DNA from: Anthracocystis setariae
Taxonomy: Eukaryota > Basidiomycota > Ustilaginomycetes > Ustilaginales > Ustilaginaceae
DNA: 64,000 nucleotides
Reading direction: 5' to 3'
Assembly: GCA_928724745.1 (NCBI GenBank)
Contig: CAKMXJ010000011.1
Coordinates: forward strand, 62,001-126,000
The notes below the pieces were generated by a model, which did no database searches, was not told where the DNA came from, and saw nothing but the letters and a program-made list of their open reading frames with translations. Both the position numbers and the translations under genes were made by a program. This document shows, in pieces, positions 1-64,000 of this stretch (the first letter of the stretch is position 1; the number at the start of each line of letters is the position of its first letter).

Positions 1-1586
1 TGATAGACCGCTTGAACCGGTATGGTGGCAGAAAGGAAAGTAGATGGAAACGTGTCCCAGCATGTTTGCCAGAGACGTCCTTGCCTGAGGATTTGGAGAG
101 GCTGAACCGCGCCAAAGGGCAAGGATCAGTGCGATGATCTCGGAGACGAGTTGTAAAGGCGTGGACATGCCCACATTCTGCCCTCGGAGTTGATGCGATA
201 GGTCGAGGTGGGGCTGGAACGCCGATGGTGCGGTATCTAAGAAGGATGCAAGGAGGACCGGATCGATCAGCGTGTAGAGTGCCAAGGCGGCGGACTGGCC
301 GTGAGAATAGGAGATGGTCGAGACGTTGAGTGGGCCAGTGTTTGATGCTGCGGGGATGGCCCTCTGCAAGGCGGCCAAAAGATCAGAAGAGTGCGCGGCT
401 TTGCCTGGTGTTGCATTCATATCCATCAGAGACGAGGGTAGACAATCTGACGATATCCAACCAGAGCACGAGCCTTCCCCTCCAGGCATGGCAGACGTAC
501 GGTGGACATCTTTGCTCCTTGTGCGCGAAATCAAGACCGACCGTGATGGAAGAGGGCCCGTGTGACGCCCAAGGACCTTCTGGAAATACTCGAATTCGGC
601 GGAGGACGAAAATGCGGGACGGAAGAACCAAGTTGGGCAGCCCGCCTCATCGGGATCATTCGAGTCATGACCGAGTGTTGAAGGCAAAGCATGGGCAAGG
701 AAGGTCCGGAGGGATTTGAGGATCAACAGCTTAGCACCGGGCGCCAAGTCGGTAGCCGTGGTGGAAGCGACCGTGCCCGATCTTTGTGTGATGCCAAGAA
801 GGTTCAGGTAGCAGTTCATGATTCTCTCTCCATGGGGCTGATGAGATGCACTGCTGGGTCCTGCTGCGCTCGACGAAGGGGTGCTACTGGATGCTGAGGC
901 GGCGGCAGAAGAGGAATTGGTCATGTTGAGGACAGCACGTTCCCATCCTGAGACAGAAACTTGAGGCAGGATTTCGAGGCAGACATCCAGCACGCGGATA
1001 GCATCCAATCGCACTTCGGGATAGATGTGACTGAGGGCCGAAGTAGTGAAGAGCACCAGTGTATTGTGGAAAGGCGCAAGGAGCTGGGAGGGGACCTGAG
1101 GTAACATCCAAGCTAAAAGGGATTGCAGCTGCTTGCGAACCGTTGCGTCATCATCGCCGATGCATCTGGAGAGTTCCGGTACCATCTGAGCTGCCGATGA
1201 CAGCATCAGGCTAGGGTGTAGAGCCAGGATTTCCCTGATACCTGCGACGGCATCTCGGCGTACGTTGGCCGAATAGTGACGAAGCTGGAGGGACAGATCA
1301 GCTACCGTCAGGTTGCGGGAATTGACCAGCTTGCCAGACTTGTCCGCGTTGATCGACTGTTGCGGAAGAGCGATGGTTCTAGCCTTGAACGAGACATCTG
1401 TAGCATTGTTGGCGACTTGCTTGCCCTTGCCAAGCTTGAGCTTGGTTTTCTGTTGTCAGTGATAGCAAGGCGATTCGACGGGGTCAGCATGGGTGGCAGA
1501 CAGCTGATTCTGGAGCGTCTCAATAGGAACAAGCTTACCTGAAAGTCTGCCTTCTTTTCCTTCTTCCTCTTCGATGCTTTGGGCAT
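1..1586 (-). CDS. IPI1: IPI1/TEX10-like pre-rRNA processing protein, 3' end cut by window edge
   Basis: Component of the Rix1 complex (with Rix1, Ipi3 and the AAA ATPase Rea1), which acts in the nucleolus and nucleoplasm on pre-60S particles and ITS2 removal. Exon 1 is 1539..1586 and reads MPKASKRKKEKKADFQ. Its donor GTAAGC pairs with an acceptor ending at 1450, and exon 2 runs from 1449 to the left edge with no stop. After the junction the protein reads KTKLKLGKGKQVANNATDVS, then an SLQLRHYSANVRRDAVAGI stretch. This is the family's N-terminal signature, followed by HEAT-like helices. The later part is Ser-rich and less conserved. About 499 residues are visible; the C terminus is missing. It diverges from the SDHAF1-like gene across about 285 bp. 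Family assignment is from motif memory; the intron is seen directly in the sequence. Confidence 0.85.
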
Positions 1587-1871
1587 GGTTGAGACGATGA
1601 TGTGGGGAGGTCAGCGGCGGTGGTGGTGGTACAGGAAAAGGTGTCAAAGTTGCAACGAACAACTTTCCGAAATTTTTGATCAAGAAGGGTCTTCGGTGTG
1701 GGTTTCGAATTCCGAATTCCGCGTTCCGAGGATGGTGATTGTGCGTGCAATGGTGGATGTGGAGAAGCTTTAGCTAAGGACCATGCACGTTTTCTTCCTT
1801 CACCTTATCCTCTGGCTTTCCGCACCTGACTTTTTTGCATCCTCTCCCTACTGCGGCCCGCCTGTTCCAGC

Positions 1872-2345
1872 ATGCCACCGGCAAGGAAGCTCACCGAAGC
1901 GCAAAAGGAGATTCTGGCCTTATACAGAAGGGGCCTCCGGATGATCAAGACGAAAGAACAGGTATGTCAATCTGCAATGTGTTGTCTACTTGCCCCGATC
2001 AAGAATCGGTTCACTGAATGATTTGCTTGTCTTCCTTTCAACATCCAGGAGCATCGAAGAGACTTCACCATCTACCTGCGCTACTTCTTCAAACATCCAT
2101 CATGGGGAGGCGGACTCAAGAGAAGAGACTTTGCTCAGATTGAATACATGCAGCGAAAGACAGCAAGGTTGCTCGAAACCACTTTCGAGCCCAAGTCGGT
2201 CAAACACATCAATCTTCCTAAAGATATCGAGAACGACATGCAACACCTTGGGCTGGCACATTGGAGAAGAGCCTTCCGTGCAGCAACTTCCCAGTCCGCA
2301 TCCTCCTCCTCCCAACACCCTCCTTCGCCAATATCTTCAACGTGA
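1872..2345 (+). CDS. LYR-motif protein, SDHAF1/Sdh6-like succinate dehydrogenase assembly factor
   Basis: Two exons, 1872..1961 and 2049..2345, give 128 residues. The intron has donor GTATGT and acceptor CCAG, and the frame is kept. The N terminus reads MPPARKLTEAQKEILALYRR with the LYR tripeptide at residues 17-19. An Arg-rich helix and GGLKRRDFAQIEYMQRK follow. This is the layout of SDHAF1 (Sdh6), a mitochondrial matrix factor that helps insert or protect the Fe-S subunit of complex II. The last ~25 residues are Ser/Gln/Pro-rich and probably disordered. The LYR family has many members, so another complex I or III assembly role is possible, but the R-RDF-IEYM-RK block favours SDHAF1. It converges with the eIF3b gene. 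Confidence 0.75.
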
Positions 2346-2729
2346 ACGGAGACAGATCTTCAACTTATCACTTAGAATGTATCTTTTACGATCATGTTTC
2401 CCTCCCAATACAATGATATGGCAAACAAGACACAACATAACAGGCTGCATGTTTCCTGTGTGGCACCGCACGAGCAGCGGCGAAAGGTCTTGACCAGAAT
2501 TTGGTTGATCTGGACCAACACGCGGAGGGCGTTCAGGCAAGAAGTATTGGTGGACGCATCCAGATTCACGACTCAAGCCTCTCGGCTTTCACACAAAAAT
2601 GCATTCGGAGCTCATGAATGTAGAATGCCAATAATGGTCAACAACAGCGAAGGCTGCAGACCTTGGAGAGACAGGAGTCGACAGCAATATGCTGTTCAAC
2701 CAAGCAAGAAGTGCTCAAACACTGGCCAG
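2346..2729. other. Convergent intergenic gap
   Basis: This gap holds the 3' ends of the SDHAF1-like gene (plus) and eIF3b (minus). No coding signal, repeat or structured RNA was recognised. Confidence 0.6.
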
Positions 2730-4967
2730 CTAGGAAAGCACCTCTTCAGTCTCCTCGATGATCTCCTCCATCCACTCCTGCACCTCCTCGGTGGCCTCTT
2801 CGGCGAGCTTCTTGGCATGGTCGACGCTCTGACCGATGGATTCGCGGCCGAGGTCCTCGCGAAGCTGCTCGAGATCGCGGCGGGTGCGCGCACGCCATGC
2901 CTTCCACTCTTCCAGGATGCGCTGGTACAGCTCGCGCTCGGCAGAGGCAAGGTTGGACTCCTCGGCGGCATCCTCCTCCTCGAACTGCTTGGAGTATTCT
3001 CGCAGGTTTTTGCGCACCTTCTTCTGGTCCTCCTTGGAGAGCAGAGTGCGCGGACGTGGGCGCCACAGGATCTGCTTGAATCGGTCCTGGATGTGCTTCT
3101 GCAGCTCTTGACCCTTGAAGTCCCAGATGGCGAAGCCGTTCTCGAGCGAATGGCGCCAAACCGAAGCCGAGGTGGCGACGTAGCGACCCGATGGATCCCA
3201 CTCGAGGTCAGTGATGCCGTAGTGCTCACCGGTCCCGATAAGCTTGACATCATCGGCAGGATCCGCGGAGGGGTTGCCCTGGCGGACCTCGTGCATAAAG
3301 TCAACATCGTACCACTCGAGGTCGAACTTTTGCGAGCTGCCGAGCGTAGCTACGACAATGTGGCGGCCGCGTGGCGACCAGAAGAGAGTGTTGACGGTCT
3401 TGTTGTCGAGCGTCTTGAGCAGACGGAAGTCGCCCTTGGGGTGAAGGTGGAAGAAATTGAGCTGGGTCTTGATGGTGATTCCCGGTGCCGGAGTGCCGAG
3501 CTGCGGGTCGTTGCTCGAGATGAGAGCAAAATGAGTGCCATGGGGTTCCCAGGCGAATGCGGTGACGGGGTCCTTGAGCTCGACGACCTCGACGGGGAAC
3601 TCCTTCTCGCGCATGCGGAAGATCTCGAGGTTGCAGAACATGGACTTTTTGGTTTTGGTGTGACGGTCCACCTTGACGCAAAGGTAGTCACCTTGTGGGT
3701 GCCAGTGAAGCTTGCAGTCCGATACGTTGAAGAGGTTCTTGGAACGAAGGATCGATCTCGATGGAATAGCCATGACGGTGACGCGGGCGGGCTGGTTGGC
3801 CACTTCGGGTTGCCAGTAGACGATCATGTTATCCCTTGCCTTTTTGTTGGGCTTGCCCGACTCGGCAGCCTCGCGATCCTTGTCACCCATCGGACACCAC
3901 TCGAAATCGACGACACCTTCGATCTTGATCGACTTTTTCTCGAGCAGACCCATGGAGGGGGTCTCGTATACACTGATGGCCTGACCAGGATTGAGACGAG
4001 CGCAGTACTTGTCATCGGGGCTCCACTTGAGGAAAGGCCAGGAGAAACCCTTGAGCTGACCAGCTTGACCGTTCTCGTCCTGGGGAACGGGGAAGGAACG
4101 CAAAAGGTGGCCGGTGCGGACCTCCCAGACAGCGATGCGGTTGCCCTCGTCTTCAGGACCAAAGAACTGAGGACCGATGGGAGCGTTGTCGGGGACCTGG
4201 ATGGGCTCGTGCGACCACGTGACCATGTACTTTTCGCTGGGAGAAAAGTCGACAAGACGCGCACCGGGGTGGGCGAATCGCATGAAACGCTCGCACGAAG
4301 GGCCGCCCCAAATCTGGATACCCTGGCGATGGAAAGTGGTGAGGAAGGTGCCAAGAGGAGACCACTGGACGTAGCTCTCTGTCCAACGAGGGCGGCTGTG
4401 CTCGACCTGAGGGTCGGAAGAGCGGTTGTGCCATGCAATTTCGACATCGTCGCCACGGCAGATGACAAGCTGGTCGCGGCCATTTGCATCTGCGAGCCAA
4501 GAGCGAAGGTGCTCACGAGGCTTGAACTCCTCGTCGGCGGGTTCGACGTATTGTTCCGAGAGGTTGGCGTACTTTTCGACGTCGGTGAAGCGGTGGACGG
4601 AGAAACGGTGCTTCTTGTCAAAGGCGTACCCGTCCATCTGTCGGATAGCCTGAGCGGCATCTTCGGCCGAAGCCATCTCGACGAAAAGGTAACCTTTGGA
4701 CTCGCCATCGTCGCCATAGGAGATGTGCATGCCTTGAGTGGCGATGTCGATGCCAGCGTGAGTCTTGAAACGCTTCTGAATGGTCTCGAAGAGCTTCTGC
4801 TGACGAGCTTCGGTGATGGTAGGGACACCGTCGATGACGATCATATCATCGAGACCCTCGTCAAACTTGACCGAGTACTTTTGTTCAATGTCGGAAAAGT
4901 CGATGTCGGCATCGTCGATAAAGTCGATGTTATCGACGCCGTTTGTGATATCGTCCACGCTGGGCAT
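2730..4967 (-). CDS. PRT1: Translation initiation factor eIF3 subunit b (Prt1)
   Basis: Scaffold subunit of eIF3, acting on the 40S ribosome in the cytoplasm during scanning. The chosen ATG at 4967 starts MPSVDDITNGVDNIDFIDDA and gives 745 residues, close to the family norm. The frame stays open upstream to 5222 but without an ATG. An RRM lies near residues 40-125, with an RNP2-like MIVIDGVP (42-49) and an RNP1-like KGYLFVEM (91-98). It is followed by a long WD40-like beta-propeller containing repeated W-SP and WDP blocks. A Glu-rich C-terminal helix ends EEIIEETEEVLS and is the expected site for eIF3i/g binding. No intron is seen. It shares a 959-bp divergent promoter region with SPB1. Confidence 0.96.
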   Translation of the reverse strand: MPSVDDITNGVDNIDFIDDADIDFSDIEQKYSVKFDEGLDDMIVIDGVPTITEARQQKLFETIQKRFKTHAGIDIATQGMHISYGDDGESKGYLFVEMASAEDAAQAIRQMDGYAFDKKHRFSVHRFTDVEKYANLSEQYVEPADEEFKPREHLRSWLADANGRDQLVICRGDDVEIAWHNRSSDPQVEHSRPRWTESYVQWSPLGTFLTTFHRQGIQIWGGPSCERFMRFAHPGARLVDFSPSEKYMVTWSHEPIQVPDNAPIGPQFFGPEDEGNRIAVWEVRTGHLLRSFPVPQDENGQAGQLKGFSWPFLKWSPDDKYCARLNPGQAISVYETPSMGLLEKKSIKIEGVVDFEWCPMGDKDREAAESGKPNKKARDNMIVYWQPEVANQPARVTVMAIPSRSILRSKNLFNVSDCKLHWHPQGDYLCVKVDRHTKTKKSMFCNLEIFRMREKEFPVEVVELKDPVTAFAWEPHGTHFALISSNDPQLGTPAPGITIKTQLNFFHLHPKGDFRLLKTLDNKTVNTLFWSPRGRHIVVATLGSSQKFDLEWYDVDFMHEVRQGNPSADPADDVKLIGTGEHYGITDLEWDPSGRYVATSASVWRHSLENGFAIWDFKGQELQKHIQDRFKQILWRPRPRTLLSKEDQKKVRKNLREYSKQFEEEDAAEESNLASAERELYQRILEEWKAWRARTRRDLEQLREDLGRESIGQSVDHAKKLAEEATEEVQEWMEEIIEETEEVLS

Positions 4968-5926
4968 CTTGGACAGCGGAGAAAGTGGTGGTAGACGGCT
5001 GAGACGAGACTGATTCGACCAAACACACCCGAAACACTGCTTTAACCAAAGGTGCGCTTGTCGAGAATCGAGCGGGTTATCGGCCAAGGCGAAGACGAAA
5101 CGACGGACCGGCCGATCTGATGCAAGAACTGGGTCTATACGACCTTTTTGAAACGAATTAGTGAGAAAAGGTGATGCGACAGGTAGAAGAAGAAAAGAAT
5201 GACAAACGATAGCGAGAAACAAGTCTTGCTGCTGCTGCTGCTGCTGCTGCTTGCTTCGGGAGGGGACCGACTGCTGAAACGAGTGTCAGTTGTCGCTTGC
5301 GTGTGTGAGGGGAAAGCTCGATTGCTGCCTGCTGCTGCGGAGGTCTTTTTCTTTTTTTTTTTTCTTCTTCACCTCGAGTTTCCAAGTGCTGTGCTCTCTT
5401 TCTGTGTCGTGTCTGCCCTTTCTTCTCGGTGTGGTGAAATTGAAATTGTTGCAGCTGATTCAAGTCAAAAGCACATAAGAAGAACCACTTGAATTGAAAC
5501 GATTGGCTTTCCTAGTCAACGCGAAAAGTCGAGACGTACAATCATTAAAATTGAGTGAATGAGCCCTTTCGCTGCGCGTCGAAAACGCAGACCGACCGAC
5601 CACTCGGCAGTTGGCGCTTGTGTCGTGCGATAGATATGTAAAACGACATTCAGGGTCCTGCTCAAACAATAATTTCAAGCAGCCACACAAGAAGCGGCTG
5701 ATGACCCAAAAAATTCCAAATTTTGCAACGAGAGAAAAAGGTTTTCGGTCTAGCCGAGAGCAGCCTCAAGGCGTGGGTTTTTCTTTTTTGAATTGCTCGC
5801 ATTCTGTCACGGCTCAGCCGATGATGATGATGATGATGATGATTGAGTTGAGTCGAGTCGGCGGTTGACCACCTTGCTGATCATCCACATCCTGCAAAGC
5901 GCTTTTTACACCATCGCTCGTTCAAG
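4968..5926. promoter_or_regulatory. Divergent promoter region between eIF3b and SPB1
   Basis: A 959-bp spacer separates two divergent growth-related genes. It contains a (CTG)7-8 run at 5228-5250 (CAG on the eIF3b sense strand), a T-rich tract near 5346-5370 and an (ATG)7 run at 5821-5842, about 85 bp before the SPB1 start. No TATA box is obvious. Its role as a shared promoter is inferred from position only. Confidence 0.5.
5228..5250. repeat. (CTG)n triplet repeat between eIF3b and SPB1
   Basis: Seven to eight units. They read as CAG on the eIF3b sense strand, ~260 bp before its ATG. Confidence 0.9.
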
Positions 5927-8695
5927 ATGGGTAAGAAGCAGCAGAAGAAGACGGCCAAGGGTCGTCTGGACAAGTTCTACTGGCTGGCCAAGGAACAAGG
6001 TTATCGCTCGCGTGCCGCCTTCAAGCTTGTTCAGCTCAACAAAAAGTACAACTTCCTCGAAAAGGCACGATGCTGTATCGATCTCTGTGCCGCTCCAGGC
6101 GGTTGGCTCCAAGTGGCTTCCAAGTACATGCCTCCTAACTCGCTCATTGTTGGCGTCGATCTCGTCCCCATCAAACCTATTCCGAGGACCATCACCTTTG
6201 CCGAAGATATCAACTCGTACAAGTGCAGAGACCAGCTTCGTCAGATCATGAAGGACTGGAAGGCCGACATTGTCGTTCACGACGGTGCTCCCAACGTCGG
6301 TACCGCCTGGGTCCAGGATGCATATGCCCAGTCCGAACTCACACTCCAGTCTTTGCGCCTTGCCGTCGAGTTCCTCAATGCCGGAGGCACCTTTGTCACC
6401 AAGGTCTTCCGTTCCAAGGACTACAACAACCTTCTTTGGGTCTTCAACCAGCTTTTCAAGAAAGTCGAGGCGACCAAACCCTCGTCTTCTCGTAACGTAT
6501 CCGCCGAGATCTTCGTCGTCTGCCAAGGCTACAAGAACCCTGCACGCATCGATCCCAAGTTTCTCGACCCGCGCCACGTCTTCAAGGAGCTTGACCCAGC
6601 AGCTCTCGCAGAGCAGCAAGATCAGCAAGCGGGTGTCCCCCTCAGTCTCAAGGGAACCTCCGCCGGAAATGCTCACGCCAACGTCTTTGAACCCAAGAAG
6701 GTCCGCAAACACCGTGAAGGTTACGCCGATGGAGATTATACCCTTTTCCACTCCCTCGACGCCATCGACTTTATCAAGGGCCAAGATGTCATCGGCATGC
6801 TCGGTTCGTACAACCAGATCTCCTTCAAGACGGACGAGAGCAAAAAGCTGCTCGAGATGCCCGATACCACCGACGAGATGCGCGAAAATTGCTCCGATCT
6901 CAAAGTCCTCGGCAAGAAGGACTTCCGCAACCTCATGAACTGGCGCAAGGAAGTGCGATTGGCACTCGGCCTCGACCTGCCAAAATCCAAGCAAAAGCAA
7001 CTTGAAGAGCAGACCGAAGTTGTTGAAGTCGAGGAACTCGACGAGGATGACCAGATCGATGACGAGCTGGCTCGACTCAACGAGGAAGCTGCCAGGAAGG
7101 CACGCAAGGAGAGGCGCCGCAAAAATGAGCTTCGACAGAAAAAGATTCTCAAGATGCAGCTCCAAATGACAACCCCGCTCGATATCGGCATGGATGTCAT
7201 GGACGATCAGCTCGGGGCCGGCAACGACGATATCTTCGAGATTGGCTCCGGTGAGCGAGTGTCGAAGAAGGCTCTCATACAGCAAGCCGATCTCACCGAT
7301 GACGAGAGCGAGACCATCGTCAGCTCGCACGGCACGGACGACGAGGATCCCGAAGCGCGTGCAAAGCGTCTCGACGCCGAGATGGACGCTCTCTACGACG
7401 AATTCAAGCAGAAGCAGTCCGAACGTGACGCCAAGTTCCGCGCAAGGGAAGCCCGTCTCAAAGATGCCAAGAACGAATCTTGGCATGGTATCAAGGACGA
7501 CGAGGACGACGAGGACGATGAAGCCAATATGAGCGATGAAAGCGAAGGAGGCTATGATCTGGTTCAAAGGCGAAAGGAACAGGAGGAGACATTCGATACG
7601 GACGACGAAGAGGACGAGGAGGATGAGCGGCTCGAGCGCCAGGTCGTGCAGCAGAGCAACAAGAGAAAGCGCGACGCCGTCGCTGCCGCATCCGTTCCAG
7701 AGGACGTCGACGTCGTTGGCCCTGCCAAGCCCGCGAAACGCTCCCTTGTCAACAGCCTTGTCAGCGATGCAGCGCTCAACGCACAACAGAGCCGCGAAGC
7801 TTCCATCTGGTTCGACAACCCCTTGTTCAAGGACCTCGACCTCGATCCTTCAACTGAGCACGAGGCCCAAGAAGATGTCGAAGATGATTGGCAGGATGCC
7901 GAGGAGGATCAGGAAATGGACAGCGACGACGATCAGTCGAGTTCCGGTTCCGGCAGCGATGAAGAGGAAGATGACTTTGAAGTCGTTCCTCAAGATCAAG
8001 AGGAAGATGCGATTCCAGACGACGAATGGGATCTGGATGGTGAAGACGAAGAAGCAGGCAAGCAGAAGCGGATCAGAGATCACGGTCTGGCCACAGCCGA
8101 AGCAGTAGCGCTGGCTCAAGCGTTGGTCAATCGAAAGATGACCAAGGAAGACCTCATGGATCAGGGATTCTCCAAGCACAACTTTGTCGACAAAGACGGT
8201 CTTCCTACTTGGTTCCTCGATGACGAGCAGAAGCACTACAAAGCCAACATTCCGATCACCAAGGAAGCCATCCAGGCGCTTCGCGAGCGGCAACGAGCTC
8301 TCGATGCGCGTCCGATCAAGAAGATTGCGGAAGCCAAGGCACGAAAGAAGATGCGTGCGCTCCGACGTTTGGAGAAAGCGCAAAAGAAGGCTGAGACGAT
8401 CAACGAAAACGAGGATATCACGGAAAAGGAGAAGTCCAGCACCATCAACAAATTGTTGGCCAAGTCGGTCAAGGGCGGACAGAAGAAGAAGGAAGTGCAA
8501 CTCGTGGTGGCCAGGGGTGTCAACCGAGGTCTCAAGGGCCGACCGAAGGGCACCAAGGGACGTTACAAAATGGTGGATCCTCGCATGAAGAAGGAGCTTC
8601 GAGCCTTCAAGAGGAAGGCAAAGCGAGACGGCAAGAAGCTCGGCTCTTCGAACAGCAAGCCAAGAGTGGCAAAGGGTTACGGTCCCCGCAACTGA
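5927..8695 (+). CDS. SPB1: SPB1 rRNA 2'-O-methyltransferase
   Basis: AdoMet-dependent nucleolar methyltransferase that modifies the large-subunit rRNA A-loop and is needed for pre-60S maturation. 922 residues, one exon, start MGKKQQKKTAKGRLDKFYWL. An N-terminal FtsJ/RrmJ domain carries the SAM loop DLCAAPGGW (52-60) and the K-D-K-E tetrad, read as K33, D119 (VVHDG), K159 (FVTKVF) and E195. A central domain and long acidic tracts (runs of D/E around 500-550 and 640-720) follow. A basic C-terminal Spb1 domain ends KPRVAKGYGPRN. Length and layout match yeast and human (FTSJ3) proteins. It converges with the TMEM115-like gene across 307 bp. Confidence 0.97.
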   Translation: MGKKQQKKTAKGRLDKFYWLAKEQGYRSRAAFKLVQLNKKYNFLEKARCCIDLCAAPGGWLQVASKYMPPNSLIVGVDLVPIKPIPRTITFAEDINSYKCRDQLRQIMKDWKADIVVHDGAPNVGTAWVQDAYAQSELTLQSLRLAVEFLNAGGTFVTKVFRSKDYNNLLWVFNQLFKKVEATKPSSSRNVSAEIFVVCQGYKNPARIDPKFLDPRHVFKELDPAALAEQQDQQAGVPLSLKGTSAGNAHANVFEPKKVRKHREGYADGDYTLFHSLDAIDFIKGQDVIGMLGSYNQISFKTDESKKLLEMPDTTDEMRENCSDLKVLGKKDFRNLMNWRKEVRLALGLDLPKSKQKQLEEQTEVVEVEELDEDDQIDDELARLNEEAARKARKERRRKNELRQKKILKMQLQMTTPLDIGMDVMDDQLGAGNDDIFEIGSGERVSKKALIQQADLTDDESETIVSSHGTDDEDPEARAKRLDAEMDALYDEFKQKQSERDAKFRAREARLKDAKNESWHGIKDDEDDEDDEANMSDESEGGYDLVQRRKEQEETFDTDDEEDEEDERLERQVVQQSNKRKRDAVAAASVPEDVDVVGPAKPAKRSLVNSLVSDAALNAQQSREASIWFDNPLFKDLDLDPSTEHEAQEDVEDDWQDAEEDQEMDSDDDQSSSGSGSDEEEDDFEVVPQDQEEDAIPDDEWDLDGEDEEAGKQKRIRDHGLATAEAVALAQALVNRKMTKEDLMDQGFSKHNFVDKDGLPTWFLDDEQKHYKANIPITKEAIQALRERQRALDARPIKKIAEAKARKKMRALRRLEKAQKKAETINENEDITEKEKSSTINKLLAKSVKGGQKKKEVQLVVARGVNRGLKGRPKGTKGRYKMVDPRMKKELRAFKRKAKRDGKKLGSSNSKPRVAKGYGPRN

Positions 8696-9002
8696 TTGCA
8701 ACGAACCGCTTCAGCATACTTTTCTCCTCTTGCATATGGCTTGCGCTCGACCACAGTTCCTTTCCTCTCCTGCTCGCATCTACTATTCACTTGTACACCA
8801 ACGTCTCTGCATCAATCCTTACTTTTGCGACTGTCTTGATCGTTTCTCATGTTCTGGCTCTGGTGGTTCGCAACACGGGACCGAAACGATGCTGCGCCGC
8901 TGCGGGTGTTTGACTGGCTGTATGTTTGTCGTGAAGGATGTGAATTCCGTGATGCTATTCAGACCGAATCGGTGTGTTCTACAAGGGCGCTTGGAAACGC
9001 GT
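8696..9002. other. Convergent intergenic gap
   Basis: 3' regions of SPB1 (plus) and the TMEM115-like gene (minus). Nothing further was recognised. Confidence 0.5.
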
Positions 9003-10127
9003 TCAAGCTTGCTTAGCGGGAGCGTCGACGGAAGGCGAATCTTCCGAAGGAGCCTCAAAGACCACTGTTGGGATTGGAACGGATGTGGCGCTTGCTGTAG
9101 AAGCTTCAAGCGGTGCGGTGGATGTATCTTTCTTGGCCGACGAGCCAGATGATTTGGTGGAATCCGAGCGCGAAAGCTGTGCCGAGCGAGATGCAGATGT
9201 CTTGTTGGCAGAGAGGCGCTGATCGAGAGCTTTGAGCGCCATGGCACGACGACGCTCAGCTTCGGCCCGCGCGCTACCGGCCTGGACAGCGCCGCCATTG
9301 AAATTGCCCGACTCGAGGTCGGCATAATCTCCGCCCGTCCATGGCTGCACGATCCTGAGCCTGACGAAAAGGTCGAACAGCGTTGTCGAGATGAACTGCA
9401 CTGGCTTGTGAGCGATGGGAGGGAACCAGTTGACAAAGGCGAAAGCCTCGCTTCGATCACCTCTGAAGCCAGACTCGTTGACCTTGAAGAATCGCAAGTA
9501 GGCCCACGAGATGAGCCAGCCGAACTGGATCAGAATCCACGGTGATGTGTAGCCGATGAGGCACATGACGTTGCTGACAGTGACATAGAGCATGGGAAGA
9601 TCCTTGACTCTGAGCTTGACGGCGCCGCTGAGCACCTGTACTTGATGCTCTGGAATCAACTGCGTAAAGGCGACGAGGAAAGCGGTCTGCAAGGCTTGCA
9701 AACCGTGGAACTGGATCGCCCAGATCAAAACCTCTTTGCGGAAGACGCCGAACAAGAGAAGCTGGAGCGCCCATGCGATGATGTTGCTTGCGACCAGCAC
9801 AACTACGGAGAACTTGATGAGCTCAGCAGCGCCCCACTGACGTTCCAGATACCTTGCGGCTAGAGGAAGAGATACGATCGAGACCAAGAACTCGAGAACG
9901 GACGACTCGCAAAAGCTTGCTGTGATAAGAGTCCATGGGAACCAAAAGCTAGCGCCGGGTACGATTACGAGCCATGGAAACTGTACTGCGCTCGCTGTGC
10001 CGAAACCAGATCCTGTGCGTAGACGCAAAAGAAAGAGCAGGGTTGTGAATGCTAAGAGCGCTGCTGTCAGAAGTCTGGTTGCCGGTGGGACATTCTGTAG
10101 AAGCGTCGAAAGCGAAAAGACCGCCAT
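9003..10127 (-). CDS. TMEM115/DUF1751 rhomboid-like Golgi membrane protein
   Basis: Multi-pass membrane protein of the TMEM115 (DUF1751) family, whose human member is a Golgi protein linked to retrograde traffic. The ATG at 10127 (MAVFSLSTLLQNVPPATRLL) has A at -3 and G at +4 and gives 374 residues. The upstream extension of the frame has no ATG. Hydrophobic segments lie around residues 15-35, 50-75, 80-100, 110-135, 150-170 and 185-210. They include FWFPWTLITASFCESSVLEF and a Y-ERQWG-EL block typical of the family. The last ~120 residues are Ala/Ser-rich and cytosolic in style. There is no rhomboid catalytic GxSG, as expected for this inactive family. Confidence is good for family and moderate for function. 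Confidence 0.85.
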   Translation of the reverse strand: MAVFSLSTLLQNVPPATRLLTAALLAFTTLLFLLRLRTGSGFGTASAVQFPWLVIVPGASFWFPWTLITASFCESSVLEFLVSIVSLPLAARYLERQWGAAELIKFSVVVLVASNIIAWALQLLLFGVFRKEVLIWAIQFHGLQALQTAFLVAFTQLIPEHQVQVLSGAVKLRVKDLPMLYVTVSNVMCLIGYTSPWILIQFGWLISWAYLRFFKVNESGFRGDRSEAFAFVNWFPPIAHKPVQFISTTLFDLFVRLRIVQPWTGGDYADLESGNFNGGAVQAGSARAEAERRRAMALKALDQRLSANKTSASRSAQLSRSDSTKSSGSSAKKDTSTAPLEASTASATSVPIPTVVFEAPSEDSPSVDAPAKQA

Positions 10128-10549
10128 GGTTGTCGACCGCTTGGGTTGATCGGTTTGTGTGGTGGCAAGCGATAGTGGTTGAATGGCGATCGTGCTGACG
10201 ATGATGGCGGATGGTGTGTCAAGAGTCAAAGAGGCTCAGTTGGCCCAAGATTGGCGTGATTTCGATGAGACCAACAAACTCGGGGCTTCCGATTTTTTTT
10301 GTCGGTGTGCTTTGCTGCTCGGGTCGCGGATCCAAACGCACGCGCATCGATGTCTTGAATTTGGCTCGAGATAGAAAAAAACTGTCAACTGTTTGAGCTC
10401 TAACATTTTTCACTTGTTGAAAATCTACACTCTATCTAAGGCTTGATGAGTGTCCGGCTGAAAGGGTCGCATTTCAACCCGAAGCGATTTCAGAAAAGAA
10501 ACCGAGTGTAGCGTGAAATGCACAAATCACAACAGCACCGCACCAGCGC

Positions 10550-10581
<32 letters not shown>

Positions 10582-10746
10582 CTGCCCCAGCTTTGCCTAG
10601 CTTTGGCTCGCCGCCGCACTCGGCTCATTCTTGTGATTGCTTGCTGTCTGTGCACAAATCGATTGTTCGATCCTTGCTCTCCGAACCAGAACCACCACCA
10701 CCACCACCACCACCATCATCATCCTCATCCTCATCCCACGCCAACA
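10128..10746. promoter_or_regulatory. Divergent promoter/leader region, TMEM115-like and PEX11
   Basis: A 619-bp spacer. It holds a (CAG)9-10 run at 10551-10579 and a CCA/TCA-rich run near 10690-10735, both just upstream of the PEX11 ATG. An out-of-frame ATG at 10518 opens a 101-codon ORF that overlaps the PEX11 start. Whether it lies within the mRNA is unknown. Confidence 0.45.
10551..10579. repeat. (CAG)n triplet repeat in the PEX11 leader
   Basis: Nine to ten CAG units, ~170 bp before the PEX11 ATG. Seen directly. Confidence 0.9.
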
Positions 10747-11493
10747 ATGTCCGCTTTGCAGCAGATCATCTTGCATCCATACCTCTCGCAGCTCTTGCGA
10801 TTCTGGTCCACCACCGTCGGTAGAGACAAGACCTACCGAACCATCCAGTATGCTGCTCGTTTCCTTGCCTGGTACGAATACCGCAAGGGCGCTACCAAGG
10901 AGACCGTCGCTCGACTCACCGCTCTCAAGTCTCAGTTGGGTCTCAGCCGTAAGCTCATGCGAGTCGGCAAGTTCCTCGAGCACTTCCAAGCCGCCCTCAA
11001 GGCCACCACGATCCAGGACCCAGTCGTCTCGTACGCTGCTATCGGTCGTCAGCTCGGCTACGGCTTCTACCTCATCCTCGACACTCTTCAATGGATCCAC
11101 GGCGCCAAGGTTTACCAATTCGACAAGGCCACCGCTGATTCCATCTCCAAAAACGCCGCTCGATGCTGGCTCCTCGGTCTCACTTTCTCGCTTGCCTCGG
11201 GAAGCTACAAGACTTATGTCCTCCAGCAGCGCGCCGCCAACGCCAAGCGTCCGCGCGCTACAGCCGAAAAGGAGGCTGAGCGCAAGATCGAGCTCGCCCA
11301 GATCTCCACCGAACAGGCCGCGGTCCGATACCAGATGTCACAGGACGCGCTCGACTGGCTCATCCCCGCTACCGGTGCCGATTTCCTCGGCCTCGACGAA
11401 GGCATCCTCGGTCTCGCTGGTTTCGCCTCTTCCATCATGGGCGCCCGCACTCAGTGGAGGGCCGTCAATGGCTCCGCTGCCAAAAACAAGTAA
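10747..11493 (+). CDS. PEX11: Peroxisomal membrane protein PEX11
   Basis: Peroxin that elongates and divides peroxisomes from the membrane. The ATG at 10747 gives 248 residues starting MSALQQIILHPYLSQLLRFW. The family N-terminal helix block TVGRDKTYRTIQYAARFLAWY is followed by KLMRVGKFLEHFQAA, GFYLILDTLQWIHG and a C-terminal hydrophobic segment (GILGLAGFASSIMGA). All are in the usual order and at the usual family length (230-260). The frame upstream is open but Ser/His-rich low complexity and lacks an in-frame ATG, so it was left out. No intron. It converges with the Zn2Cys6 gene across 289 bp. Confidence 0.94.
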   Translation: MSALQQIILHPYLSQLLRFWSTTVGRDKTYRTIQYAARFLAWYEYRKGATKETVARLTALKSQLGLSRKLMRVGKFLEHFQAALKATTIQDPVVSYAAIGRQLGYGFYLILDTLQWIHGAKVYQFDKATADSISKNAARCWLLGLTFSLASGSYKTYVLQQRAANAKRPRATAEKEAERKIELAQISTEQAAVRYQMSQDALDWLIPATGADFLGLDEGILGLAGFASSIMGARTQWRAVNGSAAKNK

Positions 11494-11782
11494 TTATCCT
11501 GCTAGGCCCCTCGCCTTGCCACCACCATACTGTAAAATCACCATGCCGAAATTCAACTTGGCTCCTACCACCACCCTCCGACTCGGCTTGCTCCTTTCGT
11601 CGCTTTGCCCATCTCACCCCTGCGTATCAAGCCAACTAACTCACCAACACTGAGCATGGATAATTTCGGTTGCTTTTGCGGACTACGATGCGCTAGAGTA
11701 CGCACAGATCATTGGCATGGCTTGGCATCTCAATACAACGTGACGACAATTGCATTCGGGTACATCCTATGGACGGATGCAA

Positions 11783-14494
11783 TTACGAGATGAGTGGCAC
11801 CTCGGCACGCCACTCGGTCAGCATCTTGGCAAAGTCGATGGATTGACTCGAGTTGCCATAGCCTTCCAAGTCTTGATGAGAGAGCAGATCCATATCAAAC
11901 TGAGCAAGCTGCGATGTGCCATCAGCCGCGGCGTCCAAGCTCGACACATCAAAGTCTTGCAACATGGCGGCGTCAAATGCTAGGCTGACATCCACTTCAT
12001 CGGTAGGCGCCAGCATGCTGACGGTGGCGGTGGCGGTCCCGGCATCACAAGTACGCTGCTCCAACTGTGCAGGGAACGACGACGGCGACAGGGGTGCCAG
12101 GCTAGCTACCGGTACATCTGAGCCAGGTTGAAGTGAGCCAGGTTGAAGTGAGCCAGGTTGGGCAACCGTGAGCATTTGCGTCTCGACCGCCGATGGCGAT
12201 GCCAACTGCGCCATTGTCTCTTCTCGCAGCGGCTTTTGCAGCCAGTCGGGAATCAGATGTTCCAGCTGAAGCAAGTTTCGCCGAAACGACTTCCAGTAGC
12301 CATCGTTGAGCAGTACATCCAAGATCTGACAAGTCGCATGCCACCGATTGCGTAGCGTCGTTTTCTCCGCTACACGGTCCGCAGCGGCACTGGCACTGGC
12401 CGAGACTCTTGCACTCAGCTGAGATTCATGGTTTTGCTCCTCGATCGTCAGAAGCGCTTGCACAAGCTGAACGCACACCTTGTTGGTGCTGGAAAGTACA
12501 TGGGTCGGAAGCTTTTCCAGTGCCGCGCTGATCTTTCTCCTCGTCATCAGCCGCGACAGCCCGCCGGCGTTGACATCCGCATCGGTGAAAAACAGATCGA
12601 GAACAAGCACCAAACATGCACGCAACGTCTGAAGCGTCGTCAGATAGCTGTTGTCCCGCCGTGTCGAGATGTCGCTCACTTTGTCGTGGATGTCGAGGAT
12701 GTGGCTTGCCATGTACATCAAGCTCCCATGCGGACGCGTTGCTTCGGATACCAGCGGCATATGTAGCGTCAGCAACAGGTAGAACAGACGTTGATGCAAT
12801 AGCCATCGTTCAATATCGACCAGCTGGATCACGTCGTACCGAGCTTCGAGCGAATAGTGTGCCGGCAAAGCGCCAACCAGCGACTGTAAGGTTTGATCCA
12901 GCGAATCGCGCAGAGAACTCGAGAGATGCTGGCCAAACACGGATGCGAGCCCCCACGCTTCGGCCGACTCGGGACCGTAATCGAGGTGCTGCTGCGAATT
13001 CACTTGATCCACCAGCGTCCTTGTCATGACTGCAAAGTCGATCATCGCGAACGAGTAGCTGACATGCGTCCAGGTGGAACGTAGATGAGATCGCGGGCAC
13101 GGCACGACAAGTAACTCGTCATCGAACAAGTTCAACGGCTGACGAGTGTTGAATTGCGAAGCAGAGATACGATAGGTGCGATGCTTGTTGCTCTGGCTCC
13201 AGTCGCGACAAACGAGCGCCCACCAGCATCGCACCGCCATTTCACCTGTAATCACCTGGGTGACCCTTGCTTTGGCACTGTGAACCTTGTCGAACGTGCC
13301 CAGACGATGGATGCGCATGCGCATGGCGGAGCGCACGGCACAGTCGGCAAGCGTGTCAAGGAACAAAGACGATCCCTTGCCGCATGCCAGCATCAAGCAA
13401 GCGGTTTGCAGTTCGGCAATGCTCGCAAACGTAAACGTCGACTCGAATCGTTGAAGACGTTTCACCAGAGTGTAGATCTTGCGTTGACGCTGACGGATCT
13501 CTCTGTGACCGAGTGGTTCGACCGAGCAGCTCGTGCTTCCGCGCGGGGACGACGCATACGTGCGATCAAGTGGAGCCGAGCGAAGAGCAGCAAACATGAC
13601 CATGAGCGCTGAAGTGATGTAACCAAACGCATACCGGTCGCGCGCCTCAAATCCGACGTCGGTGAGCATTTCGGTCAGAACCACCTGGATCGTAGGAATG
13701 TGGACGATATTGCCATGGATCGAATGACATCGAGGCACGTAGACGTCGTGGAGGAGATGCAATGTCTGTGGCATGCTAGGCAAAGCCTCGCGGATCTCTT
13801 GCACGAGCGAACGACGCTTTTGCACTGACATCGCTCTCCATTCTGCATACACGTCCTTGAGCGCAAACGGACACCGAAACTGAGGCGCGCTTTGGACGTG
13901 CATCAGCTGGTAGGCTTCGAGCATCTGGAGTCGATCATCGGGTCGCAAGCTGCTTGCATTTTCCGAGTCATCCGAATCATACAAACTGTCCGTGTCCGAA
14001 TCCGACTGTTCCTGGTCGTTGTCCTCTTCCATCAATCCAACAGACAAAGTGCGGCTTTCCCTGGCGCTTCGCTGATGCTTGTTGTGAAATGGGCCGAAAT
14101 CGTGCGTTGATGACGAGGTGTTTGGTGTGATAGGCTTGCCTCCGGAGCTGGAAGGCGTGCGACTGTTGTCGCTGCGATGCGAAGAGGACGTCATGGGGCG
14201 TTCGACCCACGACATGACAGCATGAGACCCGGACTGGAATGCATACGGCAGTGAAGGAGCAACATCTTTGGTGCTGATAGGTGGCTGTACGACGGGGTTT
14301 CTGCTCTTTCGCTTGGGGAACGGACGTTTGTTCTTTGCCCTTTTCTTGCGTAATTCTCGTTTGCATCCGTCAGCGGCTCCCTTGGAGATGCATTGAGTGC
14401 AAGGATCAAGACGGTCGCATCTGATCTTACGCTCTCTGCATTGAATGCAGGAGCGGTTCATAGACCTGGGCTTGTCGGCAGTATTGACGACCAT
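11783..14494 (-). CDS. Zn2Cys6 fungal transcription factor
   Basis: Probable nuclear DNA-binding regulator of 903 residues in one exon. The binuclear zinc cluster is near the N terminus at residues 16-44: CIQCRERKIRC, then C-x5-C-x2-C-x8-C spacing. A strongly basic KRELRKKRAKNKRPFPKRK stretch follows and is a likely nuclear signal. Residues ~90-170 are Ser/Asp-rich. The middle (~200-640) has the helical texture of the fungal-specific transcription factor domain. The C terminus is acidic and Gln/Ser-rich, a possible activation region. It includes a short QPGSL repeat encoded by a 15-bp tandem repeat at 12120-12164. The start at 14494 is the first ATG; MNRSC, 11 codons later, is an alternative. 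Target genes cannot be inferred. Confidence 0.9.
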   Translation of the reverse strand: MVVNTADKPRSMNRSCIQCRERKIRCDRLDPCTQCISKGAADGCKRELRKKRAKNKRPFPKRKSRNPVVQPPISTKDVAPSLPYAFQSGSHAVMSWVERPMTSSSHRSDNSRTPSSSGGKPITPNTSSSTHDFGPFHNKHQRSARESRTLSVGLMEEDNDQEQSDSDTDSLYDSDDSENASSLRPDDRLQMLEAYQLMHVQSAPQFRCPFALKDVYAEWRAMSVQKRRSLVQEIREALPSMPQTLHLLHDVYVPRCHSIHGNIVHIPTIQVVLTEMLTDVGFEARDRYAFGYITSALMVMFAALRSAPLDRTYASSPRGSTSCSVEPLGHREIRQRQRKIYTLVKRLQRFESTFTFASIAELQTACLMLACGKGSSLFLDTLADCAVRSAMRMRIHRLGTFDKVHSAKARVTQVITGEMAVRCWWALVCRDWSQSNKHRTYRISASQFNTRQPLNLFDDELLVVPCPRSHLRSTWTHVSYSFAMIDFAVMTRTLVDQVNSQQHLDYGPESAEAWGLASVFGQHLSSSLRDSLDQTLQSLVGALPAHYSLEARYDVIQLVDIERWLLHQRLFYLLLTLHMPLVSEATRPHGSLMYMASHILDIHDKVSDISTRRDNSYLTTLQTLRACLVLVLDLFFTDADVNAGGLSRLMTRRKISAALEKLPTHVLSSTNKVCVQLVQALLTIEEQNHESQLSARVSASASAAADRVAEKTTLRNRWHATCQILDVLLNDGYWKSFRRNLLQLEHLIPDWLQKPLREETMAQLASPSAVETQMLTVAQPGSLQPGSLQPGSDVPVASLAPLSPSSFPAQLEQRTCDAGTATATVSMLAPTDEVDVSLAFDAAMLQDFDVSSLDAAADGTSQLAQFDMDLLSHQDLEGYGNSSQSIDFAKMLTEWRAEVPLIS

Positions 14495-15423
14495 GATGAG
14501 GTGGATGTGTTGCCACAGTCAACAGTCGCGCAGATGACCATTCGATGGTCGTAGTTGGTGTCAAAGGAGCGGAGAGAAACGTCGTCCTCGACACGCAAAC
14601 CCACCTGGCGGCAACAGAAAGCGTTGACCAGTGCAGAGGGGGGCGGCCTACGATGCGGAGCTGGACTAGATTTGCTGGGATTCGGGCCGGAAGCAGAACC
14701 GAGTGAGCCGAAAAGACGCCTTATCGGCGTGGCAGGGTTGAGACTCGACTCGTCTGGGATCGGAGCACGTTGCACAAAACGGCTTCGATAGGTGGCCGCG
14801 CCTACGTCGCCTCGTTTCAGAGACTGAAAGCAAAGACGGGAGCGATGGATGTTGGCTGCAACGGAAGCGCAGGGTAGCTCCAATCCAATGAGGAGGACGG
14901 GCGCCAGGGCACTAAATCAGCGCACGCAAGCTGAACCGTCGGATGCGCTCGCAAAAGACACATGTCAAATGCTAACCCTTTGGACCCTTGTTTCCACGCA
15001 GCAGCTCCACTATCCACCATACTCACTACACTGTATATGTCGAATGCAGCCAAACTTATTTCCGGGCTGTCAAATACAGTGTAGTACTTATTGCCGCATC
15101 CGCGGAGGCGTTCGACATTTTCCCTCGTCGCTCTCGGTCTGGTTGCCTTCAAGCATGCCCGCAAGTATGACTCGCACTCGCCTCGATTCCCCCGCATCGG
15201 TCAGGCCGTTCCACTCAAACGTACATGTTGGTTCCAGACAGGAGAATGCGGATTGATCTGGCCTTGAATTGAAATCTACCATCCTATCAGCTGCCATGCT
15301 CCCCCCCCCCCCCTCATCGAGGACTTTCCAGCTGAAAGGACACGCAATCTTGCATCGTGGTGGAGTGCAACGCTTGCAGCGAGCTCCGAAAACCTTGCCA
15401 TAGTAGCAAGCTTGCTTTTTAGC
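14495..15423. other. Intergenic region upstream of the Zn2Cys6 gene
   Basis: 929 bp without a convincing gene. Open frames exist on both strands around 14555-14883 but lack family resemblance and overlap each other. A poly-C tract of about 12 lies at 15301-15312. It probably contains the promoter and leader of the Zn2Cys6 factor. Confidence 0.5.
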
Positions 15424-16242
15424 TCAGCCGTGATTTGCGACTTGCGAGCTCCAGAGCGGAAGTTTTCTCAGCGAGAAAGTGTGCCATGGTGGTGGGGCCA
15501 TGGTATGCGACAGGTTTGTTGGCTTGGCTTGTCGCCATTGGGCTTCTGCTGGCGTTCCTGGGGCTGAGTAGTTGAACCCGCCCAGATGCCACAGATCTAC
15601 CGGTGGTTCCTCGATGTGAATCTGATACAATTCCCCGCGGTCCATGTCGTACCGATGCGGATCGCGGACGAGGAGGTCAGTTACATGTGTGAGCGAATTG
15701 GGAACGCTTGGCCTTCCTTACCTCCCATTCACAATTTTTGGCTTGCAGTACGCTGCGGAATGTGTGTTCGAGAGTTTCGATGATGATCATGCGAGTCTGC
15801 TTGGTTTGGGCTGTTCACGCTAGATGCTGGCTGACGATGTGAACGAAGCGTTTGTCGTGTTCGTTGGCGCGCTCGGTGTGACTTTGTGTGCCCATGTACA
15901 AGTCGTCCTGATCGATCCGACAGAAGAGCGTGATCACCCAGGAATGCCGGTAAACCCATCTGGATGCTGTGTTGAGGAATCGATCGCGCTCGTTAGCAAT
16001 CCAATGTAGTTGGGCAAGCCAAGAATTGATTCAAGCGTCGCTTTTCCTCCATCGTCACTACTAACTACATGCTGGCGATGCTGTCCATTAGCTCTCGCTT
16101 TTCCTCCCTGCTGAATAAGCCGGGCTGCGCATAGATACCTGTGAGCTCAAAAATCGATAGATTCTACCAATAATGTCAATATCGCCGTGAGCTCTCCAAC
16201 GTCAGTCATACCGCTTTGGCCCTACTCACTGTGCAGAGGCAT
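15424..16242 (-). pseudogene. Broken tautomerase-family gene (Tautomerase_3 / cis-CaaD-like), four exons
   Basis: Reconstructed from splice sites: exons 16230..16242, 16069..16138, 15722..15966 and 15424..15621. Donors are GTGAGT, GTAGTT and GTAAGG; intron 2 has a CTAAC branch sequence and CACAG acceptor. The product starts MPLHSIYAQPGLFSREEKRE, so Pro follows the initiator Met as in the tautomerase superfamily, where Pro1 is catalytic. Later blocks are MGLPAF, WVITLFCRIDQDDLYMG, KNCEWE and IHIEEPPVDLWHLGG. They match the usual order of small fungal 4-oxalocrotonate tautomerase-like proteins (~145-175 residues). Two lesions break it: an extra C at about 15941, so MGLPAF and WVITLF are in different frames, and an in-frame TGA at 15815-15817 where family members tend to have Arg (HLA-stop-TAQ). 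Two sequence errors are the alternative. Family call is from motif memory. Confidence 0.72.
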
Positions 16243-16358
16243 GGTACCAAGATCGCGTTTTGCTTTGAGTTTGTCGTTGGTTCAAGATAGTTCGGCTCTA
16301 TTCAGCACCGGAACCTTGCCCACATGGACACAAACTATACCTCTTCACTGAACTGCTG

Positions 16359-16383
16359 CACGCACGCACGCACGCACGCACGC
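16359..16383. repeat. (ACGC)n microsatellite
   Basis: About six copies of a tetranucleotide between the broken tautomerase gene and the 3' end of UTP17. Seen directly. Confidence 0.9.
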
Positions 16384-16445
16384 AACGAACAACGGCTGAC
16401 TTGGGGGAAAAAATTTGGCTTTGGACAGATACATCCACTAATGAC

Positions 16446-19400
16446 TCAGAGTTTTCGCTTTCGGGAAGACTTCCAAGGCGATGCTGTCTGCTGAGCAGGT
16501 GTACGAGGTGTGCCGTTAACATTCGTCTTTTTTACCTGCGGTGTACCAGCAATGCCAACGACGGCCGAAACGGACTTGGCCGACTCATCTACCAAGACCT
16601 GATTCTTGAACAACTCTACCAACTCGTCCGTGTCTTGCAGCAAGATCTGCGAACTGTCTCGTTCCTTTGTGGCTTTGCTGTCGTCGACGAGCTTGCCCTG
16701 GGCGCCATCTGGATCCTCCCCGGAGACGGCCAAAACTGGTGTCGACGCATCCGTTGTCGTGTCCCCAGCCGCTGTCGGCGTCGGCGTCGGTGTTGCTGCC
16801 GGAAGCATCTTGGACAGGAATGCGTCGAACAACAGCGTCGCAGGCGGCAACAAGTGAGGGGCAGTTGAGAACAGCGAAGCCACACTTGAACCGACCGCCG
16901 CAGAAATATCGACAGACGCCGCAATCGTAGCATCATTATCATCCTGCTCATCGCGCTGATCGCTAAAGGCGGAAGGCCCGAACAGGTCGTCGAAGAGCGT
17001 CCTTTTGACGGTGGAGATACCCCTGATGCTCTCGGCGGTGGTTCCAATCGCAGCTGAGCCCGTAGACGACGCAGATGCCGAAAAGGTGAGCAAATCCATC
17101 TCCTTGCTGATAGCCACAAACTCTTGTGCCTGGGCGTACGAACCGGCCGACAAAGGGATGGGCGCAACCGCCGTGACCGAGGCGCGGAAGATGGCTTTGG
17201 TCGTTGTGGCGGCTTTGCTGCCGGCAATCGAAGGCGCAGCCGCCGAGCAAGAGGCAATTTCGCGGTCCGACACAAGCGAGATGGGCTCCACAACCGTCTT
17301 GGCGTCGGCACTCGACACTCCCTCATCGTCACGGGCGCTGGATGAAACGAGGGTGAAGACGGATCGTTCTGCTGCGTTGACCGAAGCGCAAGGGCCACAG
17401 GCCAAGAGCAGATTAGCTTTGAGACCGGCATCGATCCCCTTGCGAGAGACCTGTCGAGACAGGATGAGGTCCCAAACCAGCACGGCCGTGGTCGTAGCGA
17501 TACCAAGGTACCGACCCGAAAAGGCGAGGCTCTGAACGCCTCCAGCAAGTTCTGGCGCCGAGATGACCATCGACATGAGGTTGCTCTCGGGGTTCCACAA
17601 AGTGACAGAACCAGTCTGGCCGACGGCAAGGATGGAACCATCGGCAGAGAACGCGCTGCAGGTAGGAATCTGCTCGCGGTAGCCAAACACGGAACGGCAA
17701 GCCCAGTAGCTCTCCTGCTTACCGGACTTGAGCTTACGTGAGGCCAAATGCCATGAGCGCACCTTCCCATCTGCGGCGGTAGTGACTAGAAGAGCCGTGC
17801 TGGGCGAGAAGGTCATCGACGTCAGGCGCTTGCCCTTGTGAGGACGGTCGATGCGGGTGTTGAGCACGTAGCGTCTGTTGAGCGGGTTCCAGCGCCAGAA
17901 TTTGAGACTCGACTCGGATACCACCTCGATCTCGCCCTCGATCCCCGACAGGTTGCGGCTGTCAAACGTGACCATCCACTCGCCCTGCTCGCCGGTCTTG
18001 GCGGAAAGGAAAGGCGAAAAGACGACGCGCTCGACGCGAGTAGGCTCGATTTGCTCGTCTTCGACGCGAGAAACACGATTCGAAGGGGCGACTTCAAGCT
18101 CCATCGAATTGACGTCCTTGACGGAATCGTAGAACTGCAGCGACGAGGGGTGACCGGCCAGAAGGACGATGTTGCGGGTGGCGGGGTGAACCGCCAAGGG
18201 TACGGGTGTATCTGCGGGCACGATGGCGCCAGGAAGGTGGCGGGAGGCATCCACCTTGATGCGAGTGAAGGTCCTGGTAGGCTTGAGGGTCATGGACGAG
18301 ACAAAGGTGATGCTACCGTCCGCGAGCGAAACCGCATACTCTTGTTCTCTGCCATCGAGGCCGTTTGCGATTGCGATCGCCGACAGCGGAGCACCGAGAC
18401 GAGGCACGTATTCTCTCGAGGCGGCATTGCCGGAAGCTCCGAGCTGCCAAACGACCAGGACTCCTTCCTCGCCTCCCGAGAGGAGGTGAGCACCATTTGG
18501 CGAGAAGCACAACGAGGAGACGGCATGAGCATGCCAGTGCATGACAGTGGAGGGTGCGTGCTTCTCCATACCGTCATCAGCCTCGGCCTTGGAGGGAGCC
18601 ATAAAGGACTTCTGAAGACAGTACCAGACACGGATGCGACCGGTTGCATCTCCTGTGACCAGTGTTGTAGAGTCGGTTGGATGGAAAGCCATGCACGTCA
18701 TTGAATCTTTTTGCGACTGCCGAGCGCCAGGGTGGGAAGAGATGAAGCGAGTGAAACCAGAGGCGAGATCGTTGGTCCTGGCTACCTGGACCTTGTCGCT
18801 ACCCACCACGACGAGCCAGGCTCCGTTTGGAGAGACGCCGATCGAGACGGCTTCCCGCGTCTTTGCAATGCGAGTGAGCTCGGGACGGATGGAAGCTCCA
18901 CGGGGAAAGTTGGGAGGCGCTGTGTAGGTGTGAGCATGGGCGGCTTGATCGATGCTAAAGTGAGCGATGATGCTGTTGAATGGGGCGCCATCTTCCAAGG
19001 CAGCAAGGATTTCGGAGATGTTCTTGGGCGCAGTCTCAGCGTCACGTTGGCGGTACTTTTTGAGAAGGACAAAGACGGTGTTGGGGTCGGAGGCGTGCGC
19101 TGTCATACCCGAGATGGGAAGCTGCAAGTCGAAAGAGGACAGCAAGACGCCGTCGAGAAAGTCCCAAACTTTGACTCGACCGTCGAGCGATGCTGTTAGG
19201 AGCTGCAATGGGTTGGCGGGGTTGATCATGATGGCGGTGATATCGGCAAAGTGAGAGCCTGAGCCGCTGGATAGCGTCGACACGACCTGACCGGTCGTCC
19301 GCGAGTAGATGCGTACTGAAGTCTTGGAGACGGCAAAGAAGTAGTCGGCATCTCGTGTGAAGACGATTGGCAGGCGCGAAACTCGGCCCTCGCCGATGGT

Positions 19401-19658
19401 TTGATACGGTGCAAACTCGCTGAATCGCTCCTTGATGAGCTGGACGCTCTTCTTATGCTTGCGACGACTTTTTGTGGTAGCGGGGGCATTGCTGGTGGAG
19501 GCGCCAGGTGCGGTGATCGGGGCTGGAGATTCGACTGGAGCTGCAGCGGCCTTGGAGCGACGAGGAGTGGACTTGGCAACGGAAGGTGAGGCAGCTGCAC
19601 CCTGAGCAGGTAGCGCCGCCGCCTTCTTTACTGGTGTTGAAGCCGCCGATGGTGGCAT
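16446..19658 (-). CDS. UTP17: UTP17/NAN1 (WDR75) small-subunit processome WD40 protein
   Basis: t-UTP/UTP-A subcomplex member acting in the nucleolus on early pre-18S rRNA. The ATG at 19658 (MPPSAASTPVKKAAALPAQG, A at -3) gives 1070 residues. The frame continues upstream to 19724 but without an ATG. A basic Ala/Pro-rich head ends in KSRRKHKKS. It leads into VQLIKERFSEFAPYQTIGEG and a run of WD repeats (DGRVKVWDF, TGRIRVWYC, GEEGVLVVWQL, DGKVRSWHL, TGSVTLWNP) across ~100-750, consistent with two propellers. The C-terminal ~300 residues are Ala/Ser/Thr-rich with an acidic patch and end PWKSSRKRKL, a basic tail. The layout fits WDR75/Nan1 better than other UTP WD proteins. Confidence 0.85.
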   Translation of the reverse strand: MPPSAASTPVKKAAALPAQGAAASPSVAKSTPRRSKAAAAPVESPAPITAPGASTSNAPATTKSRRKHKKSVQLIKERFSEFAPYQTIGEGRVSRLPIVFTRDADYFFAVSKTSVRIYSRTTGQVVSTLSSGSGSHFADITAIMINPANPLQLLTASLDGRVKVWDFLDGVLLSSFDLQLPISGMTAHASDPNTVFVLLKKYRQRDAETAPKNISEILAALEDGAPFNSIIAHFSIDQAAHAHTYTAPPNFPRGASIRPELTRIAKTREAVSIGVSPNGAWLVVVGSDKVQVARTNDLASGFTRFISSHPGARQSQKDSMTCMAFHPTDSTTLVTGDATGRIRVWYCLQKSFMAPSKAEADDGMEKHAPSTVMHWHAHAVSSLCFSPNGAHLLSGGEEGVLVVWQLGASGNAASREYVPRLGAPLSAIAIANGLDGREQEYAVSLADGSITFVSSMTLKPTRTFTRIKVDASRHLPGAIVPADTPVPLAVHPATRNIVLLAGHPSSLQFYDSVKDVNSMELEVAPSNRVSRVEDEQIEPTRVERVVFSPFLSAKTGEQGEWMVTFDSRNLSGIEGEIEVVSESSLKFWRWNPLNRRYVLNTRIDRPHKGKRLTSMTFSPSTALLVTTAADGKVRSWHLASRKLKSGKQESYWACRSVFGYREQIPTCSAFSADGSILAVGQTGSVTLWNPESNLMSMVISAPELAGGVQSLAFSGRYLGIATTTAVLVWDLILSRQVSRKGIDAGLKANLLLACGPCASVNAAERSVFTLVSSSARDDEGVSSADAKTVVEPISLVSDREIASCSAAAPSIAGSKAATTTKAIFRASVTAVAPIPLSAGSYAQAQEFVAISKEMDLLTFSASASSTGSAAIGTTAESIRGISTVKRTLFDDLFGPSAFSDQRDEQDDNDATIAASVDISAAVGSSVASLFSTAPHLLPPATLLFDAFLSKMLPAATPTPTPTAAGDTTTDASTPVLAVSGEDPDGAQGKLVDDSKATKERDSSQILLQDTDELVELFKNQVLVDESAKSVSAVVGIAGTPQVKKTNVNGTPRTPAQQTASPWKSSRKRKL

Positions 19659-20280
19659 CTTTTCCTTGCGTCTCCGGATGCGACCCGAGTCGTGTAGATC
19701 CTGATCCGTGCCCCTCGATGGCAAATCGTCTTAGGAGATGAGCAGGTGAGAAGGGTTTGGTAGCAGAGAAAGATGATGATCTGGCGTTGCTACGTTGGTC
19801 GTCGTGGAGCAACGAGATGAGAAGTGCACGCAGGGTTCAGGCACAGTGAGGATGGCGGATGTGTCAGTCTGTGCAAAGTCACACCAAAAAATTCTCGCCG
19901 CTGTTGTTCGCGAAAAAGAAAAAGAAAAAAACAAGTTAAAACTCAAACCTCGGAAGTCGGTGACTGACAGCCAACAAGTGTGGAAAAAGGTTGAATTTAT
20001 TTTCAGTTCGATTTTTTTTTGGATCTTTTTCTCGGTGAATTAAATCATATTTCTTTTTCAGGGATTTCTAGAGTGGTTACAGCTTCTGTTGCTCTTCGAT
20101 GCACCATGGGCTTATTGAGACATCGGCGGTGATTGTACATCACAGCGAATCAAAGTATGCTCTGGAAGGACTGTTTTCATTGGAAACTACATGAGGACGA
20201 GCGAAACATATGGGAAGAGGGACGCAACAGCGACGTTACACGAAGCCAAAACAATACATAAAAAGCGACCACTACTACTG
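19659..20280. other. Spacer between UTP17 5' end and chitin synthase 3' end
   Basis: 622 bp between two minus-strand genes. It should contain the UTP17 promoter and the chitin synthase 3' UTR. An A-rich stretch lies at 19915-19945. No gene was seen. Confidence 0.5.
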
Positions 20281-23200
20281 CTAATGTCCAAAGATGCGCA
20301 GAATGAGGAAGAAGACGCTACCCACGAATCGAACGGCTGAAAGACCGGCAGTGGACCAGAAGATGACCGATTGATACGGGTTGATGATAGGCTCGCCTCT
20401 CTTGACCGCATCGGCATACAGGTGGTTGCGGACGTACTTGTTCCACCACGTACTTGTGAAAACGATCACCACCAGTGCGTTGGTGCACATCCACACCAGC
20501 ACAAGGTTGGTACGGAAGTTCTTGGCATGGTCCTCCTGTCGTGTCGCCTTGTCGCGCTTCTGCTTGACCTCGGCGGTGGGCTGCGAAAGCGTCTGTCGGT
20601 AGTGCGTCCAGAGCTCCTCGGCATCGTCCGCCGAACTGGGGATCTTGACCTCGACCATCTGGCCCTTTCCGTCCTGCTTGCCAGCCGATCCAGTGGCTCC
20701 ACCCAAGTCCGTGGCTGGACCGTTGGATTGCTTGGTTCCCCACGACAGATCGTTGGTGTTGCACATCGAGTACATGGACAAGATGATAATGTAGGTGGGC
20801 GTCAGGAACAGGTACTGGATGAACGACGTCAGCATGTGCCATGGCTCCAGATGAATGATCGAGCACACCAGCCACATGACATACGTAGCTGCCAGCGAAA
20901 TGACAATGTCACGGAAGCCAGACGTTTTGAACAGGCGCTCGAGGTTTTTGACCTTCCAGCCGTCAGCATGAGTGAGACCCGACGAGTTGAGCGCCAAAAA
21001 GGTGGTGTAACCAGCGGCATACAGAGCCAATCCCATGATCAGCGCAAAGATCACGATGGCCGAGGTGTAAGCAAAGTTGGAACCCTGAGGTCGGTTACCG
21101 AGCGAACAAACGAGAACAACGATGACCATCGCAATAAAGATGTTTTGGAAGATCTCGATGATGGCGGCACCCTGACCGCCAAACGGATCGCTGGCGTTGG
21201 CGCTCGTAGCCGCTCCGAGCAAAAAGTAGAAGGCCAAGAAGAAGTTGGCAATGGCGAACCACGAGAAGACCAGGTTGATCAAGTTAAAGATCACCTGGAA
21301 CATCAACCAAATCTTGCGCATGAAAGGCTGTCCGGACTTGAAGATGCGGTACGAATACCAAGTGGCGTGGTAAGAAGCGAAAAGCGAGCCATTGAGCCAT
21401 CGACGTCGTTGCGAGATAAACTCGGGCACCTTGTCGGGTACGTCGGTATAGGCCTTGGCCGACTTGACGTAGCGCAAGAGCCATCCTTCGTTTTCCTTGG
21501 CCACGAGCTCGAAACAGAGAATACGGTCTTCGGCAAGGTACATGTTACCCGAAAAGATCGAGTTGCTACCCTCACCCGAGTGCAGCTTTTCACCCTTGAA
21601 GTACATCTGTAGAGGACGACCCTGCAAGGCTTTGTACCTGTACGCCGAGAATGCACCTGGAAGCACCGAGATGAAGCCAAACACCGACTCGGTTGGCTTG
21701 TCGAGAATGTTGGACATCTTGTACTCGAAGTTCTGCGAGGCAACAAGCGGATTGAGCAGCGACACGCAACCACGACCCTTGTCGACGCAAATCTCACCAC
21801 AGGCACCGCCGACGTTGGGATGCTTGTCGAAGCTCTTCCAGAGCTCGTAGATCGAGGTGCCGGTGGGCTTGGTTCCGACATCAAGCAGAATGCAAACGTT
21901 GGGCTGGAGCATGCGGCAGAAGGCATTGAAGTACCATCGATGAGAGTTGAGCTTCTTCTTGTTCTGCTCCTTGAGACAGAAGACGACCTGGATGGGGCAT
22001 GGCGTGACCTGAACCTCTCCCTTTTCGGTGACCTGGACACGTGTGGTGTATTCAAAGATGTGGGCTTCGACGGGCTTCTTGAGGACGTGGTCCTTCATGA
22101 CACCTTCGTTGTAACATCCCATGAGACCGAGCGCTTTCAGCATACGCTCGTTGGCCTTTTTACGACCGTCGGCGACGATGATGACGACGACTTTCTTCCA
22201 TGCATCAGGGCCCCAGGTCTTGGACTTGGTTCGGCTGCAGAGATGAGCGATGTTTTTGATGACACCGCCCATGGTCCTAGCGAAAAGGACATCGTCTTCG
22301 TTGTAGCAGGTGAGCACGATGGCCATCTCGGTGTCACGACCGTAGAGCCAAGGGCGGAGGGTATACTTTTCGGCGATAAACTGATCAGGGTCGACGGTGC
22401 AAGCCTGGTAGCGCATCTCTCGGAATTCAGGATTGTTGCTGTTCGATTTGCTGATGCTCTTGGCGACGGGGATATCAAGAACGAGGTTGCCGTCTTGGAG
22501 CGGGATGCGCTTGACGGTACGCTTGCGCATGATGCGCTCGCGGTTCTCGCGCATGAAGCTGGAATCCTGTTGCTGGTAGTTGAGCATGGGGGGAGGAGCG
22601 ATAACGGCACCGGGCATACCAAGGCCACCGATGGACGGGTTCGGCTCGGGCATACCGGGATGCGGCATCTGGTAGTCGCCGTTGTAGGGAGTGGGAGGGT
22701 AAGCGGGCTGGCCGAGATGGACCATGGAGTGTGCGCCAGGCATTTCCTGGTATTGACCGTTGGCGTTCCATGCGCCGGGAGCGTGGCTGTTCTTGGAATA
22801 AAGGCTCTTCTCGTCATCTAGCGGGTGGAAGCCGTTGGAGCCGGGTGGGCCATTCTGGTAGCTGGCGGAACGCTCGAAAGCGGCAGGACCACCGTAGGGA
22901 TAGTTTTGCTGCATGGCGCGTTCGTCATAGATAGGATCGCGGGGACCCAGATCGATGCTGTGCTGGGATGGGTCTGCGTGGTAAGGCGTGGGGTTGTACA
23001 GAGGTTGGACGGGGTCTGCATCGAAGGATGCGTTGGGATCCCACTGCCTGGGATGGTCGGCGGATGCAGAAGCACTGGAGTTTGAATGGTACGGGGGCCG
23101 GCTGAGGCCTTCGTGAGGCTGGGAAGGAGTGGAAGAGGTGTGGGCTACGTTGAAAGCGGTAGGAGGCGATGTACGCTGTCGTGCGGCCGAGAGGTTGGAG

Positions 23201-23617
23201 GGTAGCGGGGGAATGGATTCGTTGTGCGTGTAGGAGGAAGGAGCACGGCCGAGGGAGCGGTGGGAGGGTGAGGGTGACATATTGGACGGTTGCCTGCGGA
23301 ACGAACAAGTCGAGCATAAAGTGGGTTAGCATTGTTTAATGGAAAAAACGCCGCTGCAGGTCGAGATAGATCAAGGGCGCCAAATGAGATGGAGACTAGA
23401 TTTGAGCTTACCTCGGTTGCCTGGAAGGCGAAGCTTGGTGTTGTGGCTGCGGGGAACCGTGCGCGGAGCGCGAGGAAGGAGCATAGTTCTGAGGCTGATG
23501 GTGGGTTTCAGGAGGATAGTTGGAATTGGTGGTCTGGCTTGGATGGTATTGATGCTGAGAGTCTGCGTACTGATCGTAAGGGTGGGCACTGCCACCCGGA
23601 CGGTTGTACTGACTCAT
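20281..23617 (-). CDS. Chitin synthase, division 1 (class I-III type)
   Basis: Processive plasma-membrane enzyme making chitin from UDP-GlcNAc. Two exons, 23412..23617 and 20281..23293. Donor GTAAGC and acceptor CGCAG join AG+G, giving SRQPRQPSNMSPSPSHRS across the junction; total 1072 residues. The N-terminal ~300 residues are Pro/Gln/Tyr-rich and disordered. The catalytic core then begins at about LVLDIPVAKSI and includes TCYNEDDVLFARTMGGV, VIIVADGRKK, a LDVGTKP block, AEDRILCFEL and QRRRW near residue 697. A cluster of about seven membrane segments follows to the end. Starting at the ATG at 23280 would lose the first 73 residues; the clean splice sites favour the longer model. The class within division 1 was not resolved. 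Confidence 0.95.
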
Positions 23618-25209
23618 GGTAACGTCAAGACTGGATGTCTATCGTTGAGAAGGTATTTTTCCAGAGATGTGGACAAGGGTGAAGAGATGGTCTGGAGGAG
23701 GAAGTGGTGTGAGAGTGATACCCGATGAGAGAGGTGAGGATGGGAAACGGGTCTCTAGACTGCAACGGGGAAGCTTGAAAGGACTTGGGGGCGGGCGTAT
23801 GGTGTGGGCTGGTTTTAACAAGGGCTAGGGAAGTACAGTACAAGCGGTTGTATCCCGCAGCTGCCAGCGACGACCAAGCAAGGAGTGTGCGTGCGAGTAC
23901 AAAGTGTGTGAACGAGAGAGGGCGCTGAGGAAGATAACAGGACCTGCATATTCATTGCATGCGCTCACCGACAGCACCAAACGAGTCGACATTTTGGCGG
24001 CGAAGTCACGAGTGAGCAGGATCGGCCAAGCTGTCAGGCAAAGCCGTCTGGTACTGCATAGTTCTGTCAAAGTAGAAGTCAAGTCGTTCAAAGCTCCGCA
24101 TAATATTCCTTTTTGCAGCCATTTTTATTTTTTTGGTGTTTGATTTGGGGCTTTTTTTTTTCTTGGTTTTTTGCCAGCGCGCCGCTAATCCGCGCGCATT
24201 GGCTCTCGTCAAAGCTCGGCTCGTGGAATGGCACATATAATACTGTATAGAAAGGGAAGAGGCTTTATTAATACTGTAGTTGGGTTGGCTCGCTCGCATG
24301 AACAAGAAGCAATCAAAATCAATAATTATAATATACCGAGACACTTGGTCGACGGATGTCCGTTCCTCCAATCTATTGCGGCCCTTTTTTCATATCCTCT
24401 ACCCGTCACTCTGTACTGTATATCCCCACACTCTTGTCTCCGATGGAGCATCTCGCACTGACCCAAGCGTCTCTCTGAAGCTCTAGTAGTGTAGTACAAT
24501 ACACCTTTTGCGTGCCTGACCTTGTCTGATCCATGCAGCCCATTGTTACGTATGACAGCTGTGCTGCAGCTCGCCAAGCATGAGACAGCCTGCTGCCGTG
24601 TTCCTGACCAGCCTGTCTGTCTGTTCTCACAACATGGCAAGCTCAAGCTACTATCAATAGACTGCACAGTACAGTACAGTACAGTACAGCGACAACGCTA
24701 CCTAGCTAAGCGTAAGACTTTCGTAGAAATGTCAACGTTGGATCTATTTAGAGAAGCTAGATCAAGTGACGACACCTCCTTCACTCACATCGCTTCGGGA
24801 AAGGCTATGCTCGGCTGCACCGCATTGCGAGCAACACTCATACTGTCATGGCGTTTCCAAAGGAAACAGTTTCAGGAACAAGTTGGTCTAAGCTCGTTGC
24901 TTCATCGGCTCCCGATCTGCTTAGATGCTATATCCGATCGCGCTTCTCCACACCTGTCAAAATTCCGGTTTTCGGTCATGTCGCGAAAAGTTCACCTTGT
25001 TCGACATCGCTCAACAGTCTACACTTGCAACCCCTCATCCATCCATCCATCTCTCTAGGATCGCCCCGACGTGCCTGTCAATCACAATCGTCTAAACCCC
25101 GCATTGTACCACATCGGAAACCGTTTGCGATTGCAATTGGCTGGATATCTTCGACTGGATCTATTGTTGGATTGACCTACACCAACTGGTTAAAAAAAAA
25201 CCCCCCAAC
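23618..25209. other. Intergenic region between chitin synthase and RPB6 (divergent)
   Basis: 1.6 kb with no supported gene. Contents seen: T/A-rich stretch at 24118-24175, a (GTACA)n pentanucleotide run at 24666-24689, and a short poly-A/poly-C junction at 25192-25206 just before the RPB6 ATG. It presumably holds both promoters. Confidence 0.5.
24666..24689. repeat. (ACAGT)n pentanucleotide repeat
   Basis: About five tandem copies. Related tracts recur at other intergenic sites in the window. Confidence 0.9.
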
Positions 25210-25861
25210 ATGTCGGATCGCGAAGACGGTGGTGAGGAAACGTAAGTATTCTGCAGACAAGCAACAGCCATTGCACACGATCTGCAGTCGTATCTCTCGA
25301 TCCACATCTGGCAGTCAAGCTGATCAAGCTCTCTTGTCTTCCTTCGCAATTGCGCAGCTTCTACGAGGATGACGAGCCCGTTTACGATGGCGAGGACCTC
25401 GGAGAGGAACAGTTCGACGATGATGCCGCCGCCAATGGCATTGTACACTCGTCAGCTGGTGGCGATCCATCAACATCCATGGCCGGCCAGGCCAACCAGG
25501 AACGCATCACCACCCCTTATATGACCAAGTACGAGCGTGCTCGAATTCTCGGCACCCGTGCCCTTCAGATCTCGTAAGTCTCTTTTTCAGCATCTACCTT
25601 TGTGTTCCTACAACCAGCAGATGCATAGTATCGAACCACACGACCGAGGCAATCGTGCTGATGTCCTTGCTCTCGATATTTCCCCTTCGTTCGCACAGCA
25701 TGAACGCGCCTGTCTTGGTACCTACCGAGGGGGAGACCGACCCATTGGAGATCGCCATGAAGGAGCTGGCCGCCAAAAAAATTCCTCTTGTGGTCAGGCG
25801 CTATCTACCAGATGGAAGTTACGAGGATTGGACTGTCAGCGAGCTCATTGTCAGCGAGTAA
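25210..25861 (+). CDS. RPB6: RNA polymerase subunit RPB6/RPABC2, shared by Pol I, II and III
   Basis: Three exons: 25210..25241, 25358..25573 and 25699..25861, giving 136 residues. Donors are GTAAGT in both introns; acceptors are GCGCAG and GCACAG. The protein starts [20 protein letters not shown] with the acidic head typical of RPB6. It continues [20 protein letters not shown], then [20 protein letters not shown] and a C terminus [20 protein letters not shown]. The last two are near-invariant family blocks for docking on the largest subunit. Length lies between human (127) and yeast (155). It is isolated between long non-coding stretches. RPB2 lies ~26 kb away in the same window. Confidence 0.97.
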
Positions 25862-27289
25862 GCGTCCACGATTTCGACCGCATCCCCCGTGTCGTGCTTT
25901 CGTCTGGTCTGTGCGTCAAAAGATGCCCACGAACCCACCTATACCTTGCCCCTCTGCACATGTCAACCTGACCGAGCATGTCGCAAGTCAGTCCTGCCTT
26001 GCCGCAGCTGCACACACTTTACATTGTCGCTCATCGAAAGCGGCTCTTCCATCGTATCTACCATCATTGTACTCTACTGTCTCCCAAATATAGCATCTTG
26101 TCATCCCACGTGTGATTCCGTCGATCGTTTGTTCCATTCAACCTCTACGTGTGCATAGTGACATCTTGGCAGCCGCAATCCGATGTTAGCAGCGTTTATT
26201 GGGATGGTGATAGGATCAAATGCAACAAGGCTCGTTGTTGGGTCCAAATGCTTAGCGATCTTAGGTCTGCCTCACCGCTATCCTCAACTCGGCCGTTCTG
26301 GGTTCATGTAGAGCGGCGTCTTGCATCCTCATCCCACACGGCGCCATGAATCATGTCGTCTTGCGATCTTTCTGGCGAACGTCGACATCTGCCATATCGA
26401 AAGGGCATCATCGGTGTGTGTACAATTCCATGGCAGCCACCACGCTAGCTCTTGTCGAATACCCTACAACGTGAATGATAAAGCTAGCCGCAGTGTGTTA
26501 AGAGGTTTGTGTCGCCGCCTTGGAAGGGATCGAGCCTGGATTGCATCGCACGATGCCGATTGTGAGATCGATGCGATTTTGGCAATGTCACTGTTAGACC
26601 ATGATAAGGACGTTCATCTTTAAAAAGAAATCCATTTCTCGCAATTGGAGAGCTTGGCAAGGTCGGGACCGACATCACGTGCCGATCCTCTCAAAACTGC
26701 ATCATCACGGGCTTTCAGTGATCGGTGGCGGGATTTAGGCGAGACTTGGTCAAGTGATTCAGTGCAATTTTTAGACAGTGTAGTGGAGAGCGCTTTGACC
26801 GCAGTGCAGTGCAGTGCAGTTGTCGGAAATTCCGCTGTGGCTGGAAGAGTTGCGAGTTGCGCCCAGCCTGGACCAGAGCTCAGGTGGAGAGAGAGAATGA
26901 CCTACAAAGTTCGAGGTGACAAGGACTCCCTCTCTCTTCTTCCCCACCAAGTAACTCTCATTTGATCAAGTCAGGTAGGTATCATTTCTCCAACGTCGAC
27001 TGCTGCAGGCCACAGCAACTTCACCGCAAGAGCAACTCAACGATGGAACACACTTCGCAGTATGGATAACGCTTCCGGCCTCGGCGACTTCCGTCGTCGT
27101 CATCGTCACCAGCGCGCTCCTGCAGGAACTTGATGGCGAACCAGCAGCAGTCGAACTCGGCACCTCCTATCAGTTTGTCCAGTCCCAGCACTGGCACGAG
27201 CTAACTCGGATTCGTAACAGAACAGTGCGCTTACACTCGCAACCCCCGCCATTATCTGACATCAACCCCTATTTAACAGCTTTGTCAAC
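25862..27289. other. Intergenic region upstream of eL41
   Basis: 1.4 kb, no protein family recognised. A (GCAGT)4 run lies at 26801-26821. The last ~350 bp probably hold the eL41 promoter and leader. A possible leader intron ends at the acceptor TTAACAG at 27274-27280, ten bases before the ATG; its donor was not fixed. Confidence 0.45.
26801..26821. repeat. (GCAGT)4 pentanucleotide repeat
   Basis: Four copies upstream of eL41. Seen directly. Confidence 0.9.
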
Positions 27290-27367
27290 ATGCGAGCCAA
27301 GTGGAGGAAGAAGCGTATGCGAAGACTTCGTCGTAAGCGCAGAAAGATGCGTGCTCGATCCAAGTAA
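27290..27367 (+). CDS. RPL41: 60S ribosomal protein eL41
   Basis: A 25-residue, extremely basic ribosomal protein, encoded by 26 codons and too short for ordinary ORF calling. It begins MRAKWRKKRMRRLRRKRRKM and ends RARSK, differing little from the near-universal eL41 sequence. It sits as a single helix at the subunit interface of the ribosome. No intron interrupts the codons. The ATG has A at -3 (CAACATG). The whole CDS is visible and in frame, so the call is firm despite its size. Confidence 0.95.
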   Translation: MRAKWRKKRMRRLRRKRRKMRARSK

Positions 27368-27973
27368 ACAGCTCACCCCCTTCGCTGGTGATCTGTTTAC
27401 ACCCCGTCGACGAATTCTAGGGCACCAATCCCCACGTCTTGGGTATCCACCGAACGGTTCTTGTAACAGCTAGTCTTAGCGATGGTACGTGTTCAGCATT
27501 CTAATATAAACTGCTGTGCTGCAGCAAATGCGCATGTCGCCGCGCCTTGCTGGGTGATGGACCAAGTCGCTCACTCAGGTATCTCTTCTATGCTACCTCA
27601 TGTTCTCCTTTGTCCTCACCAGTCGTCGCTCAGTCTGCTTCTTGTCGGGTACCGAACGTTCCCAAGGCGGCTCTAAAGTTTCATCGACCACCCCCCAACA
27701 TCGGCCAAACAACAACCAATTCACATTCAAATTTCCTTTGTTCTGGCGACGTCCGCTTGTCTATGCGGCTTTGTCATGATCACACTAAAAATTAAGCGTT
27801 TTCAACACTTTACCTTCCCCCCCCCCCCCTTGTCGCGAGGTACTCGCGATAGGAGTGTAGTGGCATGTGTACAACGTGTGTGTGTGTAGATCTGCAAGTG
27901 TTGACAGTAAATTTGCTTGATCGTAAGAGTTTTAGCTGCGTTGTTGTGATTAATGGTTTTGGGGGGGGGGGGT
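27368..27973. other. Convergent gap, eL41 / dehydrogenase 3' ends
   Basis: 606 bp without a gene. A poly-C tract lies at about 27819-27829, a GT-rich stretch near 27868-27890, and a 12-13-base G tract at 27960-27972 abuts the dehydrogenase stop codon. Confidence 0.5.
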
Positions 27974-29148
27974 TTACCAATGTTCTCGGGCGGGGCGTAG
28001 GTCGAGTTCGAAAGTCCAGGCGGAGGGGTGTTGTTGTGCGAGGAAGAGCCAGGATTTGGCCATTTGTGGTGGGAGTAAAGCCTGCTGGGCGGGGTTGAGG
28101 TCAGTGAGTGAGTGAGTGGGACTTTGTTTGTTTTCGAGGAGTGTTGGGGATAGAACTTACGGAGTGGTTGGGGAAGCGACTGCCTTTTGGCATGGCGAAG
28201 TGGGTGAGCGAAGCGTCGGATTCGATCAAACCGTCCACGATGATGTGGCTCACATGGATGGATTTCGCACCGAATTCTCTCGCAATCGACTGGGCTCGAG
28301 GAGGGAAGGGGGAGGGGGAAGATGTCAGATGTGTGTTGCGTTTGGAACACTTGAGGCTCCAAGGTAGGCGGAAACAATACTTACCTGACACATTGCTCGT
28401 AGACCGGACTCTGTTGTGGACGGGGGACGTGGGGGGAGGTATACCTTGGGTGAGTTAAGGTGAAAGTGTGTTTGTGTGTGGGGAGGGGGGGGGGGGGATT
28501 GGTGTTGTTTTACTCACTACTAGCTGCGAAGCCTGCAAACCCTTCCCTACCTCTAATACTTGAAGTGGCGCCAGTGACGATCAAATTCCCCCCCAAACCA
28601 TGTTGCTCCATCCTCCTCACCACCTCCTGTGCAAACACAAACCCACCCACAATACTTGCCTTTACTCCCTCCTCCACCGCCTCCAATCTCTGCTGCAAAA
28701 ACAACCCGCTCTTTCGAACACTCGCATTGTAACAAGCCGTACCGATCTTTGCCTCTGGCCAAAACTCGACCACCTTCCCAACCGCACGCGAGATACTCTC
28801 GTTGCTCAACACATCGCATTCGAACGCCGACGACAGCGGTTGGGCAGGAAGGGGGAGGTTGTGGGATCGACGAAAATCGAATGCGGTGGAGTCAAGTTCA
28901 GTGGCCCAGGTTGTTAGACGTGATTTGTTACGAGAGAGGAGAGCAGTGGTGTATCCTCTCGCAGCGAAGACGCGTGCGATCGAGATGCCAAGTCCAGGCC
29001 CAACACCTAGTATGATCACGATATGGTCAATTAGTGGTGGTCCGTGGATGGCATCCTCGCCCAGAGGTAAAACGGGCGTGTGCGGGCTAAAGTTAGGCTC
29101 AAGTAGGTCGCCTCGATTGCGTCGCATATCGTTGCTACGAGGTTTCAT
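27974..29148 (-). CDS. Atypical short-chain dehydrogenase/reductase, four exons
   Basis: Exons 28518..29148, 28385..28410 (26 nt), 28161..28289 and 27974..28084 give about 298 residues. Donors are GTGAGT, GTAAGT and GTAAGT. The last acceptor is a CAGCAG tandem, so exon 4 may start at 28084 or 28081. The Rossmann motif is GVGPGLG (48-54) after VIIL, then ALLSRNKSRL. The usual Tyr-x3-Lys appears as FAASKSGLRAMCQSIAREFG, with Phe where the catalytic Tyr would be expected. The C terminus reads SAWTFELDLRPAREHW. Similar SDRs with a Phe here occur in bacteria and fungi as putative oxidoreductases of unknown substrate. The ~39-residue head before the Rossmann fold is unusually long; MRRNRG at residue 8 is another possible start. 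Confidence 0.82.
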
Positions 29149-29553
29149 CTTTTGATATAGTCAAAGTGTAGGCGCAAGTCAAGACGCAGGGCTGAGTGGT
29201 GGATGTTGATTTTTGCCGGGGGGGGGTTAGCGATGACGAATGTTGGTTTTAAAGGCGGCCAAGGTGTCGCCAACACGCTCCAACGAGAGTGCGGGTGTTG
29301 GTTGGATGCATGGCGAGCTTGATGAAGCGGCAATATGTCAAATTGATGGCGCGGGCTTTGCGTTGGACCCTGAAATCCGGTTTACTCGCACTACAACTAC
29401 TACTATGGGGAAAGCAACATATCTCCGCTCCCAACTGGAACCACACATGCAATCGGCCTCATCATAACCACGACTCTTTCTAAATTTGCTAATACCACAT
29501 CATCTAGGGGGTTGCCTTTACAGGAGAGCAGATCCTTCACTTGACGTGAAACT
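29149..29553. other. Spacer between dehydrogenase 5' end and acid phosphatase 3' end
   Basis: 405 bp between two minus-strand genes. A G tract lies at 29219-29227. No coding signal was seen. Confidence 0.5.
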
Positions 29554-31194
29554 CTAGTAGACGGTACCGTTGTTGACGGGGCCGGTGATGACAAAGTCGG
29601 TTCCATTGACACCGAAGCAAGCCTTGTCAAAGTTGGCGTCCTTATAAGCATTCGTCTGTTGAAACTTGACAAAGTCCTGCAGGGGACAAAGAGCCTCACC
29701 CTCTGGACAACCCTGCGCCTCGCTATACGGAATCACGGCCTCGTTGATCAGTGTACGGATGTACTGTTTGGGATCGTCTTGGCACTCGATGATCTCCCAA
29801 ACCAACCTGGCGGCAAACGGTACGATGTGGCTCAAAACAAACGTACGCTGCGGATCGGGCGAGTAGGGATTCAAATACTCGCCAACGACCTGCGTGTAGT
29901 TGAGTGCGACGAGCACTGCGAGCAGGTAGCTATCGTGACTGAAATCGAAGTAAAACTTCTGGTCCAGTGGAAAGTAGACTGGGTTCGAGGCGAATGTGGA
30001 GTTCTCGGTGGTGATGGTGGATTCGTTCAAGGTCGAGTTGGTAAGACGATCAACGAATTCTTGCACCCATCCAATTCCTTGAGCCTTACCGGTGGGACTC
30101 ATGATACCATAGTCGCCACTAAACTCGAGATCGAGATCATACTCAAACGCATCCCATTCTTGCTTGGTGAACAGTCCGCAGAAGTTCGAGTATCCCAGTG
30201 CGGTCGTTTCGTAGGCACACAAACTCTGCATACCGTACACATCCTCATCCGTGAGGGTTAGTCCCGAAACGTACTGCTGCAGACGTTGCGTGATGTTGGG
30301 CAGGTAGATTTTATCCCAGATCGGACGAAGATACGTGTCTCCAAGATTGATGTTGTCCGCATTTGTGCACGAGTACGGCGCCAACGTGTTGTTGAACGAG
30401 CCAGGTGTACCGAGACCATCGCCGCCTTCGATGATGACCTCCATGTTGATCTTGTCGGACGCATTCCAACCGAAGAATCCGAGCGTAAAGTACCTCGCCG
30501 AATCGAGCATCCTCTGCTCGCTCGTCGTGCGGATCACAGGTTTGTGCGCCTCATCACTCGCATTGTACAACTTGCCGTACCTGTAGTAGTGCATCACCCC
30601 GGAATCGAAAAGCTCCTGGTTTCCGACTGGGTTCAGGATCTCGGCACCGAGTTCGTACTTCCAATCGTTCAGGAACGCCAGCGGTCCCCAGGCGCTGAAG
30701 TTCGAGTCGGGGTTGGTGAGTTTCGAGACGTTGGCGATCACCTGACCAAAGTACGGCGCTCCTTCGGTGGCGTAGCTCGTAGGGTATCGAGCACCGTGTC
30801 GGTGGAGGATGTGCACCTGCTTGACCGTGCACTTTTCAGGCAGCACGGCGTTTTGCTTCTGGAACTCGGCGAATAGCGGCGAAGAGAAGTAGGGCGACGT
30901 GTTTCCAAGGTGCTCAAAGATGTTGTAGTTGTCGTCATCGCAAGCATCGAGCGGCTTCCATCGTGTTTCGATGGATGAATCCTTGAGCTCGCCGGGGATA
31001 CGATCGATGACTGCGAGGAAGGGGGGAGCTCCGTGCTTGATCGTGCCAGCGTATCCGACATTGGTGGGGAACGGGTCGGAGGGCGAGCTAGAGGTGGGTG
31101 TAGACGAATTGGTTACACGCGGGAAGATGGTAGCCGCCGAGACGGTGCTGGCAAGGAAAGCTTGTACAGCCAAGAGTTTCGGGGTGAGCTGCAT
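29554..31194 (-). CDS. Secreted histidine acid phosphatase (phytase-like)
   Basis: Extracellular or cell-wall phosphomonoesterase of the histidine phosphatase clade 2. The ATG at 31194 gives 546 residues with a signal peptide, MQLTPKLLAVQAFLASTVSA, and probable cleavage after the last Ala. The frame is open a little upstream but has no ATG. The catalytic motif ILHRHGARYPTSY has its nucleophile His in RHGARYP (132-138). The proton-donor motif FDFSHDSYLLAV lies near residue 419, with HD present. Several N-x-S/T sequons and spaced Cys residues suit a glycosylated secreted enzyme. Length is slightly above Aspergillus phytases (~470-520). Substrate (phytate versus general phosphate esters) is not decidable here. 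Confidence 0.93.
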   Translation of the reverse strand: MQLTPKLLAVQAFLASTVSAATIFPRVTNSSTPTSSSPSDPFPTNVGYAGTIKHGAPPFLAVIDRIPGELKDSSIETRWKPLDACDDDNYNIFEHLGNTSPYFSSPLFAEFQKQNAVLPEKCTVKQVHILHRHGARYPTSYATEGAPYFGQVIANVSKLTNPDSNFSAWGPLAFLNDWKYELGAEILNPVGNQELFDSGVMHYYRYGKLYNASDEAHKPVIRTTSEQRMLDSARYFTLGFFGWNASDKINMEVIIEGGDGLGTPGSFNNTLAPYSCTNADNINLGDTYLRPIWDKIYLPNITQRLQQYVSGLTLTDEDVYGMQSLCAYETTALGYSNFCGLFTKQEWDAFEYDLDLEFSGDYGIMSPTGKAQGIGWVQEFVDRLTNSTLNESTITTENSTFASNPVYFPLDQKFYFDFSHDSYLLAVLVALNYTQVVGEYLNPYSPDPQRTFVLSHIVPFAARLVWEIIECQDDPKQYIRTLINEAVIPYSEAQGCPEGEALCPLQDFVKFQQTNAYKDANFDKACFGVNGTDFVITGPVNNGTVY

Positions 31195-32551
31195 CTTGAT
31201 GGTGGACGCCTCGAGGAACAAGTAAAGAGGCGAGTGCGTTTAGGGGGGATTTGGATGGAAGGCAAGGTGTTAAGGGTTCGCTCCATTGTTCTCGCATGGA
31301 CCATATATATATACACACTTTTCTTCAGCGCTTCCTACTCGAGCCTTGGACTCAGCAATGGAACGGAGGGTGACAGTGGTTGTGCTTCACTCACACTGCT
31401 GCCTTCGAGACAAGTCGTCACTACTAATTGTGAACTGTGAATGGGAAAAGTTTTCTTTTTTCGTTTTGTTCTCGTTAGCGAGCTCGAGCTTTTAGTGGCC
31501 GATGTTGCACCGGCGGCTCAAAGCCATCAGTCGTAGAGTGGAAAAGCCATTCATATCTGATTGTGCCGTCGGCGAATTCGGACAATTTTGGGGGGGAGGG
31601 GGTTCATTTCAGTTTGGCGGGGTGCCGAATGGCTGGCACGTTCCCAAAACGTGCCGTCACTTTGCATCCGATCCACCATTGGCGACCATGAGCAACCCAC
31701 TCATTCTGCTCCCTTCGGCATCAAACGCATGCATCTTGTCGAAACACAGTCGGCATAAAACATCATGCCGAAGCTGACAGGTGTGTGTGTTTTCGTCGCA
31801 ACGGCGCAGCAAGCGTATTTTCCAGTGAAGCTGGTCATTGCGAGGAGGACAGGGGATGAGTGCAGTGTGAACAACCGTTGCTTGAAGGGGATATGGATGC
31901 TGCTTCTCCAAGTCGAGCCGGTTCTTGCACGTGGTGCCAAAGAATCCCCCCAAAAATAGCCCAAGATCAATGCCTCCTTAGAAATGGCTGAAGCGATCGA
32001 TGAGCGCAATCTCTGCAAAGCACACCATCGTTACTCTGCCTATACAGCTTGGACTCTGCCATAGTCCACCCGATGAAACCCTCTGTCATCTTCCTCATAG
32101 CCGTGTTACTTGATCCGCACGATCTGCTGCGATCTCATCGTATCAAAGTGAGAAACCACGCCGCTTGCTCCCCTTTGCATCGATCGGCACTTACACGTTG
32201 TCGAACTCGAGCCACACCTTAGCCTATACATGCAACCTTACTGTGCGCACCTACTGTACATCGACACAGCCCGGACATACCATCACCAACTGCCTCCCTC
32301 GCTTGTTCGCACCCGCGCCCAAGAAGATGAGTATATTTCCGCGTCACACGCCCCTCCTCCCCTCCTCTCCGCTTGCTTATCTCCTGGAACCCGCAGCCCC
32401 CGCCCCCCCATCAAACAGCTCATTTCTCCTGTGATGTGTGTGTGTCAGATGCAAATGCACAAAGTGTCATTTTCAAGAAGAAAAAATAATTGCATGATGG
32501 CACAACAATACCTGTTGTAGCCCGGATGGCAAAAGACCGTGAAAAACAAGT
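31195..32551. other. Intergenic region between acid phosphatase and Ser-rich gene
   Basis: 1.36 kb. Apart from the TATA-like run and a G tract at ~31591-31601, nothing was recognised. Open frames on both strands near 31500-32020 show no family resemblance. Confidence 0.5.
31303..31313 (-). promoter_or_regulatory. TATA-like element of the acid phosphatase gene
   Basis: An eleven-base alternating A/T run (ATATATATATA) lies ~110 bp upstream of the acid phosphatase ATG on its sense strand. This is a plausible TATA box, inferred from sequence and spacing only. Confidence 0.5.
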
Positions 32552-35500
32552 TCAAACCAAACCCACTGTTCGTCCCTTCGAATGCTCACTTGGCAGAGCC
32601 GTCACTACAGCTTTCTCTGCCGAACCTGCGACAACCACACTCGCCGCCACCGCCGTAATATTGCCAATCGCTGCTTGGTCTAGTCCTCCGATATGCTCCG
32701 CCTGCATACCGTCAGGCAGATACGTAGTCGAAGGATCCGGAGTGTGAAGCTCCTCACTGATCGCACTTTCGCTTCCATGCTTCATCAGACCACCACTGTC
32801 TGGACGAGAGCTGACGCTGGGTCCACTGCCGAGGAAGAAAGAGTCCTCCGACGAAGGCGTCTCAGAGTCGGTGCGTGCAAGTTGAGCGGTGCGAGCGCGG
32901 TCCCATCCATCGCCCATCTCCTTGGCGGTCTCCTGTTCCTTGATACTTGCTTCCACCTCGGTGACTGGCGAGGCTGTGCTACTGCCGAGCTTGTAAGCTG
33001 AACGTGTACCGAATCCGTTCTTGGCCATCTCCTCGTTGACAGGTGCAGGCGCAGCATTCGACAGGTCCAAACCCGAAAGAGCGGGAGTGAGGCCCGCTTC
33101 GACCGAAGCATCACCTTCGGCAGCAGAGGTCTCGTTAGAAAGCGTCCTGATGTGTACATCAGCAGCACCGACCTCTCGCTTCATCGATTCATCCACAGGT
33201 GAAGCACCTTCGCTCTCAAGGGCCTTCAGCCTTTCCATATCCACAACCGGCATCGTAGAGGCATCGGGAAAGTTGAAGTTGGCCTTGGCATAAGCCTGCT
33301 TGGCTGCCTCCTTGTCTCCGCTCTTCCTCGAGAAGCTGCTGAGGCGGCGCAAGAGCGCCTGAACGGGCCTCTTCTTGGCCGGCTTGTCCGACGTGTCGGT
33401 CACCACACTGGCGCGGCTGATACTGCGCGGAGGACCACTGGCAGAAATAGAGGCGTCGCGCGTCGGAGGAAGTTCGAGAGTCTTGAAAGCTACAGGCGAA
33501 ATGTCTTGGTCGCTCTCCGAGCAAACAGCTGCCGAGCTAGGCGAAAGGATGGAAGCGCTAGTATCAGCTGCAGGTGTATCATTAGCACTGGCATGGGACA
33601 AAGTCGCAGCTGGCGTGTCGACCAGAGAGTCCTTGGCATCACAAGTAGAGTCAACACGAACTTTCGACTTGTTCATGCGGAAGATTTGCGAGAGGCGGTT
33701 CTTCTTGCCAGACTTGGGAAGGCTCAAAGTGTTGCTACTGCCAGGCTCGGATGCGTCCAACGAGTTGCGCCGGCTGGTGTCGCGTGCACCAACCTCATCC
33801 ACCTGCAAAGCAGCAGCGGCCTCATCCTCGTTCTCTGTTGCAGTGGTTGCTTCTGCGGACGGCTTGATATCGTCCTTGTCGAGCGCTTGCTGTTGGCTAG
33901 TCGCAACCTCCTTGATGTTGGCATACGAAGCATTGGGACTAGAGACGCGGCTATTGGCACGACTGTTGGCACGACTGTTGCTGCGGCTGCCAAATGGAGT
34001 CAATCGCTTGCTCTCTTTCGGCGGCTTGGTGAGACCCTGCAACTCGGCCTCGGGATCGTTCATGGTCATTGTGAGCACCGGTCGGCGCTTGGTGCTCAAA
34101 GATGTACTCGAACCAGAGAGAGTTGAGAAGGCAGACTGGCTTTGCGATGCGGCCACCTGATTGGGTGAATGGTAGACGGAGGTCTTGTTGGCATACGCCA
34201 TGGTAGCATCAAAGGGCGAGCTCTCGTGCGTGAGTGGAATGCCAAAAGGGTCCAAGTTGTCCAGTGTCGACCGATAGTTGGAGCTGGCGGCAGCGCTGGG
34301 CAAGCTGGGGTAAGGCGAGCCGCCAAGTCCCAACAGCATCTCCCTGGGAACCATGCCAGTGGTCGGATCGGAGATGAGGCCAGGTAATGCACTGGACAAG
34401 CTTCGGCCCTCAGCAGCGCGTGGTCGCGAGGCCGTGCGTGTAGGATGCATTGGCGTCATAGGCTTGAGACCGGACGCCAACATACTGACAGGGCTGGCAG
34501 AGATGCTGTCATCCTGCAGAGGCATATCCTCCTGAATGCTGGGGAAAGAGCGACGACGAGGGTCGTTCATGGCAGTAGCGCCCGGCTTATTGCGAAGGGG
34601 GGACGAGCTACCACTTCGGCTGGGGCGAGCAAAGGGAGGTTGAGGCATCTGCTCGGCTATAGCTTCTGCGGCAAGCTCGCGAGCCAAAAGATCTAAATCT
34701 CGCGTGTCGACGTACCTGCGACGTCGGCTACCGGGAGTGGCGGTACCTGAGCTTGTGGTGCTTGCAGAGGCTTGCGTAGGCGTCTCGGACGCTTGATCGT
34801 CGGTTGCTTGGTTGGGAGAAGCTGCCTCGGACTTGTTGCGTCGAGCCATGGAACTCATGGAACGAAGGAAGCTCTTGCGCCTCTTGATTTGATTGTCTCC
34901 TCCTGCATCCGACTTGGAGCGAGCTCGCTGCGATGGCGTACGAGCGAGGTCTTGGACGCGCTCTTCAGCGGGCGCGGTCGAACTGTCTGAGTTGCTCGTG
35001 TCTTGAGAGGTGCTCGTGGTGATGGGAGAAAGGCTGGAGTGGAGCGGTTTGGGCGAGGCGGGTGCAGATCGACCCTTCTTTCTGGTCTCAACGCGAGCTT
35101 GTTGGCGTGCTGCTTCGAGGACCAGCTGGGCGGCGCGTGCTAACATGTGACTGTCGTCGCCGGTGGTTGCACCTTGGTCGGAACTGGCAAGTTCAAGGTT
35201 TTGGTTGGGTGGTGTCGTGTCTGAAGCGGCTGGATCGCTGCTCGTGGTGGCTTGCTGCTCGGGCGATGCTTGCTGGACATGGCTGGTGAGCGTAGATTCG
35301 AGAGCTGTAGACGAAGCAGGATCTTGGTCGGGCTGCGAGGTGGCAACGTTGAGGATTTCAGGATTGATGCCACTGTTGGTGATGGCGGACATGGTCTGCA
35401 GAACAGTTGGAAGTGGTTGCAAGGAAGTGGTTGCGGATGAGGAAGGGTCGGAAGTGGAAGATAAAGAGGGAGACTGGGGAAAGGTGGGTTCACCGAGTCC

Positions 35501-36016
35501 ACGAGCCTGAGCGTGGACCTGAGCAGCGGCGGTACTTGGCGAGGCTAGGGCAGCTGGTGATTGGAGGCTGACGTCGAGCTGGCTTTCTGCATTGGTGGTG
35601 TCTGAAGCTTCCATGAACGGCTCGGGCATCTGCTGAGGACCCCAGTTGGCACCGCTCTTGTATTTGCGCGTGGGTTTGCTGAGCTCAGCCAAGTGGACGC
35701 CAGATGGATCGACGGATTTATGGCGGGAGGAGAGGCGCCTGCCGATGGGAGGTGTTGGTTGTGCAGGCTGTGCAGGCTGTGCGGACTGTGCGCTTGATTG
35801 GGCAGCAGATTGTGAGCGGAAAGACTTTGGACGGGTGAGTCGTGCAAGCATGTTGGCGCCTGAGAAGCTTGTCGAGGAGCGACGAAACGGATTGCTGGAA
35901 ATGAAGCGTGGTTTAGATGAAAAAGAGGGCAAGGCAGAAGCTTGGCCGGGTTGCGCTGCGTTGTGCGGACTGGACGGTTGTGCATCCAGACCGACGTTAT
36001 CGATCTGCGCTGCCAT
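32552..36016 (-). CDS. Large Ser/Ala/Thr-rich hypothetical protein
   Basis: 1154 residues, one exon, ATG at 36016 (MAAQIDNVGLDAQPSSPHNA). No known domain was recognised. Composition is dominated by Ser, Ala, Thr, Gln and Pro. Basic clusters occur, such as RRKSFLRSMSSMARRNKSE, KRRPVLTMTMNDPEAE, KKNRLSQIFRMNKSK and KKRPVQALLRRLSSFSRKSG. Many R-x-x-S sites look like basophilic kinase targets. An Ala/Gln-Pro repeat (QSAQPAQPAQP) lies near residue 80. Coding status is supported by the very long single frame and consistent codon use. A disordered, phosphorylated cytoplasmic or cortical protein is the best guess; function is unknown. Confidence 0.75.
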   Translation of the reverse strand: MAAQIDNVGLDAQPSSPHNAAQPGQASALPSFSSKPRFISSNPFRRSSTSFSGANMLARLTRPKSFRSQSAAQSSAQSAQPAQPAQPTPPIGRRLSSRHKSVDPSGVHLAELSKPTRKYKSGANWGPQQMPEPFMEASDTTNAESQLDVSLQSPAALASPSTAAAQVHAQARGLGEPTFPQSPSLSSTSDPSSSATTSLQPLPTVLQTMSAITNSGINPEILNVATSQPDQDPASSTALESTLTSHVQQASPEQQATTSSDPAASDTTPPNQNLELASSDQGATTGDDSHMLARAAQLVLEAARQQARVETRKKGRSAPASPKPLHSSLSPITTSTSQDTSNSDSSTAPAEERVQDLARTPSQRARSKSDAGGDNQIKRRKSFLRSMSSMARRNKSEAASPNQATDDQASETPTQASASTTSSGTATPGSRRRRYVDTRDLDLLARELAAEAIAEQMPQPPFARPSRSGSSSPLRNKPGATAMNDPRRRSFPSIQEDMPLQDDSISASPVSMLASGLKPMTPMHPTRTASRPRAAEGRSLSSALPGLISDPTTGMVPREMLLGLGGSPYPSLPSAAASSNYRSTLDNLDPFGIPLTHESSPFDATMAYANKTSVYHSPNQVAASQSQSAFSTLSGSSTSLSTKRRPVLTMTMNDPEAELQGLTKPPKESKRLTPFGSRSNSRANSRANSRVSSPNASYANIKEVATSQQQALDKDDIKPSAEATTATENEDEAAAALQVDEVGARDTSRRNSLDASEPGSSNTLSLPKSGKKNRLSQIFRMNKSKVRVDSTCDAKDSLVDTPAATLSHASANDTPAADTSASILSPSSAAVCSESDQDISPVAFKTLELPPTRDASISASGPPRSISRASVVTDTSDKPAKKRPVQALLRRLSSFSRKSGDKEAAKQAYAKANFNFPDASTMPVVDMERLKALESEGASPVDESMKREVGAADVHIRTLSNETSAAEGDASVEAGLTPALSGLDLSNAAPAPVNEEMAKNGFGTRSAYKLGSSTASPVTEVEASIKEQETAKEMGDGWDRARTAQLARTDSETPSSEDSFFLGSGPSVSSRPDSGGLMKHGSESAISEELHTPDPSTTYLPDGMQAEHIGGLDQAAIGNITAVAASVVVAGSAEKAVVTALPSEHSKGRTVGLV

Positions 36017-37190
36017 ATTGGGAGAGGGGGTTGGCTCAGATAAGCAGTGTGGCCGCGATGCGAGATGTGGGTGCTGGGGACGAGGAAGAGGAAGAGGAAG
36101 AGGATGTCGGACACAAGTTGCAGGCAGGTGGGGTCCGTGCTGCGTTTAGCTACAGTATGCGTCTAGATTGTCGCACAGCCGATTCGGATTTGACGCTTTG
36201 GCGCTGCACGCGATAGGAGATAATGCCAACCCAGCACAGCGTGACAAAGGGGTTGCGGTAGATCCGATGCGAGCGTCGGAGGCTTCCAGCGTGAGGATGC
36301 GTGAGGATGCGTGAGGGATGTGATGTGCCGAGTGAATGTGACGAGTTTGAGTGTTGCCAGCAGGAGTTGGCCAACGTTGAGGGTGGTGGTGGTGGTGCAA
36401 TATGCAAGAGAGACTCGAGTGGGCAGGATGAGAAAGCTTGAGCTGCACACGCGTGGGCCTCCGTTGAGTTTCGGCGGAATGCAAGACGCAAGACAGGAAC
36501 GCAAGGAGCAGAACAAGCTCAGGCGTCCAACTGAGATAAGAGAGCTGCCGACTGGGATGGAGCTTGTCTCATGAACCAGATCTTGCAACAAGGTTCGAAA
36601 GGATGGATGATGAGCCGGTTCAGATAGCGTCAGAGTTTGTCGCGAATGGACTGGATGCCGAAGGGCTGCAGCGCAGATAGTTCCGGGGTGAAAGAATGGA
36701 TCGAAAGGTCAAATGATGAAGCACGTCAAAGTATGACAAGGAATGGATGAAAGGTTGATTGTGGGCGAGGATGATGATGAGGAGGAGGAGGAGCAGAAGG
36801 AGATGCAAGATGGAGGATGACCGCGACAAGAAGAGACGAGAACAAAAGTGGTTGGAGCGGATGGATTGAATGAATGAATCAATGAGTGAGTGAGTGAGAT
36901 ATGAACGAGGGTGAGCAATGAAACGGCGCTTGCGGAATTCCGACAGATGTCGAATGGCCTGTCAAAGGGTTACATTACTACAGTATTACAGTACTGTACA
37001 GTTTGGCTTGTCGCAACGCTTTGTGTGTGTGGTTTGTCGAAACGGGAGCGAAAAGCTGTGAGGCCATGCATGGCTATGATGCAGTGGATCTGCGTCCGTC
37101 ACGCAGTCGAATGCAACTCTGCTGCACGCTCGAGACGATCAGCATGCGCTCGGTCGATTCAGATTCGGTTGTTGCATCTCTTTCTTTTTT

Positions 37191-37213
37191 CTCTCTCTCT
37201 CTCTCTCTCTCTC
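37191..37213. repeat. (CT)n dinucleotide repeat
   Basis: About 11 CT units following a T-rich stretch. Seen directly. Confidence 0.9.
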
Positions 37214-37560
37214 GATTTCCGCATTTTGATTTTTATTATTATTTTTTCCCGATTTGTTTTTGCCTCCACTCATTACTGTATTTTAAAGTACTTTTGGAGA
37301 CAACTTTGACGCAAACCAATACAGTCTCCCTGCAAATCTGCGCCGCACTTGGACTGCCTTCGGAATTTCGCTTTGCTGCTGCAACAACCGAGAATTAATA
37401 TCGTATAGGCTGTGTTATACTGGGAGTTTTCAGCTACGGTAGTAGTGGAAGCCATCAACTGCACAGCGCAGCCCGTCTGCTCCCCGCGCCGGATTCCCTC
37501 ATCCAAGAGCATCAACAGCCCCATCGAAACGGCCTCAACGCTGCTGAACAGTGCACAAAT

Positions 37561-37600
37561 GTACAGTACAGTACAGTACAGTACAGTACAGTACAGTACA
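37561..37600. repeat. (GTACA)8 pentanucleotide repeat
   Basis: Eight perfect copies, the longest example of the ACAGT-type pentamer family in this window. It lies in non-coding DNA. Confidence 0.95.
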
Positions 37601-38725
37601 AGTCGGCCATAGCGCAGACCTCGTTCGACAGATACAGCAGCGACCGAACTACATATAAGCTCATCGTTTGGCGCGTCTATATCGCTGCCTCTGTCTACAT
37701 GACCGCGTTCACATGGCCACTGCTCCTCGCTCGCACTTGTCTTTAATGAACAAGCTAAGCTTCAGAGGCTGAGCAACGCTACAAGAAGTTGCGAACTGTC
37801 AAGTTGGCGCACCGATCTGAAGCTTGAGTTCTTTGATTGATCTGGCGACATCATTTGGCGGCATGATCTGAGAAATGCGCGTAATTGTGTGGGCTCTCTT
37901 CCGGCCACGATTTGCGTGCGTCGTGTGTCCGAGGATTTTGGCGACGACGGAATGTGTCGATCAACGGGTCCCAAGTCGATCGAACCGAGATGCCTTGCCT
38001 GCCATCACTCTACTATTTTATTTTATTTTATAATATTCTTCATTATCGTTGTCTTTTTGCCAAGCGAACCTGTCGTCATTGCAAAATACTGTAATGATCT
38101 TTCAAGACACATGGCTCTGTTCTTGCCCAAGAGTGTCCACGTTGTCGGCTTATCTCTGGACGACGACTTGATCCTCTCAACCATGACTACAGAGAGAATA
38201 GATGCTAGAACGCAATTTGGTGCGGATGCACCTGCGATGGAACGATGAAGTCATTGTTGTTGCATTTCGCCGCAGACGTGCATGCATCAACTGCACCGTT
38301 TCCAAAACCCGCGTGTTGCTCGGTTTTTTTCCTTTCGTGGCTCATGATCGACTTCGGCTCTTCTTGGCTCCATCTCATCGATTTCGGCGTACAGGACCGT
38401 ACACTACATTGCAGTGCAGTCAACCGCCTCGCAATCTGGTGAGAAGAAATGACGGTACGCTATCTTTTTTATTTTCAGTTCCAAACTGCTGCAAGGGTCA
38501 CCATCTTGGAACCTTCTACTCTCATCGAGTTTCGTGCACTGCCCGATACTGGATCGGCCACTTTCGTGATTCACTACCCTCACGACCCACAATTGTGATG
38601 CTTTCGCGCCGCAGTCGTGACAAGATGCAAGTGCAAGAATGTGCACTAAATGGACTAGGCTGATACAAGTACAAAATGCTATGAGCTTGGCGAACTAAGT
38701 AAGCGGAATCAACGACAAGGGCAAC

Positions 38726-39835
38726 TCATGCTGCTTCTGCAGAGCGATCGGTGATGCGAACGATCTTGGAAAAGTCTTGCTGCAGTGCGCGCTCTTCTGC
38801 TTGACGCTCATCGTCGCTGTCAGACTCCTGCGCTTCATGAGCGATGCGGTCCAATGTGCCCTGGATGCCTCCGGACTCATCAAAGCGCTTCTTCCGCTCC
38901 TCTTTTTCCAACCGGTCCTCTTCCACCATCCTGCGCGCCAACTCGTTGACCTCGTCTGCATCCTTGCATCCTCGGTAGGCTCGAATCCATCGTGCATTGA
39001 TCTTGGGGAAGTGCTCTCCCCAACCAAACTTGGACAGAAGCAGTCGGCCTTGAGCTGGCATCTCGCACACGTAGAACGCAGCTGCAAGCGCTTCCACGCA
39101 GTTGAGCTTCATCGGCTTGCCGTAGTTGACCGGGTTGGTGGCGATCATGTGCGGAAGCAAGCGCTCGTTGGGGCTCTTGAGCTTGCCAAACGGTACTTCG
39201 TCTAGCCTCGCCCAGCTGCACTCGACCACCGCTACGCCGTTTTCGGCAATGATGTGTGCATCTGCAGGCGAGAGTGTCTGGGTGGCGTTGGGTGTCAGCA
39301 CAATGCCACGAAACTTTTGACCAACACGTAGCTCCTGGATGAGACCTAATCGAGCTAGTTTCTTGCCTGAACATCGTTTCGGATCGCAGTGGTTAAAGTC
39401 CCACATAGCCACAGGAACGTCTATCGAGTCCACGTCGCTTCCTCCATCTACCGAGTTGTAGTCGCTGTCCACTTCGCTCGAATGGCCCTCCTCGTCGGAG
39501 TCTTGCTGATCATCAGCGCGTTCGCTCGGTGCCGCTTTCGATCGGTCTTTGGAGAGATGCTCATCTGGTGAGGATTCCTCGTCATCGTCATCATCATCGT
39601 CATCGTCGTCGCCATCTCCCGACTCTTCGCTAGAATCTACCGAGGACGTGCTTCGTCCGTCCATCCTTGGCTCGTCGATAGCGCTGTCGGGTCTCCAGCT
39701 ATCGGTCTCGAATGCGGATGCATAGCGGTCGGCCAGGTTTCGTCCTCCACCACGACCACCTCGACCTCCTCTACCTCGTCCGGCTCCACCACGGCCACCC
39801 TTCCCGCCCCTCGACGATGTTGACGGCTTGCCCAT
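38726..39835 (-). CDS. TSR3: TSR3 18S rRNA aminocarboxypropyltransferase
   Basis: Cytoplasmic enzyme that transfers the 3-amino-3-carboxypropyl group from AdoMet to the hypermodified m1acp3-psi of 18S rRNA late in 40S maturation. 369 residues, ATG at 39835. Residues 1-33 form an RGG-like Gly/Arg tract (GGRGGAGRGRGGRGGRGGGR). An acidic tract with a long Asp run sits at about 74-90. The conserved core starts near 141 with VAMWDFNHCDPKRCSGKKLA. It continues through RGIVLTPNATQTLSP, VVECSWARLDEVPFG, RLLPHMIATNPVNYGKP and KFGWGEHFP to ~300. A charged coil ends the protein. The core is textbook TSR3. The RGG head is an added low-complexity region. Confidence 0.95.
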   Translation of the reverse strand: MGKPSTSSRGGKGGRGGAGRGRGGRGGRGGGRNLADRYASAFETDSWRPDSAIDEPRMDGRSTSSVDSSEESGDGDDDDDDDDDDEESSPDEHLSKDRSKAAPSERADDQQDSDEEGHSSEVDSDYNSVDGGSDVDSIDVPVAMWDFNHCDPKRCSGKKLARLGLIQELRVGQKFRGIVLTPNATQTLSPADAHIIAENGVAVVECSWARLDEVPFGKLKSPNERLLPHMIATNPVNYGKPMKLNCVEALAAAFYVCEMPAQGRLLLSKFGWGEHFPKINARWIRAYRGCKDADEVNELARRMVEEDRLEKEERKKRFDESGGIQGTLDRIAHEAQESDSDDERQAEERALQQDFSKIVRITDRSAEAA

Positions 39836-40540
39836 GGTCTCGAAGCTATTTGGACCTTGTCAGCCGTATGTACGATACGACATGCAATAGCCGTAACCAC
39901 ACGCCAGAAGAACTCATCAAAAAAGAACGAGAGTGTGGAGAATCTGTCCTATTTAATGCTCGGAATTCGGTCTTGGATTCTCGGGTCTTGACTCGCGCGA
40001 GAAGGTGTTGAGGAGCAAATTGGAACGAAACTCTGAGAGGATGGCTCGGCAGCGACGGCTTTGCAAGGACCTGAGGCATGTTGAGCCAAGCTCGAGTGAG
40101 TCGCAATCAAACTCCGTCTTCGGCCGCCAGAGAGCTTCTCGGCTATTGCCAGCTTGAAGCCGAGCCTACGAAACCTACTTTACTATCACTGTATACCAAG
40201 TAGTAGATGGAGCTTTCTTGTTCGCCGCGCAGCTTGGATCAACAGCAACCACTTAGGCGTATTCTTCCAGCTGACCGCAAGATATCAAGCATCACCTAAG
40301 ACGATAGCTATCGAATACGGCGACGATGGTGGAGCTTGTTGAGCCCAGGTGTTGAACATGGTCACAGCGATGCAAAGTCAGGGAGGCACAAAACATGCTG
40401 TAGCTGAGATACGTGCGCCAAGGAGGACTGAATGAGAATGAATTGGTTGGCATCTTTCACGCTCTGATCTGGTTCGAGCAACGATGACGCCGGCTGAATC
40501 GGAAGTTGACACAGAAACACGGTCGCTAACGCATAGATAC

Positions 40541-40580
40541 TGTGCTGTGCTGTGCTGTGATGTGCTGTGCTGTGCTGTAC
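40541..40580. repeat. (GCTGT)n pentanucleotide repeat
   Basis: About eight near-perfect copies upstream of isocitrate lyase, with one variant unit. Confidence 0.9.
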
Positions 40581-40927
40581 CGTACTGAATGTTGCGAATT
40601 GCTAGCTGTCGGGTCAGTAGCGTGAAAGACCCGTTGACTTGGAACCATTGAAGCCGGAAATTGGCACTGTGCCCAGCGTAAGGGATAGTTTCTTTTCTCC
40701 ACAAAAGTGCAGTACTGTACTGCACAAAACACATGCGGTGCAACAGTCCCGTTCGAGAAGCCGGAAATTAGAAAAAACGAGGCAGCACGCCGCAATGAGA
40801 CCGGTTCAATCTCGTCTTCTCCAAACCCGGACATCAACCCAACTTTTTTGCCCATCCTGCCTGCTTGAATGTGACTCAGGCATGCGGGGATCGAGGCGCT
40901 AACGAGGCTACGGCTCTGGACTCAGAT

Positions 40928-40980
40928 CCCTCCCTCCCTCCCTCCCTCCCTACCTGCCTACCTGCCTGCCTGCCTGCGCG
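40928..40980. repeat. (CCCT)n and (CCTG)n tetranucleotide tract
   Basis: About six CCCT units followed by CCTA/CCTG units. Seen directly. Confidence 0.9.
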
Positions 40981-41340
40981 GTGGCCTCCACAATCCACTT
41001 GCCGCTTCCGTTCAGGCCTGTCTGATGCAGTCAAAGGTTCGATCCGCTTTGGCCGATGGGTTTCAACCGAGTATTACAGTGTAGAGCAGTGTAGTGCAAT
41101 GCAGCGGTACTGTGCCACTCTCCACGTCTCATTTGGCGCTCCTCGTCCGACGAAATTCACGCCGGCTGCCGGTCGGCTGGTCACTCTGGTGCTTCCGCTG
41201 CCTGTATGCGCTAAGAGATGGATGCCAAAAGGCATCAATCATACTCTATTGTTACTGTACTAGCAGAGGCGAAACAGGAAGGTCGATCCCTGATTGCTCC
41301 GCTTAGCTCGCCTTAAGCTGGACATGACTAGAGATTCGAA

Positions 41341-41346
41341 TATATA
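41341..41346 (+). promoter_or_regulatory. Possible TATA box of isocitrate lyase
   Basis: TATATA, 191 bp upstream of the ATG, followed by a CT-rich leader. Positional inference only. Confidence 0.45.
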
Positions 41347-41536
41347 CGTCAGAGCCTTTTGGCTCAACCCTTCTCGTCATCTTCCTCCACCTACCATCTT
41401 GCCTCGTTCGTCTCGTTGCACATTCCCCCTCGACCTACATACAACACAAGATTAAAATCGCAACCGTCGCCTTGAACGTCCAGCAGATCCGCAAACCCTT
41501 GTTCATTGTCCCACCTCTGTAGTAAACTTGTCAATC

Positions 41537-43132
41537 ATGGCTGACCAAGAGCTTCAGCAATTTCAGCAGGAAGTGGAGGCCGTCAAGCAGTGGTGGAAGA
41601 ACCCTCGCTTCGCCAACACCACTCGACCCTACACTGCCGAACAGGTGGTCTCGAAACGAGGCACGCTCAAGCAGACCTACCCTTCCGACACCCAAGCCAA
41701 GAAGCTGTGGAAGACGCTCGAGGGCCATGCTGCCAAGGGCACCACCTCGCACACTTACGGTGCGCTTGACCCCGTGCAGGTGACGCAGATGGCAAAGCAC
41801 CTCGAGACCGTCTACGTCTCGGGTTGGCAGTGCTCTTCCACCGCCTCGTCCACCAACGAGCCCGGTCCGGATCTTGCCGACTACCCGTACAACACTGTGC
41901 CGCTCAAGGTGGAGCACCTCTTCATGGCGCAGCTCTTCCACGACCGCAAGCAGCGCGAGGAGCGAAGCAACATGTCGCCCGAGCAGCGTGCCAAGACGCC
42001 CGTGGTCGACTACCTGCGTCCCATTGTGGCCGATGCCGACACGGGTCACGGTGGTCTCACCGCTGTGATGAAGCTCACCAAGCTGTTTGTCGAGAAGGGT
42101 GCGGCAGGTATCCACATTGAGGATCAGGCACCCGGTACCAAGAAGTGCGGTCACATGGCTGGTAAAGTGCTTGTTCCGATCCAGGAGCACATCAACCGTC
42201 TGGTTGCCATCCGTCTTCAGTACGACATCATGGGTGTCGAGAACCTGGTGGTGGCACGAACCGATTCGGAAGCGGCTACGCTGATCACCACCAACGTCGA
42301 CGAGCGTGACCACGCGTTCATCCTGGGTACCACCAACACCAGCCTGGAGCCGCTGGTCGACATTCTGAACCGCGCTGAGGCGGAGGGTGCCGACGGACCC
42401 AAGCTGATCGCACTCGAGGAGCAGTGGCTCGAAAAGGCTCAGCCGGTTCGCTACGGTGACGCGGTGGCTGCCGAGCTGGAGAAGAAGGGCAACAAGGCCG
42501 AGGCTGAAAAGTTCAAGAAGGAGGTGATTGGTATCTCGCTGCTCAAGGCCAAGGCCAAGGCCAAGAGCCTGGGTGTCGAGGTGGGCTTTGACTGGGATGC
42601 GTGCCGTACGCGTGAAGGCTACTACCGTTACCAGGGTGGTACGGACTGCGCGATCAACCGTGCCATCGCCTTTGGCCCGTACGCCGATCTGCTGTGGATG
42701 GAGACCAAGTCGCCGATCCTGGCGCAGGCCAAGGAGTTTGCTGAAGGAGTCAAGGCGGCTCGTCCGCACCAGTGGCTTGCGTACAACCTTTCGCCTTCGT
42801 TTAACTGGGATGCGGCCAAGCTGAGCACGGAGCAGATGAAGAGCTACGTGTGGGATCTGGGCAAGCTGGGATTCGTGTGGCAGTTCATCACGCTGGGTGG
42901 TCTTCACTCGAACGCTTACATCTCGGATCTGTTCGCGGCTGGATTCGCCAAGGAGGGCATGAAGGCGTACGTCGAGATTGTGCAGCGCAAGGAGCGAGAG
43001 ATTGGATGCGATGTTCTTACGCACCAGAAGTGGTCGGGTGCCAACTTTGTCGACGCCTGTCTCAACACGGTGCTCAAGGCGGCTTCCACCTCTGCCATGG
43101 GTAAGGGTGTGACCGAGACTCAGTTCAAGTAA
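41537..43132 (+). CDS. ICL1: Isocitrate lyase (glyoxylate cycle)
   Basis: Cleaves isocitrate to glyoxylate and succinate, allowing growth on acetate and lipids. The ATG at 41537 ([20 protein letters not shown]) gives 531 residues, one exon, usual fungal length. The catalytic loop KKCGHM lies at 202-207 with Cys204. Upstream are [10 protein letters not shown] (the Mg-binding region) and GIHIEDQ. Downstream are [14 protein letters not shown] and [13 protein letters not shown]. The C terminus ends GVTETQFK, which is not a PTS1 tripeptide, so peroxisomal import by that signal is not evident. Expression under carbon derepression is expected from family knowledge; no site was proven. Codon choice drifts from C-ending in the first third to G-ending later. 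Confidence 0.97.
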
Positions 43133-44383
43133 GAGCGTTTCCACACACCACCTCCTTCATCGCAGCAACATCTGTCCCATGTACACTACCTCGTCGCTCT
43201 CGCTATGACTCTTGCACGTAATCAATCATTGATTCTTTTCTCTTACAAGTCGGTGTGATTGTCTTTCGGATACCGGTTATGGAGCTTGTGTGCCCCACTT
43301 TTGTTATGTTGATTCACATGCTGTGACTTGCTGACGGGTATATGGAGGAATGAATGGCGCCGACAAGCCTAGAGTGGCATGATGCAATCGACACTTATTC
43401 CCCGAGTTCCAGGTTCCGTGATTGACAAAGGTGTGGAACTCGGCGTTGTTTTTTTTCTTCTCTCCTCGATTTGCCTCCGAGATCACCACGGCATGCCGAG
43501 AATCGATTTCATCAACATAAAAACAAAAGAATTCCTGCACTCTTTTTTTTTTTTCGCCTAATTTGGCTGCCCTGCCTTTGCATTATCGGCACATACCCTA
43601 CAGTCCTGTTCAATAATGATGATACTGTAATTTGCCCTGTGATGGACCAAGTTGCATCGATCTCGGTCAACTGTGGGACCAATCAAGAGATGCAGTACAG
43701 TAGTATGGTTGTCAAACGTGTTGTGTTATTGTGCAATCTCTTTTGCCGCCCAACGCCAAGCTCCCCAAATGCATCCATCCGTCCGCGGACACCAACGCTC
43801 TTGATTGGCAACGGCACAGACAAGAGATAAGAGGGTCAGAGTCAACGTACATATTGTAAGTGCAGACGCTCCTGTCAAGATGCCTCGGATTCCTATTCAG
43901 ACAGGCAAGCCAAGGCGAGCGTGTATGTTGCATGTTCGACTTGCTAAGCTAAGCTAAGCTAAGCTAACTATGCCGCGGCATTTCCACGCATTCACCGCGT
44001 CAGTGATCGTTCAGCGCTGCATCACTTTGGCTTTTCCCACGTGGAGCCAAAAGCCCCTCAATCCAATGGTCGAACCAACCAACTTCCGCTTCCACTACTT
44101 CCACTTCCGCTTCCGCTGCCTCCTCCGTCTTCCGCTGATGTTGGTCAGTCTCTCGGTTTGCGCAGCTCGACCCGCACTTGCGCCCTGTCACATCAAGCCG
44201 CCTCGTCACCTTGTCGTCCACCGACGCAGCGCACTTACATCCAAGCTTCCACCTCGCTCCTCGCTCAGCACATTCACATAAATACGTGCTTGTTCTACCC
44301 TCATCCTCCTACCTTCCCCCAACCTCCTTACCCCCAAAGCATCCCGTCCACTCCATTACTCACCGCCAGCTCGCTTTGGCACC
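43133..44383. other. Intergenic region, isocitrate lyase to ABC transporter
   Basis: 1.25 kb between two plus-strand genes. It contains a (GCTAA)n pentamer run at 43942-43968 and CCTTCC-like purine/pyrimidine repeats near 44090-44130 in the likely leader of the ABC gene. No gene was seen. Confidence 0.5.
43942..43968. repeat. (GCTAA)n pentanucleotide repeat
   Basis: About five copies. Seen directly. Confidence 0.9.
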
Positions 44384-46615
44384 ATGGCAACCATCTCCCA
44401 ACATCAACACACGGCGTCGTCCACGTCGCCTTCCAGCTTTGCCGCAGCCCACGACATGCGTTCCGCTTCCTCCCTCTCCACCCCTGCCCCCGCCTCGATG
44501 GTCGAGCCAGTCCGATCCGCATCCTCCAACTCACCGGCCGCCGGACATCACGTCCTGTCCAGCTCCAACACTTTTTCATGGCACAACATCACCTACGATG
44601 TTCTCCTATCCAAAGCTCGACGCAAGCAGATCGAGAAGGGCGACACGTCCTCCCCAACTCCTCCCGCTGAGAAATCGAGCGAAAAGGCGGATGAAGCAGA
44701 GCATGGCACCGTCTCTTCTACGGGTAGCATCGACGAGCCGCTTGCCGAGCATGAACAAGTGTTTTCGCACCTGCCTCGCCTCGATCCCATGCGACGGCGC
44801 GTGCTCAACGGCGTCAGCGGTCACGTCAACAAGGGTGACATGGTCGCCATCCTCGGTGCATCCGGTGCTGGTAAGACCTCGCTTCTTTCCGTGCTTTCGG
44901 CTCGACTCGACAAATCCTCCGACATCGCCGGTCAAGTTCATTTCCAAGGCGCTCCTCGCAACCCGGCCACTTGGAAACGTCTCACTGGCTTTGTCGAGCA
45001 AGACGATCTCATGTTTTCCGCACTCACCGTCAAAGAGACCCTCCAGTATTCGGCTGATCTTCGGCTACCCAACCGCATCTACAGCAAGGCGGAGCGACAA
45101 CAGCGTGTTCAGGATAGCATCTCGATGCTTCGGCTTGACAAGTGCGCCGATACACGCATCGGCGGTCCTAACCAGCGCGGCGTGTCCGGTGGTGAACGAA
45201 AGCGCGTGGCGGTGGGCACCGAACTCGTGGCAGATGTCAGCGTGCTGTTGCTCGACGAACCCACTTCCGGATTGGACGCTTTCGCCGCGTTGAACTTGGT
45301 CAAGAATCTCAAGGATATCACACGCCAACGCGAGCTGTATACGCTCATGACCATCCATCAACCCTCGTGGAATATTTTCAAGCATTTCGATAAAGTCATC
45401 CTGCTGACGCGCGGACAGGTGTATTACTCGGGTCCACCCACCGCTGCTCCCGCGTGGTTCGAGTCGCTCGGACACACGCCTCCCGAAGGCGTCAATCCCG
45501 CCGACTACTATATCACCATTGCGGAAAACTACGAAAAGACCAACGACGCCGAACATCGTGTTCGCGGTCTGCTCACGGCTTGGCGTGAAAACGGAGATGC
45601 GTTCCTCGACTCTCACGCCTCGAAACTGTCCAGTCATGACGAGCTAGCGGCGCAACAGCAGCAGCTGGATCGCAAGTACTCGCGCATCGTGCCCAAGACG
45701 AGCGATGCGGAAGAAGTGGCTGGATCGTGGCCTAATTCGTGGATTCACGAATTGGCGGTGCTGACCCATCGAAACGCCATGCTTGTGTTCAAAGACCCGA
45801 CCATTGTGATCGCGTCGTTTGGACAGAACATTGTTCTGCTGATCATTATCGGGTTTGCGTTCTTCCGTCTCTCGCTCGATCAGGGCGGAGCGCTGGCACG
45901 CATCGGTGCGCTCTTCATTGTGCCCGTCAACGCATCCTTCGCTGTGCTGTTCCCGATCCTGGCCATCTTCCCACTGCAACGCAACATCATGTTGCGCGAA
46001 CGCTCGGCGGGCACCTACCGAATCTCATCGTTCTACCTGTCCAAGATCTTGACCGAGGTGCCGAACCAACTGGTGCAGCGCATCATCTTCTACTCGGTGG
46101 TGTACTGGATGATTGGGCTGCAGCAGAGTGCGGCGCATTTTTTCATCTGGTTGGCCATCAATGTGTTGCAGATCCTGACGGCGATTGGGTTGGGCTTGGT
46201 GATCGGGTGTAGTGCATCGAGCATCGAGCTGGCCAATGTGTTTGCGCCGGTGATCAACGTCATCTTTCTGCTATTCGGCGGAAATCTGTTGCCATTGTCG
46301 TCGATCCCACCTTGGTTCATCTGGTTGCATTGGATTTCGCCTATCACATACACGTATTCGGCGCTGGCGCAGAACGAGTTTAGAAACCTCGAGTTCACTT
46401 GCGCCGCCCAAAGTCAGCAGTGCTACAGGTCCGGTCAGGATGTGTTGAATCAGTACGACTTGCAACGCTTTACCATCGCCGAGAACGCAGGTTTCCTCGG
46501 CGCCATCACAACAGTGTTCCTACTGCTCGGTTATGTGTTCCTCCGTTGGTTGGGTAGACCCAGCTTCCGCTATGTCCAGCCCAAGAAAAGTCTCGCCGAA
46601 TCATCATCCACCTAG
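44384..46615 (+). CDS. ABCG-type half-size ABC transporter
   Basis: ATP-driven membrane exporter, 743 residues, one exon, NBD-TMD order typical of the ABCG (White) subfamily. The N-terminal ~125 residues are Ser-rich. Walker A is GASGAGKT (158-165), the signature is VSGGERKR (267-274) and Walker B is LLLDEP (288-293), followed by TSGLDAF. Six membrane segments follow from about residue 480, including NIVLLIIIGFAFFRLSL. The conserved extracellular region before the last helix carries the Cys-containing sequence FTCAAQSQQCYR. Being a half-transporter, it must dimerise. Substrate is unknown; fungal relatives handle sterols, lipids or small metabolites. Confidence 0.94.
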   Translation: MATISQHQHTASSTSPSSFAAAHDMRSASSLSTPAPASMVEPVRSASSNSPAAGHHVLSSSNTFSWHNITYDVLLSKARRKQIEKGDTSSPTPPAEKSSEKADEAEHGTVSSTGSIDEPLAEHEQVFSHLPRLDPMRRRVLNGVSGHVNKGDMVAILGASGAGKTSLLSVLSARLDKSSDIAGQVHFQGAPRNPATWKRLTGFVEQDDLMFSALTVKETLQYSADLRLPNRIYSKAERQQRVQDSISMLRLDKCADTRIGGPNQRGVSGGERKRVAVGTELVADVSVLLLDEPTSGLDAFAALNLVKNLKDITRQRELYTLMTIHQPSWNIFKHFDKVILLTRGQVYYSGPPTAAPAWFESLGHTPPEGVNPADYYITIAENYEKTNDAEHRVRGLLTAWRENGDAFLDSHASKLSSHDELAAQQQQLDRKYSRIVPKTSDAEEVAGSWPNSWIHELAVLTHRNAMLVFKDPTIVIASFGQNIVLLIIIGFAFFRLSLDQGGALARIGALFIVPVNASFAVLFPILAIFPLQRNIMLRERSAGTYRISSFYLSKILTEVPNQLVQRIIFYSVVYWMIGLQQSAAHFFIWLAINVLQILTAIGLGLVIGCSASSIELANVFAPVINVIFLLFGGNLLPLSSIPPWFIWLHWISPITYTYSALAQNEFRNLEFTCAAQSQQCYRSGQDVLNQYDLQRFTIAENAGFLGAITTVFLLLGYVFLRWLGRPSFRYVQPKKSLAESSST

Positions 46616-46773
46616 TCTTTCTCTCTTCCCTTTAGTATACCATGGTCCTTTTTGGTTTTCACTCGTAGGGTTGCTTGATGGTAACAACATTGCCTTTTTT
46701 TTAAAAAAAAAACTTTGTCACACATGTCTGTGGTCCAACGGGCAAAAGGGGACAAGAGGGGGGGAGGGGGGGA

Positions 46774-48969
46774 TTAATTACCGTTAAGTTTGACACTGAG
46801 GAACATTCTCTCGGCATGCAATGCGCCTAATCCGAACATGCGATCGAACAACAATTGGACCCACCCTCTAGCTGTACCCTGACATGCACTTAGAGGGAGG
46901 AAACTGGCACCATCGAGATCCCTCAACTGTCTGAAGATCACGCTAGGTTGTGGCGGACCCCATTTCAAAGCGCCCGCATAGGCTGCTTGCCATTTTTCAT
47001 GCAACAACCTGGCACAGTTGTTTGGATCGGCACAATTGACATGACACTCGTAATCCCATGCGGGATTCGCCAGACCTAGCTTGAGCAATCGTTCCAGAAA
47101 CCATGTTCGTTTTCGTTCGAGCTTCAAAAGCGTTTCCTTGGAGAGGCATTCGAGTTCATCGGGTTCCCAGGCGGCAAAATTATCGAGAACGTGTCGTGAA
47201 GCTTCCTTATACACATCATCGAGCGAATGTAGTTCGGCAAGATGCATTGCCTCGATAGGTCTTCCCGCCAACGAGGCTCGCAAAAACGTAACGCACGATC
47301 GCCGTAGATACGGCACCTGAAACTTGTCCGAAAATCGTAACAGCGGTCCACAGTTCCACCACGTCACCGACAGATCCAGATGCGGATACACGTGGAACAG
47401 GAAATCATGAAACGTCCCCGCCGCCTCCTCCTCCAGATCCACCACCGCAACCACATCCTTGTAGCGCAAGCCCAATTTGCGCTCCGTCCCCGCCTCGCAG
47501 TGCACTTTGGTGCAACCGATGAACGCACCTTCCGATGCAGCTCGCTGACGAACATACTCGGCACTTGGTCGACGAGAGAGCGGCGGTGTCGCCAACGTTT
47601 CCAGTCTTTCCAACCGTCCAAGGGCCGGACTACTGTGCGAGTGAACGTGAGATGCACCGCCTGCCTGCACAGACGCCTTGCTCGACGCCACCGTAGGCTC
47701 ACCCGTCAACATGGACGCTTTGCCTGCGCCCCTCTTTGAAACCACCGGCCCCTTTGGCGAAGCTTCCAACTTACGCAGCGTCAATCGTGCGGCTAGGTGC
47801 TTCGATTTCGACCGCACTTGGCGCAGACTCACAGCGCTTCGCCGCCGCTGTGCCTCTTTCGTCGGCGATGACTTCCCATCGCACAAAGACCGCGGCAAGC
47901 TCTCTTCCACCCTACCCATCGCCTCTCCCCTTTCAGCCTCGCTGTCTTCATCCTGGTAGCTCTCACTGTCCGACGCTACCCCTTCTTTAGGTACTGGATT
48001 CGAGGTTTCTTCTGGCAAACTCGGTTCTTGGAGCGGATCTGCAGACAAAGTCGAGCTCCCAGGTGGAGGCGAAGAGCTCGTTTGCTCATCATTCTGACTC
48101 CAAAGTGCACTGTGATACGAAGCACACGGTGCGCTACGTGGTTGAGCGCTATCGTTCGAGCGACTTGCATCGATCTCGCTTCCGAGTCCATCGCTTGCCA
48201 GCACATCGACAGGTGTATGCGCAACGGCGAGAGGTGCTTGCTTGGAATGCATCGCATCGTCGCCTCGGCTAACATGCTCGGTCAGCGACAGCTCAGTTTC
48301 AACGTCGTCAATTTTGGCTTTGGTTAGCCTGTCTTGAAGCGTTGCACCAGGTTCCGCGCGGGTGTTGGTTTGAGCCTGTCGAGGGACATGTGCGCGCCCA
48401 ATCGGTTGCATCTCCTCGTGTGCATCTTGGTGATGCAACAGCTGAGACAGACTCGACTCTTTCCAGTCTCCCTGCAGGATCGAAGTGAAGAAGGGACTTG
48501 AGAAGAGCAAGATGTGCTTGTGCACAAAGAAATCGACGCCTTCCACGCGCACCAGCACGTCTCCTCTATTGTCGGCATCGCTGCGAAAGGAGGGATGGAC
48601 CGCAAATTCGTGATGCGTGTGCGAAATGGATGCGAGCGGATAGTTTGTGTTCTTGCGAGCTAGTCCGCTGGACCATGTTTTCGACGTCGAGATGTTCTCT
48701 CGAGTGGACACTGGCACGGCTGCGGTGGGTTGCGATACAGCCTGCTGGAAGCCAGTTCGATGGGCGTTTCGGTAACCAAGCGAGGGCTGCATGTTACGAC
48801 GATCGTGAGAAGCAGTGTCCGATGATCGGGAAGCATGGCGATTGACGGCAGAGATGGCGCCATCGAGATGGTTGATTGTGGAGAGGCTGGGCGGGGCCAA
48901 GACGGTTGGACGCCGAGAGATGAGCGCCGGCACCGAACTGTTGGACGAGGTTGCGTTGTTGCCGGTCAT
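46774..48969 (-). CDS. BTB/POZ-domain protein with the domain split by a long insertion
   Basis: 731 residues, ATG at 48969, one exon. A BTB first half is at about 136-173: DVLVRVEGVDFFVHKHILLF, then SSPFFTSILQGDWKESS. About 320 Ser/Glu-rich residues follow. The matching second half is near 495-575: YKDVVAVVDLEEEAAGTFHD, FLFHVYPHLDLSVTWWN, then LLRFSDKFQVPYLRRSCVTF. After that comes a BACK-like helical tail (EAMHLAELHSLDDVYKEASR) and a Cys-containing end. Related fungal BTB proteins often have BTB plus this tail and may act as adaptors, possibly for CUL3. That role is only suggested here. It converges with the ABC transporter across ~158 bp that contain an A-rich tract and a G tract. Confidence 0.85.
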   Translation of the reverse strand: MTGNNATSSNSSVPALISRRPTVLAPPSLSTINHLDGAISAVNRHASRSSDTASHDRRNMQPSLGYRNAHRTGFQQAVSQPTAAVPVSTRENISTSKTWSSGLARKNTNYPLASISHTHHEFAVHPSFRSDADNRGDVLVRVEGVDFFVHKHILLFSSPFFTSILQGDWKESSLSQLLHHQDAHEEMQPIGRAHVPRQAQTNTRAEPGATLQDRLTKAKIDDVETELSLTEHVSRGDDAMHSKQAPLAVAHTPVDVLASDGLGSEIDASRSNDSAQPRSAPCASYHSALWSQNDEQTSSSPPPGSSTLSADPLQEPSLPEETSNPVPKEGVASDSESYQDEDSEAERGEAMGRVEESLPRSLCDGKSSPTKEAQRRRSAVSLRQVRSKSKHLAARLTLRKLEASPKGPVVSKRGAGKASMLTGEPTVASSKASVQAGGASHVHSHSSPALGRLERLETLATPPLSRRPSAEYVRQRAASEGAFIGCTKVHCEAGTERKLGLRYKDVVAVVDLEEEAAGTFHDFLFHVYPHLDLSVTWWNCGPLLRFSDKFQVPYLRRSCVTFLRASLAGRPIEAMHLAELHSLDDVYKEASRHVLDNFAAWEPDELECLSKETLLKLERKRTWFLERLLKLGLANPAWDYECHVNCADPNNCARLLHEKWQAAYAGALKWGPPQPSVIFRQLRDLDGASFLPLSACQGTARGWVQLLFDRMFGLGALHAERMFLSVKLNGN

Positions 48970-49532
48970 TGTTTAGATGACAAGATGCTCGCCGCGTTGT
49001 TCTGGTATGTCGTTGTGGTCTTGGCCAATCCGAGACGATCGCAGCACAACGACGATAATCAGGCCGAGGAGAGATTAGCGTGGCAGCTGCTCAGGATGAC
49101 ATCTGTGCCGAGCACGCCGAGCGCTTGTTACCTAGCCACACAGGTAGCTGTATCTTCTGGCGTCTAGCTTGCGAGCCGTGATCGCAGAGCCCAAGATTGC
49201 GATTGGAATGGTAATATGAGGTCAGGAGCCATCAGAGTGCCAATCGAAAGACAAAAGAAAGCGTGTCGCTGAAAACGCACAGACGGATTTATTATACTGT
49301 AACTCAGCTGCACGCCTGCAGCTCACCGGTACTGGACCCTGAACTTTCAGCACCAACCTCGTCTTCTTCACTACTCAACACCAACCGTAATCTTGCCTGG
49401 ACATATCGAAGATCTCATCATCCTGATCCGTGCTAGATCACATTTCGTGTTGAATTGCGAGGGTATCTGGGGAATAGGAATCCATGCAGTGATTTTGGCA
49501 GAACAAGGGGGGGGCTAAGGGGCATGCAAAGA
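48970..49532. other. Spacer between BTB gene 5' end and CWC25 3' end
   Basis: 563 bp between two minus-strand genes. A G tract lies at 49506-49511. Nothing else was seen. Confidence 0.5.
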
Positions 49533-50912
49533 TCAATCGTCAAGGCGCTGCAGCTTTCCCCGCTCCCTCCTCATGCGCTCGGAAAGGTCTACATTGTTGC
49601 CAAGCGTTTGTCGCTGTTGATCAACTAGGAAGCCTCCCTTGCCATCGCTGCGACCCTTTACGCGTGCATCGAGCAGCTTTTGGCGCAACTCGGCCTCCTT
49701 GCGTTGCTGCTCTGCTTCTTCCTGGTTGATCTTGCTGACGTACAAGCTGCGTTGCTCCTGCATGGTTTTGGCGTTATCCTCCATCTCTCGAAGCTTTTGT
49801 TGGCGGAGTTCTTCTTTGCGCTTCTCTTCTTCCTCGCGGTCAAGGGCAGCTGTTGAAGGTCGAGCATGGTGGTTGCTACGACTGCGGTCGCGATTGTCAT
49901 GACTGGGCCAGTCACGAGAACGGGACGGCGGCGCGTCGTACGTTGGACGAGCACGGACTGGTGAGCGGCTGCGGCTTGGTGAGTGTGTGCTTTGGCGCGG
50001 CGTTGGGTCGTCATTACGACTCGTGCTTGCGTGTGCAGAATTGGCGTTCCGAGAGGAGCGATCATCTGCACCACCACGGCGCGAAGAAGGCGAGCGAGGA
50101 CGCTCTTCGTGACGGCGACGATCATGATGCTCGTCCGCATGGTGTCTTCTGGAAGATCGATGCTCGTCCCGATGACGACGCTGGTGAGAAGACTCTGCAT
50201 CCTGCCGACGCGGGCTGTCTTCTCGATGTCGATGCCTTGTTTCTCTGTCCTCCCTGCGCCGATGCGAGCTACCATCGTCACGCGACGTGTGATGCCGTGA
50301 CGAAGTGTGACTGCGGTGGTGGTGGTGGTGGTCGTCGTCGTCGTCGTCGTGATGCCTGCGTCGCTTCTCCTGCTTCCTGCGCCGCCTTTCTTCTTTGCTG
50401 TCCTTATCTAGCCAGGCCTGCTCCTTCAACTTACGAAGCCGTGCCGGATCTCGCAAGAGAGCTTCATAAGCTGCCTGCTCCTGTTGCTTGATGGCGAGCA
50501 TGGGATCTTCGCGAACCTTGGCTGCCAGATCGCGCGCAGAGTTGGCGTTTTGCAGCGAGATTGGACCGTTCGAGGTGTTTTTTGAGACCTTCTCTGCTTC
50601 ATCTCCCTGCAACAGCTTGTCCACTCGCTTCTTGCCCAGTAGATACTCTTCCATTTCTGCTGCCGACTTGGATCCGGTGGTTGCCGGGGTGGCATACATC
50701 CAATCGACTCTGTCGATGCGCTTCTTTCCGCCCGCCTCTTGCTGGAGTCGCTGGAGCTCTTGCATTTCGCGTTCTTGTTCTCGTTCGCGGCGGAGCTCTT
50801 CGAGCTTCTTGCGCTCTTCGAGGGCGGCCTTCTCCCTCTTCCAGACCCTCTCCTGATTCACCTGCAGGAGAGGGTGCCACGACTTTTTCATGTTGAGATC
50901 TCCGCCTCCCAT
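49533..50912 (-). CDS. CWC25: Pre-mRNA splicing factor CWC25
   Basis: Spliceosomal protein that promotes the first catalytic step after Prp2 remodelling. The ATG at 50912 (MGGGDLNMKKSWHPLLQVNQ) gives 459 residues. The frame runs further upstream without an ATG. The N-terminal Cir_N block (KSWHPLLQVNQERVWKREKA) leads into a long charged coiled coil. The CWC25 block is GGKKRIDRVDWMYATPATTG, then AEMEEYLLGKKRVDKLLQGD. The middle is a highly charged RS/RH/RD-rich region with His and Asp runs (DDDDDDHHHHHRSH). The C terminus has another coiled coil and ends RMRRERGKLQRLDD. Length matches basidiomycete and ascomycete homologues. It is divergent from RPB2. Confidence 0.95.
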   Translation of the reverse strand: MGGGDLNMKKSWHPLLQVNQERVWKREKAALEERKKLEELRREREQEREMQELQRLQQEAGGKKRIDRVDWMYATPATTGSKSAAEMEEYLLGKKRVDKLLQGDEAEKVSKNTSNGPISLQNANSARDLAAKVREDPMLAIKQQEQAAYEALLRDPARLRKLKEQAWLDKDSKEERRRRKQEKRRRHHDDDDDDHHHHHRSHTSSRHHTSRDDGSSHRRREDRETRHRHREDSPRRQDAESSHQRRHRDEHRSSRRHHADEHHDRRRHEERPRSPSSRRGGADDRSSRNANSAHASTSRNDDPTPRQSTHSPSRSRSPVRARPTYDAPPSRSRDWPSHDNRDRSRSNHHARPSTAALDREEEEKRKEELRQQKLREMEDNAKTMQEQRSLYVSKINQEEAEQQRKEAELRQKLLDARVKGRSDGKGGFLVDQQRQTLGNNVDLSERMRRERGKLQRLDD

Positions 50913-51801
50913 CTTGATCGAGACGGCACGCGGGCCAGAGGATAGACAGGCTCTCCGTCCACCGATACGATGTGTCAAGCGAGATTTGCGTTGGGTCCAG
51001 GATGACAGTGATGGTGGCAAGCAAAGGGGAAGTATACGTGTCGAAAGTGTCCAAAACACTGAGCATTGCAGAAATGAATAACCGAAGAAATTCAATCTGT
51101 CTCGCACGAGAAAAGAAAAAAAAGAAAAGAAAAACTGGAGCGGTTGTTGGTCGCGGCGCAGTGACTGTAAAATGGCAGAAAAGGAACAAGGCGCGCTCAG
51201 TCTACGCTGCACTGCACTACACTACACTGCACTACACTGCACTGCACTGCACTGCATTTCACCTGAGCTGAACTGAGCGGAACTGAGCAAAGCGAAGCGA
51301 TGCCAGAAAAGCGAGACCGCGCCAACTCGGAACAACTGCGAATGGGGCGCCATTCGGTGGTGATGCGATGCTACCTTCTCTCCACCGTCATCAACCCATC
51401 CCTTCCCCCTACCGTTTCCCTTCCGCATTCTGTTGCTTTTGCAACTCGAGCCTCTGATCCGCTCAATCACTTTGCAACCGACCATCCAACAACACTCGCG
51501 CCGGTGCTCGTCGACTGCGTTCGATCACGCTCTTTTCTTCTCCTTCTTCTTCTTCTTCTTTTTCTTCTTCTTCTTCTTCTTTTCCTCTTCTTTTTTTTTT
51601 CCCCATTTCGCTTTTCGCTAGGTTTAGATCGCAGTATCGTCAGCGCAGCGTACTTCAACCCGCATTGTTCGCGGCCGTCCGGCTTCTCAGCTGATCCAAT
51701 AACATCTTCCTTGCAAGTTTGCTTCGAATCGTGGCGTCAGCTCCAGCTCTTTCGGTTCTTTTCAACCCCGTGACGCCGCGTGAGCGTTCACACTTGCAAT
51801 C
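50913..51801. promoter_or_regulatory. Divergent promoter region, CWC25 and RPB2
   Basis: 889 bp between two divergent gene-expression genes. It contains a pentamer tract of CTGCA/CTACA type at 51206-51256 and a long pyrimidine (TTC)n tract at 51536-51602 in the probable RPB2 leader. No TATA box is evident. Confidence 0.5.
51206..51256. repeat. (CACTG/CACTA)n pentanucleotide repeat
   Basis: About ten tandem pentamers alternating between CTGCA and CTACA. It belongs to the same compositional family as the ACAGT repeats. Confidence 0.9.
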
Positions 51802-54800
51802 ATGGCGGATTCGGTTGCCTACGACAAGTACATGAAGGACACCATCGATGAGGGCGCCATCGATGTCGATGATCTGGCAGATGGTTACAACGGTACCTAT
51901 GCGGCTGGCAAGGGCGTCGAGTACCAAGACGATGATTACTCCGAGGAGATCTCGCAGGAGGATTGCTGGGATGTCATTCGTGCTTTCTTCGAGGAAAAGG
52001 GTCTTGTGCGTCATCAACTCGACAGTTTCAACGAGTTCATGTCCAACACCATCCAGGAGCTCGTCGAAGAAGTTCGCAGCCTCACCCTCGAGCAGAGTGA
52101 CCAGCATTCCGGCCATGCCGAGGACAAGACCCGTCGCTATGAAATCGAGTTTGGCCAGATCTACCTCAACAAACCCACCATGACCGAATCCGACGGTAGT
52201 TCTGCTCAGCTTTTCCCGCAAGAGGCTCGCTTCCGTAACTTGACCTACTCGGCGTCGCTCTTTGTCGATGTCACCCAAAAGGTGTTGGTCCAGAGCGAGG
52301 ATGAAGTCGACCTCAACGGCGATCCCGCTTGGGTCCCCGAACACGGCAAGACCGATGTCGAAGAACAGCAGATCTTCATCGGCAAAGTCCCCATCATGCT
52401 CAAGTCCGACTTTTGTTGGCTCAAGGGCCTTGCCGACGAAATGTCGTACTCGCTCAACGAATGCCCTTACGATGCAGGAGGATACTTTGTCATCAACGGT
52501 TCAGAAAAGGTGCTCATCGCTCAAGAGCGTATGGCTGCCAACCACGTCTACGTCTTCTCCAAAGCGCCTCCTGCTCCCGTCACCTTCCTCGCCGAAATCC
52601 GCAGTGCTGTCGAAAAGGGAGGCAAGACCATTTCCACCATGCAGGTCAAGCTCTTCTCCCGCAACAAAGAGAAAACCGCCAACAACACCATCCGCGCCAC
52701 CCTCCCCTACATCCGCAACGACATCCCCATCGTCATCGTCTTCCGTGCCCTTGGCATCGTCCCCGATCGCGAGGTTCTTCAACACATCTGCTACGACTTC
52801 AACGACACTCCCATGCTCGAGATGCTCAAGCCATGCATCGAAGAGGCCTTTGTCATCCAGGATCGCGACGTTGCGCTCGACTTTATCGGTCGTCGAGGTA
52901 CCACCACCGGTCTCACTCGTGCAAAGCGTACCGTCTATGCTCAAGAGATCCTCCAAAAGGAGATGCTGCCGCACATTTCCACCTCCGAAGGCTCCAACAC
53001 CAAGAAGGCCTACTTCTTCGGCTACATGATCCACCGTCTCTTGCTGGCTGCCCTCGACCGTCGCGAGATCGACGATCGTGATCACTTCGGTAAGAAACGT
53101 ATCGATCTCGGCGGTCCTCTCATGGCCGGCCTCTTCCGTATGCTCTTCCGCAAAGTCACCCGAGACGTCTATCGTCATCTTCAGAAATGTGTCGAAGAGC
53201 ATCGCGAGTTCCACATTCAGGCTGCCGTCAAGTCGAGCACCATCACCAACGGTCTCCGATACTCGTTGGCCACCGGCAACTGGGGTGACCAGAAGAAGGC
53301 CATGCAGGCCAAGGCGGGTGTCTCGCAGGTACTCAACCGTTTCGCGTTTGCTTCCACACTCTCACATCTTCGTCGTACCAACACTCCCATCGGCCGTGAC
53401 GGTAAGATCGCCAAGCCTCGTCAACTCCACAACACCCATTGGGGTATGGTGTGTCCCGCCGAGACGCCCGAAGGCCAGGCGTGTGGTCTGGTCAAGAACC
53501 TCAGTCTCATGGCCACCGTCACTGTCGGTACGCCGTCCGCCCCCATCGTCGAGTTCTTGGAAGAGTTTGGTCTCGACAGCTTGGTCGATATGCAGCTGGC
53601 ACACGCCAAGGCCACCAAGATCTTTGTCAACGGTGTCTGGATGGGTACCCACGATGACCCTGGCCAGCTTGTCGACACGCTGCGCGATCTGCGTCGAAAG
53701 GACGACATCTCTCACGAAGTGTCGGTGGTGCGAGACATCCGTGAGCGAGAGCTTCGCATCTACACCGACGCCTCCCGTGTCTTACGCCCCGTCTTCATCG
53801 TCAACCCGGATGACATGACCTTGCTCATCAAGAAGCGTCACGTCCAGCTGATCGGTCAGCCTATTCCCGAGACCGGCGAAGAGTACGGATGGTCTCACCT
53901 GGTGCAGGAAGGAGTCATCGAGTATCTCGATGCCGAAGAGGAAGAGTCGGTGCTGATCTGCATGTCCACCACCGACCTTGAGCAGTCCAGAGAGTACAAG
54001 GCGCGCAACGGTCAGATCAACCTCAACTCCGCCGACCCTTCGGCTCGACTCAAGTCGGTTCACACCATCGCTCCCGACACATGGACGCATTGCGAGATCC
54101 ACCCGGCCATGGTGCTCGGTATCTGTGCCAGTATCGTTCCCTTCCCCGACCACAACCAATCGCCGCGTAACGTCTACCAATGTTTGACCGTCGACCACGA
54201 CGTGCTTACCAAACATGGTTGGAAGAAGGTCGCATCCGTGACTGTCGATGATGAGGTCATGACGCTGGATCCTCGATCGCTGCAGCAGGTGTGGCAGAAG
54301 CCGAACCAAGTCTGGAGGCACGACTACGGCGGGAAGCCTCTCTACCGCCTTCACGGCAATGGGATCGATGCAGTCTGCACGCCCAACCATCGTTGGTACG
54401 TCGCCACGGAGGCGGCGCCTGCTGCGCTGATGACACTCGTCACGTCGGACATCGCGGACAACAAAGCGCTCGGCGCAAACGGCGACCGCCATGGCGACCT
54501 CGACCTTCGCGTACCTGCTGTCGGCCGCAACCCCAACTCGCCATACATGTGGCCTGATATGCGACTGCTGCAAGTCGATGGATTCCTTGATAGCGAGCAG
54601 AATCGCATCGATTGGTGCCGCTTTGTTGGCTTCGTGTTGGGCGATGGCGATGTCACGGACGGTAAGTCTTCGGCCGGGCAGGACGCTGCGGTTCGGATCT
54701 ACCGCTCCATGGCCAAGCCCGAGGGTGTCGCCTACATCGAAGGCGTCCTGGACCGGCTGTCTGCTGCGCTTCCCTGGTTCTCGTACGCGAAGCACGTTGC

Positions 54801-56976
54801 ACCCGCCATTGCCAGCGAGACTGAGTCAGCCGCTCCTAGCCGTGCCCTCCTCGGCGAGTTGGTAGCCCCCGTCCAAGCCACTATGAGCGCTGGTCCGACC
54901 TCGAACCCGAACAAGTCACAGCGTGCGGGCCTGTGCACCTTCAGCATCCATTCGCAAGAGCTTCGCGAATTCTTTGTGCCAATGGTCCGTGGACCTCAGC
55001 AGTTCAACCCGTTCAATGACGATGAATGCCGTAGCTTTGATGCGACGGTGATGCGTCGCATCGAAGGCGCGGCTGATGACGTCCCTGCCGTGCAGACCAA
55101 GCTTGGCGGCTGGACCTACGCGCGTCGCTGGTACGGTCCGTGGATCGTTGACCTCGATGCTGTCTCGGCCAAGGCCGTTCTCGAGGGTCATTCGGCTGCT
55201 GACGGCGCTTGGAGTGGTACTGATGGCTCTGGGCACAAGGCAGACATCAAGACTGTGGACGCGTCCAACCCGACACTGGCCAACCATGGCTCGCTCACAG
55301 TGTTCTCTTGCTCGCTGCCCATGATCGAGGACCTGGCGGTGCTTTCGCAGATGGCTGAAGGTCGCCCGACAGTCTCTCACGTCAAAGGTGAGCAGGTCGA
55401 GAATTCGATGGCAAAGAGCATGTGCTGGCGTTTGGATGTGGCCTATGCGCCGTCAGAGCATTGGCTCAGTCTGCCTAAGCCGGAGCTGTACGACAATCCT
55501 CGTCACGACGGGTTCGTTTACTGTCTCACGATGCCCAATGGCACTTTCTTGGCTCGTCGCTCCGTTGAATGGGAGCCCAACGAGGGAACGGCCAAAGTCA
55601 AGAGCTACAATCAGAGGCCCTTCTTCACTGGCAACTCGGCCATGGGCAAGCAGAGTATTGGCGTGCCAATTTCGAACTTCAACATGCGAGCCGACTCGAT
55701 GAACCATGTGCTGTATTATCCGCAAAAGCCATTGGGTACCACGCGATCGATGGAGCATCTCAAGTTCCGAGAACTACCCAGCGGGACCAACGCCATCGTC
55801 GCCATCATGTGCTATTCGGGCTACAACCAGGAAGACTCGGTGATCATGAACCAATCGTCGATCGACCGCGGCCTGTTCCGATCGCTGTACTTCCGTGGCT
55901 ACATGGCGGAAGAGAAGAAGGTGGGAGTGATGCAGCTCGAAGAGTTTGAGAAACCGCACCGCGACACGACGATCCGAATGAAGCATGGAACGTACGACAA
56001 GATCGATGCCGATGGACTCGTAGCGCCAGGCACGCGAGTTTCGGGCGACGATGTCATCATCGGAAAGACGGCGCCGCTTCCACCTGATTCGGAAGAGTTG
56101 GGTATGCGATCCAAGTTGCACACCAAGAAGGACGCGAGTGTCTCGCTCAAGTCGACCGAAAACGGCATCATCGACCAGGTGCTGCTCACCACCAACGCGA
56201 ACGGCAACAAGTTTGTCAAGGTGCGTGTGCGCAACACGCGTGTGCCGCAGACGGGTGACAAGTTTGCATCGCGTCACGGTCAGAAGGGTACGATCGGTAT
56301 CACTTACCGTCAGGAGGACATGCCGTTCTCTGCGGAAGGTGTTACGCCCGATATCATTATCAACCCGCACGCGATTCCGTCGCGAATGACGATCGGACAC
56401 TTGGTCGAGTGCCTGCTGTCCAAGGTCGCTGCGCTGTCTGGGCAGGAAGGAGATGCTACGCCATTTACCGAGCTGACGGTGGAAGCTGTATCGTCGATTC
56501 TGCGAGGACTGGGGTACCAGTCTCGTGGGCTCGAGGTCATGTACCACGGTCATACGGGTCGCAAGCTGCAGGCGCAGGTTTACTTGGGACCGACGTACTA
56601 CCAGCGTCTGAAGCACATGGTGGATGACAAGATCCACTCGCGTGCGCGAGGACCGGTGCAGATCCTGACGAGGCAGCCGGTGGAAGGTCGTTCGCGCGGT
56701 GGTGGATTGCGTTTCGGAGAGATGGAACGGGATTGCATGATCGCGCACGGGATTGCGGGGTTCCTTAAGGAGCGCATGTTTGACGCTTCGGATCCGTACC
56801 GTATCCATGTGTGCGATCTTTGCGGTTTGACCGCGTTGGCGAATCTGAAAAAGGGAACGTATGAGTGTCGGTCGTGTCGGAACCGTACGGCGATCTCGCA
56901 GATTCATATCCCCTATGCTGCAAAGTTGCTGATGCAGGAGCTGTTGAGTGTCAATGTGGCTCTGCGTTTGTATTAA
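51802..56976 (+). CDS. RPB2: RNA polymerase II second-largest subunit RPB2, interrupted by an in-frame intein
   Basis: Catalytic-core subunit of Pol II. The single ORF encodes 1724 residues. Removing the intein (794-1278) leaves 1239, close to yeast (1224). The N-extein runs from [20 protein letters not shown] to SPRNVYQ at 793. The C-extein resumes [20 protein letters not shown]. Standard landmarks are present: [71 protein letters not shown], and a C-terminal C-x2-C...C-x2-C zinc site ([12 protein letters not shown] to ECRSCRNR). No intron is seen, and the insertion keeps the frame, so translation and protein splicing would restore RPB2. Codon use shifts from C-ending in the N-extein to G-ending in the C-extein. 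Confidence 0.98.
54181..55635 (+). mobile_element. RPB2 intein with LAGLIDADG homing endonuclease
   Basis: A 1455-bp, 485-residue insertion between Gln793 and Ser1279 of the RPB2 frame, in the invariant VYQ|SAMGKQ site. Block A starts with Cys ([20 protein letters not shown]). Block B has TPNH at 860-863. Two LAGLIDADG-type motifs are visible: VGFVLGDGD (942-950) and [11 protein letters not shown] (1125-1135), each keeping the acidic residue expected to bind metal. Block F reads [17 protein letters not shown]. The C end is FFTGN followed by Ser+1, so the terminal Asn is present but the penultimate residue is Gly, not the common His. All splicing nucleophiles (Cys1, Asn485, Ser+1) are therefore in place. 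Boundaries are inferred from RPB2 conservation and are exact to the residue. Confidence 0.95.
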
Positions 56977-59900
56977 GGTTGGTTTGACTAACATTTAGAA
57001 AAAGAAAAAAAAAAAAAGAAAAGAAAGAATTGATGGAATTTTGACACCTTTATACACATAGCGTCTAGGAAAGGCAGGAGGGGGCGGAGGTGATTGGGTC
57101 TACATTGGGGTTGCAGGTTGACAGTTGATGCTGTATGTGAAAGTGGGGATATGGAGCTTGTGTATATCGACTGATTGGAATGATGGTGTGTGTGTTGATG
57201 GGGGTTGAGTGTAGGTTGGGGGTTTTTTTGCAGCACGTGACGGGCGTGGTCATTTGAGCTAGACTTGACGCGCGCCCCTCTCACCCACTTGCAGCTTACT
57301 GTTTCTGTCCACCATCATCTCTTGTGTAGGCGAGGCTTGCCGATTATTTTATCTCGCACCTGTTGCGTTTGTCTATGCATTCCACCTGTATGACCTGCTC
57401 TTCTCTGCGCTTTTAACGGCCCCTATGGCGGGTTGGGAGACTCAAGAGCCAGCGAGCCACCTTCGCTGACCCAACCCCAATCTAACAAGTTTGTCTTTTT
57501 TTCTCACATAGTGCGCAAGTCAAGATAAGCTGGAGCAACTTTTTAGGTCAAGTTGAGTTGGGATTTTGGGGTTGTTGGAAAGAAAATCAAATTATTATTG
57601 GAAAAAAAAGGAGGGCGAAATTCAGGTGGTGAAATTAACGCCTTGCCTTTGAGTTGGATTCAGGGTGCAACGGGCCAGTTAGTCTTGATCCAGTAGAGTA
57701 AGGTTGGTCGGCGAGCCCAAACCAAGGGTCAAGACGGGCCCAAAAAGTGGGTTTGCTTGACCGTGACCAATTGCACAAATTCGGTCAGCTGATCGCTCAA
57801 GTGACAGTGATCGATCGTTGTTCGACTTGGGATCAGACCGGGATCGGATCATTCGCGTAACACTCTGTTGATGACAAGTGTTTGCGAGCTGATTGGGATC
57901 TGGTTTGAGACCAAAGATGTGCGTGAAACTTGGGCCAAGAGAGACACTCTGACGTCGATCGACAGCCACACACACGAGACTTGGGAGCAATCCACCTCGG
58001 CTTCAAGTATACGTTGGTTGAGACCGAGGATGTGTGCTCGCATTCGGCATTGAATGGTGATGGTGAGCGACTAGCAAGCCGGATCCCGGTGCCTGAAAAA
58101 CGTCAGGTTAGGGTATAGTGTTCGGAGTCTGGATCGGTACAGTACAGTGCCAATACCATAACTAGGAAGTCGGCACGGTACAAAGGCAATTACTGTACTG
58201 ACGAGTCATAAGGTACATGAAAACAAGGCACGATAGAGGACTGCAATTGAGCACAGTTACGAGTCTTGCTCTTTGCTGCTCTTTCGGAGTGTCGAATGAA
58301 ATTCTCAATTAATCTAAATGTGCCCTCGGTGAAGTTGTTGTTGTTGTTGCTTTTGCATGCATGCTGACACCGAACCTACCCGACCCGACCCGACCCGCTA
58401 TTACGAGCGTGCCGGCATAAAAATCAGGAGAGCATCAGAGGCGCCGATGTTTAGTCCCTCGGCTGTCGGCACGCAGCTTGGGACTGGCTGGACTGTATGA
58501 CTGCGGCCCATGCCAAGGGAAACTAGAAGACAACGCAGCAAGTAAGTGCAGCTCGCTACCATTGTGATTGCGTTGCGATGCGGACGATTCGAGCATGCAT
58601 GCATGTCACTGTATGCATGGACAGCATTCCGGCTCTTGACTCCTATTGTACTGTACTGTACGGTACTGTGTAAAAGCTCAAGCTCATCATGTGGGGTAGC
58701 GCATATCATCCAAATCATTGTTCTTCAATCTGGTGTTTCCGTTGGAACACTTGCGACCAAGCAGTTACGTATGGTCATGCTATTAATAAAAAGGAAGCGT
58801 GGGGTTAGGAGTGAAAGCTCTCGCCGAGCTATATACAGTAGATCAAGTTAGTTGCATACCGTGGAATGAATCCGCAACGCGCGTCGCGTCACGCAGTCTA
58901 CAGTGTGTTGGTTGATTGGTTGGTTGGTTTAATGCTGATGGAAATCCGTTCCGTCACCGAGGCATGAATCTGTACCCAAGCGAGTAACACGTCACACCTT
59001 TCCACATTTTTTTTTTCTCTTTTTTTTTTTGTTTGAATTTTTCTTTTCTTCCCTTTTGAAACTGTGCCTTGCCGAAAAAGAAAAAGGAAAAAAAAACCCA
59101 AAAGCAAGTCATGCACATGCCTAACAACCCAGCAGCATGTTGCATGCCGATCAGTTGTTTCTTGGCACAGTCTCACTTGGTAACGCATTTTGCCCTGTCT
59201 GCCGAAAATCACAAGTCTCAACTGCACTGCATCGATTCATATACATTTGGTGCGACATTGGGATGATGCGTTTCTCGAGTGCGGCTTAGTGATTGGATCC
59301 TGAGCAGTACCGCGCTGTTTCAGCGATGAGTCGGAGAGCGGCTATGAAGCATGCAAGATCCCTTGACTCTGTAAGTGTGCCTTCTGGTTCTAATCTCCGA
59401 GACTAGCGATCAGATATAGTACATCCGCTTCGCTGCTTGATCCGTTTGCCAAGCTGGCCAAGCCGCTGTAGCATCCGGCGCTCATTCAGCAAGCACCGGG
59501 TGTGGCTTCCTTAGCTGTGACGCTCTGCATCATGCATATACTTTAGCATCGACGTCGTCAAAAAGACCAAAGCCCACCACCAACTGTTGATCCGTTTCAA
59601 ACCAGCCGCAGGCTTAAGCACATATAAACATTTCACGGCGATCGGTGACAACACAGCACCACAGATTGCATACAGTAGACCTGTAATCAAGAGAGAGATT
59701 GTGTCCAAGAGTTAAGCGCCCATCACAAATGATTCGGTTTTGCCTTTGCCATCCCAACTCTCTATGGCGCAGTTGCCGCGCTAACACCATCTATTATTGT
59801 GTGTCACCTCATTATTAAAATTAAATCAAACTTACTCTGTTTATTTTTCTCTCATCCTTTGTCCTCCACCCCTTGCCGATTTTCCCGTTTCCTGTGTCCC

Positions 59901-60691
59901 CCCCCCCTTTTTTTTTCCAAAAAAAAAAGAGAGAACGGTGACCCTGAATATGGAAATGTGATCATAGAAAAAAAAAAAAAGAAAAAAAAGGGAATGGAAT
60001 GCAAGTACAGTAGCGGTACAGCATGTCGGTGCTGACGAGCTGCTCCTTTGTCCTCCTAGCCAGTCTCTGAGCTGCTTTTCAGCATCATCACCACTCTACG
60101 CACCCATCCTCTGTCGTGACAGCCCAGGTATCTTGTTTGTGCTATCCAAACTGAGGTCTGGCTCGCAATCGCCTGGTCCAATCCCACCATCCTTGATTGC
60201 CAACCAGATCCAAAGCTTTGCCAATTGCGTCCTCTTCGACATCCGCACCTCAGCCTTTTACAACCATCCCAAATAGCATCGACCACATCCTCTCAGCTCG
60301 CTAGACCCTTTATTTGCTACCTCGGAGCGATCGACGAAGCTCGAGGACAACTTCTTTCCATCTTGACACCCACCACCTAGCTTTTGTTACATCACATCAA
60401 CCAGTCGTGCAGCCTTTTGAGCTGCGCTCAGACCGCTCGTTTTTCGAATATCACCATCTTCCTGACACAGCAAACAACGCAAAGCCACCTGTGCAGAGAC
60501 CAGCTTCACGATTGCGACGCCAACTGTGACAGCAGGCGCGTGTCCATTGTTATCGCTTTGACAGCTCTGACCTGATGCTGCGCTGACACAAGCCCCAGCC
60601 ATCACTGTATACGCACACTCGCCCATCACATTTCACCACTGCCTCTCACTCGGCCAACGTTTGATCGTGCTCCTCATCAACCGCGACCCAG
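56977..60691. other. 3.7-kb intergenic region
   Basis: No supported gene. Contents: an A-rich tract after the RPB2 stop (56999-57020); a nested inverted repeat at 57430-57477; a (CCCGA)n run at 58378-58397; a TACTG-type pentamer cluster at 58648-58670; (TTGG)n near 58908-58928; and several A/T homopolymers (58996-59030, 59900-59990). A short hydrophobic open frame on the minus strand at 59511-59708 lacks an ATG. The last ~600 bp are pyrimidine-rich and are the likely leader of the next gene. Confidence 0.5.
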
Positions 60692-63600
60692 ATGTCCGTC
60701 ACCGCAGCACCACCACAATTCTCCAACACGGTTTCTCCCTCTGTGTCTCAGGGCACAGCGACAACCTCTGGCCCGACCTCGCCCACCATGTCGCTGTCAA
60801 GTGACCAGGTCCACGATTCCACCATGCTCAACACATCCTTCAACACCACGCCTAACCACTCTGACCTCAGCCAGCTTCCTCTCGAACATGGCAAGCTCGG
60901 CCTCTCTCTATCTGCACCGCATCCTCCACTCTTAACGCCAGCACCACCATCGATACCCACCTCGTTCCCCATGCCTTACACTAGCCATCCTTCCACTTCC
61001 GCAGCTGCGATCCCTTTGCCACCTGACAGCGCCTTACGCCGAACAGAGCACGGCGTAAGTCCCGTCATCAATGCTTTCAGATCAACCTACCCATCAAGTC
61101 CAAGCTACTTTGTCACCGTCGTCCCGCCTCATGACTTTCCTTTGTCATCCGAGCTCAGTCAAAGTGAGCTGGATCGCTTACATCGAGGCTCGCTTTTGCC
61201 CCTCTATCCCACTTTGGGCGGTCAGCTCTGGGCCATCTCGCGCGAATTCGCATTGCCTTCCGTTGGAGGCCTGATGCTCTACCTCGCCGACGACGGTCAA
61301 GGCAATCCTGGTCCAAGGATCGGAGACGGCGCATGGCAAGCACTTTGGTCCAGATACTTTGCCCAAGACGAGACGCACAACCATTCCGGCTCCAAGGTGG
61401 CACCGTCATTTACACCGAGCTGCCGCTCTTCTTTGGCAGCAGCAGCTGACGAGCCCCTGGCTGATGCCTCAGCGTCGTATGCGCCTCAAGCTGCTGACCT
61501 TTCTCGCTCTTGCCTTGGCGAGGGCTCCTCCAGCCGACCAAACATCCCTTACGCTCCGTCGAAACCTTCGCCGCGCGCACAAGCGCTTAGCTTCTCTCGC
61601 CGAGATGCCTCCGCAGAATGGAGTCCGTCCGCACGCAGCGCGGCTTGGTCGCGGAATGCATCCTCTGCGGTGGGCCGGGCCCCCGCCTCGACCGCTCCCT
61701 TCCCGCATCTACCTATCCTTGCGCGCATCGAGTGGCAAGTGGACACCAACAAGGCATCCTGGTGGTCAAGTTGGCTTGCGTCCCGATTCGCACTCCGCGA
61801 GAGGCCACCTCATCCAGCGCGAAGGAGTTTGCATCTAACCAACCATCTTTCAGGAAGCAGGGACGACGATTTGCGCGACAATGGGCAAGGGCGCGAGTCG
61901 CACGCCGAGATGGTGTTGCAAGGATACGACGAGTTGCACAGCCTACCGACCAGCACGCGAGCACTCGAGCCACAGGTATCAACACCTCGACCGCCACAGC
62001 TGGAGCAAGAGGTTATGCCGTCATTTACCTCTCGACCTTCGTCCTCAGCGCAAGCACATTCGTTCGGAACATCTCCAGCATTCGTTCCATTACCACCCTC
62101 GACTTTAGACGAAGAGCGATCCCACCGATCCTCGATGTTGTCTCTTCGCGCACCATCGACTGAAGACAAGGATGTTCGCGTCCAATCATCCTTAGCATCA
62201 CTTGGACAGGCCGGCAAGAGCACTGCGGACGCCCTCGTATCAGGGCGTGAATCTCCCTCGGATGAGCCTTTGCGATCCCAACGAGCCAGCATAGTCTCCA
62301 TGTGCTCTTACGGCTCTCCTCGCGCTCCTTCGACCTCCCTCATGTCACCCAGGACTTCTCCTAAGGACGTGGCCTACGTACCCTTGGATACGTCTACTGA
62401 AGAGCGTTCAAGATCGCCCTTGCCCCATATTGAGAGCAGTGCAGCCCTCCTCGCAGACCACTCCATGTCAGACGAGAGCCGAAGCCGCACCGGATATTCC
62501 GAGATCTTGGATGATGATGCGGACGGGTTCCAGGAAGAGGCCGATCGAGAGCTTCCCTGGCTCGCGGACCATGGCGATTACTCGCCACTTCCCGACTCGC
62601 CTGGTTCCAAGACTCCCAAATTGTCTGGTGGTCTGCCGTCCGTTGAGAAGCCAGCTTCCTTTGCGCTCCGTCACAGCTTCATTTTCGATGCCCGTGACGA
62701 GACCATGTGGCGTGACCTGCAGGGTGCTGATCTGATGTTCCCAGAGCCTCGCGAAGAACTCACAACATTGCCCCTGCAGGATCAAGGGGGACATGAGAAC
62801 CGAAAGGATGGGACAAAGCGATCATCGCAACGATGGCCAGAGAACGAGAGCAAGGACAGGAACGATTTCGACCTCTCGCACAAGGCCAACTACGATGACA
62901 TCGACTATCAACAGCATTCATCACAACGTCCGTGGTCTTACATCTTTGGTCAGGAGGCAGATATTCAACCGGCCCAGTTTGGAGACAGCATCACTGACGC
63001 TGCGGATACATTCCCTGACGCCCAGCGCTCCAACATGGCAAGGATCCAGAGCTGGATCGGCAAGACACCCCCGGTTCGACCCAATTCCTTGGGCGTGTTT
63101 GAGGGCTTTGATGACGATTTCGAGCATGACGCTCAAGAGGAAGATCTATACCTCCCGGAGCAGTCTGACGTCGAGGATGTTGTAGGCCTGTGGGCTAGTA
63201 AGATCCGTGAGGATCCTGCGGCGGTTCCCACAATCAGCGGTCCAACAGCGTCCGCAGTGGATGTCAGTACGGACAACGAAAAGACTGTTGTTGATCTGAA
63301 GACGGAGCAAGCAAGGGACGTGCAGGTATCGGAAGTCAACGAGGTTGAGGCAAGCCTAGATGCTGCACCTTCTCGCATCCCCTTACTCAGCCCTATTCAT
63401 CTCGATCAGGCCGCTTTTAGCGGTGTCAAGCCGCAGCTGGGCGATCTGGCAACGTCTTTGTCACCACAGCTGCTCAGCCCGACGGTGGCCGATAATGCAT
63501 TCGACACCCGGCGCGAACCTTTCGGCTCGGGAGCCGCCTTTACTCCGGTGGTCCAGCACCCACCCTCGTCGCCTTCTTCGCTGGCCCCTCCCGAGGACAC

Positions 63601-64000
63601 CCGAGCGGGATCCAGCCGCCGCAGCTCTGCCGACCTCAGCGACACACTCGAGGAAATGCAAATGGCTGTTGAGCTGCTCAGTCCTGGATGCTCGCCGAAT
63701 CCTGCCGCTGGACAGAGCCCGGTTCTTGCCGGCCGCAAGATGTCCAGCCGCGATAGCCTCGCGTACGCCAGAAGCTTGTCGGCTTCCGTGACTCCAAGTC
63801 CTAAATGGATCGCGCGCGCAAAAGCGGCGACGGTCAAGAGCCGTAGCACGACACGAAGCACATCGGCCGCTCGTGGTGATTCGCTCGGCCGACAGCAGAT
63901 GTCGCCGCGACCTATGAGTACATCGGCGGTGTCTTCGTCGCATCGCTCGCCACGAATGCATCTCACCGCGCCGCTCAGCGCTTCACGTCTTGCCGCGTTC
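60692..64000 (+). CDS. Large uncharacterised fungal protein, 3' end beyond window
   Basis: ATG at 60692 (MSVTAAPPQFSNTVSPSVSQ); 1103 codons stay open to the right edge, so the C terminus is missing. A conserved-looking block lies near residues 135-230: SYFVTVVPPHDFPLSSELSQ, then HRGSLLPLYPTLGGQLWAIS, REFALPSVGGLMLYL, GPRIGDGAWQALWSRYF. A second piece, LPILARIEWQVDTNKASWW, is near 340-360. A similar block occurs, as I recall it, in uncharacterised proteins of many filamentous fungi. The rest is Ser/Pro-rich with acidic patches, R-x-x-S sites and a repeated theme of W-S/R-Y short motifs. Subcellular site and function are unknown. No intron was needed to keep the frame; codon use resembles the neighbouring genes. 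Confidence 0.82.
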   Translation, partial: MSVTAAPPQFSNTVSPSVSQGTATTSGPTSPTMSLSSDQVHDSTMLNTSFNTTPNHSDLSQLPLEHGKLGLSLSAPHPPLLTPAPPSIPTSFPMPYTSHPSTSAAAIPLPPDSALRRTEHGVSPVINAFRSTYPSSPSYFVTVVPPHDFPLSSELSQSELDRLHRGSLLPLYPTLGGQLWAISREFALPSVGGLMLYLADDGQGNPGPRIGDGAWQALWSRYFAQDETHNHSGSKVAPSFTPSCRSSLAAAADEPLADASASYAPQAADLSRSCLGEGSSSRPNIPYAPSKPSPRAQALSFSRRDASAEWSPSARSAAWSRNASSAVGRAPASTAPFPHLPILARIEWQVDTNKASWWSSWLASRFALRERPPHPARRSLHLTNHLSGSRDDDLRDNGQGRESHAEMVLQGYDELHSLPTSTRALEPQVSTPRPPQLEQEVMPSFTSRPSSSAQAHSFGTSPAFVPLPPSTLDEERSHRSSMLSLRAPSTEDKDVRVQSSLASLGQAGKSTADALVSGRESPSDEPLRSQRASIVSMCSYGSPRAPSTSLMSPRTSPKDVAYVPLDTSTEERSRSPLPHIESSAALLADHSMSDESRSRTGYSEILDDDADGFQEEADRELPWLADHGDYSPLPDSPGSKTPKLSGGLPSVEKPASFALRHSFIFDARDETMWRDLQGADLMFPEPREELTTLPLQDQGGHENRKDGTKRSSQRWPENESKDRNDFDLSHKANYDDIDYQQHSSQRPWSYIFGQEADIQPAQFGDSITDAADTFPDAQRSNMARIQSWIGKTPPVRPNSLGVFEGFDDDFEHDAQEEDLYLPEQSDVEDVVGLWASKIREDPAAVPTISGPTASAVDVSTDNEKTVVDLKTEQARDVQVSEVNEVEASLDAAPSRIPLLSPIHLDQAAFSGVKPQLGDLATSLSPQLLSPTVADNAFDTRREPFGSGAAFTPVVQHPPSSPSSLAPPEDTRAGSSRRSSADLSDTLEEMQMAVELLSPGCSPNPAAGQSPVLAGRKMSSRDSLAYARSLSASVTPSPKWIARAKAATVKSRSTTRSTSAARGDSLGRQQMSPRPMSTSAVSSSHRSPRMHLTAPLSASRLAAF

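What the first reader, a model, noticed from the sequence alone, without database searches (positions are those of the whole stretch)
54181..55635. Nuclear intein inside RPB2 of a smut-like fungus
The RPB2 frame is interrupted exactly at the invariant VYQ|SAMGKQ site by 485 residues that start with Cys and end with Asn before Ser. Both flanks are perfect RPB2, and the frame is preserved with no splice sites at the edges, so an intein fits far better than an intron. Established knowledge: nuclear inteins are rare and are known in PRP8, GLT1, RPB1, RPB2 and a few other genes of scattered fungi and algae. An RPB2 intein in this lineage may be poorly documented. It sits in an essential Pol II subunit, so splicing must be efficient.
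Basis: partly seen in the sequence, partly recalled or inferred. Interest (0 to 1): 0.88.

Follow-up and report, generated by a model that had tools for sequence, protein, structure and literature searches.

The report
Self-splicing insert in smut RNA polymerase
A smut fungus carries a self-excising protein insert inside an essential subunit of its main RNA polymerase, and relatives of this insert sit at the same spot in the sister enzymes RNA polymerase I and III of other fungi, so the insert seems able to switch between the three polymerases.

Summary
Window 54181-55635 is an in-frame, stop-free 485-codon insert (Cys1...Gly-Asn485) between RPB2 VYQ and SAMGKQ. It is a full intein: the predicted fold matches PI-SceI and TliVMA, and both LAGLIDADG aspartates remain. 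RPB2 inteins at this site are already published for Tilletiales, so the element is a new member of a known kind.

Two results go further. (1) Its nearest relatives found sit in RPC2 (Pol III) of two other smuts, at the same site; this genome's own RPC2 and RPA2 are empty. Among 34 such inteins (20 RPA2, 8 RPC2, 6 RPB2) the host paralog changed at least 6-7 times on the trees; a single RPB2 clade is rejected (AU p=0.0002). (2) In Ustilaginaceae, empty alleles included, the nearly invariant 13-residue motif around the site is altered: 0 of 18 RPC2 and 0 of 10 RPB2 match the fungal consensus, against 98 of 103 and 104 of 109 other fungi. I read this as a footprint of repeated homing, loss or escape; that is inference, with modest statistics and gene-model errors as a rival.

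Splicing and DNA cleavage are untested.

The parts
51802..56976 (+). [quoted passage not shown]
51802..54180 (+). N-extein, RPB2 residues 1-793, ending ...SPRNVYQ
54181..55635 (+). intein, 485 residues, Cys1 to Asn485
54181..54456 (+). N-terminal splicing (Hint) part, residues 1-92; block [11 protein letters not shown]. Border set from the model.
54379..54390 (+). block B TPNH (residues 67-70)
   Evidence: His70 kept in 33 of 34 inteins, the other (P0004) has a gap
54457..55461 (+). LAGLIDADG homing endonuclease part, residues 93-427 (approximate borders)
54622..54648 (+). first LAGLIDADG motif FVGFVLGDG (residues 148-156) with Asp155
55177..55206 (+). second LAGLIDADG motif [10 protein letters not shown] (residues 333-342) with Asp341
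55462..55635 (+). C-terminal splicing part, residues 428-485; block [10 protein letters not shown] (442-450); end FFTGN
55630..55635 (+). terminal Gly484-Asn485 (unusual penultimate Gly, shared by 34 of 34 relatives)
55636..55638 (+). Ser +1 of the C-extein, the expected splicing nucleophile
55636..56976 (+). C-extein, RPB2 residues 1279-1724 of the precursor, and stop
54127..54180 (+). upstream part of the divergent zone (RPB2 extein residues 776-793)
55636..55824 (+). downstream part of the divergent zone (RPB2 extein residues 794-856)

Best explanation
The insert is a full-length intein with a LAGLIDADG homing endonuclease. It is translated as part of RPB2 and cuts itself out by protein splicing, with Cys1 and Asn485 of the intein and Ser+1 of RPB2, so that VYQ and SAMGKQ are joined in mature RNA polymerase II (inferred; standard intein chemistry). 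[quoted passage not shown] On the trees it has changed paralog several times (shown by phylogeny). Most likely its endonuclease cuts the similar target in a sister paralog or in an empty allele, and repair copies the intein in (inferred).
Against: No RNA, protein or cleavage data. Pfam's intein model PF14890 does not match, and TIGR01445 matches below its cut-off (20.8 against 24.5 bits). The direction of the switch is unresolved: window with P0003 has 96/49, and the alternative with the two smut RPC2 inteins together is no worse (p-AU 0.64). Recurvomyces may be sister to, not inside, the four RPC2 inteins (p-AU 0.52). In the splicing-part tree the smut trio sits next to Tilletia RPB2 (88/79), so an RPB2-to-RPC2 move is as possible as the reverse. 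Target DNA of own RPB2 and RPC2 is only 70% identical over 30 bp, equalled or exceeded in 117 of 826 windows of the gene pair.
Confidence: 0.9

Rival explanations
1. The segment is a spliceosomal intron that happens to be open.
For: Several public gene models are odd exactly at this site (P0038 and P0039 in RPB2; P0155, P0163, P0165, P0167 in RPC2), as if predictors place introns there.
Against: 485 codons without a stop, no GT/AG at the edges, protein-level conservation and intein fold over the whole insert.
Confidence: 0.02
2. No paralog switching: an ancestor had inteins in all three paralogs, and they were lost in most lineages.
For: Patchy distribution; loss is the view favoured by Goodwin et al. 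2006 for nuclear inteins in general (PMC1635734).
Against: Under this view inteins of one paralog should group together. RPB2 and RPC2 inteins do not, and single clades are rejected.
Confidence: 0.08
3. The paralog switch happened in an unsampled fungus, and this smut gained the RPB2 intein later by horizontal transfer or introgression from another RPB2.
For: Intein identity to the smut RPC2 inteins is only 54-56%, although the RPC2 hosts of these smuts are about 91% identical. Only the window is occupied among 10 Ustilaginaceae RPB2.
Against: Inteins also evolve much faster than exteins where they share one gene (P0003 and P0004: intein 56.9%, extein 91.3%; two Tilletia RPB2: 66.5% and 94.4%), so low identity does not by itself show a distant donor.
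Confidence: 0.3
4. The altered polymerase motif in Ustilaginaceae has nothing to do with the intein: it reflects relaxed or adaptive evolution of these polymerases, or errors in public gene models.
For: Circular-shift tests are modest (fractions about 0.04-0.10 for each gene). Some rows have odd gene models. Three of 26 control RPC2 clades rank higher than the smuts in the window centred on the site (12, 22 and 12 against 38). The ratio measure favours groups outside the reference set.
Against: It appears in both RPB2 and RPC2, with the divergence peak at or near the site in each. It remains without the odd rows. The window genome's own three genes, read from DNA, show altered motifs. Out-of-reference controls (Tilletia RPB2; ten other Ustilaginomycotina-like RPC2) show none.
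Confidence: 0.45

Closest known systems
SbuRPB2i and SbuRPB2-likei of Salmacisia buchloeana (PMC10849329) and the Tilletia RPB2 inteins
   Same: Smut RPB2 intein, between primers bRPB2-7R and bRPB2-7.1R, which fits this site; starts Cys, ends Asn. Tilletia RPB2 inteins found here lie at the identical site.
   Different: Tilletia copies are 399-407 aa here (397 and 423 aa reported for Salmacisia) against 485; none of 6 Tilletia inteins keeps both catalytic Asp. The window's intein does not group with Tilletia RPB2 alone (AU p=0.0022). By size the published 'RPB2-like' gene may be Pol I RPA2 (Tilletia horrida RPA2 intein 424 aa); this is inference.
RPC2 inteins of Ustilago esculenta (P0004) and an unnamed smut (P0003)
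   Same: Nearest relatives found: 54-56% identity, same site, Gly-Asn end, both catalytic Asp.
   Different: Host is RNA polymerase III, +1 residue Cys, longer acidic linker (527 and 565 aa). Block B is missing in the P0004 model, probably a gene-model gap.
Pno RPA2 (RPA2-a) of Phaeosphaeria nodorum, Goodwin et al. 2006 (PMC1635734)
   Same: Same homologous site (P0019), Gly-Asn end, LAGLIDADG domain.
   Different: Host is RNA polymerase I; endonuclease reported as degenerate and lacking the second Asp here.
Sce VMA (PI-SceI) and TliVMA inteins
   Same: Hint domain with inserted LAGLIDADG endonuclease; whole-length structural match.
   Different: Different host protein and site, about 10-14% identity over the alignment, His-Asn end (recalled).

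Membership tests
Intein (protein-splicing element) | In-frame insertion at a conserved site, absent from most homologues | tested here: met
   empty in 9 of 9 other Ustilaginaceae RPB2 rows and in the great majority of the other RPB2 rows
Intein (protein-splicing element) | Cys/Ser at position 1, Asn/Gln at the end, Cys/Ser/Thr at +1 | tested here: met
   Cys1, Asn485, Ser+1
Intein (protein-splicing element) | Block B TxxH | tested here: met
   TPNH, residues 67-70
Intein (protein-splicing element) | Usual penultimate His (His-Asn) | tested here: not met
   Gly-Asn, as in 34 of 34 relatives; Gly-Asn ends are known, e.g. Pno RPA2 and Cre RPB2
Intein (protein-splicing element) | Hint (hedgehog/intein) fold | tested here: met
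   model
Intein (protein-splicing element) | Match to library models above cut-off | tested here: not met
   PF14890 no match; TIGR01445 20.8 bits, cut-off 24.5
Intein (protein-splicing element) | Protein splicing activity | not testable with these tools
   needs expression and mass spectrometry
LAGLIDADG homing endonuclease | Two LAGLIDADG motifs, each with an acidic catalytic residue | tested here: met
   FVGFVLGDG (Asp155) and [10 protein letters not shown] (Asp341), aligned columns
LAGLIDADG homing endonuclease | Endonuclease fold | tested here: met
   PI-SceI, PI-PfuI and I-DmoI among matches
LAGLIDADG homing endonuclease | Site-specific DNA cleavage | not testable with these tools
   needs purified protein and target DNA
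Allelic group at the RPA2-a site of RPA2/RPB2/RPC2 | Same homologous insertion site | tested here: met
Allelic group at the RPA2-a site of RPA2/RPB2/RPC2 | Sequence homology of the inteins over full length | tested here: met

The most novel reading that the evidence does not exclude
One homing-endonuclease intein circulates among all three nuclear RNA polymerases of fungi at one shared active-core site. In Ustilaginaceae its repeated cutting, co-conversion and loss, and selection to escape it, have left a mutational footprint in the otherwise invariant polymerase motif, even in empty alleles. This genome's RPA2 has lost the +1 Cys that an intein needs there and may be immune.
Probability: 0.4. 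Interest if true: 0.85.

Novelty: new member of a known kind. Interest (0 to 1): 0.62.

Why it matters
The intein itself is a new case of a known kind. The family it belongs to is more interesting. It offers a natural test of whether a homing element can pass between paralogous essential genes, which Goodwin et al. raised as ectopic movement but could not show, and whether endonuclease pressure reshapes the core of RNA polymerase. Both are directly testable, with cleavage assays on three natural targets and with population surveys of empty and occupied alleles. For taxonomists, RPB2 amplicons of smuts can carry a 1.45-kb insert next to a standard primer.

Tried and rejected
Spliceosomal intron: rejected on the open frame, boundaries and homology.

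A second intein copy in this genome: none at E<=1 with the intein as query, and TIGR01445 rings only here, below its cut-off. A divergent intein elsewhere, for instance in PRP8, is not excluded, because PF14890 misses even this one.

A viral donor: single-sequence scan of viral contigs, none. Scan with the six-sequence alignment A2: two distant loci, L018 and L019 (26-28% identity), inside phage-like genes by eye (terminase-like and phosphoesterase-like; recalled, not family-tested), not RNA polymerases. Prokaryote genome contigs: none.

Target-site identity as strong evidence for cross-paralog homing: weaker than hoped (70% over 30 bp).

Paralog-wise ancient inheritance: disfavoured by AU tests.

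A relevant-looking smut homing-endonuclease paper (PMC7593156; abstract and passages) concerns a mitochondrial GIY-YIG gene in a telomeric helicase, not this element.

Footprint, results against: circular-shift fractions are only about 0.04-0.10 per gene. With 30-residue windows the top RPB2 peak is 816-845, 23-52 residues downstream of the site. One control RPB2 clade of 11 rows also has its peak starting at 775, though with ratio 0.39 at the site, and three control RPC2 clades outrank the smuts in the site-centred window. Rows dropped: P0045 and P0082 (odd, animal-labelled) from the RPB2 set; P0038 and P0039, or P0155, P0163, P0165 and P0167, where said; P0158, P0159 and P0161 as near-copies.
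Full report
What is there. The + strand ORF 51802-56976 encodes 1724 aa. Pfam finds seven Rpb2 domains over their cut-offs and no intein domain. Residues 794-1278 (54181-55635) interrupt RPB2 between NVYQ and SAMGKQ. The insert is 485 codons, without a stop, Cys first, Asn last, Ser next. There is no GT or AG at the edges, and GC3 equals that of the flanks. The genome has 21.5 Mb in 36 contigs.

Occupied and empty sites. In this genome the intein query matches one place only. Its RPC2 gene (C4:206819-210328) and RPA2 gene (C3, about 824338-828309) are intein-free at the homologous site. The other 9 Ustilaginaceae RPB2 rows (P0033-P0041) are empty; two of these, Melanopsichium P0038 and Sporisorium scitamineum P0039, have odd residues exactly at the site. 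Family names of smuts are recalled; unnamed rows were assigned by identity. In RPC2 the 18 Ustilaginaceae rows hold 2 occupied (P0003, P0004), 12 cleanly empty including this genome's own, and 4 with odd gene models at the site.

Switching of paralogs. By BLAST to reference exteins the 34 hosts are 20 RPA2, 8 RPC2 and 6 RPB2. The window's intein is nearest to the RPC2 inteins of two smuts (54-56% identity), and the three form a 100/100 group. Recurvomyces RPB2 falls with four ascomycete RPC2 inteins (100/99). The tree needs 7 label changes where 2 would do, and 6 on the tree of splicing parts alone. AU tests reject one RPB2 clade (p=0.000196), one RPC2 clade (p=0.000322), window with Recurvomyces (p=0.0000265) and window with the four Tilletia RPB2 (p=0.0022); for splicing parts alone, one RPB2 clade p=0.0012. 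The direction is not resolved: the two smut RPC2 inteins as a pair without the window are not rejected (p 0.64), nor are the four ascomycete RPC2 without Recurvomyces (p 0.52). Inteins diverge faster than exteins in the same gene (P0003 and P0004: 56.9% against 91.3%). Own RPB2 and RPC2 share 70% of 30 bp around the site, against a gene mean of 52%, but 117 of 826 windows do as well.

A disturbed motif. The 13 residues around the site are NTYQ|CAMGKQAIG in 98 of 103 other RPC2 rows and NTYQ|SAMGKQAMG in 104 of 109 other RPB2 rows. They match in 0 of 18 Ustilaginaceae RPC2 rows (12 different motifs) and 0 of 10 RPB2 rows (5 motifs, five rows differing only by T to V and M to I). Leaving out the odd gene models it is still 0 of 14 and 0 of 8. 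The same AVS ending appears in some rows of both genes. At positions at least 99% conserved elsewhere, 12 of 22 deviating RPB2 columns lie at residues 776-856 (site 793|794) and 16 of 21 RPC2 columns at 690-798 (site 717|718). Within-family divergence relative to other fungi peaks at 776-835 in RPB2 and 714-773 in RPC2 with 60-residue windows; ratios for the 60 residues after the site are 2.45 and 2.01, against 0-1.13 in 20 and 0-0.49 in 26 control clades. These controls are nested and partly inside the reference set, which lowers their ratios. The out-of-reference controls, four Tilletia RPB2 and ten other Ustilaginomycotina-like RPC2, show no peak. Circular-shift fractions are modest, about 0.04-0.10 for each gene. 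Further results against are listed under Tried and rejected.

RPA2. Of 274 columns invariant in 20 other RPA2 rows (all of them occupied), this genome's RPA2 differs at 3, one being the +1 position, Cys to Ala. Three solved Pol I subunits, which lack the intein, keep CQMGKQ (yeast, fission yeast and human by recall). With Ala at +1 standard intein splicing could not finish, so this site should be closed to the family (inference).

How it most likely works. Shown: an intact reading frame, intein termini and fold, conserved catalytic residues, one family at one site in three paralogs, and mixed paralog labels on the tree. Inferred: splicing through Cys1, Asn485 and Ser+1; DNA cleavage by the endonuclease; copying into a sister paralog or empty allele by repair; and the disturbed motif as footprint of such events or of escape from cutting.

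What is known. Goodwin et al. 2006 (PMC1635734; abstract, sections 4 parts 1-2, 14, 15, 30) described Pno RPA2, ending Gly-Asn, with a degenerate endonuclease, and inteins at five other sites. They raised ectopic movement for other, non-allelic inteins. The Salmacisia paper (PMC10849329; passages and section 15 part 1; [quoted passage not shown] Green et al. 2018 (PMC5784728; passages) list RNA polymerase inteins in Ustilaginomycotina. Searches for intein with RPC2, RPA2, Ustilag (15 of 32 papers listed), RPB2 with smut or Ustilag or fung, paralog terms, co-conversion and ectopic showed no listed paper on switching of this family between the three polymerases or on a footprint in smut polymerases. 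The library is open-access only, and I read only the papers named.

Noticed in passing
49533-51209 (-): Neighbouring gene upstream, on the opposite strand: CWC25-type pre-mRNA splicing factor (PF12542 and PF10197).
   Followed up: partly
L010 (genome contig C3), RPA2 around residue 775: Pol I subunit RPA2 of this genome reads NCYQ|AQMMKQ where Pol I subunits of other organisms keep NMYQ|CQMGKQ.
   Followed up: partly
public proteins P0155, P0163, P0165, P0167 (RPC2) and P0038, P0039 (RPB2): Gene models that are broken or odd exactly at the intein site: possibly inteins removed as introns, scars, or annotation errors.
   Followed up: partly
L019:4470-6539 and L018:1217-3607: Phage-like proteins with distant inteins that end GN before Ser; the L019 one shares HDGFVYCLT with the fungal family.
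   Followed up: no
RPB2 extein residues about 992-1051 and RPC2 about 955-1014: Secondary peaks of relative divergence in Ustilaginaceae, around and after the [12 protein letters not shown] motif in RPB2; unexplained.
   Followed up: no
PMC10849329: The 'RPB2-like' gene with a 423-aa intein in Salmacisia may be Pol I RPA2, since Tilletia horrida RPA2 carries a 424-aa intein.
   Followed up: no
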